DNA of 42,894 bases from Chloroflexota bacterium. GTDB lineage: Bacteria; Chloroflexota; Ktedonobacteria; Ktedonobacterales; JADMIN01. This document shows positions 1 through 42,894 of the stretch, in pieces. The translations under genes were made by a program, and so were the position numbers. The DNA lies in assembly GCA_021814145.1 (NCBI GenBank), contig JAKAIY010000012.1, positions 1 through 42,894 on the forward strand, written 5' to 3'. The notes under the pieces were generated by a model. That model saw only the letters and a list, made by a program, of their open reading frames with translations. It was not told the origin of the DNA and did not search any database. Within the stretch, counting starts at the first letter, position 1. Every line of letters begins with the position of its first letter.

Positions 1-397
1 GCCTCACCCGCGCGCCGGTCAGCTCTTCGAGATTGCGCTGCTGCGATGGCGAGATCTCGTCATCGGCGATCACCAGATCAATATCGCGGTCGCGGCAGAG
101 CATGGCCAGGTCGTTCGCGCGGCCTTTCCCCAGATACAGGCTTGGAGTAGGCGTTGGGAGCCGCTGCGAGAGCGCGCCTACGACCTCAGCGCCCGCTGTG
201 CGCGCCAGCGCCGCCAGCTCGGCCAGCGAGTCCTCGACATCCCACAGCGCGTCCTTCCGCTCCGCATCCACCGCGATCAGATAGGCGCGCTCGGACCCGT
301 TCTCGGTGGTCAGGTCAATGAGCTTATCGGTTTTGGGCGTAGGCGGCCATTCCTTTCCATAACGTGACCACGTGGCGCCTGTCCGCCCAGGCGTCAT
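1..397 (-). CDS. hflX: GTPase HflX, N-terminal part (truncated by window start)
   Basis: Own minus-strand translation from the ATG at 397: MTPGRTGATWSRYG...ERAYLIAVDAERKDALWDVEDSLAELAALARTAGAEVVGALSQRLPTPTPSLYLGKGRANDLAMLCRDRDIDLVIADDEISPSQQRNLEELTGARVR. Matches the HflX N-domain pattern (AGAEVVG...YLGKG...DDE.SP.QQRNLE). Absent from the ORF track because no stop lies in the window. Confidence 0.88.
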   Translation of the reverse strand, partial: MTPGRTGATWSRYGKEWPPTPKTDKLIDLTTENGSERAYLIAVDAERKDALWDVEDSLAELAALARTAGAEVVGALSQRLPTPTPSLYLGKGRANDLAMLCRDRDIDLVIADDEISPSQQRNLEELTGARVR

Positions 398-567
398 CGC
401 GGGCGCTGTATTGTAGGCGCCGCGTGCGGGCGCTGTCAAAGCGCGCGAGAGGCGCGGCCCTAATCCCGGCCACTCACAGCCAGGGCGCGACACGGGGCCA
501 GGAAAGGTGAGGCGTCCATGCCTCATGCGCCGCGCCCCCAGCTCTTCAGGGCCGCGTCGCCCCCGCG

Positions 568-2175
568 TCAGGTGAGCGCGCCCTCGCGCGCCAGCGTGCG
601 GATGCGCTCGGCGGCGGCGTCCTGCGAGAGCTCGCCGCGCTTGAACTGCGCCAGCGCTTCGTCGAGACTGGCTGGCGGAGCCGTAACCGGAACCGTGACC
701 GGAGCCGCTTCGGGCGCGGCTTCCGGGACCTTCGGGGCCGGAACGAACTGTTTCTCACGCAGCGCGATGAACAGATACAGCCCGCCCAGCGCGAGGCCGG
801 TGAGCAGCGCGGCGCCCGCGTTGCGCGCCACCTCCTGCCAGTTTTCTAGCGGTACGTTGAGCAGCGGCGTGATGACAGCATAGAGCAGAGTCGCCACACT
901 GCCCGCCGTCGCCAGCGCGCCCGCCGCCAGCAGCGCCAGCACGAAACCGCGCCGTGGCCCGTTGATCTCCCATGCGCGCGAGCTCGCGCCCAGCCAGAGC
1001 GCCAGCGGGATATATCCCACGCCAGCGATGACAAACGCGATAGCGGTATCCCACTCATCCGCCGACGGCGACGTGACTGTGGGCGAGAGCGCGGTGAAGG
1101 TGTCGCGCACGACCAGGAATACGCCAATCCAGAACGGAACGGCGAGGGTCGCCCCTGAGAGCGCGCGCATCGTCAGCCGGATTACCGGCATGCTCATTGG
1201 CGCGCCCGGCTCCCGCTCGCGCAGCATCCAGCCGTAGACCGCGAGCGCGACCGCAGCCGCCACAAGGAGCGGACCGAAGTTGAAGTTATTGAGGTAATCG
1301 GGCGCGGTCCCGCCGGGCGTCACCAGTCGCAGCGCATATTCCGCCGCGCGCTCCAGGGTAATCGCCAGTAGAATCATGCCGCCACCCGTCCAGCCGATCA
1401 GCAGCAGGACTTGCCGCAGGAGCGACCGCGAATCGCTCCGGCCCATCCAGAGGAATCCGAGCCACACAGCCACCGCCAGCGCAGCCGCCGCCCACGCGCC
1501 ATACACCTCGTTCCCCACGCAGGGAGGCAGATAAACGGGTTGCGCTCCCTCAGGCGGGAAAGGAACACCAGGAGGACTGCATGCGATGACGCCCGCCTGC
1601 TGTGCGATGACGCGCTCGGCGCTGCCTATGGCGGTATAGATCGAAGAGAGCGTCGTGATGAGCAGGAGCAACGGGACGCCATGACGCCGCAGCCGCTCGA
1701 ACACCAGCGCGACGCCCTGGGTGGGCGTCGCGCGCCGCCGCTCCCACTCCAGCGTGAACGCCAGCGCCGCTGTGGCCAGCGCGCCCGCGAGCGAGCTGGA
1801 AATGTCCGGGCTATAGGAGGCCCCGAGCTGGGCGAGCGACGATACGCCCGCGTTGACGGCGATCAGGATGGCGACACCCTCCGCCGCGTTGAGGGTGAAC
1901 GCCCGCACGCCGCTCTCATTGATATGCGGGTCGCCCGCGCAGTCGCGGCGGATGAGCCAGTAGTGAAGCCCGCCAAATGCGCCAACGACAATGAGCATGA
2001 CGACGAACAGGATCACCGCCTGGGTGATCTGCGCGCCAGACGGCGGCGGCGCGGAGCCACGCAGCGGCGTGAGAGCGAACAGCGCCCCCAGCAGGAACGC
2101 CAGGCTGAACGTGGCGAAGCTGGCGAGCGCGATGGTAACGACATACAGATATACACGATAGAGTCCGCGCGTCAT
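568..2175 (-). CDS. Multi-pass membrane protein, DUF5671-like
   Basis: ORF with many hydrophobic helices and repeated ~150 aa membrane modules; ATG at 2175 preceded by GGAGGTCTCCC. Confidence 0.7.
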   Translation of the reverse strand: MTRGLYRVYLYVVTIALASFATFSLAFLLGALFALTPLRGSAPPPSGAQITQAVILFVVMLIVVGAFGGLHYWLIRRDCAGDPHINESGVRAFTLNAAEGVAILIAVNAGVSSLAQLGASYSPDISSSLAGALATAALAFTLEWERRRATPTQGVALVFERLRRHGVPLLLLITTLSSIYTAIGSAERVIAQQAGVIACSPPGVPFPPEGAQPVYLPPCVGNEVYGAWAAAALAVAVWLGFLWMGRSDSRSLLRQVLLLIGWTGGGMILLAITLERAAEYALRLVTPGGTAPDYLNNFNFGPLLVAAAVALAVYGWMLREREPGAPMSMPVIRLTMRALSGATLAVPFWIGVFLVVRDTFTALSPTVTSPSADEWDTAIAFVIAGVGYIPLALWLGASSRAWEINGPRRGFVLALLAAGALATAGSVATLLYAVITPLLNVPLENWQEVARNAGAALLTGLALGGLYLFIALREKQFVPAPKVPEAAPEAAPVTVPVTAPPASLDEALAQFKRGELSQDAAAERIRTLAREGALT

Positions 2176-2503
2176 GGGAGACCTCCTTCCAGGGGCCATG
2201 TGACGCCAGCGCCCGCCATGCGTGTGTCATGCGCGTGTCATGGTGGTGACGATATAGTCCTCCCCGCTCGCTGTATATACGCATGACGCCGGTCAGATAT
2301 TCTATCCGCCCCTCACAATTCGCTCTCACCAGCGAAAATTACGCATTAATGACTTCTGCGCCGGCAAAAAGGCTGGCGCGCGGCGATAGGGTCGTGGCCT
2401 GCGCATGGGATCGCGCTGGCCTCAGGGGCATGCCGCCATAGCGCACGCCAGAGGCCACCAACGGCCTCGCGCGACAAAGCGCCGTCTTTGGGGAATGCGC
2501 CGC

Positions 2504-3067
2504 TCAGTTGAGGTTGGGGGGATGGAAGCCGTTCTGCTTCTCGCAGAAATGGCGTCCCTGCATCGGCCCGCCACAGAAAGGACAGCGCGGCCTGCCCAGC
2601 AAGGTGAGGCTGTTCACGCTGGAGCAGAACTGCTGCGCCTGCGAGCGGGAGAAGAACACGCTGAACGTAGGCTCATCGGAGTCACGCGCGTAGAGCTCGC
2701 CATCTTCCTCGATCAGCTCGAGCGGCGTAGCGCGCAGCAGCAGCTCTTCATCATCCTCATCGTAGCCGAGCTGCATCGGCCCTACCTGAAACTCAACATC
2801 GGGGTCGCTGGGGAAGTCGTCCGGCGCGCCGGGCGGGGGCGTCGGGTTGGCCTGGGCCTCCGCGCGCAGGGTCATGACGCCGCTGGTCTGCGCCAGCACC
2901 TTCTCGATCGCCGCCATCAGGGTCTCAAGCTGGTCCCGCTCCACCCAGAGGCTGGCGGCTCCACGCGGGCTGCGCACAAAGATGCGGAACCGGCGGGCGC
3001 CGGGCTGGCCAATGGCCTCCGCGTCGAGGATTTCCGCATGCCCAAAATCATGAAATGGCGCGCTCAT
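2504..3067 (-). CDS. DUF3090-family protein
   Basis: MSAPFHDFGHAEILDAEAIGQPGARRFRIFVRSPRGAASLWVERDQLETL... with C-terminal CPFCGGPM; internal ATG at 3067 fits the family start. Confidence 0.82.
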   Translation of the reverse strand: MSAPFHDFGHAEILDAEAIGQPGARRFRIFVRSPRGAASLWVERDQLETLMAAIEKVLAQTSGVMTLRAEAQANPTPPPGAPDDFPSDPDVEFQVGPMQLGYDEDDEELLLRATPLELIEEDGELYARDSDEPTFSVFFSRSQAQQFCSSVNSLTLLGRPRCPFCGGPMQGRHFCEKQNGFHPPNLN

Positions 3068-3283
3068 AAGCCACCTCGCCTCCAGCGTCCGCGCGATCCA
3101 GGGTATCGCCGCGCGGCGCATCAGTATAGTGTAGCATCACTGTGTTCCCACGCGCAATTTCCATGCGCGCTCCCATCAGAGTCTGGGAGCGCCCTCGCTT
3201 CCCGACGCCGCGCGGGAGGGGGGAGATGGCGTTCAGATGAAAGGGGCTGCGTGGCCTCCAGGCCCGCGCCATGCCAGATTAGC

Positions 3284-4105
3284 TCAGGAAACAATCGTGG
3301 CGTAGACGCTGGAGTGCGCGTAATGGCGATAGCCTCTCGCCACCAGAGCGCGCCGTAGCGTTTGAGCCCGGGAGCTGAGTGTGCAGATGGGGATGCGGTC
3401 AGCTTCGAAGGCGGCGCGCGTAGCGCGCGCGATCAGCGCGGCGAACAGCTCTTCTGGCCGGGCTATGGAACTGGCGTGGACGCTTGCTGTCAGGCGTGGC
3501 TCTGTCAGTTCCCAGACACCCTGCGAGTAGGCGCGCAACCCGATATAGGCGACGATAGAGCCGCTATGCCGCACAACAAAAACGCCGCCACTATGCCGCG
3601 CCAGTAACGCCAGCGCGTGCGGAGCGGTCTCAACGGATTCGTCCAGGCGCTCGATCCACTCGACCCCCTGCCCCTGGTAAGGCCGGAAATTCCACAGCGC
3701 CGCATAATACACGCGCAGGCGAGGTTCGCAGCCAGGGGCCAGCGGTCTGCTCACACTCTTACGGATCAGCGTGTCCAGTTGCTCCAGTAGCGCCGGGCGA
3801 AAGAACTCTGGTGGTTTTCTCGAGCCGATGAGATCTTTGACTGGCCCTTGCAGCTCCTCCGCCAGTGACGCGATTCCAGCGGGCCCTATGTCCTGCGATC
3901 CTGGCTTCACAGGAGCAAGCAGATACACCACCTGCCGCATGCCGAATAACAATGTCGTAGGGTCGTCTTCAGAGGGAGAAACAACCGACATCCATCCTGG
4001 AGTGCGCAAATCGGGCGTGGCGCAGTTTAATACTGACGCATAGTGGCTGTCAATGCGTGATAGCGCATCGCTTTCACTTTTCACGCTCGATTTGAATCTA
4101 TTCAT
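3284..4105 (-). CDS. GNAT-like acetyltransferase domain protein
   Basis: C-terminal GNAT/FR47-like pattern: GGVFVVRHSGSIVAYIGLRAYSQGVWELTEPRLTAS...LFAALIARATRAAFEADRIPICTLSSRAQTLRRALVARGYRHYAHSSVYA. Confidence 0.55.
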   Translation of the reverse strand: MNRFKSSVKSESDALSRIDSHYASVLNCATPDLRTPGWMSVVSPSEDDPTTLLFGMRQVVYLLAPVKPGSQDIGPAGIASLAEELQGPVKDLIGSRKPPEFFRPALLEQLDTLIRKSVSRPLAPGCEPRLRVYYAALWNFRPYQGQGVEWIERLDESVETAPHALALLARHSGGVFVVRHSGSIVAYIGLRAYSQGVWELTEPRLTASVHASSIARPEELFAALIARATRAAFEADRIPICTLSSRAQTLRRALVARGYRHYAHSSVYATIVS

Positions 4106-4186
4106 AATCGCTTTCCCTGGGCCTTGAACCCCTGCTCCGAACGCCTGAGAGCCTGTTTGGAGCGGGGAGTAATCTGCGCTACATCA

Positions 4187-5065
4187 TCACGGATGCATGA
4201 ACGATGACCAGATTGGTGGCTTATCCGTGCCGGAGCGCGCGCTGGCGTCAGTCTGATCCTCAGCGGGGGATAGCGTGCGCGCCTCGGCCCGGGAGCCTGG
4301 GAGCGGCGCCCAGATGGGTGGCGCGGTGGCGACTCCAGAAAGGGGAACGTAGTCCTTATCATCGTGCGCGAGTCTGAGTGGTGTGGACGCGAGCGTCATG
4401 CCAGCGCGTCTCTGAAGTTCCACAGCGCGCCAGATCGGCGGCCTGGGCGCGCGCGCGCATACGGCTTCCTGTCCAGCGGACGCGCTCTCCAGCTGCGCCA
4501 CTTCGTGTAGCACGCTCACGTCGCGCCAGATAGGAGGCGCGACTTTAATCAATATGGCTTTGCCGGGCGCCTCCCCTGTCAGCGTTAAAGCCGTGGCGTG
4601 ACGCCCATCAAGCAGTGTTTCGACGCGGCGCCAGATAGGGGGAGCGGGCCTGCTCTCGGGCATGGTAGCGCCAGCCGGCGCGGTGAACGGGTTTCCTGAC
4701 GGCGCTTGCCTTCCTTCGGACGGGCTTTCTCCGCGCGTGAGCGTAGGGGAGAGCGGGTATGTGGTCAGGAATGGAGCGCCAGCAACCGGGGAGAAGGGAT
4801 CATGGAGAGGTGGGGCATGGCGGCTGGATGGATGGGCTGGATGGCTGCTGTTACGTGAGAAACGGGCGCCGATAATCGCGGGCGCATGAAGGGGCGCGCC
4901 TTCGCGCGCCCCTTCATGCCCCAGATTCCCCCTATAGCCGCGCGCCCGCGCGCCTGTCACGACAACCAGCGCGCCGAAGCAAACGATTGTCACTGCGACA
5001 AATCCACGCAAAGGATACATCTGCCGCACGAGATTAATAATCGTCAATACGAGTACATTTCGCAT
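4187..5065 (-). CDS. Orphan membrane-anchored protein with five PPIW motifs
   Basis: ATG at 5065 preceded by GGAAGGAAGCC; N-terminal hydrophobic helix FVAVTIVCFGALVVVTGA; PPIW codons at 4631-4642, 4526-4537, 4430-4441, 4310-4321 and 4208-4219. Confidence 0.65.
   Translation of the reverse strand: MRNVLVLTIINLVRQMYPLRGFVAVTIVCFGALVVVTGARARGYRGNLGHEGAREGAPLHAPAIIGARFSRNSSHPAHPSSRHAPPLHDPFSPVAGAPFLTTYPLSPTLTRGESPSEGRQAPSGNPFTAPAGATMPESRPAPPIWRRVETLLDGRHATALTLTGEAPGKAILIKVAPPIWRDVSVLHEVAQLESASAGQEAVCARAPRPPIWRAVELQRRAGMTLASTPLRLAHDDKDYVPLSGVATAPPIWAPLPGSRAEARTLSPAEDQTDASARSGTDKPPIWSSFMHP
4884..4919. repeat. Perfect 15-bp inverted repeat, 6-nt loop
   Basis: gcatgaaggggcgcg (4884-4898) / cgcgccccttcatgc (4905-4919), loop ccttcg; inside the PPIW-protein CDS. 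Confidence 0.85.
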
Positions 5066-5404
5066 TGCATGGCTTCCTTCCATTTTCAAACTTTAGGAAA
5101 TGCCTTGATCATGCAAAACATGAACCCATACTCGGCAACAGTTATACTTTAGCATACTAACGCGCAAATAACCACATCGTTCTGTAATCATTCACCAGTA
5201 TTATAATCGCTCAGGGAAATTTCTCATCACACGGCGGCATGCGCCTCACGGTGGCGGCTTTGGAATATATCAGAGGAACGGAACCATGAAAAGCGGCCCA
5301 CGCAGACCATCCGAGCCGCGGCGTGAAGCGGCCACGCCGCCCGGAAAGACACGGTTGCCGCTCACACAGTGGCGCCAGGGGCAGTCGGGTAGATGGCTAT
5401 GGGG

Positions 5405-5695
5405 CTACTCGCCCTGTGTGGATGTGCCGCGCGGACGGCCGCCAGCTAGGCGCTCACGCATGGCGTCGTATGTCTGCGCGTCAATTTCTCCCCGCGCGAA
5501 TCGCTGGTCGAGAATTTCATTCGCCGTCGGGCCCGGCGGCGCCTGCGTGATTTGCTGTCCGCCGGAAGCGCCGCCACCTCTGGTCAGTCGCGCGACGCCC
5601 CAGATGATCGCGGCGAGAAGCGCGATCCAGAATATCGCCGGGATGATCATCCACCAGCCCATTCCGGCTTGCCAGTAATACGGCCCCCACATCAT
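5405..5695 (-). CDS. SHOCT-domain small membrane protein
   Basis: MMWGPYYWQAGMGWWMIIPAIFWIALLAAIIWGVARL... then ANEILDQRFARGEIDAQTYDAMRERL (SHOCT pattern). Confidence 0.85.
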   Translation of the reverse strand: MMWGPYYWQAGMGWWMIIPAIFWIALLAAIIWGVARLTRGGGASGGQQITQAPPGPTANEILDQRFARGEIDAQTYDAMRERLAGGRPRGTSTQGE

Positions 5696-5975
5696 TCGTG
5701 TCCTGCCTCTCCCGCAGCGCAGCTTCGCCGCCCGTTCTCCATTCGGGCTATGGGGCGCCGCGCATCTTTACACCATCATCGCCCGCTCATGTCACAGTCT
5801 GGGCACGAGAGTTGGCGCGCTCATCACAGCGCGCTTCAGGCAAGCGGCGCCTGGAAGTCGCTCGCGGACGGATGAAATGTGGCGCGTGGGCGCCTCTCCG
5901 CGTCTCATCTCTCAAAGAGACGCCACATGAGCGAAGCTGAGGGCCAGCCGGTCGCCCCGGTGGCTGACGCATGCG

Positions 5976-6335
5976 GTGGCGAGGAGGCGAGACATGCCGC
6001 GAGTGCCTTGGTTCGGGCGATTCACCCTCAAGCGCGATCGGGAATACGCGGGCGGGACGCCGCGTCAGCGTCCGGATGATGAGATCGCGCTGGCTCTCAG
6101 CACGCTTCCTCTCTATCGGGTCATCCTGACGCTGGGCCAGCGCGACGGCGCGGCGACTGGCCCGTTTTTCGCTATCCTGGCGCCGCTAGTCGGCGAAGAG
6201 CGCGCGGCGCGCATCCTGGCGGACGCCAGGCGCGCTGGGGTCGCCCTGATCGCCACCTGCCCCCTTGAACTGGCCGAGCACTACCGCGACGAGCTCGCCC
6301 GCCGCGCGCTGCCCTGCGCCATCGTACCGGCGTGA
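5976..6335 (+). CDS. Small protein with degenerate ClpS / ribosomal L7/L12-C-like fold
   Basis: LYRVILTLGQRDGAATGPFFAILAPLVGEERAARILADARRAGVALIATCPLELAEHYRDELARRALPCAIVPA resembles the ClpS core order (beta strand, helix, 'G.A.V...p.E.AE.y...L...glp...i.pa'). Start may be 5994. Confidence 0.45.
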   Translation: MARRRDMPRVPWFGRFTLKRDREYAGGTPRQRPDDEIALALSTLPLYRVILTLGQRDGAATGPFFAILAPLVGEERAARILADARRAGVALIATCPLELAEHYRDELARRALPCAIVPA

Positions 6336-6341
6336 ACACCC

Positions 6342-8225
6342 CTACGAGCGTCCCCGGCCCGCCGTGGCAGAGCCGTCGGCGACGCCACGGCGCAGGCGGA
6401 TAGCCTCCGCGCGGGCCACCGCGTCACCGCGCACGCCGCCGAGCTCCTGGTCAAGGATGCGCCGCACGATAGCGGTAGTCGCGGCGTACGTTGAGTCCAT
6501 GCCATAGTAGGAAAGGCTGCCCGCGCCGAGATTCTTGCCGCGTGTGTAGGGCGTGTCCGAGGCGTAGTGGATGATGCCCAGATCGAATGGCAGCCGGGCG
6601 AAGTTGATGTTCTCGCCGGTCGGGTAGCGCGTCATGTAGAGGCTCTCGTAGACCGCGTCCAGGTACGGGCCAGACTCCATCTCCACCACGCTGTAGTTGG
6701 CGCGATAATAGAAGTCCAGGTAGGCGCGGTTCTGCAGGAAGGTGCCTTTCGAGGAGACGGCGCGCTGGTTGTCGAGCACGGCGCCATAGACCAGGTTGGA
6801 GCCTACCTCCGCCGCCGTGAAAGGATTATCGAGCCAGTAGGTGTTCAGGCTGTGCTCGTCCAGCACGACGTTGGAGATCATCACGTCGCCAATGCTGCCA
6901 TTGAGCGTCGCCGCCTTGCCCAGAATGTAGATGCCCTTGACCTGAATCAGGTTCTCCAGCACCTCGCGCAGCACGCGATAGGCCGCCATCCCCAGCGGAT
7001 AATCAATATTGATGATGACGCCACGCGCGTCGCCGAGTCGCTCGACGCCCGGCACGCGCACGCGTGGATCAAGGTCGTCGGGGCGGATCTTCGAGAGATC
7101 GAAGACCTGCACATCAATCTCCAGCCCCTGCCGCGCGCCTACTTGCCAGATGCCACGCTCCTGCTCCTCCACCGGCTTGCTGCGCGCGAAGCCCTGGCCA
7201 GCGGGGGTCTTCATATACTCGCGCGCGGCGAAATAGAGGAAGTTTTGCCAGTTGCCCGGCGCCCGCCCCTCTTTGAGCTTGCGGCCCTCCTCCGCCAGAA
7301 AGCTATCGGCGCCTGCCAGGGCGAAGCGTGTCAACTCCTCCTCGCGCCGCCGCGCCACGCCGGAGAGCATGTTGGCCAGGCTGTGTATATTGCTGGAGAC
7401 GAAGTAAACGGGACGCCGTTGCAGGCGCGCGTCGTCAAGCAGCTTGGTAACGGGCGCCCACCACTTGCGGGTGGAGCGGACGAAACCGACATGCGAGCCA
7501 CCCAGCATGCGCAGGGTGAAGTTTTTGCGCTCGCGCCCCAGCGCCAGCAGGTGCGTCCAGACGTTGTCGCCCCACATCACTTCCAGCCGCCGCCAGTCTT
7601 CCAGCGAGACGTGCAGCCGCTCGCGCACGACCTTGCTGATCTCGGCGTAGACCGGAGATGAGCGCTCAACCTGGCTCTCCAGCAGCTGCATCGTCGTCGG
7701 GTCGGCGTTGAGCAGCCAGTGAAACTTGTTCCACTCGATTTGCAGGCCGACCAGGGTGGGCACGATGTCGTCGGTGTCGCTCACGCTGGCGATATAGGCG
7801 GCGAGTGTGCTCTTGCCATCGAAGAACCACTTGCGCCGCCGCGCCGGAGCGGTGATCGCCTGCCACTGCTCCACCTGGAAGCCGTGCTGCGCGAACACTT
7901 CGTCCGACTGGCCCAGCAGCACGCGCGAGCAGGTGAGAATCACGCTGGGAAGCCGCAGCATGGTGTAGATGAACGCCGACATGTCAGGGTCGCTGGAGCG
8001 CGCGTTGGGATGTAGCACAGAGTCAATATTGTAGTGGGCCTGCGTGAGCGCCTTCAGCCCCACCTCGCCAGAACTGCGGAGGAGTGACTGGTAGGTGCGA
8101 ATGTACATCTCGACTTCGCGTGTGCCCGCTTCGTGCTGCTCCTCGCCCGTGTCCCCCGCCGCGCGCGGGGCGTTAGGGAGGGCTGCGCTGCGCTCCGCGC
8201 GCCGGAGGTCTTTCGACTCTGCCAC
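6342..8225 (-). CDS. Large conserved protein (possibly DUF6909); C-terminal half resembles the nucleoside phosphorylase/AMP nucleosidase fold
   Basis: YIRTYQSLLRSSGEVGLKALTQAHYNIDSVLHPNARSSDPD...; C-terminal KGIYILGKAATLNGSIGDVMISNVVLDEHS...YSVVEMESGPYLDAVYE recalls phosphorylase-family 'GD.vi' and 'v.EMEsgp'. Confidence 0.55.
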   Translation of the reverse strand: MAESKDLRRAERSAALPNAPRAAGDTGEEQHEAGTREVEMYIRTYQSLLRSSGEVGLKALTQAHYNIDSVLHPNARSSDPDMSAFIYTMLRLPSVILTCSRVLLGQSDEVFAQHGFQVEQWQAITAPARRRKWFFDGKSTLAAYIASVSDTDDIVPTLVGLQIEWNKFHWLLNADPTTMQLLESQVERSSPVYAEISKVVRERLHVSLEDWRRLEVMWGDNVWTHLLALGRERKNFTLRMLGGSHVGFVRSTRKWWAPVTKLLDDARLQRRPVYFVSSNIHSLANMLSGVARRREEELTRFALAGADSFLAEEGRKLKEGRAPGNWQNFLYFAAREYMKTPAGQGFARSKPVEEQERGIWQVGARQGLEIDVQVFDLSKIRPDDLDPRVRVPGVERLGDARGVIINIDYPLGMAAYRVLREVLENLIQVKGIYILGKAATLNGSIGDVMISNVVLDEHSLNTYWLDNPFTAAEVGSNLVYGAVLDNQRAVSSKGTFLQNRAYLDFYYRANYSVVEMESGPYLDAVYESLYMTRYPTGENINFARLPFDLGIIHYASDTPYTRGKNLGAGSLSYYGMDSTYAATTAIVRRILDQELGGVRGDAVARAEAIRLRRGVADGSATAGRGRS

Positions 8226-8350
8226 TCGACTACTCCTGTTCCGTCTCCACCCATAAAGATTGGCGTCATTATACGCGACAGACCAGCGGAGCGCAGCGGA
8301 ATGGCCGGAACGGCGCGTATCGCGCGCTGAAGTAACATTATCGGTCGAGC

Positions 8351-8560
8351 GTAAGACCCCGCCCTTGCGGGCTGGGGATATGAGCGAGTCCTTGTTTTCT
8401 GGGCTATACTCTCCGTATACCGTAGGGCCTACGGAAATTCACGCCTGTGGAGCGGAGCCGGCAGCCAAGGCTCCAACGAACAGGTAAGACCAGGCAAGGC
8501 TTGCCTGTGCGGCAGTGCCCGGCCCAGGAATCCCCCGGCTGCAGCCGTGGGGAGGGTCAA
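8351..8560 (+). mobile_element. Internally deleted IS200/IS605 (TnpB-type) remnant with LE-like and RE/omegaRNA-like hairpins
   Basis: LE-like gtaagaccccgcccttgcgggctggggatatgagcgag; TnpB-tail-like frame ...YTVGPTEIHACGAEPAAKAPTNR* (ends 8487); RE-like ggcccaggaatcccccggctgcagccgtggggagggtcaa (8521-8560). Confidence 0.72.
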
Positions 8561-8576
8561 GAAAGAATTAAGCGAT

Positions 8577-8622
8577 CATGGCGCCACTGGAAGGGCCTTT
8601 CGCCTCTTCCAGTGGCGCCATG
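8577..8622 (-). terminator. Rho-independent-like terminator for dps
   Basis: 17-bp perfect stem catggcgccactggaag (8577-8593) / cttccagtggcgccatg (8606-8622); minus-strand sequence after the stem is ATCGCTTAATTCTTTCTTG (U-rich); 39 nt beyond the dps end. Confidence 0.65.
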
Positions 8623-8660
8623 CGCATGTGGGGGAGGAATATGTGGGACAATTGGCGCGC

Positions 8661-9203
8661 TCAGGCGCTCTGCATGGCCTCATAGAGGAACCATACCCGC
8701 TTCTCGGTCTGGTCGAGGAGCTCCTCCAGCGCGTTGCTCGTCACCAAGTCGTGATTCTGGTCGCAAACAGTAATGGCGTTCCGCATCGCGTGCGCGACGG
8801 TCTGGTTGTCTTCGAGCAGGCGGCGCAGCATCTCATGTGGCGCCACCTCGTCATCGTTGTCGTCCTGCACGGGCGACAGCTTCTGGACGTGCGAGAGGCT
8901 GCGGATCGTCGTGCCGCCAATGCGCCGCACGCGCTCGGCCATCACGTCTATCGAGTCAAAAATCTGCTCCGCCTGCTCCTCGAAGAGCAGATGATAGTCG
9001 CGGAAGTGCGGCCCGGAAATGTGCCAGTGGTAGTTCTTGGTCTTGATGTAGAGCGCAAAGGCGCCAGCGACCAGCGGGTTGATCGCTTCAACGATCGCCC
9101 GCGCCTCCGCGGGCTTCAGGTCGGTAGGCGTGGCCAGCCGCTTGGGCGCGGGATGGCCAGCGCCAGCTACCGCGTGACCGCCGGGCTTTGTGGTTGTCGT
9201 CAT
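8661..9203 (-). CDS. dps: Dps/ferritin-like DNA-starvation protein
   Basis: TKNYHWHISGPHFRDYHLLFEEQAEQIFDSIDVMAERVRRIG: Dps ferroxidase-site signature. Confidence 0.93.
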   Translation of the reverse strand: MTTTTKPGGHAVAGAGHPAPKRLATPTDLKPAEARAIVEAINPLVAGAFALYIKTKNYHWHISGPHFRDYHLLFEEQAEQIFDSIDVMAERVRRIGGTTIRSLSHVQKLSPVQDDNDDEVAPHEMLRRLLEDNQTVAHAMRNAITVCDQNHDLVTSNALEELLDQTEKRVWFLYEAMQSA

Positions 9204-9313
9204 TCGTGTGCTCCTCTGGGATGGTTGAGCGTCGTCACCAGCGGGCGCATGCGTCGCGCCCGCTTCTCCTCATCCAGTCCGCAGACGGCGTGCCACATTC
9301 GCCCGCGCGCCAC

Positions 9314-9613
9314 TCACAGGTCCGACGCGTGGGCGCGCTCAGCGCGCATGGCCATCACGCGGACGATCTCCGCCTGAACGGGGCCGAGCCCGCAGCGCTC
9401 GATGTTGTCCAGCAATGAGACGTGCGCCGCGAAGATATCCGCGTCCGCGCCATCGCCGCGCTCCAGCGCGTTGCGCGCCTCATCGCGCAAGATGGCGCGG
9501 ATATGGGGGAGCAGCGCCAGCTCCCGCCCAATGATGGCGCTTTTGGCCAGCCAGTCTTCCGCCAGCAGCAACTCGAACAGGACCTTCACCTCAGCATTCA
9601 CGTTACTCGTCAT
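9314..9613 (-). CDS. Hypothetical protein
   Basis: 99 aa MTSNVNAEVKVLFELLLAEDWLAKSAIIGRELALLPHIRAILRDEARNALERG...; helical, no recognised family. Confidence 0.5.
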   Translation of the reverse strand: MTSNVNAEVKVLFELLLAEDWLAKSAIIGRELALLPHIRAILRDEARNALERGDGADADIFAAHVSLLDNIERCGLGPVQAEIVRVMAMRAERAHASDL

Positions 9614-9796
9614 GGTCGCTCTGGCCCTTTCTTTAAAATAGACGTCGCGCCAATGCGGCGGCTCGCCCGTCACATCTCGACATCCGGCATAATGGGGAAC
9701 TGGCGGAAAGGGTACCTGACTAACGGCCCAACATCATGCAACACCCTTGAAATCATGGTTTCGTGCGTAATAGTGGCTGTTTGAGAGACTTCGAAG

Positions 9797-11152
9797 GTGA
9801 GCCCTGTGCGCCACGGATCGCGGAAATACAGCTACAACCGCATCGAGTTTGGGGAACGGCTCGCATGGAACCGGCGGGCGCTGGGCTGGAGCTACCGGCG
9901 GCTGTCGCAAGAGGTCTTTATCCAGACGGGCGTCACGATCCATGCCGGGACGCTGCTGCATGCCGAGCGGGGAAGCCGTCCACTTCCCGAAGCCCAGCGC
10001 CGCGCGCTGGCGCGCGTGCTGCTTCAGGCCGCGCCCGGCGGCCACGTTGAGCGCGCCCGCGATCTGGCGCTCCCCGAACAGCGGCCCGAACCTGTGGCGC
10101 GCTGGGATGATGCGCGCAGCCGCTACCTCGCGCTCGCTCTGGCGGCCGCCCAGCGGGAGGACTGGCCAGCCTGGGCGGATAGCGCCGCGGAGGCCGCGAT
10201 GCTCGATCTCACGATGGGGCGTCTGGACGCGTCCGCCCGGCTGCTCGATGGGGTTCTCACTGTGGACACGCGCCTCATCGGGCGGGAAGCGCTGGCGCGT
10301 GTATATGTGGATCGTGGCTGGCTCGCGATGGAACAGGCCCGCTTCGCTGACGCCACCCGGTATCTGCGGCGCGGTGAGGAGCTCCTGCTGGCAGGGGAAC
10401 CGGACTCTGTGCGCGCGCTCCATTTTCTGGGCAGGGTTTATTGCGCCTCGGGCGCCGTCAATGATGATGAGACGGCGCGCGAGAGAGGCCGGAACTACCT
10501 GATGCGCGCGCTGGAGCATGACACGCGCCTGGGGAACGCCAACGGGATGGGGTATGATCTGCTCCAGCAGGTCTCCAGCTTGGTCTATGATGATCCGCGC
10601 CGCGCCAGGCGGTATCTGCGACAGAGCGCGGAATTGCTGGGGCTCAGCGGGACGCCGCTAGGGCATCATCACCTGAGCTTCGGGCTGCTGGAGTCTGGAA
10701 CCGCGCCCGCGAAGGCCCGCGAGCATTTCGAGTTGGCGCGCGAGGCCTACTCGCATGGCCTGTTCTATCGCAAAGGGCTGGGCTCGGCGCTGCGCTCGCT
10801 GAGCCGTCTCCAGGATGGCGCGAAGGAAACGCTGCCGCACGCGGCGGAATATGCGCTGGTCGCCGCGCTGGTCCACCCTTATCGGCAGAGCCTTGAGGTA
10901 TTGGAGGAGGTGGCGATGCGGGTCTATTTCACGCTCTGTGACAGCGTCGGGCAGCGATATGCCGCCTTCTGGCGCAACCAGGGCGAGCGCGTCGCGCGCA
11001 TGAGCGAGGACCCCTTCACGCTCTTGCGCGGACTCATCGAAACCCCTGGCGGGGCCGTGTCCCTCCAGACCGCCCTGGCGCGCGCGGAGCGCGCGATCCG
11101 TCAGGGCGCGCCGGAATGGCTCAACCTGCGCCAGCCGCTGCTCAGACCCTGA
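9797..11152 (+). CDS. HTH (XRE-like) regulator with TPR-like repeats
   Basis: GTG start; FGERLAWNRRALGWSYRRLSQEVFIQTGVTIHAGTLLHAERGSRPLPEAQRRALARVL, followed by helical TPR-like repeats. Confidence 0.75.
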   Translation: MSPVRHGSRKYSYNRIEFGERLAWNRRALGWSYRRLSQEVFIQTGVTIHAGTLLHAERGSRPLPEAQRRALARVLLQAAPGGHVERARDLALPEQRPEPVARWDDARSRYLALALAAAQREDWPAWADSAAEAAMLDLTMGRLDASARLLDGVLTVDTRLIGREALARVYVDRGWLAMEQARFADATRYLRRGEELLLAGEPDSVRALHFLGRVYCASGAVNDDETARERGRNYLMRALEHDTRLGNANGMGYDLLQQVSSLVYDDPRRARRYLRQSAELLGLSGTPLGHHHLSFGLLESGTAPAKAREHFELAREAYSHGLFYRKGLGSALRSLSRLQDGAKETLPHAAEYALVAALVHPYRQSLEVLEEVAMRVYFTLCDSVGQRYAAFWRNQGERVARMSEDPFTLLRGLIETPGGAVSLQTALARAERAIRQGAPEWLNLRQPLLRP

Positions 11153-11296
11153 GCAGGGCGCCGCCCGCGCGACAAATTCGACGCGCGAGCGAGGCGCGGG
11201 CGCGCTATACTGGACTCCAACATCCATTTGACCCCCGTATAACTTGGCGCGTGGGGATGGAAGCGGTGACGAGCGAGGAGAGCCTGGGAGGCGATT

Positions 11297-11728
11297 ATGG
11301 CGCAATCATCATCCATGAACAGGCCTGAGGAGACGCTGGTCTTCGCGCCGGTGGCCGATCTGATCGGATTTCACCTGGTCGAGAAGGCCGATGGCCGGGC
11401 GGCGGTTGTCTTCCAGCCCACCCCGCGCCATATCAACCCGATGGGCACGCTGCATGGCGGCGTCATCTGCGACATCGCCGACGCCGCGATGGGCGCCGCC
11501 TACAGCACGACGCTGCGGGATGATGAGACATTCACCGTGCTGGAAATCAAGATCAACTTCCTCAAGCCGGTCTGGCGCTCGACGCTGCGCGCGGAGGGCT
11601 GGGTGGTGAAGGCAGGGCGCACGATTGGCCTGGCCGAGTGCGATGTCTATGATGAAGGCGGCAGCCTCGTCGCCCGCGCCACCAGCACCTGCATGACGCT
11701 GCGCGGCGACGCTGCCCGGGGCCGCTGA
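11297..11728 (+). CDS. PaaI-family hotdog thioesterase
   Basis: RHINPMGTLHGGVICDIADAAMGAAYSTTL...FTVLEIKINFLKPV: hotdog PaaI signature; GGAGG upstream. Confidence 0.92.
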   Translation: MAQSSSMNRPEETLVFAPVADLIGFHLVEKADGRAAVVFQPTPRHINPMGTLHGGVICDIADAAMGAAYSTTLRDDETFTVLEIKINFLKPVWRSTLRAEGWVVKAGRTIGLAECDVYDEGGSLVARATSTCMTLRGDAARGR

Positions 11729-11810
11729 CCCGCCGCGCAACCCACGCTCCCCGCCCCAGCCAAGGAAATGGGGCCAGTCGCGTGACTGGCCCCACGTCGC
11801 GGCGCCGCTC

Positions 11811-13022
11811 TCAGCCACCGATGCTATACCAGGGATTCTGCCCGCCGGAGACGCCCACGACGCCGGACCCGCCGAGGGTGAAGCGTTCGAGGTTGCCCGC
11901 GCCTGTCGTAGCCCAGAACTGAGTGCTGTCCCATTTCCAGACAGGATATTCGATGGTGTCTGGCGAATAGCCGTGGAAGGTGGGGTCGCCGCTGCCGCCA
12001 GAAGAGCTAACGCTCGCCGTCAGGGTCGTGGGCGAAGGCTCCGCTTCGGTGAACGCGACCCATTGCCCGCTGGGCGAGAACTGCATCAGCGCCGTGGATT
12101 TCGCGATCAGCGCCTGGGCGATCTGTGTCGCGCCGGAGCCATCAGAGTTGGCGTAGTAGATCTTGGACGACGCTACCCCGCCATTTGTGGTCAGGTTTGG
12201 CGTCACCGTCTGGTAGACGATATGCGAGCCGTCGCGCGTCACGTCCCAGCCTGGGCCGTGCGCGTCGCCAGGCGAGCACTGACAGTTCCCCACCTCACCT
12301 TGCGCAATGCTGCCGGGAAGCGCGGTGTGCGAGCTAAGATCATAGCGATGGATCGAAAAGGTATTTCCCGATGAGGAATACACGGCGGTCTGCCAGTACA
12401 GCGTGGAACCGCGCGCAACCGCGTCCCATATGTTTGTTGGGCCACTCAGTGGCGTTGGCGAGCCGCCGCCGATCGTGTACGTATACACTGCGTTGTAGGT
12501 CGCGAACCAGATGGTCGAGTTGTTCAGCCAGCCCGCCGAGCGCTGGGTCGTGCGCACCGCGTAACTGGAAGGCAGCGTCATGATGCTGCCGCTCGACACG
12601 GTAATCACGCTCACCGGCCCCTGCAAATCGCCATCGCCGCAATTGTAGCTCCCCATCGAAGCGACGATGCGCGTCAGGTCAGGCGAGAACACTGGCAAGC
12701 TCCACGCGATCTGGTCATCACACTCGGCGCCATCAGGCGCGACATGCGTAATCTGGACTGGCGCGGCTCCGTTGACGCTGGCCCAGATTTGCGGGACATG
12801 ATGCGCGTCAATCTGATACCAGGCGAACGCATGGGGCGGCGCGACCACGGGCGTCGCGGTCGCCGCCGCCGCAGTGGTCGCCGTCGCGCTCGCCACCCCC
12901 GTCCCCGTCGCTGTCCCCGTACCCGTAGGCGCGCCCCCAGACGTGGACGCGCAGGCGGATAATAACGCCACCATGCCCAGCCACCCCCCAACCGTCCAGA
13001 CCCGCGATAATCGCTGACGCAT
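11811..13022 (-). CDS. Lipoprotein with TolB/WD40-like beta-propeller
   Basis: Signal with lipobox LSAC (MRQRLSRVWTVGGWLGMVALLSACAST), A/T-rich linker, repeated propeller segments (FSPDLTRIVAS, WDVTRDGSHIVYQT, FSPSGQWVAFTE). Confidence 0.75.
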   Translation of the reverse strand: MRQRLSRVWTVGGWLGMVALLSACASTSGGAPTGTGTATGTGVASATATTAAAATATPVVAPPHAFAWYQIDAHHVPQIWASVNGAAPVQITHVAPDGAECDDQIAWSLPVFSPDLTRIVASMGSYNCGDGDLQGPVSVITVSSGSIMTLPSSYAVRTTQRSAGWLNNSTIWFATYNAVYTYTIGGGSPTPLSGPTNIWDAVARGSTLYWQTAVYSSSGNTFSIHRYDLSSHTALPGSIAQGEVGNCQCSPGDAHGPGWDVTRDGSHIVYQTVTPNLTTNGGVASSKIYYANSDGSGATQIAQALIAKSTALMQFSPSGQWVAFTEAEPSPTTLTASVSSSGGSGDPTFHGYSPDTIEYPVWKWDSTQFWATTGAGNLERFTLGGSGVVGVSGGQNPWYSIGG

Positions 13023-13147
13023 ACGCTGTCTCTCCTCCTCCCGGAAGCGACGGGCGCGCCCACACTCATGTGACACGCGCATCGCCCGGCGCTTTCTTCG
13101 ACGGGCAGCATAGCGCTAAGTCACCGGGCGGCGATATGCGATCTGTC

Positions 13148-13171
13148 ACACTGTGGCCCGCGCCACAGTGT
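13148..13171. promoter_or_regulatory. Palindromic operator candidate ACACTGTGGC-CCGC-GCCACAGTGT
   Basis: Perfect 10-bp arms with 4-nt spacer in the divergent intergenic region between the lipoprotein gene and dhaK. Confidence 0.5.
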
Positions 13172-13452
13172 CCCACCGCCAGTTTGCCAGCAGGAGAGAA
13201 ACGACGTTTCAAATCCCTGATTCTGGCACATGCCTTGCTGAGCAGTAGCTGGCCGTCGCGAGCGACTGGCCTTGGAGGCGTGTGGAAGACCGGCGCCGGT
13301 GGAGTGGCGCCCGGCTGCGTTCGAGTGGAGTAGATGCCGCATGGCGCCACGGTATCACGGTATCGGGAAAGGCGCCGCATGATGTTCCGCCAGCGCGGAG
13401 AGCGCCTGACGGGAAGCCGGCGCGGAGAGCGCGCCGAAGGAGGAGTCCACGC

Positions 13453-14478
13453 ATGGGCGCGCCTACCTCAATACGAATGAAGAAGCTGATCAATCGTCCG
13501 GAGTCGGTCGTCCATGACGCGCTGTCGGGAATGGCGGAGGCGCATGCCGACCTGTTACGCATTGACGTGGACCTTCAGGTCATCGTCCGCAAGGACGCTC
13601 CCATCAACGGCAAGGTGGGGGTGATTTCCGGTGGCGGCAGCGGCCACGAGCCGATGCACGGTGGCTTTGTCGGGCGCGGCATGCTCGACGCCGCCTGTCC
13701 TGGCGCGATCTTCACCTCGCCAGTGCCTGACCAGATGCTGGCCGCGACCAAGGCCGTCAACGGCGGGGCGGGTGTGCTGCATATCGTCAAGAACTACACT
13801 GGCGACGTGATGAATTTCGAGATGGCCGCCGAGCTGGGCCAGGCCGAAAACATCCAGGTCGAGAGCGTGGTAATTGACGATGACGTGGCTGTGCGCGACA
13901 GCCTCTACACCGCCGGGAGGCGCGGCGTTGGCGCGACCGTGCTGGCCGAGAAGATCTGCGGTGGCGCGGCGGAATCAGGCGCGACGCTCAAGCAGGTGGC
14001 GGACATCTGCCGCAAGGTCAACGCGAACGCGCGCAGCATGGGCATGGCGCTGACCTCCTGCGTGACGCCGGCGGCGGGCAAGCCGACCTTCGACCTCGGC
14101 GCCGACGAGATGGAGATTGGCATTGGCATTCATGGCGAGCCAGGCCGCACACGCATGAAGCTGGCTCCCGCCTCGCAGATCGCCGAGCTGCTGGTGAACC
14201 CGATCCTCGACGACCTGCCGTTCAAGTCTGGCGATTCTGTGCTGGCGTTCGTCAATGGCATGGGCGGCACACCGCTGATCGAGCTGTACGTGATGTACAA
14301 CGAGGTCGCGCGCATCCTGAAGGGGCGCGGCGTCACCATCACGCGCCACCTGATCGGCAACTACATTACCTCGCTGGAGATGGCCGGCTCCTCGGTAACG
14401 CTGCTCCGTCTGGATGACGAGCTGACGCGCCTGTGGGACGAGCCGGTGCTGACGCCCGCGCTGCGCTGGGGCGTGTGA
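13453..14478 (+). CDS. dhaK: Dihydroxyacetone kinase subunit DhaK
   Basis: [12 protein letters not shown]..., [36 protein letters not shown], substrate-binding His region GIGIHGEPG. Start may be 13477. Confidence 0.95.
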
Positions 14479-14609
14479 GCCTCCCGCGCGTTGACCTTCG
14501 CTAACCCGTTAGGACCCGGTGTATGTGGTGGACGCGCCCGCAGCGTGAGCGGCGCGCGTGATTCGGCGCACGCGCGCCGCGCAATCAGCAACCAGAGGAG
14601 GTTGATCGC

Positions 14610-16118
14610 ATGGCCGACCAACAGGGGAAGTATGTGCTCGCGCTCGACCAGGGCACGACAAGTTCCCGCGCGATCATTTTCAACCATGAAGGGCGCTCCG
14701 TCGCCACCGCCAGTCAGGAGTTCCCGCAAATCTACCCTCAGCCAGCGTGGGTGGAGCATAACCCGGAGGACATCTGGAGCTCGCAGCTGGCTACCGCGCA
14801 GACAGCCCTGCGCAACGCCGGGCTGACGGCCAAGGACATCGCCGCGATTGGCATTACCAATCAGCGTGAGACGACCATTGTCTGGGAGCGCGAGACCGGC
14901 CGCCCGGTGATGAACGCCATCGTCTGGCAGGACCGCCGCACCGCTGGCATCTGCGACGACCTCAAGAAGGCGGGCTGGGAACCGAAGATTCGCGAGAAGA
15001 CGGGGCTGGTGATTGACGCCTACTTCTCCGGCACCAAAGTCAAGTGGATGCTTGACAACATACCCGGCCTGCGCGAGCGCGCCCAGCGCGGTGAACTGCT
15101 CTTCGGCAATGTGGACAGCTACCTGATCTGGCGCCTGAGTGGCCACAAGGCGCACGTCACCGACTACTCGAACGCCTCACGCACCATGCTGTTCAACATC
15201 CACACCCTCGACTGGGACGACGAGATTCTGGCGGAATTTGGCATCCCGCGCAGCATGCTGCCGCGCCCCAGCCAGAGCAGCCAGATCTACGGTGAGACCG
15301 CCCGGGAGCTCTTCGACGGCACGATCCCCATCGCGGGAGACGCTGGCGACCAACAGGCGGCGACCTTCGGCCAGGCCTGCTTTGAGGTCGGCATGGCCAA
15401 GAACACCTACGGCACGGGGAGCTTCCTGCTGCTCAATACCGGCTCCAAGGCGGAAGTCTCCAAGAGCGGCCTAATCACAACCATCGGCTGGGGGGTTGAC
15501 GGCAAGGTGACCTACTGCCTGGAAGGCAGCATCTTCATCACGGGCGCCGCCGTCCAGTGGCTGCGCGACGCGCTCCAGATCATCGGCACGGCGGCGGAGA
15601 CCGAGGCGCTGGTATCGGGCACGAAAGACAATGGCGGCGTCTATCTGGTGCCTGCCTTTGTCGGCCTCGGCGCCCCCTACTGGGACCAGTACGCGCGCGG
15701 CACAATCGTTGGCCTGACACGCGGCTCAGGGCGCGCTGAGATCGCCCGCGCGGCGCTGGAAGCCGCCTGCTACCAGACGCGCGATGTGGCCGAGGCGATG
15801 GAAGCCGATTCGGGCATCAAGCTCAAGGAGCTGCGCGTGGATGGCGGCATGGTCGCCAACAACTGGCTGATGCAGTTCCAGTCAGACATCCTCGGCGTGA
15901 AGGTGCAGCGCCCCGTCGTGGCTGAGACAACCGCCCTGGGCGCCGCCTATCTCGCCGGCCTCGCCACCGGCTACTGGGATGGCTTCTCGGATGTTACCCA
16001 CAACTGGGCGATGGACCGCGAGTTCACGCCCAGCATGGAGCAGAGTGAGCGCGAGAGGCTCTACCACGGCTGGAAACGCGCCGTTGAGCGCGCGCGTGGC
16101 TGGGCGCGCGAAGAATAG
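14610..16118 (+). CDS. glpK: Glycerol kinase
   Basis: [21 protein letters not shown]...; [28 protein letters not shown]; full length 502 aa. Confidence 0.97.
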
Positions 16119-16127
16119 CGCATGGCA

Positions 16128-16162
16128 GGTGGCCGCGCGCCCCAATACGGCGCGTGGCCACC
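16128..16162 (+). repeat. glpK-glpF intercistronic hairpin
   Basis: GGTGGCCGCGCGCC (16128-16141) / GGCGCGTGGCCACC (16149-16162): 14-bp stem with one G-U, loop ccaatac; no U-tract follows. Confidence 0.6.
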
Positions 16163-16493
16163 GCGGCTAGAGAAGGGGGACATCGCGCGCGTTTTTCCAA
16201 AATCGCGTTGCCCGCGCCACGTTCCCGGCGCGCCAGAGCGGATGGGCAAGCCGGGTCACGGTGGGCGCTGATGAGAGAGCTACCCGGCGCTTCTCACCAG
16301 TCCGCCACCCGTGGCGCCGCGAGCAATCAGGGGGAGCGGGCTTCGGCTTCCGGCGTCACGCGGCGGTGGATGGCGTCCGCCCCCTATCCATCTCGTGTAG
16401 AGCCCCGAGTAGGCGCGGCGGCGTGGCCGCCCGGATCGAATGGGGTGGCGTGTATGCTCCGGCATCCTGCCCTATTTTGGAGGATGGAGACTC

Positions 16494-17432
16494 ATGGCTA
16501 CAGAACAAGTCGCCCGTCGCGGACTCGGCGGCCTCAGTGGTGAGCTGCTCGCTGAGTTCCTTGGCACGATGGTGCTACTCCTTTTCGGTGACGGCGTGGT
16601 GGCCGTCGTATTGCTGTTCCTGGGCTTTAGCGGCAGTCAGACAGGCGCGACGTCATCCTGGCTCCTCATCAACTGGGGGTGGGGTATCGCGGTTATGCTG
16701 GGTGTCTACGTCGCTGGATCAGTCAGTGGCGCGCACCTGAATCCCGCCGTTACCCTTGGACTCGCGGTGCGCGGCGCATTCCCCTGGAGAAAAGTTGGCT
16801 GGTACATGCTGTTCCAGTTCCTGGGGGCGTGGTTCGCCGCGTTGCTGCTGTTCATCGAGTACAACACCGCCTTCACCTCGTACGCGTCCGCCAACAACGC
16901 CCAGCCTGGCACCCCGGGGAGCGAGTATACCGGCAGTGTCTTCTTCACCAACCCGCACACGACGCTCGGTGGCCAGGTAGTGCCGATATGGAACGCGTTC
17001 TTTGACCAGGTGCTGGGCACGTTCCTGCTCGTCTACCTCATCATGGCGATCGTTGACACGCGCAGCACACCGCCGCTTTCCAACCTGGCTCCGCTGATTA
17101 TCGGCCTGGTCGTGGTGGCGATTGGCATGTCGTTCGGCACGAACGCTGGATACGCCATCAACCCCGCGCGTGACTTCGGCCCGCGCGTGTTCGCCTGGAT
17201 GGCGGGTTGGGGCGTTGTCGCCTTGCCGGGCAATGGCGCTGGGTACGACAACTACTTCTGGGTGCCAATTGTCGGGCCGCTCGTTGGCGGCGCGATCGCC
17301 GCGCTCGTCTACCAGTTCACTCTGCACCCCGTCCTGGAAGCGCGGTTCCAGAAGATTCCTGGCGCGGAAGAGACAGGCCGGACCGTGCGCGAGGAGCGCG
17401 AGGAGCTCCCGCCACGGCAGGCCGAAGCCTAG
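16494..17432 (+). CDS. glpF: MIP-family glycerol facilitator/aquaporin
   Basis: Both NPA motifs: SGAHLNPAVTLGLAVRG and NAGYAINPARDFGPRVFAWMAGWG. Confidence 0.94.
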   Translation: MATEQVARRGLGGLSGELLAEFLGTMVLLLFGDGVVAVVLLFLGFSGSQTGATSSWLLINWGWGIAVMLGVYVAGSVSGAHLNPAVTLGLAVRGAFPWRKVGWYMLFQFLGAWFAALLLFIEYNTAFTSYASANNAQPGTPGSEYTGSVFFTNPHTTLGGQVVPIWNAFFDQVLGTFLLVYLIMAIVDTRSTPPLSNLAPLIIGLVVVAIGMSFGTNAGYAINPARDFGPRVFAWMAGWGVVALPGNGAGYDNYFWVPIVGPLVGGAIAALVYQFTLHPVLEARFQKIPGAEETGRTVREEREELPPRQAEA

Positions 17433-17612
17433 ATTTTCTCGCGTGGGAGCCGTCGAGCCAGCGGCGGCTCTCGCGCTATGATTCTGTATGAGCCCGTGTG
17501 GCGCCGCGACAGAGCGCGGGCGCCGGGCCGCGCGGGCATCCTGGCGGAGTACGCGCGAGATGCCGCGCCAGGACGTCCGGCTGACAGGGAATAAATCGCA
17601 AGGGAGTAACGT

Positions 17613-19301
17613 ATGCGGCTGTTGAACGCGGAGGCGCGGTCACGCTATCTCGACCGCATGGCCAGCGAGCCGTTCGATACGCTCGTCATTGGTGGTGGCG
17701 TTACCGGCCTGGGCGTCGCGCTTGACGCCACCGCGCGTGGCTATAGCGTCGCGCTGGTGGAGAAAGATGACTTCGCCAGCGGCACGAGCAGCAAATCTAC
17801 CAAGCTGGTGCATGGCGGCATCCGTTACCTGCCCCAGTTTGATTTTGGTCTGGTGCATGAGGCGCTGGTCGAGCGCGGCATCCTCATCCAGAACGCGCCC
17901 TATCTCGTGCGCCCGCTGGCGTTCGTCCTGCCACTCTATGAGGACGCGCGCAAGCCGCTCGGCATTCCCATCACCCCTCCGCGCGGCATTGGGCTGGGAC
18001 TCCTGCTCTCCACTGGCTTGTGGATGTATGACCTGCTGGCCGGGCGGCGTGGGATAGACCGGCACCAGCGTATCAGCATCGAGCAGGCGCAGGCGCTCAC
18101 CCCGCTGCTGCGGACCGAAGGCCTGAAAGAGACCTTCGTCTACTGGGACGCCCAGACCAACGACACGCGCCTGGTCATCTCCATCCTTCGCACCGCCGCG
18201 CAGTTTGGCGCGTCGCTCGCCAACTACGCCGAGGTGATAGGCTTTGAGAAGCGCGACGGCAAGCTCACCGGTGCCCACGTGCGCGACACGCTGAGCGGCC
18301 GCGAGCTGACCATCCACGCGCGGCATATCGTCAACGCCGCCGGGGTCTTCGCCGAGCGCGTGGCCACACTATCGGGCGACGAGTCGAAAGCGTCCGTCGC
18401 GCCGAGCAAGGGCGTTCATCTGGTGGTGGACAGCGATCGTGTCGGCGTCTCGGATACCGGCGTTGTTCTGCCTGAGACCGACGATGGGCGCATTCTGTTC
18501 GTGCTGCCCTGGGGCGACCGCGCGGTGATCGGCACGACCGACACCGGCTCAGGCGATCTCGACCACCCCGAGGCCTCGGTTGACGACATTGACTACCTGC
18601 TGCGCCACGTCAACCGCTATCTCAACGTCTCGCTCACGCACAGCGATCTCATCAGCGTCTACGCTGGCTACCGGCCGCTGGTGCGCTCGCGCGCGAAGCC
18701 GTCCTCCAACCTCTCACGCACGCATGTTGTGCTGGAGGAAAATAACGGCATGGTGACGATCATCGGCGGCAAGCTGACGACTTATCGCCGCATGGCGCAG
18801 GATACCGTGGACGTGCTGGTGAAGCGCGACAGCATGCCAGTCGCCCACCCAACGCTGAAGCTCCAGCTCTCCGGCGCGATTGACTGGAAGCGCGCCCAGC
18901 GCGAGCTGGCCCGCCGCTGCGCCGCGCTGGGCGTTCCGCCGGATGTGGAGCGCTCGCTGGAATGGAATTACGGGCGCAACGCGCTAGACATGCTTGACCT
19001 GATCGAAGCTGACCATACCCTGGGCCAGCGCGTGATCCCTGACCTGCCGTTCATCCGCGCCGAGATCGTCTACGCCTGCCGCGCGGAGATGGCGATGCGG
19101 CTGGAAGACGCGCTCGCGCGGCGTGTGCGCATCGAGCTGGAGGACCGCGACCGGGGCGCGGGCGTGGCGGCGGAGATCGCGCGGCTGATGGCGAGCGAGC
19201 TGGACTGGACACCCGAACAGGCGCAGGCTGAAGCCGACGGGTATATCGCCGACATACGCGGCAGCCTGGCGGAGGAAGGGCTGGCGCCGGCCACCATGTG
19301 A
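17613..19301 (+). CDS. glpD: FAD-dependent glycerol-3-phosphate dehydrogenase
   Basis: FDTLVIGGGVTGLGVALDATARGYSVALVEKDDFASGTSSKSTKLVHGGIRYL: GlpD signature. Confidence 0.96.
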   Translation: MRLLNAEARSRYLDRMASEPFDTLVIGGGVTGLGVALDATARGYSVALVEKDDFASGTSSKSTKLVHGGIRYLPQFDFGLVHEALVERGILIQNAPYLVRPLAFVLPLYEDARKPLGIPITPPRGIGLGLLLSTGLWMYDLLAGRRGIDRHQRISIEQAQALTPLLRTEGLKETFVYWDAQTNDTRLVISILRTAAQFGASLANYAEVIGFEKRDGKLTGAHVRDTLSGRELTIHARHIVNAAGVFAERVATLSGDESKASVAPSKGVHLVVDSDRVGVSDTGVVLPETDDGRILFVLPWGDRAVIGTTDTGSGDLDHPEASVDDIDYLLRHVNRYLNVSLTHSDLISVYAGYRPLVRSRAKPSSNLSRTHVVLEENNGMVTIIGGKLTTYRRMAQDTVDVLVKRDSMPVAHPTLKLQLSGAIDWKRAQRELARRCAALGVPPDVERSLEWNYGRNALDMLDLIEADHTLGQRVIPDLPFIRAEIVYACRAEMAMRLEDALARRVRIELEDRDRGAGVAAEIARLMASELDWTPEQAQAEADGYIADIRGSLAEEGLAPATM

Positions 19302-19383
19302 ACAGGCGGCTGGCCCCCAGGCGGGAAACTAGCCAGCGCGTGACGCGCGTTTGATACATCTTCATGTTGCGGAGGTGGCGATC

Positions 19384-20025
19384 ATGGTTGTGGACGGCGC
19401 TGTCACGCTGGCGTGGCTCCAGCGCGCCGCGGACGCGCTACGGGAGAAGCGCGATTATCTGACCGAGCTCGACGCCGCGATCGGCGACGCGGACCACGGA
19501 ACCAACATGGACCGTGGCTTTACGGCGGTGATGGCCAAATTGCATGAGCTGTATCCCACTGACGCGCCTCCTGAGCCCAGCGCGATGTTCAGGACGGTCG
19601 GCGCGACGCTCGTCTCAACCGTCGGCGGCGCCGCTGGTCCGCTCTATGGCACGGCGTTCATCCGCGCGGGCGGGGCGCTGGCTGGCAAGGCGACCCTGGA
19701 GCCTGGCGACATCGGCGCCGCGCTCGACGCCGCGCTGGAAGGCATCAAGATGCGCGGGCGCGCCACGAGCGGCGAGAAGACGATGATTGACGCGCTGGAA
19801 CCCGCCGTCGCGGCGTATAAGGCCAGCCTAGCGAGCGGCGCGGATCTGGGCGCCGCGCTGCGGGCCGCCGCTGACGCCGCCGAGGAGGGCATGCGCGCCA
19901 CGATTCCGATGCTGGCCACGAAAGGCCGCGCCAGCTATCTGGGCGAGCGCAGCATTGGCCACCAGGACCCTGGCGCCACCTCGATGGCGCTGCTGCTGCG
20001 CACGATGACCAGCGGCGGGGAGTAG
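19384..20025 (+). CDS. dhaL: Dihydroxyacetone kinase subunit DhaL
   Basis: YLTELDAAIGDADHGTNMDRGF; GRASYLGERSIGHQDPGATSM. Confidence 0.95.
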   Translation: MVVDGAVTLAWLQRAADALREKRDYLTELDAAIGDADHGTNMDRGFTAVMAKLHELYPTDAPPEPSAMFRTVGATLVSTVGGAAGPLYGTAFIRAGGALAGKATLEPGDIGAALDAALEGIKMRGRATSGEKTMIDALEPAVAAYKASLASGADLGAALRAAADAAEEGMRATIPMLATKGRASYLGERSIGHQDPGATSMALLLRTMTSGGE

Positions 20026-20030
20026 ACAGG

Positions 20031-20435
20031 ATGGCTGTTGGAATAGTGATCGTCTCGCACAGCCAGCGCCTCGCGGAAGGCGTCGCTGAGCTGGCGGCTG
20101 AGATGACGCATGGCGCGGTGAAGATCATTCCGGCGGGCGGCGCGGACGACGGCGGGCTGGGCGAATCCTTCGCCCGCGTGCGCCAGGCGCTGGACGCCGC
20201 CGCCTCGCCCGAAGGCGTGCTGATTCTGGTGGACCTGGGCGGCGCCGCGCTGATTTCCGCGATGGCTATCGAAGACCTGCCAGAGGAGCGCCGCGCCCAC
20301 GTCCGGCTGAGCGGCGCGCCCCTGGTGGAGGGCGCGGTAATCGCGGCGGTGGAGTCCTCCATTGGCTCTGATCTTGAGCGCGTCGCGGCGGCGGCGTCCG
20401 AGGCGATGGCCATGGACAAGGGTGTCGCGAAGTAG
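20031..20435 (+). CDS. dhaM: DhaM, EIIA-only phosphoryl donor subunit
   Basis: IVIVSHSQRLAEGVAELAAEM...GVLILVDLGGAALISAMAIE; single EIIA(Man)-like domain of 134 aa. Confidence 0.93.
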   Translation: MAVGIVIVSHSQRLAEGVAELAAEMTHGAVKIIPAGGADDGGLGESFARVRQALDAAASPEGVLILVDLGGAALISAMAIEDLPEERRAHVRLSGAPLVEGAVIAAVESSIGSDLERVAAAASEAMAMDKGVAK

Positions 20436-20503
20436 CCGCGAGACAGCCAGCGGGGCGAACCTGGCGGGCGTCCGCCGCGAGGGGAGTATCGAAGGAGGCC
20501 GCT

Positions 20504-22312
20504 ATGTCTGACTCGCAGCCCGCGCCAGAGCGGCTGGCCCTGACGGGTGTCGCCGCCGCGCCCGGCGCCGTCACCGGCCCGGCGCTGGTCTATCAGCCCA
20601 CGGTGCCTGCCGCCAGCCTGGCCGCCGCGCCAGTGGGCGATCCTGAACAGGAGCGGCGCGCGCTGCGCGAGGCGCTGGCGGAGGCGGCGGCGCGGAGCCG
20701 TGAGCTGGCGGCGTCGGTCGCCGGGCGCGGCGCGGCGGATGAGGCGGGCATCTTCGAGGCGCAGGCGCTGATGTTGGAGGACCCGACGATTATCGAGCGC
20801 GCCGAGGCGCTGATCGCCACGGACGGCCTGGGCGCCGCCGCCGCGCTCACCCAGGCGGCGGAAGAGCAGGCGGAGGCGCTGGCCGCGCTGCCCGACCCGC
20901 TCTGGCAGGCGCGCGCCGCCGATGTGCGCGACGCCGCCCGCCGCGCGATACGCCTGCTCACGCCCCTGGCGCATGGCGTCACCCTGGCGGAGGCGCTGAC
21001 CGCGCAGAGCGGCCCCGTGATCGTTGTCGCCAGCGACCTCGCCCCCTCCGACACCGCCCAGGCGTCACCGGAGCGCCTGCTGGGGATCGCGCTGGCGCGC
21101 GGCGGCCCAACCGCGCACGCGGCGATCCTGGCCCGCGCGCTCGGCATCCCCGCCGTCACCGGCCTTGGCCCGCGCCTGCTGGAGTCCGTGCGTGACGGCG
21201 ATCCGCTCGCACTGGACGGCGCGGCGGGCCAGGTGATCGTGCGGCCATCCGCCGAGCAGCTCGTGGCCATTACCAGCGCGGCGGAGACCGCGCGCCAGCG
21301 CGAATCCGAGCGCCGCCTACGCACGCTCGCCTGGCGCGACCGCCCCGGCGCGACCCGCGATGGCGTCCCTATCGCCGTGATGGCCAACGCCGGCTCAGCC
21401 GCCGAAGCGCGCGCCGCCGCCGAAGCGGGCGCTGAGGGCATTGGCCTGCTGCGCACAGAATTTCTCTTCGCCGGACGCGACACCATCCCTGACGCCGAGG
21501 AGCAGGCCGCGCTCTATGAAGAGTTCATCCGCGCGTTCGGCGCCAGGCGCGGCCCAATCGTCATCCGCACGCTTGACGCGGGAGCCGACAAGCCGCTGCC
21601 CGCGCTCACCAGCTACACCCAACAGCTCCCAGCGGAGGAAAATCCCGCGCTGGGCGTGCGCGGTGTGCGGCTCAGCCTGCGCTTCGCCCCCCTGCTCGAT
21701 ACGCAGCTCGAAGGCATCGCGCTGGCCGCCGCGCGCTCCGAGGCTGATGTGTGGATCATGCTGCCGATGGTCGCGACAGTCGAAGAGATCGAGGCCGCCC
21801 GTGACGCGCTGGCGCTGGCGCTCGTCCGGCTGGAAGCGATCGGGCTGGCCCCCCGCCAGCCATTGACGCTGGGGATCATGGTCGAGACGCCCGCCGCCGC
21901 GCTGAGCGCCGAGGCGCTGGCCATCCACGCCGCCTTCTTCAGCATTGGCTCCAACGACCTGGCGCAATACGTCATGGCCGCCGACCGCCTCAGCCCGGAG
22001 CTGACCGAGACACGCCGCCCGGAGCAGCCCGCCCTGCTGCGCGCGATTCACCTGGCGGCGAAGGCCGGCGCGGCGCGCGGCATCCCAGTCGCCGTCTGCG
22101 GCGAGATGGCGGGTGATCCTACGCTGGCGGCGCTGCTCGTCGGCCTGGGCGTCACCGAGCTGAGCATGGCGCCGGACCGCATCACGCCAGTCAAGGAGTC
22201 GCTGGCCGCGCATACGCTGGATGACCTGCGCGCCATCGCCGCCCGCGCCATGCGCGCGGAAACGCTGGCCGCCGCCCGCCGCGTCATTGACGAGCTGGCG
22301 CGCGGCGGGTAG
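20504..22312 (+). CDS. ptsI: PTS enzyme I
   Basis: Phospho-His motif GGPTAHAAILARALGIPAV; GIGLLRTEFLF; active-site VCGEMAGDP. Confidence 0.95.
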   Translation: MSDSQPAPERLALTGVAAAPGAVTGPALVYQPTVPAASLAAAPVGDPEQERRALREALAEAAARSRELAASVAGRGAADEAGIFEAQALMLEDPTIIERAEALIATDGLGAAAALTQAAEEQAEALAALPDPLWQARAADVRDAARRAIRLLTPLAHGVTLAEALTAQSGPVIVVASDLAPSDTAQASPERLLGIALARGGPTAHAAILARALGIPAVTGLGPRLLESVRDGDPLALDGAAGQVIVRPSAEQLVAITSAAETARQRESERRLRTLAWRDRPGATRDGVPIAVMANAGSAAEARAAAEAGAEGIGLLRTEFLFAGRDTIPDAEEQAALYEEFIRAFGARRGPIVIRTLDAGADKPLPALTSYTQQLPAEENPALGVRGVRLSLRFAPLLDTQLEGIALAAARSEADVWIMLPMVATVEEIEAARDALALALVRLEAIGLAPRQPLTLGIMVETPAAALSAEALAIHAAFFSIGSNDLAQYVMAADRLSPELTETRRPEQPALLRAIHLAAKAGAARGIPVAVCGEMAGDPTLAALLVGLGVTELSMAPDRITPVKESLAAHTLDDLRAIAARAMRAETLAAARRVIDELARGG

Positions 22313-22314
22313 AC

Positions 22315-22725
22315 ATGCCTCGAAATGCGGCTGGCCGCTGGAAGCGGCGGGCGCGGCGGCTGAAGCGCGAAGCCTACGCGCTCTATCTGGTGGCGCGCGA
22401 CCCGCGTGCGCCGTGGTACACGAAGGCGCTCGCGATCTGTATTGTCGGGTATGCGCTCAGCCCGCTCGATCTCATCCCCGACTTCATCCCGATTGTCGGG
22501 TATCTGGACGACCTGATCTTCATACCGTTGGGGATTGCCCTTGTGATCCGGCTCACTCCCCCAGGTGTGTTTGCCGGCTGTCGTGAGAGGGCTCAAGTCA
22601 TGATGGAGCGCGAGAACATCACCGGCTCGCTTCCCGCCCGTATCGCGACGGTCATCATCGTGACTGTCTGGCTGCTTGGCCTGGCGCTCGCCGTCACGCT
22701 GCTCCTGCGCGCCGTCGTTCACTAG
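22315..22725 (+). CDS. DUF1232 (YkvA-like) membrane protein
   Basis: AICIVGYALSPLDLIPDFIPIVGYLDDLIFIPLGIALVIRL: DUF1232 signature. Confidence 0.9.
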   Translation: MPRNAAGRWKRRARRLKREAYALYLVARDPRAPWYTKALAICIVGYALSPLDLIPDFIPIVGYLDDLIFIPLGIALVIRLTPPGVFAGCRERAQVMMERENITGSLPARIATVIIVTVWLLGLALAVTLLLRAVVH

Positions 22726-22733
22726 CGCCAACG

Positions 22734-24107
22734 TCAGGCGGGCGCTACCGCGCTGTCAACGCTCCTGGCCGCCAGCAGCCGCTGGGCGAGGCGGTTCGCC
22801 AGGCGGATGCTGTAGTTCTGCCCACGGTCCTGTGGGTAGACCTGGAACATGTTGGCGACGTAGAGGTTGGGGATGGGCGTCTCGTGCGGCGGGATATGCT
22901 GGGCGTACTCGCGCGTGACGATGGGCTGGGCGTAGGGCGCGGCGAAGCCCCACATACGCCTGACCCAGGAGCGGTCGAAGCCGGGATTCAGCCGCAGGAC
23001 GCCGGGCAGGTAGCGCGCCAGCGCCTCCTCTGGCGACTCCCGCAGCACGGGATGGCTCATCGGCACATAATTGCCGAAGTAGACCAGCCGCTGGCCGCCG
23101 TACTCCTCCGGCCCGATGAAGTTCGTGTGCTCGATGGCGTTCAGGAACGGGTAGCCCGCGTCACCAATCGCCAGCCAGTAGATGTCGTTGGGCAAGAGCG
23201 GGCGGTCGAGCGAGAGGATCAGGCAGTGCGCGCCGTAAGCCTCGCCCCAGTCATAGCGCGCGCGGTAGTCCTCGGGCAGGTCGGGCGCCAGGCGGCAGGT
23301 GACGCGCGTCGGCAGCGTGGAGATGACGCGGGCGTAGCGCTCGTCGCCCGCCGCTGAGCGCACGATCAGCCCATCACCGTCGCGCTGGATGGCGGATACC
23401 TCGGCGCCGAAGCGCGTCTCGCCGCCGCGCTCGCGCACAGCATCCGCCAGCCGCTCATAGACCAGCTGGAAGCCGCCACGCACGTAGCCTAGCCTGAGCG
23501 TGCGGTAGTGCGCGCGCGCCCACATCCACGGCATCGCCACATCGCCCGCGCGGTCGCCGAACTTGCCCTCCAGCATTGGCTTCCAGATGATCTCGTAGGC
23601 TTTGCGCCCCATCCAGCGCGGCATCCACTCCGCCGCCGTGGCGCCCGCCAGCGGCTCCGGCGAGGGCAGAAACTTGAGCAGCGCGCCGCCCGCGCCCAGC
23701 CGCAGGCGGTCGGGCAGGGGCAGCGGGTCGAGCGCGAGGATCGAGCGCGGGTCGCTATCCAGGCGGTAGGGCTTGCCGCCGAGCAGAATGCTGCTGTTAG
23801 GCGCGCTCCAGGTGAGCTTGGCGCCCAGGCCAAGCTCATCGATCAGCGCGACCGCGTCGGCGTCTGTGCGAAACAGGTGATGGTAGAACTTCTCCAGCCA
23901 GGGGCCGTTGGCGCTCTCCGGCATGACCGGGAATCCGCCCGCCAGTCCGCCGGCCGCCGTCTCGCGCTCATAGAGCGTCACGCGCTCGCCCGCCCGCGCC
24001 AGCCGGTACGCCAGCGTCAGGCCGAGCGCGCCGCCGCCAAGAACCGCCGTTCCATTCGCTCCCGCCAAGCGACTCCCTCCTCCGGGCCTGTATCCACGCG
24101 CGCCCAC
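22734..24107 (-). CDS. NAD(P)/FAD-dependent (amine-oxidase-like) oxidoreductase
   Basis: AVLGGGALGLTLAYRLARAGERVTLYERETAAGGLAGGF Rossmann motif; start codon uncertain. Confidence 0.85.
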   Translation of the reverse strand: MGARGYRPGGGSRLAGANGTAVLGGGALGLTLAYRLARAGERVTLYERETAAGGLAGGFPVMPESANGPWLEKFYHHLFRTDADAVALIDELGLGAKLTWSAPNSSILLGGKPYRLDSDPRSILALDPLPLPDRLRLGAGGALLKFLPSPEPLAGATAAEWMPRWMGRKAYEIIWKPMLEGKFGDRAGDVAMPWMWARAHYRTLRLGYVRGGFQLVYERLADAVRERGGETRFGAEVSAIQRDGDGLIVRSAAGDERYARVISTLPTRVTCRLAPDLPEDYRARYDWGEAYGAHCLILSLDRPLLPNDIYWLAIGDAGYPFLNAIEHTNFIGPEEYGGQRLVYFGNYVPMSHPVLRESPEEALARYLPGVLRLNPGFDRSWVRRMWGFAAPYAQPIVTREYAQHIPPHETPIPNLYVANMFQVYPQDRGQNYSIRLANRLAQRLLAARSVDSAVAPA

Positions 24108-24263
24108 GTCAGGGCGCTCACGGGAGTATACCGCCGTCGCGCGTCAGATGGGATACCAAGATCGAGGGCAGGCTGGCGGATAATCCCCGCCTCGCGCTCC
24201 CGCCCGGCCTATATGATACACTTGCGGCGCGATGGTCAAGCGGCAGGCGAAAGGAGCGCGGTA

Positions 24264-25958
24264 GTGGCGCGGGTCGAGATCAAGGGGGAGCAGCACCCGA
24301 TTGGTGAGGTGTTTAGCGAGCGTTACGCCTTCTCTGTGCCACCATACCAGCGGCCCTACGCCTGGACGACCGAGCACGCTGGCGAACTGCTCGACGACCT
24401 GCTGAGCTACCTGGGGACTTCCGAGGAAGCGGTTGAGGAGCTCAACCCATACTTTCTGGGGAGCGTCGTGCTCATCAAGGGTGACCGGCCCGAGGCGCAG
24501 ATCGTGGATGGGCAGCAGCGGCTCATCACCCTCACCATCCTGCTCGCCACCCTGCGGGCGATGGTCCCCGCCGAATTCGCCGCGAGCATCACGCGGCGGC
24601 TCTATGAGCCCGCCGACCCACTCAACAACGTCCCCGCGCGCTATCGCCTGCGCCCCAAGGAGCGCGACGCGGGCTTCTTCCAGCAGTACATCCAGAGCGA
24701 GGACGGCGTCAGGCGTCTGCAAGGGATGGTCCAGCCTGACCTGAACGAGAGCCAGCGCAACATGCTGGAGAACGCGCGGCTTTTCGCCCGCGAGCTGGGC
24801 AAGCTGCCTGAGACACGGCGCGTGCGGCTGGCGCAGTTCCTCGTGCAACGCTGCCTGCTGGTGGTCGTCTCCACCCCCGACCTGAGCTCCGCGTACCGCA
24901 TCTTTGCCGTGCTCAACGACCGTGGCCTTGATCTCTCGTTCGCCGACATCCTGAAGGCCGAGATCATTGGTGAATTGCCGGAGGTCGAGCAGTGGGAGTA
25001 TACCTTGCGCTGGGAGCAGATCGAAGAATCGCTAGGACGCGACGAGTTCAACGCGCTCTTCGGCCACATCCGCGCCATCTTCCGCCGCACCCGCCAGCAG
25101 GGCGGCATCCTCGACGAGTTCCGCGAGGGCGTCATCAGGACGGTCAACGACCCGCGCCGCCTGATTGATGATACCATCGTGCCCTATGGCAACGCGCTCT
25201 ACGTCGTGGCCAACGCCAGCTATGAGAGCGCCGACCGCGCCGTGGCGAAGCGGATCAACGCGCTGCTCGGCTGGCTTGGCCGTATAGACAATACCGACTG
25301 GGTCCCGCCGGCGATGGTGTACGTGTCGCGCTATCACGACCAGCCTGAGCGGCTGCTGCAGTTTCTCACCCAGCTGGAGCGGCTGGCGGCCTCGATGATG
25401 ATCCGCCGCCGCTACACCGACAAGCGCCAGTCGCGCTACGGGCGGCTGCTGGGCGTCATCCAGGACGGAGCCGAGCTGACCCATCCCTCCTCACCGCTGG
25501 AGCTGACGCAGCAGGAGCGCGAGGAGACGCTGGGCGCGCTCGGCAGCGACCTCTACCTGATGCCACCCAAGCCGCGCAACTACGTCCTGCTACGGCTGGA
25601 TACGCTGCTGGCCGGAACGGGCGCGGCCTACGACTACAAGACGATCACCGTCGAGCATGTTCTGCCGCGCAACCCGGCTGCCGGGAGCGAGTGGCTCCGC
25701 TGGTGGCCCGACCAGCAGCAGCGCGCCCGCTGGCAGCACCGCCTCGGCAACCTGGCGCTGCTCTCGCGCGTCAAGAACGACCGCGCTGGCAACCAGGAGT
25801 TCGCCCTCAAGAAAGCGACCTACTTCACCCTGAAGGACGGCGTCTCGCCCTTCGCCCTCACCACCCAAATCCTGCAAGAGACCGAGTGGACGCCCAAAGT
25901 GGTCGAGCGCCGCCAGAAGGAGCTGCTGGCGCAGTTGAGAAGGCTCTGGCGGCTGTAA
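24264..25958 (+). CDS. DUF262/DUF1524 protein, GmrSD-like type IV restriction enzyme
   Basis: GTG at 24264 in frame with the track ORF; DUF262: YAFSVPPYQRPYAW...LGSVVLIKG...IVDGQQRLITLTILLATL; DUF1524/HNH: TVEHVLPRNPAAGSEW...HRLGNLALLSRVKNDRAGNQEFALKKATYF. Confidence 0.88.
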   Translation: MARVEIKGEQHPIGEVFSERYAFSVPPYQRPYAWTTEHAGELLDDLLSYLGTSEEAVEELNPYFLGSVVLIKGDRPEAQIVDGQQRLITLTILLATLRAMVPAEFAASITRRLYEPADPLNNVPARYRLRPKERDAGFFQQYIQSEDGVRRLQGMVQPDLNESQRNMLENARLFARELGKLPETRRVRLAQFLVQRCLLVVVSTPDLSSAYRIFAVLNDRGLDLSFADILKAEIIGELPEVEQWEYTLRWEQIEESLGRDEFNALFGHIRAIFRRTRQQGGILDEFREGVIRTVNDPRRLIDDTIVPYGNALYVVANASYESADRAVAKRINALLGWLGRIDNTDWVPPAMVYVSRYHDQPERLLQFLTQLERLAASMMIRRRYTDKRQSRYGRLLGVIQDGAELTHPSSPLELTQQEREETLGALGSDLYLMPPKPRNYVLLRLDTLLAGTGAAYDYKTITVEHVLPRNPAAGSEWLRWWPDQQQRARWQHRLGNLALLSRVKNDRAGNQEFALKKATYFTLKDGVSPFALTTQILQETEWTPKVVERRQKELLAQLRRLWRL

Positions 25959-26117
25959 CCTCCTCAAACGCGAAAGCGTGGAAAGATGCCGATAACCGGC
26001 GAAAAACGGGCAAAATTCGGCTCTCATATATGGCGACTTGTAGACAGCCCATGAACGTGCCATATTGAAAAAGCGAGCACGTAAGGTCCCATATTGCGTA
26101 TCACATTTACTGAAAGG

Positions 26118-26381
26118 ATGAAGAGGATGACAGTGCCTGACCGCTGGGAACACTGTGCCTTGAGCGTCATCGTTTCAGAACACGCTGACTACAGCCTTAG
26201 TTACTATGGTACGATCACCTTCTCAGAGTCCTTCAATGCGAACCAATGGAACGACGCCATTGGTCAACTCGGCCAAGGTGGTTGGGAACTGGTCAGCACC
26301 GTGACTGATGACAATCGACTGTCGCTCTATTTCAAGCGCCGAGCAGGACAACCCATCATTCGGCCTCTGCTCCGCTTCTAA
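26118..26381 (+). CDS. Small DUF4177-like protein
   Basis: NANQWNDAIGQLGQGGWELVSTVTDDNRLSLYFKRR; start 26118 or 26127. Confidence 0.55.
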   Translation: MKRMTVPDRWEHCALSVIVSEHADYSLSYYGTITFSESFNANQWNDAIGQLGQGGWELVSTVTDDNRLSLYFKRRAGQPIIRPLLRF

Positions 26382-26423
26382 GGGCACCCTTGCCTCGACA
26401 GTTAGAGGCTGGGAGACAAGGAT

Positions 26424-27002
26424 ATGACCATTGAGGACAGCCTTATCACTGCTGCCTTGACTGTGGGTGGAGGTGTAGTTGTCTACGTGGCTGGCAGGGT
26501 GATTGAGCGAGCATTTACAGATCCAGTCAATGCGCAGGCGGACGCGATCACTGAGCTCATTAAGACGCTTGAATTCTACCGCTATGTCTACGCAAATGCA
26601 GACCACTGGTTCAATGATGCCTACAAAGCAGACATCCAGGAGATGGTGCAGGCGTTTCGCACAGTAGCGGCAGTATTGACCGCACGCAACCGCACACTTC
26701 CGTGGTATGGTCTGTTGCATATCCTCGGCCTGGTGCCACGGCGAGCCAGGGTCCTCTTGGCAGTAGCAGGACTTCAAATGATAATCGCATTTGTTACTGA
26801 CAGGCGGTATAGTGGAGCACTCGTAACAAAAGAGGGCAGAGAAAAATTAGGCGATGCCACTGAGTCAATCGCAAAAATGGTAAAAGGCCATTTAAATATG
26901 GGTGATAGGACGATAGAGCGCGATCTTAGGCAATACATCTACGAGTTGCCGAGCGAGCACCTGGAAGCGGTGATCCGGATGTATAGAGAAAGAAAAGAAT
27001 GA
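26424..27002 (+). CDS. Hypothetical protein with N-terminal TM helix
   Basis: 192 aa, TM LITAALTVGGGVVVYVAGRVI; no recognised family; lower GC than neighbours. Confidence 0.5.
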   Translation: MTIEDSLITAALTVGGGVVVYVAGRVIERAFTDPVNAQADAITELIKTLEFYRYVYANADHWFNDAYKADIQEMVQAFRTVAAVLTARNRTLPWYGLLHILGLVPRRARVLLAVAGLQMIIAFVTDRRYSGALVTKEGREKLGDATESIAKMVKGHLNMGDRTIERDLRQYIYELPSEHLEAVIRMYRERKE

Positions 27003-27204
27003 ACACCGATTACAATTCATTCTGAATTGTTCGGCACAGATGACGACAATGGAGGCGATGTGGATGATGACGTGGATGTCAAGGCTTAACGCGTGTCACA
27101 AAAGGCTAGCCGAAGTAAGTTTGCGCTTGGCTCAATAGCTTGCTCGGCATCGCCGATGTCCTTCACATCAAAGCGCTCCCTTCCCGCTCAACTAGCCCAA
27201 CTCC

Positions 27205-27762
27205 CTACTTGTCTCCAACTATTTCAGATCGTGGCTTTGGGGTAGGCGGCTCGTTCTTTCGTTCCGCACGCACCTTGCGCCATCCGTAGATCAACACTCC
27301 GACGAGCATGACGAAAACCACGATCACCATGACCCCGACCGGCCACAGAAGCAGAACAACCCCAGCAGTCGAATTGAGATGCCATACCACTGCGACGATA
27401 CCCACGTAGACGGCGGCTGGGCCGAGCGCATCTCCTACCAGCCATCCGGCGACAAAGAGCGCCGATAACAGCAGGTTGCGCGGCTCTGCGTTGGCCTTGT
27501 ATGACGCGGAAAAGTAGTCTACGACGAGCAGCGGCATGGCGATGACAAATGCATAGAGCGCAATCGTCAAGGCTTCATCGAGCCTGGGAAGGGATAACAT
27601 ACCAGCGATGAAGAGTAGGCAGACGCCTAACGCGCCAGCCGCTAAGAGTTGGCGTGGGCGTCCGGTCTGTAGTTCCGCTCGGCGCGCAGTGTCAAACGCC
27701 TGAGTGACCACAGACGGTGGCTTTTGCTTCTCCGTAACCTGGCTGGGCTGATCGGCGTCCAT
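27205..27762 (-). CDS. Hypothetical multi-pass membrane protein
   Basis: 185 aa with about four hydrophobic helices and charged tails. Confidence 0.5.
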   Translation of the reverse strand: MDADQPSQVTEKQKPPSVVTQAFDTARRAELQTGRPRQLLAAGALGVCLLFIAGMLSLPRLDEALTIALYAFVIAMPLLVVDYFSASYKANAEPRNLLLSALFVAGWLVGDALGPAAVYVGIVAVVWHLNSTAGVVLLLWPVGVMVIVVFVMLVGVLIYGWRKVRAERKNEPPTPKPRSEIVGDK

Positions 27763-28126
27763 GACACGTCCTCCTTGACTCGGTTTGTCAGTTTCTGCCT
27801 AGCCCCTACCCGCGAGTGGGTAGAGACTAAATACTATCCTGGCACACAACCGAAGCGGATGACTAAGGCGGGCATCATCACATACATCGTAGAGACGCTC
27901 GCAAGCGCTGACCCCACCCCGCTGCCACCTTCCCAGTGATACGCCTCGCAGCGCCATTGGGTGACGCTGGTAGCGGATTTGATGTGAGAGAAGCGGACAG
28001 GGCGTGTTGGTAAGGTCTGCTCCACCTCCTCCGCCTGTAACCCTTGCGCCCGCCGTCGCGTAGTACCTTCCAATGAGCGCGCCAGCGCCAGGGCGGCGAG
28101 GGCGGCGCGACAGAAGGAGCGAGCGG

Positions 28127-28459
28127 ATGTCCTCCATGAGCCCGATGAGTCCGCAGCAGGCGGATGACCTCAAGCGCGATGTGCAGGCGACACTGGAGGC
28201 GCGGCGCGAGATTGGCCCCGCCTACGACGAGCACTTCATCCAGCAGCTGACCGAGCGCATAATGGCGCAGGCGCGGCAGGAAATGGCGCAGGCCCCGCGT
28301 CCCACGCGCAGCAAGCTCGACGCCAGCCAGCGCACCGGCATCGCGATCTGCTCGCTGATCTTCGGTATCCCGCTGGTCGCCATCACCGCGGGCAATCCCC
28401 TGACCTTTATTGGCGTCATCGCGCTGATCGCGCTCATCAACTTCTTCGCCTCGCTCTAG
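28127..28459 (+). CDS. Hypothetical membrane protein
   Basis: MSSMSPMSPQQADDLKRDVQATLEARREIGPAYDEHFIQQLTERIM... with two C-terminal TM helices. Confidence 0.6.
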   Translation: MSSMSPMSPQQADDLKRDVQATLEARREIGPAYDEHFIQQLTERIMAQARQEMAQAPRPTRSKLDASQRTGIAICSLIFGIPLVAITAGNPLTFIGVIALIALINFFASL

Positions 28460-28582
28460 CGCCGCCCGTCCGCTCTTCCCGCCCATCCAGGGAGATTGGC
28501 TGGTGGCAGGGGTCGCGCCCAGGCCGCGCCATGCCCTATACTGCATGCGTGAACTGGGGCGCGACGGCGACAGGAGGGTGGC

Positions 28583-29050
28583 ATGCGCGATGAGGACAGG
28601 ATGGCGGCGACCGGTGACGCGAAGAGGCGGAAGCGCCGCCTGTCCGGCGCGCCGCTCCTGCTGGGGGCGCTGGCGGGACTGGCGCTGTGCGGGCTGGGCT
28701 ATCTCGCGCTGACTTTCCTCGCGCCACGCCCGCCAGACGCGCAGCCCACCGTCAGCGCCATCTGCGCCGACCTCACCGCCCGGCGCTATGACAAGCTGTA
28801 CGCCCTGCTTGATCCCGCGCTTCAGGCGCAAGGAACCGAAGCGCAATTCGTCGCCAGCCAGCGCGAGCTCGACCAGCTTCAAGGCCCCGTCACCAGTTGC
28901 GCCAGTTCCAGCGTCACCGTCTCCGGCGCCAGCGCCAGCGTCTCCTACGCGCTCACCCGCGCCGGCTCGGCCCAGCCGGCCTCCGCGCAGGTCACGCTGA
29001 GCGCGGACGGCGCTTCCTGGCGCATCAGCGCCTATACCGGCGCGTTCTAG
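28583..29050 (+). CDS. Membrane-anchored secreted protein (DUF4878/NTF2-like pattern)
   Basis: TM LGALAGLALCGLGYLALTFLA then TVSAICADLTARRYDKLYALLDPALQAQGTEAQFVASQRELDQLQGPV. Confidence 0.55.
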   Translation: MRDEDRMAATGDAKRRKRRLSGAPLLLGALAGLALCGLGYLALTFLAPRPPDAQPTVSAICADLTARRYDKLYALLDPALQAQGTEAQFVASQRELDQLQGPVTSCASSSVTVSGASASVSYALTRAGSAQPASAQVTLSADGASWRISAYTGAF

Positions 29051-29901
29051 CGCCCCGCCAGCGCCGCGCCCGCCCGTGCCGCCGCCGCGCCCGCGGCCAG
29101 CGCCACGCCCGCTTCCTCCAGCCCGTAGCCACTGCCGATCAGCTCGTTCAGCCGCTGGATGAACCGCGCCAGGGGCGCGCCATCAATAATGTCGTGGTCC
29201 GCGCTCACCGTCATGCACAGGCGCTGTTCGACCGTCAGCAGCCCCTCCACAACGGCGGGCCGGTCCACAATGCCGCCGATGAGGATTTCGAGGGTATAGC
29301 CCGATGTCGGCGAGATGCCCCAGCCAGCGCCCTTGCCATACATCCCCACCGCCGTCACCATGACGGAGCCCGCGATGCGCTTCCGCAGGCGCGGGCTGCG
29401 CTCGAGGGTCCGCCAGAGCAGCGCGCGCAGCGATCGCGGCAGGTAGGGATACAGCCGCCGGCCGCGCATCTCCCAGGGTCCGCCAACGTCCGCAGCCTGC
29501 GCGGCGCGGATCTCCTGATGGATGGCCCGAAGCGGCTTGCGGTTCGCGGCGCGGATGACATAGGGCGCTGTCTGCATGCCCTGGTCTGTCTGGCGCTCGA
29601 TCTGGACGCAGACATCCACATCATCGAACAGGATGAGGCGCCGGCGGCCTATCCGGCGCGCCTGCGTCATCGGGTGCTCCGCGACCGCGCGCGCGACGCA
29701 CGTTATCAGGTAAGCTGTGAACGAGAGCCTTTCCCCCGTGCGCTCGCGGTGCGCCCGCAGCGCCTGGCGCGCTCGCGTGACATCCACCTCGGTCAGCCCG
29801 CGCATGAACTGCTTGCCGCGTGAGGCGCGCAGGGAGTCTACGATGGGGACCCGTAGCCAGGGAAATGGAATGATGTGGCGTCGTTCGCGCTTCTGCTGCA
29901 T
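29047..29901 (-). CDS. Stand-alone 2-oxoacid dehydrogenase E2-like acyltransferase domain
   Basis: MRGLTEVDVTRARQALRAHRERTGERLSFTAYLITCVARAVAEHP...; active-site-like MTVSADHDIIDGAPLARFIQRLNELI; no lipoyl domain in the ORF. Confidence 0.8.
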   Translation of the reverse strand: MQQKRERRHIIPFPWLRVPIVDSLRASRGKQFMRGLTEVDVTRARQALRAHRERTGERLSFTAYLITCVARAVAEHPMTQARRIGRRRLILFDDVDVCVQIERQTDQGMQTAPYVIRAANRKPLRAIHQEIRAAQAADVGGPWEMRGRRLYPYLPRSLRALLWRTLERSPRLRKRIAGSVMVTAVGMYGKGAGWGISPTSGYTLEILIGGIVDRPAVVEGLLTVEQRLCMTVSADHDIIDGAPLARFIQRLNELIGSGYGLEEAGVALAAGAAAARAGAALAGR

Positions 29902-30054
29902 CACATCCGCGCTCCTCTCCCGATCTGGCGGCTCGCGCGCCGTTCCTGACCCTGCAGCGTATCCAGCGCGCGTCACAGCGCGGTCAACAGACGCCAGCGG
30001 AGAGCCACGACGCCATCACATTCGCGCCTCTGTAGCATGGGACGCCACAGCGCG

Positions 30055-30747
30055 TCACGCGCGGTGGGCGGGACCGGAAGGCGGGCGATCATCGGGGCCA
30101 GGCGCGCGGGCGGAGCGGTTGGCGAGCTCCTCGGCGGCCGCGGCGCGGGCGCGGGTGATCTCAACGCGCAGGAAATCGAGCTCGCGCGCCAGCCGGGCAT
30201 CCGCCGCTGGCGCCTCCAGCAGCTCCTGCTTGGCGCTGTCCTCGCAGGGCAACAGCACAGCGATGAAGTAGGACAGCTCGATCGGATCGTTGGGAATGGC
30301 GATGTGGTTCTCGCTGTCCTCGCTGTCGGCGAGCACAATCGCGAGGTACTCGTCGAGCAGGCGCCGCGCCTTCGCGGTCAGCGCGTCCACCGGCCCGTTC
30401 CCCATCTCTTCGGGCAGGATGCGCGCCAGCCCGCGCAGATACGGCTGGTCGCGCATCGTCGTGACAATCTCGAAGCGTTGCGCGCCCACGATCAGCAGAT
30501 TGTACCGGCCATCGGGCAGACGGTAATAATCGAGGATGCGCGCCATCGTGCCCACGCGCGCCGGGATTTCGTGATGGAACGCGCTCTCCGGCAGCGCCAG
30601 CGCGATCCCGAATACCCCCTCGCCATCCAGGCAGCGCTTCGTCATCTCGCGGTAGCGCGGCTCGAAGATATGCAGCGGCTGCACCATCCCTGGAAAGAGC
30701 ACCAGGCCCAGGGGAAAAAGCGGAATCTCGACGAGCTCGTCCGCCAT
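30055..30747 (-). CDS. LON N-terminal (PUA-like) substrate-binding domain protein
   Basis: MADELVEIPLFPLGLVLFPGMVQPLHIFEPRYREMTKRCLDGEGVFGIAL; ATG at 30747; no AAA or protease domain. Confidence 0.9.
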   Translation of the reverse strand: MADELVEIPLFPLGLVLFPGMVQPLHIFEPRYREMTKRCLDGEGVFGIALALPESAFHHEIPARVGTMARILDYYRLPDGRYNLLIVGAQRFEIVTTMRDQPYLRGLARILPEEMGNGPVDALTAKARRLLDEYLAIVLADSEDSENHIAIPNDPIELSYFIAVLLPCEDSAKQELLEAPAADARLARELDFLRVEITRARAAAAEELANRSARAPGPDDRPPSGPAHRA

Positions 30748-30954
30748 GGGCCTACCCCTTGTTGTCGCGAATGGGTCACGTATCACGCGGTAGCCGTTCG
30801 CACCAATAAAATAACTGCTGGCTGGCGCGTCCGCGGCCAGCCATTCGCACAGTCCTTCAAGAGAATGTATCATGATGGTATCGCTCGCGCCAACGGTCGG
30901 GCGCATGGCGGAACGCGGTATTTTCGGCCTGGCGGCTGATGGGAGAGACAGCGC

Positions 30955-31977
30955 ATGCGGGGGGTGATCGGGAACGAGCGGGCGCAGGCGCTGCTGGAGC
31001 GCGCGCTGGCCGGCGATCAGGCGCGACACGCCTATCTCTTCACCGGGCCGGAGGGCGTGGGCAAGACCACAACGGCACTGGCGTTCGCGCGGGCGCTGCT
31101 CTGCCAGCGCCGCGCCTCGGGCCAGAGCGACGCCTGCGGCGAGTGCGCCTCCTGCCGCAAGGTGGCCAGCGGCAATCACCCTGATCTGACCATCATCGAG
31201 CCGCTTAAGGAGAACGGCAAGCAGAAGTTCTGGATCACCGTTAACCAGCTGCGCGAGGCGGAGCGATTGGCCACGCTCGCGCCCTCGGAGAGCGATCACC
31301 GGGTCTTCATCATCCCCGCGATGCGGCGCATCAAAGAGGGAACCGCGAACACCATCCTGAAGACGCTGGAGGAGCCGCCGCCCGGCGTGACGCTCATCCT
31401 GATCGCGAATGAGGCGGGCGAAGCGCTGCCCACCATCCGCTCACGCTGCCAGCCTGTCCAGTTCAATCCCATCGCGCCAGATGTCATCGCGCGGGCGCTG
31501 CGTGAACGCTGGAACGTGGAGGCCGCCGAGGCTGAGCGGCTGGCGGGCCTGGCGAACGGGCGTCTCGGCTGGGCGGTCCGCGCGCACGAGCAGCCCGACA
31601 CTGCGCGGCAGCGCGAGGAGGCGCTGGCGCGTATCGCGGCGATGGCTACCCAGGCCGTGGATGAGCGCATGCGCGTCGCGGCGACGCTCGGCGCGGACAA
31701 CGCCAGCGCCCGCGCGGCGCTCGACCTCTGGACGCTCTGGTGGCGTGACGTGACGCTGGCGGCGAATGGCGCGCGGCGGCTGCTGACTACCGGCGAGCCA
31801 CGCCGCGCCGCCGAGCGTGTCGGCCCGGCCATCGGGCCGGAGCGCGCGCGCGTCTTCCTCGAGACACTGCTAGCGGCGGAGGCGACGCTGGATGTCAACG
31901 CCAACCCGCGCCTGATGATGGAGAACCTCGCCCTCGATCTGCCCACCGCCCTCGTCGCGCGCCCACGAGGAGCCTGA
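30955..31977 (+). CDS. holB: DNA polymerase III subunit delta'
   Basis: GNERAQALLERALAGDQARHAYLFTGPEGVGKTTTALAFARALLC...CGECASCRKVASGNHPDLTII. Confidence 0.92.
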   Translation: MRGVIGNERAQALLERALAGDQARHAYLFTGPEGVGKTTTALAFARALLCQRRASGQSDACGECASCRKVASGNHPDLTIIEPLKENGKQKFWITVNQLREAERLATLAPSESDHRVFIIPAMRRIKEGTANTILKTLEEPPPGVTLILIANEAGEALPTIRSRCQPVQFNPIAPDVIARALRERWNVEAAEAERLAGLANGRLGWAVRAHEQPDTARQREEALARIAAMATQAVDERMRVAATLGADNASARAALDLWTLWWRDVTLAANGARRLLTTGEPRRAAERVGPAIGPERARVFLETLLAAEATLDVNANPRLMMENLALDLPTALVARPRGA

Positions 31978-31987
31978 CGCGCGCGGC

Positions 31988-32392
31988 TCAGCGCGTTTCC
32001 GCCCGCCGCAGGGAAAGCGGGGCCAGGACGAGCAGCGCCAGCGCGACGAGGATGGACACGTTGATCACGATCATCAGCGCGCCCTGCGCCGCAAACTCGC
32101 CAACGATATCTACCAGCGCCAGCGCGACGATCAGCCTCACCGCCCACGGTTTCCGCCGCGCGAGCGCCCAGCCGCCCAGCGCGAAGAGAACCGCGCTCAC
32201 GGCGCCCACCACCATGAACAGGCGGTAGTCCAGCGCCACACGAGCGCGAATACCGCCGATATCAAACAGGAACGCGACGGTGACGGCGACGTGCTGGACC
32301 ACTTTCTCGCCGGCGAGCAGCAGCGTGACCACGCGCAGCCACCGGGCGCCGCTTCGCGGGGTAGCGGGCGTTGATGGGGCGTCAGGCGTCAT
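31988..32392 (-). CDS. Hypothetical four-TM protein
   Basis: 134 aa with four hydrophobic helices. Confidence 0.55.
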   Translation of the reverse strand: MTPDAPSTPATPRSGARWLRVVTLLLAGEKVVQHVAVTVAFLFDIGGIRARVALDYRLFMVVGAVSAVLFALGGWALARRKPWAVRLIVALALVDIVGEFAAQGALMIVINVSILVALALLVLAPLSLRRAETR

Positions 32393-32508
32393 GTTCTCCC
32401 CTTATCATCCGGTTTCCCCCGACAGCGCCGCCTCCCGCGCCCGGCCACGCGCTGTCCGGGCAGAGAGCGTGGGAAGCGAGCCAGTCAGGTCAGGCGAATC
32501 AGTCGCCG

Positions 32509-32751
32509 CTATTCCGGCTTGCGGATAGAGAAGGTCAGCTCGCCCCGCTCTTCCGTGGAATCTAGCAGCGTCGCGCCGGTCTTCTCACACCACGCCGGGA
32601 TGTCGCGCTTCGCGCCCGCGTCTGTCACCTTGATAGCGACGACCTGCCCTGGCCCGATCTCTTTCATGATACGGGCGAGGGTGATGATGGGCATAGGGCG
32701 CATCTGCCCCCTGGCGTCTATGGCTCGGTCAACGTGAATGGTGGAAGCCAT
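32509..32751 (-). CDS. TusA-family sulfurtransferase-like protein, catalytic Cys replaced by Arg
   Basis: MASTIHVDRAIDARGQMRPMPIITLARIMKEIGPGQVVAIKVTDAGAKRDIPAWCEKTGATLLDSTEERGELTFSIRK; RPMP where CPxP is expected. Confidence 0.82.
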   Translation of the reverse strand: MASTIHVDRAIDARGQMRPMPIITLARIMKEIGPGQVVAIKVTDAGAKRDIPAWCEKTGATLLDSTEERGELTFSIRKPE

Positions 32752-32908
32752 GAGCTTATCCCTTCTCGCGCGCGAGCGCGCCCACAGAGCCGCCGTGGCG
32801 CTCTCCGACATCAGGCAATCAATCAGCCTGGCGCCGCGTTCGCGTCACAAAGCGTGGCCCGCGCGCCACAACCACGTCACAGGCCCATTCGCCGCTTCCT
32901 GGCAAGCG

Positions 32909-32937
32909 TTGACACGCCCATGCCCACACCATATACT
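32909..32937 (+). promoter_or_regulatory. Sigma70-type promoter, TTGACA-N17-TATACT
   Basis: TTGACA 32909-32914, TATACT 32932-32937; upstream of the CDS at 33034. Confidence 0.65.
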
Positions 32938-33033
32938 GCGGGCGACTCTAGGGGCGGACTCATGGCGCGCGGCCCCGGACGGATCGAAACCAGCGCGAGA
33001 ACCGGGCGCTGAAAGCTGAAGGATAGAGATTCC

Positions 33034-33753
33034 ATGAGCGGTCCAGGGGGATCATTCACCAAGCGCGACCAGCGACGCGCCACCCGGCAGGAGCAGTACC
33101 AGCAGCGCCAGCAGGAGCGCCAGCGCCAGCGCCAGCGCGAGATCCGGCGCCAGCGGCTGATACGCGGCGCCATCATCGGCGGCGTGGTCCTGATCGTCGT
33201 CATCCTGCTCATTGTCATCAGCCAGTTCGTCTTCCGCGCCGGGTCCCAGGGCGGCGCCAGTCCCAGCGGCGCGGTGGCCCTCAACGCGAAGCCCGCCACT
33301 GGCCAAGCCGTGGACGGCCTCACCTGTCTGCCAGAGCAGGGTGGCGTAATGCACATCCACCAGTATCTGGAGCTCTACATCAACGGCCAGCGTGTCAACG
33401 CCAACCCTGGCATAGGCATCGTGGACTCCGCCAACTGCCTCTATCCGCTCCATGTCCACGACAACGAAGCCAACATCATCCACAACGAGAGCAATACCGT
33501 CACCACGTTCACCCTTGGCCAGTTCTTCGACATCTGGGGCGTCAAGCTCTCCAGCTCGCAGGTTGGCCAGTATACAGTGGATAGCTCACACAAGCTGGTG
33601 GTCGAGGTGTTCGACGCCAGCGGCAGGATGGCGGTGTATACAGGCAATCCCTATAACCTGCCGCTCCAGGAGCGCCAGACCATCTACGTCCTTTATAACA
33701 GCCCCAACGTCAAGCCAGCCGCCTGGGATGGCTGGAGCAGCTTCAACGGTTGA
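33034..33753 (+). CDS. Membrane-anchored extracytoplasmic protein with His-rich conserved domain
   Basis: Q/R-rich cytoplasmic tail, TM GAIIGGVVLIVVILLIVISQFVF, then MHIHQYLELYINGQRVNANPGIGIV...CLYPLHVHDNEANIIHNES...FTLGQFFDIWGV. Confidence 0.65.
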   Translation: MSGPGGSFTKRDQRRATRQEQYQQRQQERQRQRQREIRRQRLIRGAIIGGVVLIVVILLIVISQFVFRAGSQGGASPSGAVALNAKPATGQAVDGLTCLPEQGGVMHIHQYLELYINGQRVNANPGIGIVDSANCLYPLHVHDNEANIIHNESNTVTTFTLGQFFDIWGVKLSSSQVGQYTVDSSHKLVVEVFDASGRMAVYTGNPYNLPLQERQTIYVLYNSPNVKPAAWDGWSSFNG

Positions 33754-33863
33754 TAGCTCCAGAATAGCGCGAGGCCGCCGGATGAGGATTCTCCCCTCCG
33801 GCGGCCTGTCTTTTGATGAGGAATGAGGACGCGCGCGCGCCATGTCTCGCGGCGCCAGGTCAC

Positions 33864-34226
33864 TCAGTCAGCGCTGGGGCCGCGCCGGATGTGTGAGCAG
33901 GCCGGGCAGCGGGTAGTGGCCGGGTTCAGTTCCAGCTTGCCAGCGGCGATAGCGCGCCCGCAGCGGTCGCATACACCATACTGTCCAGCCGCGGCGCGCT
34001 GGAGCGCGTATTGCGTCCGCGCGAGATCATGCCGCAGCAGCGGCAGCAGCGCCGCGCGCAGCTCAGGGCTTTCCGCTCCGCGCGCCCCCGCTTCCAGCTC
34101 TGAGATCGCTAGCAGCAGCGCGACGTGCTCACGCTCCAGGCGCCGCAACGCCTGCGCCCGCGCTCCCGGCAGGCTCGCCCTGACGGACGGTCTGTGCCGC
34201 CCGGTTTGGATTGTCAGATAGGTCAT
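33864..34226 (-). CDS. TraR/DksA-type zinc-finger protein
   Basis: AAAGQYGVCDRCGRAIAAGKLELNPATTRCPACSHIRR: C4 zinc finger. Confidence 0.85.
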   Translation of the reverse strand: MTYLTIQTGRHRPSVRASLPGARAQALRRLEREHVALLLAISELEAGARGAESPELRAALLPLLRHDLARTQYALQRAAAGQYGVCDRCGRAIAAGKLELNPATTRCPACSHIRRGPSAD

Positions 34227-34640
34227 CGTGTCACCCTCTTCCGCGCGCTCAACGTCGCGCGCTCCTGGCCGTCTGTGTTGTACCCGCGCTGGCCGCCCAT
34301 CGCCCAAGGAGTCGCTCACACGGACCACCCTGAATCGTCGCGAATGACTTCGCGCATACACGCGGCAGGGAGAAGATAAGTCCTGGGATATCTGCGCATG
34401 AGCGTTTGGGGCGGGATGGATTCGAGAACACCAGCGCCCTCGCCATACAACTTTCGGGGTGAAAGCTGGCGAGGCTCCTCAGCGCCGCAAAATCAGCGCG
34501 GCGTATCGCCCTTTCTTCAACAAGACGAACGCCGCTCCGCTGGGCAACATCTGCCCCGCAAGTCCTGGACGGGCGCGTTCCAGCGGCGCGCGCCGGGCTT
34601 GTCGCGCGCCGGACTGTGGCGCGCCAAACCGGGAGCGTGT

Positions 34641-34670
34641 TTGACACACTGAAAACAGCGGGACTATACT
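34641..34670 (+). promoter_or_regulatory. Sigma70-type promoter upstream of grpE
   Basis: TTGACA 34641-34646, 18-nt spacer, TATACT 34665-34670; grpE starts 34737. Confidence 0.6.
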
Positions 34671-34736
34671 TCCCGCGATACGCTCACGAACGGCCACGCA
34701 GGCCAGCTATCAGCCATCTTTCTTGGAGTTTATGGA

Positions 34737-35300
34737 ATGGCAGAGTCCAACGACAACACGCAGCGGACACCCGGCGGAGAGGAGCCCACGCCGGAGCCGG
34801 AGGTCGAAGAGATCAGCCCAGAGGCGCGCATCGCCGAGCTGGAAGCCCAACTGGAAGCCGCCAAGGCCGAGGCCGCCCAGAACTGGGAGCGCTTCCTGCG
34901 CGAGCGCGCCGAGATGGAGAATTTCCGCAAGCGCCAGGAGCGGATGACCAGCGACCGCGTGCGCCGCGAGAAGCGCGAGTTGCTGGCGAAGCTGCTCGAG
35001 GTTGTGGATAATCTCGAGCGCGCCCTCGCCTTCCAGGATACGATGGACCGCGAGAGTCTCCAGCAGGGTATGCGCATGCTCCAGTGGCAGCTCAACGAGC
35101 TGCTCAAGGCGGAGGGGCTGACCACTGTGGCTACCGTTGGCGAGCCATTTGACCCATACGTTCACGAGGCCGTCGAGACAATCGCGTCAACGGATCATCC
35201 AGAGGGAACGGTTGTCGAAGAGATCCGGCGGGGCTACAAGCTGGGCGATGAGACCTTGCGCCCCGCCCGTGTCAAGGTCAGCTCAGGCCCCGAGGCCTGA
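34737..35300 (+). CDS. grpE: Nucleotide exchange factor GrpE
   Basis: NWERFLRERAEMENFRKRQERM...LLEVVDNLERAL...GEPFDPYVHEAV...VVEEIRRGYKLGDETLRPARVKVS. Confidence 0.95.
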   Translation: MAESNDNTQRTPGGEEPTPEPEVEEISPEARIAELEAQLEAAKAEAAQNWERFLRERAEMENFRKRQERMTSDRVRREKRELLAKLLEVVDNLERALAFQDTMDRESLQQGMRMLQWQLNELLKAEGLTTVATVGEPFDPYVHEAVETIASTDHPEGTVVEEIRRGYKLGDETLRPARVKVSSGPEA

Positions 35301-35502
35301 TGGAATGATGCCGTCCGCCGCCGGGTCGCTATAGCGGCGCCAGACGTCGCGGCGTTTCCAGGGCGCCATCAGGGGGCGTGTGGCGGATGCGCCCAACCAA
35401 AGCCCGGTCACAAGCGTACTCGAAAAGCGAGGCCCGCGAGCGCGCCTACGCGCCAGGGCAAGCGGCGACCAGCCAGAGCGTCGGAGCGAGCGATTGAGCG
35501 TC

Positions 35503-36603
35503 ATGGAGCAAAAAGACTACTACAGCGTGCTTGGGGTCAGCAAGTCCGCCAGCGCCGATGAGATCAAGAAGGCGTACCGCCAGCTCGCGCGCAAATACCA
35601 CCCGGATGTCAATCCCGGCAATAAACAGGCCGAGGCGCGCTTCAAGGCGATCAACGAGGCCTACGAGGTTCTCTCGGACCCGGACAAGCGCCGTACCTAT
35701 GACGCGAGCGGCTTGAACTGGCGCGACGCCTTCGGCGGCGGAAACGCCAGCTCCTCAGGCCGCGCGCGGTCGCCATTCGGGTCGCGCGGGCGGACAGACG
35801 CCGGGACCACTGGCGCTTCATCCCGCTCCTATGACGCCACGGACCCGACCGGATTCGCTGACTTTTTCGACGCGCTCTTCGGCAACCGGCGCGCTGGCGG
35901 CTCGCCCAGCGGCGCGGGCAGCTCGCCCAGCGGCCCCAGTTCCGCAGGCGCTTCCACCTCTCGCGGGCGCTCGACCACCGCGACTGGCGGCTCGCTCAAG
36001 GGAGAAGATGTGGAGCAGCCGGTCGAGATTACCCTGCGTGAGGCTTACTCCGGAGCCAAGCGGCTCTACACCATCAACCAGCCGGAGATCTGCCTGACCT
36101 GCTCAGGCACGGGCAAGTACAGCGGGCGCGTCTGCGCGGTCTGCGGCGGCGCTGGCATGATCGAGCGTGAGCGCCGCATCACGGTCAGCATTCCCGCCGG
36201 CGTGGACACCGGAACGCGCGTGCGCGTGGCGGGCGAGGGACAGCCCGGCTCCAATAATGGCCCGCGCGGCGACCTCTACCTCAAAGTGACCGTGCGCCCT
36301 GACCCGCAATACGAGCGGCGCGGCGACGATCTCGCGCTGGAGGCGCAAGCGCCGCTGACGACAGTTGTGCTGGGCGGCGAGCTGCCCATCACACTGATTG
36401 ATGGCAAGCGCATCACGCTCACCATCCCGCCAGAGACCCAGAATGGCCGCGTCTTCCGCGTGACAGGCAAAGGCATGCCCAAGCTCAACGGCGGAGGGTA
36501 TGGCAACCTGCTGGTGCGCGTGCTCGCCACGCTGCCTGACCGCCTGACCGACCACGAGCGCCAGCTCTTCGAAGAATTGCGCCGCGCCCGCCCCGCCAGC
36601 TAG
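35503..36603 (+). CDS. dnaJ: DnaJ-family co-chaperone with shortened zinc-finger region
   Basis: [42 protein letters not shown]-rich linker; only two CxxCxGxG units ([16 protein letters not shown]); DnaJ C-terminal domain. Confidence 0.93.
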
Positions 36604-36939
36604 TCACAGATGGGGTCAGTCGTCGCGCCCACCCGGAAGGGAATGCGGACCCGCGCCACGATCTGAGGCGACTCGCCCCCACTGCTTCACCCGCTCGCTG
36701 CCAGCGCCGCAGGACACGGTCAAGCGGTTCGTCTACCCATGACGATAGCCACCCTCCAGAAACCTCGGGCCGTGCGCCAGAGTCTCGCCGCTGCGCGCAG
36801 CCTGGCGTGGGTATTGCGCATGGATTGCCCACGACGATGAAACGCATATCTCGCCAGCAACCTCCCTTGACAAGTGGTCAGCGTGACCCAGATGTTCCGG
36901 CAACCAATTGCCACACAGCGACAAGCACGGGGGTCCTAT

Positions 36940-37314
36940 ATGAATCAGCAGGAGCATGAGGCGACGTTGCGCTGGAAAGATGAGCAGAGGCGGCAAGAGG
37001 AGGAGGAGCAGGCGCGGCGCGCGGAAGAGGAGGAGGAAGCGGTGATGCGCCGCGCGGAGGAGGAGGGCGCGACAGAGCGGCGCGCGGCAAAGCAGCGGGC
37101 CTGGCAGGCAGAGCAGCAGCGCATGGCGAAGTGGCGCAGGGAGGAACGGCGTACAACGGAGCGGCGCGCGGAGGAGCGGGAAGAGGAGGAGCGACGGGAA
37201 GAGGAACGACGGGAGGAAGAGCGACGCGCAAAAGAGAAACAGGCGCAGCAGGCGGAGAAACGGCGCGCGGAGGAGCGCAGCGCGGCGGCGAAGCGGAAGC
37301 GGCAAACGCCCTAA
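36940..37314 (+). CDS. E/R/K-rich protein, predicted single alpha-helix or coiled coil
   Basis: MNQQEHEATLRWKDEQRRQEEEEQARRAEEEEEA...EEREEEERREEERREEERRAKEKQAQQAEKRRAEERS; synonymous variation of Glu (gag/gaa) and Arg (cga/cgg/cgc) codons across the repeats. Confidence 0.5.
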   Translation: MNQQEHEATLRWKDEQRRQEEEEQARRAEEEEEAVMRRAEEEGATERRAAKQRAWQAEQQRMAKWRREERRTTERRAEEREEEERREEERREEERRAKEKQAQQAEKRRAEERSAAAKRKRQTP

Positions 37315-37348
37315 CCGACAGCGTCCTGGCCAGACCAGTCGGAAGGAG

Positions 37349-37544
37349 TTTGGCCGCGGCAAGCCCGACAGGCGGGTCTATCGCCATGCGCTGGCCGCGC
37401 TCCAGGCCAACCCGGAATCCGCCTGGATGGTGGGGGAATTACCTGGAGTCCGATGAGCTCGCGCCGCGCCGGCTCGGCGTCGCTGGCGAGTGGATCAACC
37501 CCGCTGGTCTAACGCCGCCGCTGGTCAATCGTGGATATGCGTGA
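37349..37544 (+). pseudogene. 3' remnant of a HAD-family hydrolase with frameshift
   Basis: Frame a: FGRGKPDRRVYRHALAALQANPESAWMVG; about one base shift, frame b: NYLESDELAPRRLGVAGEWINPAGLTPPL. Together they read as the HAD C-terminal pattern KPD.R.Y..AL...P..AWMVGDN.E.D..AP..LG..G.W.. Confidence 0.72.
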
Positions 37545-38343
37545 TGTAACGCTCGGCGGAGCGCAGCACAGCGTCTCTGGCGTCGCCTTGCGCCTCCGTC
37601 CAGCCGTCGAACAGGCGTGAGAAAGCCAGCGGCTCGACCCCGGCGACGATCCGCCGGATGGACCGCTCACCAAGCGGAATGCGGTTGGGGAAGCTATACA
37701 TGAACGACACCCAGCGTGGGTCAGCGGCGACCATGATGGTATCGCCGGTAAAGAGCGCGCCCGCGCCTTCCGCCGCCTGGGGCCAGTAGAGGACAGCGCT
37801 GCCGGGAAAGTGGCCGCCGAGCCGGATGACGCGCAGCCCGGGCGAATCAGGAAGCGGCGCGACGCTCTCACCCTCGAAGTAGCGGATGACCGGGTCGGGG
37901 CGCGCGACCCACGGCTGATTATCGCTATGCAGATAGATGGGAACACCGCCGAAGGCATGGCTCCAGTCCACCATCGTCGTGTAGAAGTGCGGGTGCGAGA
38001 TGGCGATGGCGGCCAGCCCGCCACGCGCCTGGATGGCCGCGATAGTGGGCTGGTCGAGGTAGGCCAGACAGTCCCAGAGCACATTTCCGGCGGGTGTCCG
38101 CAGCAGATAGGCGCGCTGGCCAATGCCTACCGTGGGCGATGTGGCGATGGTCGTGATACCGGGAGCGATGCCGGCCAGCGTATTCGTATGCGCGCCGTGG
38201 AGCTTCTCCAGCGTCGTCCACCGCTGGCCACCGGGACTCACATACTGGCGGTCATCCTCACAGATGAGACAGCTCGCGGGTGGCGCGTCCTCGACCGGGT
38301 ATTGCGTCCCACAGGTGGGGCAGAGATACATCGTGTCGCTCAT
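37525..38343 (-). CDS. MBL-fold metallo-hydrolase with N-terminal zinc-ribbon-like segment
   Basis: CPTCGTQYPVEDAPPASCLIC; AIAISHPHFYTTMVDW; LGGHFPGSAVLYWP; ALFTGDTIMV. Confidence 0.82.
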   Translation of the reverse strand: MSDTMYLCPTCGTQYPVEDAPPASCLICEDDRQYVSPGGQRWTTLEKLHGAHTNTLAGIAPGITTIATSPTVGIGQRAYLLRTPAGNVLWDCLAYLDQPTIAAIQARGGLAAIAISHPHFYTTMVDWSHAFGGVPIYLHSDNQPWVARPDPVIRYFEGESVAPLPDSPGLRVIRLGGHFPGSAVLYWPQAAEGAGALFTGDTIMVAADPRWVSFMYSFPNRIPLGERSIRRIVAGVEPLAFSRLFDGWTEAQGDARDAVLRSAERYITHIHD

Positions 38344-38441
38344 GGCGCGCTCCCTTTCCTCGCAATACAGCCGCGCCTCCCACCCGCAAGCGGCGAGCGT
38401 GCGGACAGGAGACGCGGGCGCTGGCCTATGGCGGAGATGGA

Positions 38442-39905
38442 TCAGCCGCCGGCGCTGGTGTGGCCGAGAACTGGCGTCTGGGTGCGACCCTGGCCAGCGA
38501 TGCCTGGCTCCGTCATCGCCCTTGGCTCCAGAATGATCGCCAGATCCGCCTCCGGCAAGAGGTTTTTCTCGCGCACGATATCGCGAATGTCGCGCCCGGT
38601 AGCGACCTGCTCCTTGGCGATGGCGGCGGAGGCCTCATAGCCGATATAGGGCGCCAGCGCCGTGACCAGGCTGGCGCTCTTGAAGGCGTACTCCTCGCAG
38701 CGCTCCCTGTTGGCCTGAATCCCCGTCACGCAGCGTGTGGTGAAGGTCTCCATGCCGTGCGTCAGGATAGTCAGCGACTGGAGAACGTTGTGGATGATGA
38801 CCGGCATCATCACGTTCAGCTCCAGTTGGCCGGCCTGCGCGGCGAACGCGACGCAGGTATCGTTGCCGAGGACCTGGAAGCAGATCATGTTCAGCATCTC
38901 GGCCATCGAAGGATTGACCTTGCCTGGCATGATCGAGGAGCCCGGCTGCACGGCGGGCAGCACGATCTCATAGAAGCCGGTGGCTGGACCAGAGGCCAGC
39001 AGTCGCAGGTCATTGGCGATCTTCGTCAGGTCCGTGGCCAGCACGCGCAGCGCGCCAGAGACCTCGACGAACGACGCCATGCTCTGCGCGATCTGGGTCA
39101 GCGATGTCGCGTTGTGGAATGGCTGCCCGGTCAACTCGCCCAGGACGCGCGCCATGCCCGTGATATAGGCCGGCTCGGCGTTCAGGCCGGTGCCAACGGC
39201 AGTGCCGCCGACGTTGAGCTCGTAGAGCGTCTCGCGGACGTGGCGCATGCGGTCCACATCGCGGCGCAGCGTCAGCCCGTAGGCGGCGAACTCCTGGCCC
39301 AGGCGAACGGGCGTCGCATCCTGCAGATGCGTGCGGCCTGACTTGACAATGTCGTCAAACGCCACGCCCCGCTCCTCAAACGCCGCCGCCAGGGCCTCCA
39401 GCGCGGGCAGAAGCTCATTGATCGCCAGGACGGTGGCGACACGCATCGCAGTCGGGAAGGTGTCGTTAGTGGACTGCGCCATGTTGACGTGATCGTTGGG
39501 GTGAACGAGGCGGTACTCGCCGCGCCTGCCGCCCAGGATCTCAATCGCGCGGTTGGCCAGCACCTCGTTGGCGTTCATGTTGTGCGAGGTGCCCGCGCCC
39601 GCCTGATAGACATCCACCACGAACTGGTCATGCCACTGGCCAGCGAGAACCTCATCGGCGGCCTGGATGATCGCGTTGGCGATGCGCGCGTCCAGGCGGC
39701 CCGTGTCGCGGTTCGTGATCGCGGCGGCTTTCTTCACCAGCGCCGTAGCGCGGATCATCGTGGGGTGGGCATGCATGCCGCTGACAGGGTAGTTCTCGAC
39801 GGCGCGCTGGGTCTGCACGCCCCACAGGGCGCTGGCCGGCACCGCTTTATCGCCCAGGGAGTCGTGCTCGATACGAATCTCCATCTGGGTATTGTTCTCT
39901 GACAT
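38442..39905 (-). CDS. aspA: Aspartate ammonia-lyase / class II fumarase family
   Basis: EHDSLGDKAVPASALWGVQTQRAVENYPVSG; GSSIMPGKVNPSMAEMLNMICFQVLGND; QSTNDTFPTAMR. AspA favoured over FumC by overall pattern only. Confidence 0.88.
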   Translation of the reverse strand: MSENNTQMEIRIEHDSLGDKAVPASALWGVQTQRAVENYPVSGMHAHPTMIRATALVKKAAAITNRDTGRLDARIANAIIQAADEVLAGQWHDQFVVDVYQAGAGTSHNMNANEVLANRAIEILGGRRGEYRLVHPNDHVNMAQSTNDTFPTAMRVATVLAINELLPALEALAAAFEERGVAFDDIVKSGRTHLQDATPVRLGQEFAAYGLTLRRDVDRMRHVRETLYELNVGGTAVGTGLNAEPAYITGMARVLGELTGQPFHNATSLTQIAQSMASFVEVSGALRVLATDLTKIANDLRLLASGPATGFYEIVLPAVQPGSSIMPGKVNPSMAEMLNMICFQVLGNDTCVAFAAQAGQLELNVMMPVIIHNVLQSLTILTHGMETFTTRCVTGIQANRERCEEYAFKSASLVTALAPYIGYEASAAIAKEQVATGRDIRDIVREKNLLPEADLAIILEPRAMTEPGIAGQGRTQTPVLGHTSAGG

Positions 39906-40306
39906 GAGATGGCCTCCTTGGTGGGAGCCTCATCGCTCCCGGCAGGGCCGGAGCCGTCTCCGGTCGCTCCACCGGTCAGTGTATCACGAGGCGAGGCCCG
40001 GTGTTCCTTAAGCCAAATCAGGCGTTCCCGGCAGGCTGGCGAACACGTTCACGCCTGAAAGGTTCTGTGGCCCGCCACGTCCACGGGCGCTCCTCGCCTT
40101 CAGGAGCGATTTCAGCCACCCGCCGCCGGCGCCCCCTGCCGCTATGCGACTTCAGGGTAGCTGGGCGCGTATAATTCGATGATGGGAGACAACACCGTCA
40201 CCCCGGATGGCGAGCGCCTGCCGCGCCTTTCTCCGCGACACCTCCCAGGCGACGCCTCACACATCCTGATAATAAGGCCCTGATATAAGACAAGGAATGC
40301 GATCTC

Positions 40307-41140
40307 ATGGACACAGCGCCAGTCAACAACGGTGTGACGCCGTTTCCCGGCCTGCCGCCCGCCGGATTTCCACCCGCGGACGCGGCGGTGGCGATGTGGG
40401 GCCTGACGCGCGTCTTCGATGGCAAGCGCGCGGTCAATGGCCTCTCGCTGGCTGTGCGGCGCGGCGAGTTCTTCGGCTTCCTCGGACGCAATGGCGCGGG
40501 CAAATCCACGACCATCAAGATGCTGGTGGGCATGCTGCGCCCAACGGCGGGGGTCGCCTACGTCGGCGGCGTGGATGTGTGGCGCGAGCCGCTGCGCGCC
40601 AAGACGGTGATGGGCGTGCTGCCGGAGAAGCTGAACCTCTACGAGCGGCTGACCGGGCGCGAGCTGATCGAGTTCGCTGGGGCGATGTACGACATCCCGC
40701 GCGCGGAGGCCCGGCGGCGCGCGGGCTCCCTGCTGGACGCGCTGCTGCTCGCTGACGACGCGGACAAGATGGTGGTGGACTACTCAGTCGGCATGCGCAA
40801 GAAGGTGGCCCTGGCAGTCGCGCTGATCCACCGCCCGCAGGCGCTCTTCCTGGATGAGCCATTCGAGGGCGTGGACCCTGTCAGCTCGCGGGTGATCCGC
40901 GACATCCTGCGTGATCTGACGGCTAGCGGCGTGACGATCTTCTTTAGCTCACACATCATGGAGATTGTGGAAAAACTCTGCAGCCGTGTTGGCATCATCC
41001 ACGATGGGCGGCTGATCGCCGAGGGAACGCCGGATGACCTGCGGCGGCGCGCGGGCGGGGATGACGCCACGCTGGAGGATATATTCCTGCGACTGGTGGG
41101 CGCGGAGCGGCGTGAAGGGGGCCTGGAATGGCTGGAATAG
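40307..41140 (+). CDS. ABC transporter ATP-binding protein
   Basis: Walker A GRNGAGKSTTIKMLVGML; signature YSVGMRKKVALAVALIHRPQALFLDEPFEGVDP. Confidence 0.94.
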   Translation: MDTAPVNNGVTPFPGLPPAGFPPADAAVAMWGLTRVFDGKRAVNGLSLAVRRGEFFGFLGRNGAGKSTTIKMLVGMLRPTAGVAYVGGVDVWREPLRAKTVMGVLPEKLNLYERLTGRELIEFAGAMYDIPRAEARRRAGSLLDALLLADDADKMVVDYSVGMRKKVALAVALIHRPQALFLDEPFEGVDPVSSRVIRDILRDLTASGVTIFFSSHIMEIVEKLCSRVGIIHDGRLIAEGTPDDLRRRAGGDDATLEDIFLRLVGAERREGGLEWLE

Positions 41141-42891
41141 CGCGCGTGGGCGATAGCGCCACCGCGCCGGCTAGCCAGCGCGCGGGCGCGCTCTCCGAGC
41201 TGACAGTGCGCCCGCGCCAGGTGAGGGCGCTGCTCTGGCTGCGCTGGAAGGTGGGCCTGCGCGCTTATCGGCGCAGCGTCTCATCGGTCATCGGCGCGAT
41301 CGCGATGGCGATCTTCATTCTCGGCTTTGGCGTCTCGACGGGCCTGCTCACAGGGCTGGGCTATCTCTACCTGCCGCGCGCGGCGGCGGCCCAGCTGCTC
41401 TTTTTGACGCTTGGCTTCCTGTACGTCGCCTGGGTCGCGCTGCCTGTCGTGCAGTATTCCGTCAATGAAGGGCTGGATGTCACCCGGCTGGCGACCTATC
41501 CACTCACTCGCGCCGAGCGCATGATCGGGCTGATGCTGGCGACGCTGCTTGACCCGCCAACGTTCATCATCGTGGCGCTCTTCGCGGCGACGCTGGTGGG
41601 CTGGGGCGCCGGGCCGGTGAGCCTGGTGATTGGCGTAGCGGCCCTGTCGCTGCTCTATATCCACACCACCGGCCTGAGCCAGATGACGGTGGCCGCGCTG
41701 GTGGGCATGCTGCGCAGCCGGCGCTACCGCGACCTGTCGGTCGTGATCTTCGCCCTGATAAGCGTTACCTGCTCGCTCGCTGGCCAGTTCGCCACGACGC
41801 TGCTGCGGCACGCGAACAGCCTGGACCTGCTGGGCCGGCTGGACATCGGACGCTACGCGCAGTGGCTGCCGCCGGGAATGGCGGCGCGGGCGATCATCCT
41901 GGCCCACGCGGGCGACACGCTTGGCGCGCTGCCGTGGCTGCTGGCGCTGCTGGCGCTTACCCCGGTCCTGCTGGCGGTCTGGGCCTGGACACTGGATCGT
42001 GGCGTCACCTCGCCAGAATCGGTGAGCGGCGGCGGACGCGCGCGGCAGACGCGGGCGGTTCCCGCTCCGCGGGTGAGTGACGCGGAGGCCAGCCAGCGGC
42101 GGACACGGCGGCCGTGGATCTCGCCCGTGGTCGCGGCGGTGACAGTCAAGGACCTGCGCTATCTCTGGCGCGACCCGCAGATCAAGGCGTCGCTGCTCAG
42201 CTCGCTCGTGCTGCTGCTGGTCGTCTTCGCCCCCAACCTGGTGCGCGGCGACCGGCCTACCCCACAAACGAGCTATTTCTACCAGCATCTCGCTGGCATG
42301 GAGCCGCTGCTGGCGCCCCTGCCCGCCTTGCTGATCGTTCTTACGCTCTCGGTGAACGCGCTTGGCCTGGAGCGCCAGGGACTGCGGACGTTGATGCTCT
42401 TCCCCGCAAAGTCGCTGGACATCCTGTGGGGCAAGAATCTCGCGGTGGGGCTCGTGGCGCTGGTCGCGCAGGTGGCGCTGATCGCGGCGTCATGCGCGGT
42501 GACGGGATACTGGGTGACGGCGCCACTAGCGCTGGCGGAGGGCGTGGCGGCGACGCTGACCCTGCTGGGCGTGGGCAACATCACTTCGACCCTGCTGCCG
42601 CTGCGGGTGCGCTCGCTTACCGTAGGGTCGGGCAGTGTCTCATCAGGCAACGGCTGCCTGCGCAGCGTCATCTCGCTGGGAGCGGTCTGGGGAACACTGT
42701 TCATGCTGGCGCCCGTGTTTATCCTGCTGCTCATGCCGCCGCTGCTGGGCCTGAGGGAGTGGCTGGCCGTCTCCACGCCGCTGGCGGTGCTCTACGGGCT
42801 GGCGGTGTATCAGGTGGCGACGCGGCTGATAGCGCCCTGGCTCGACAAGCGCGCGCCGGAGATTGTGGCGCTCGCGTCCCACGAGGAATAG
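41128..42891 (+). CDS. ABC-2-type transporter permease
   Basis: Overlaps the end of the ATPase gene; many TM helices; 587 aa. Confidence 0.82.
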   Translation: MAGIARVGDSATAPASQRAGALSELTVRPRQVRALLWLRWKVGLRAYRRSVSSVIGAIAMAIFILGFGVSTGLLTGLGYLYLPRAAAAQLLFLTLGFLYVAWVALPVVQYSVNEGLDVTRLATYPLTRAERMIGLMLATLLDPPTFIIVALFAATLVGWGAGPVSLVIGVAALSLLYIHTTGLSQMTVAALVGMLRSRRYRDLSVVIFALISVTCSLAGQFATTLLRHANSLDLLGRLDIGRYAQWLPPGMAARAIILAHAGDTLGALPWLLALLALTPVLLAVWAWTLDRGVTSPESVSGGGRARQTRAVPAPRVSDAEASQRRTRRPWISPVVAAVTVKDLRYLWRDPQIKASLLSSLVLLLVVFAPNLVRGDRPTPQTSYFYQHLAGMEPLLAPLPALLIVLTLSVNALGLERQGLRTLMLFPAKSLDILWGKNLAVGLVALVAQVALIAASCAVTGYWVTAPLALAEGVAATLTLLGVGNITSTLLPLRVRSLTVGSGSVSSGNGCLRSVISLGAVWGTLFMLAPVFILLLMPPLLGLREWLAVSTPLAVLYGLAVYQVATRLIAPWLDKRAPEIVALASHEE

Positions 42892-42894
42892 CGG

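Follow-up and report, generated by a model that had tools for sequence, protein, structure and literature searches.

Short proline- or tryptophan-containing motifs are well established as docking sites in eukaryotes, where PPxY (WW), PPG[WILFM] (GYF) and W-x-x-L LIR motifs lie in disordered tails and are often multivalent. To our knowledge, only a few short-linear-motif systems have been described in bacteria. Among these, the chemoreceptors offer the closest described case, since their C-terminal pentapeptide NWETF (xZxxZ, where Z is F, W or Y), which binds CheR and CheB, is carried on an unstructured linker of approximately 35 residues and binds CheR at approximately 2 µM (PMC7390727). Here we describe a gene from a Chloroflexota bacterium, contained in a window of 42,894 nucleotides (the whole stretch of DNA that was analysed), whose product combines one N-terminal membrane helix with five copies of the tetrapeptide PPIW. 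Our data indicate that this motif array is real, selected, and lineage-specific.

The PPIW array of the window protein

The gene encoding the PPIW-array protein occupies positions 4187 to 5065 on the reverse strand and specifies 292 amino acids, starting at an ATG (position 5065) with the Shine-Dalgarno-like sequence GGAAGGA on its 5' side. Translation of this frame yields the five PPIW copies that an earlier note on this DNA had listed, at intervals of 35, 32, 40, and 34 residues. The first four are APPIWRRV (PPIW at amino acids 142-145, positions 4631 to 4642), APPIWRDV (177-180, positions 4526 to 4537), RPPIWRAV (209-212, positions 4430 to 4441), and APPIWAPL (249-252, positions 4310 to 4321), while the fifth starts at amino acid 283 and runs into the C-terminus as PPIWSSFMHP (positions 4190 to 4219), all on the reverse strand. 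All five tryptophans of the protein lie inside PPIW. We found that sequences of the same composition contain 0.003 PPIW copies on average when shuffled, and two at most in 100,000 shuffles, compared to the five observed. From copy 1 to copy 5 the motif is encoded by CCC CCT ATC TGG, CCT CCT ATC TGG, CCG CCG ATC TGG, CCA CCC ATC TGG, and CCA CCA ATC TGG, such that variation among copies is restricted to the wobble positions of the two proline codons, with all four bases present at each. The sequences between the copies are as dissimilar as had been described, their mutual similarity being that of shuffled spacers (score sum of 178 versus a null mean of 177.4), which argues that the array is not a remnant of tandem duplication. 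Together, the shuffle counts, the wobble-only changes, and the unrelated spacers indicate that the array arose neither by chance nor by recent duplication.

The codon usage of the PPIW open reading frame is weakly coding-like, with a mean log ratio of 0.037 compared to 0.34-0.35 for two reference genes, and the adjoining conserved gene at positions 3284 to 4105 is also codon-atypical (0.071). Coding status is decided by synteny with a second species of the genus, in which the frame and the architecture are kept and show, at the level of sequence, the coding potential of the gene.

Two features of the local DNA were also observed. Across positions 3284 to 5065, which hold the two neighbouring genes, third-position GC is 0.66, compared to approximately 0.78-0.85 in most other genes. 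Within the PPIW coding sequence, positions 4881 to 4922 form a very strong hairpin with 19-nt arms and a 4-nt loop (-47.2 kcal/mol and z = -7.2 for the region 4870-4935), which is present once in the genome, was not found in either of two other genomes of the genus, and has no T-run on its 3' side on either strand.

A syntenic relative keeps the motifs

We compared the window's own genome (G000) with two genomes of the same genus (G001 and G002). In G001, an open reading frame of 288 amino acids (L083:2065-2931) lies directly upstream of, and on the same strand as, the orthologue of the window gene at positions 3284 to 4105. It has a ribosome-binding site (AGAGGAGG) before its ATG and encodes an N-terminal membrane helix followed by a Pro/Ala-rich body. 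This body contains four P-[I/V/M]-W motifs (HAPMWNRS, APPVWRSL, HTPVWQSR, and APPIWSSY) with their tryptophans 32, 36, and 41 residues apart; shuffling produced at most three P[IVLM]W in 20,000 trials, versus the four present. The two proteins are best conserved at their C-termini, which are nearly the same (PPIWSSFMHP in the window protein and PPIWSSYLRPE in G001).

Local alignment of the two bodies gave a score of 94, which was reached by 1 of 1,000 shuffles, and when the motifs were masked (PPIW in the window protein and P-[IVM]-W in the relative) the score was 41, reached by 561 of 1,000. Since the likeness of the bodies is confined to the motifs, the conserved unit is the looser P-Phi-W. 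Furthermore, three of the four G001 copies carry GTC (Val) or ATG (Met) in place of ATC (Ile). These changes break the DNA motif and keep a hydrophobic residue, which argues for constraint on the peptide, with P-hydrophobic-W rather than PPIW as its minimal unit. As far as two sequences can show, the motifs and their rough spacing persist while the linkers, and with them the remaining body, have diverged beyond recognition.

These comparisons refine several claims of the earlier note. Its case for selection on the peptide, which had been built on the wobble-only variation, is supported over selection on the DNA by that variation and, with greater force, by the orthologue in G001. The peptide is invariant, as had been proposed, within the window protein; across the two species it relaxes to a common core of P-[I/V/M]-W, the C-terminal copy being the single one that reads PPIW in both. 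Similarly, the protein can be called an orphan with respect to family databases and not with respect to synteny, given its divergent orthologue in G001.

The array was found in two genomes

Searches of the window protein against Pfam, NCBIfam, PHROGs, phages, plasmids, and PDB sequences returned nothing of note, so that the family search of the 292-residue product suggested earlier provides no named family that would explain PPIW. A search of the literature for 'PPIW' found nothing relevant. In protein and profile searches of 61 and 47 related genomes, only G000 and G001 were recovered, the other matches being low-score fragments, some of them with stops. The 47 genomes of the profile search belong to the order, and the G001 match came from a profile built with the G001 sequence. 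Neither the array nor its GNAT neighbour was seen in G002, which at 79% completeness makes their absence uninformative.

We also ran motif patterns that required C-ending Ile or Val codons and bounded gaps, and that a looser array elsewhere could therefore escape. Three copies of PP[IV]W, sought in the contigs of the genome collection, and three copies of PPIW, sought in viral contigs, matched in frame almost exclusively within tandem or low-complexity repeats, with no match like the PPIW gene. Across 400 genomes of the phylum, a three-copy P[IV]W pattern matched G000 and scattered or simple-repeat sequences (frame not checked for each); it missed G001 because one gap there measures 114 bases versus the limit of 113. 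A two-copy pattern gave no further convincing array within the family. The scan of related genomes that had been called for thus recovered one relaxed array beside a GNAT gene, in G001, and no comparable array elsewhere.

Membrane anchoring and a proposed docking role

The N-terminal hydrophobic helix noticed earlier is confirmed by two approaches and covers amino acids 1-42 (positions 4940 to 5065, reverse strand). The most hydrophobic stretch of 19 residues (21-39) has a Kyte-Doolittle mean of 2.3, and an AlphaFold model built from two sequences contains a confident helix at residues 2-42 only, with a pLDDT of 75-82 over the first 40 residues and lower than 50 for most of the remaining residues. 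The two bodies have slightly positive FoldIndex values (+0.09 in the window protein and +0.10 in G001), which do not class the tail as unfolded, so that its disorder is no more than putative.

We favour, with a probability of roughly 55%, the reading that the protein is a lineage-specific, single-pass, membrane-tethered, and mostly disordered tail that presents multivalent docking motifs to a putative partner. The P-Phi-W core (here PPIW), often followed by x-x-hydrophobic, would serve as a short linear docking motif, and the tail, probably cytosolic and disordered, would display five of them at intervals of 32-40 residues. It might thereby bring several copies of the putative partner to the membrane, with each single site being weak. 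Multivalent docking of a PPIW-binding partner had been suggested before and is still the best reading, as the motifs outlast the spacers in G001, albeit with a motif relaxed to P-[I/V/M]-W. The locus offers a clean natural case, in that one protein holds five copies and a sister species keeps the motifs and loses everything between them.

In G001 the charge flanking the helix is -1 on the N-terminal side and +4 on the C-terminal side, and by the positive-inside rule the tail would lie inside, in the cytosol; this prediction is clear only in the G001 relative, the flanks of the window protein being equal (+3/+3). If the helix were instead a signal anchor, the tail would lie outside and P-Phi-W might bind cell-wall or surface components. 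A Pro/Ala-rich tail behind one N-terminal helix and the equal charges of the window protein agree with such an extracytoplasmic protein, while the charges in G001 predict the opposite, and we regard it as unlikely but deserving serious attention.

The docking reading also has to be weighed against a protein that is functionally idle, diverges rapidly within its lineage, and bears an array with no partner. Its narrow range of two genomes, the rapid turnover of its spacers, and its atypical codon usage would all be expected of such a protein. However, the motifs were kept with conservative changes while the spacers were erased, which is hard to explain without selection, and idleness therefore appears quite improbable.

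A multi-core precursor, the other role that the earlier note had offered, would make the PPIW segments the cores of a processed or Trp-modified (RiPP-like) peptide. This would account for the repetition of short Trp-containing segments in one protein, and several cores would fit the spacing of 32-40 residues. Nevertheless, the N-terminus is a membrane helix and not a leader, the spacers are not conserved and contain no shared cleavage or recognition sequence, and the motif is loosened to P-[IVM]-W in G001. Furthermore, Pfam detected no peptide-modifying enzyme among the main, larger open reading frames of the window, a set that covers glycerol and dihydroxyacetone metabolism, DUF3090, DUF6909, ferritin, and others. 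A precursor is thus disfavoured, and we consider it very unlikely.

We further asked whether CCAGATNGGNGG might act as a DNA or RNA element, either a nucleic-acid binding motif or a hairpin, given that the core ATCTGG is the same in all five copies, that copy 2 bears a perfect GTCGCGCC/GGCGCGAC inverted repeat, and that GCGCC...GGCGC inverted contexts surround some copies. This is highly improbable, since variation occurs only at fourfold-degenerate codon positions, the change from ATC to GTC or ATG in G001 breaks the DNA motif and retains a hydrophobic residue before the tryptophan, and the 400 phylum genomes hold only scattered or simple-repeat pattern matches beyond the PPIW gene. Finally, a relic of PRiA4_ORF3-type domains (PF07929), whose N-terminal strand KPPIWRRV is the one octapeptide of likeness and which otherwise form a folded domain with nothing else in common, is scarcely credible: a PRiA4_ORF3 protein of the same genome (L012:1285-2013) carries KPPIWRRVQ and aligns with a pairwise score of 50 (0 of 1,000 shuffles), but the similarity is gone when PPIW is masked (296 of 1,000 shuffles), no Pfam PRiA4_ORF3 match appears in the window protein even at E = 10, and the copies lie 32-40 residues apart versus a domain of 173 positions, so that homology is refuted by the masked comparison and convergence or chance remain.

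The neighbouring GNAT-fold gene

The next gene downstream of the PPIW gene (positions 3284 to 4105, reverse strand) encodes a GNAT-fold protein of 273 amino acids. This PPIW-type neighbourhood is kept in G001, where the orthologue is 49% identical, and relatives of the gene occur in several genera. The model of the product has a pLDDT of 84, and its top PDB matches in a structure search are GNAT acetyltransferases (probability 1.00, with TM of only approximately 0.3-0.5). Pfam GNAT profiles match the relatives in G004, G005, G006, and G013, mostly below the curated cut-off, and do not match the proteins of G000 and G001. In family relatives outside the genus, the CoA-loop motif reads RGHGLA in G004 and G005, RGHALG in G006, and RGRGLA in G013, while the corresponding site reads RPEELF and RPEELL in G000 and G001, respectively, with a six-residue insertion and loss of the canonical-loop glycine. 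Judged from its sequence, the product is a candidate non-catalytic acetyltransferase.

Loss of the loop coincides with a P-Phi-W tail gene upstream in G000 and G001, and no such gene lies upstream of the GNAT homologues in G004-G008 and G013 within the sequence available; the copy in G010 is truncated by the contig end. Since the G008 protein also departs from the motif (PDEGLA), without a tail gene upstream, and since the tail carriers form one clade, the correlation between loop and tail is suggestive only. With regard to gene order, the GNAT gene of G008 (L156, 1351-4351) adjoins two others, namely a pyruvate dehydrogenase E2-like gene and a DoxX-like membrane gene. In G001 (L083, 439-3888) the position of the latter is taken by the P-Phi-W gene, which is flanked by the E2-like gene and the GNAT gene; these are putative names, assigned from sequence.

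If the tail is a docking array, the adjacent GNAT-fold protein would be the first candidate for its partner, a pairing that we put forward tentatively and judge to be doubtful. The broader proposal, that P-Phi-W arrays on a tether recruit a loop-less, non-catalytic GNAT-fold reader and so constitute an undescribed bacterial docking code that arose within one genus, would be a long shot.

Comparison with known docking systems

The window protein resembles the CheR tether of chemoreceptors in placing a short aromatic motif on a seemingly unstructured tether of a membrane protein, with a motif spacing similar to the length of the chemoreceptor linker (approximately 35 residues). Furthermore, its last copy, IWSSF (IWSSY in G001), has a W-x-x-[FY] shape, as does NWETF, in which Trp is the second residue and Phe the fifth. 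The two systems differ in copy number, which is five here and one in chemoreceptors, and in position, since MHP comes after IWSSF, and LRPE after IWSSY, such that neither protein ends in xZxxZ. The window protein has no MCP signalling domain and no Pfam family, and its motif is P-P-hydrophobic-W with no acidic trend, in contrast to the acidic CheR consensus. CheR is present in G000 and G002 and not in G001, and its occurrence does not track that of the arrays, which G000 and G001 carry. Given these differences from chemoreceptors, the CheR tether serves only as an analogy. We know of no bacterial reader for PPIW, and the likeness to the proline-rich and tryptophan docking motifs of eukaryotes is likewise one of analogy.
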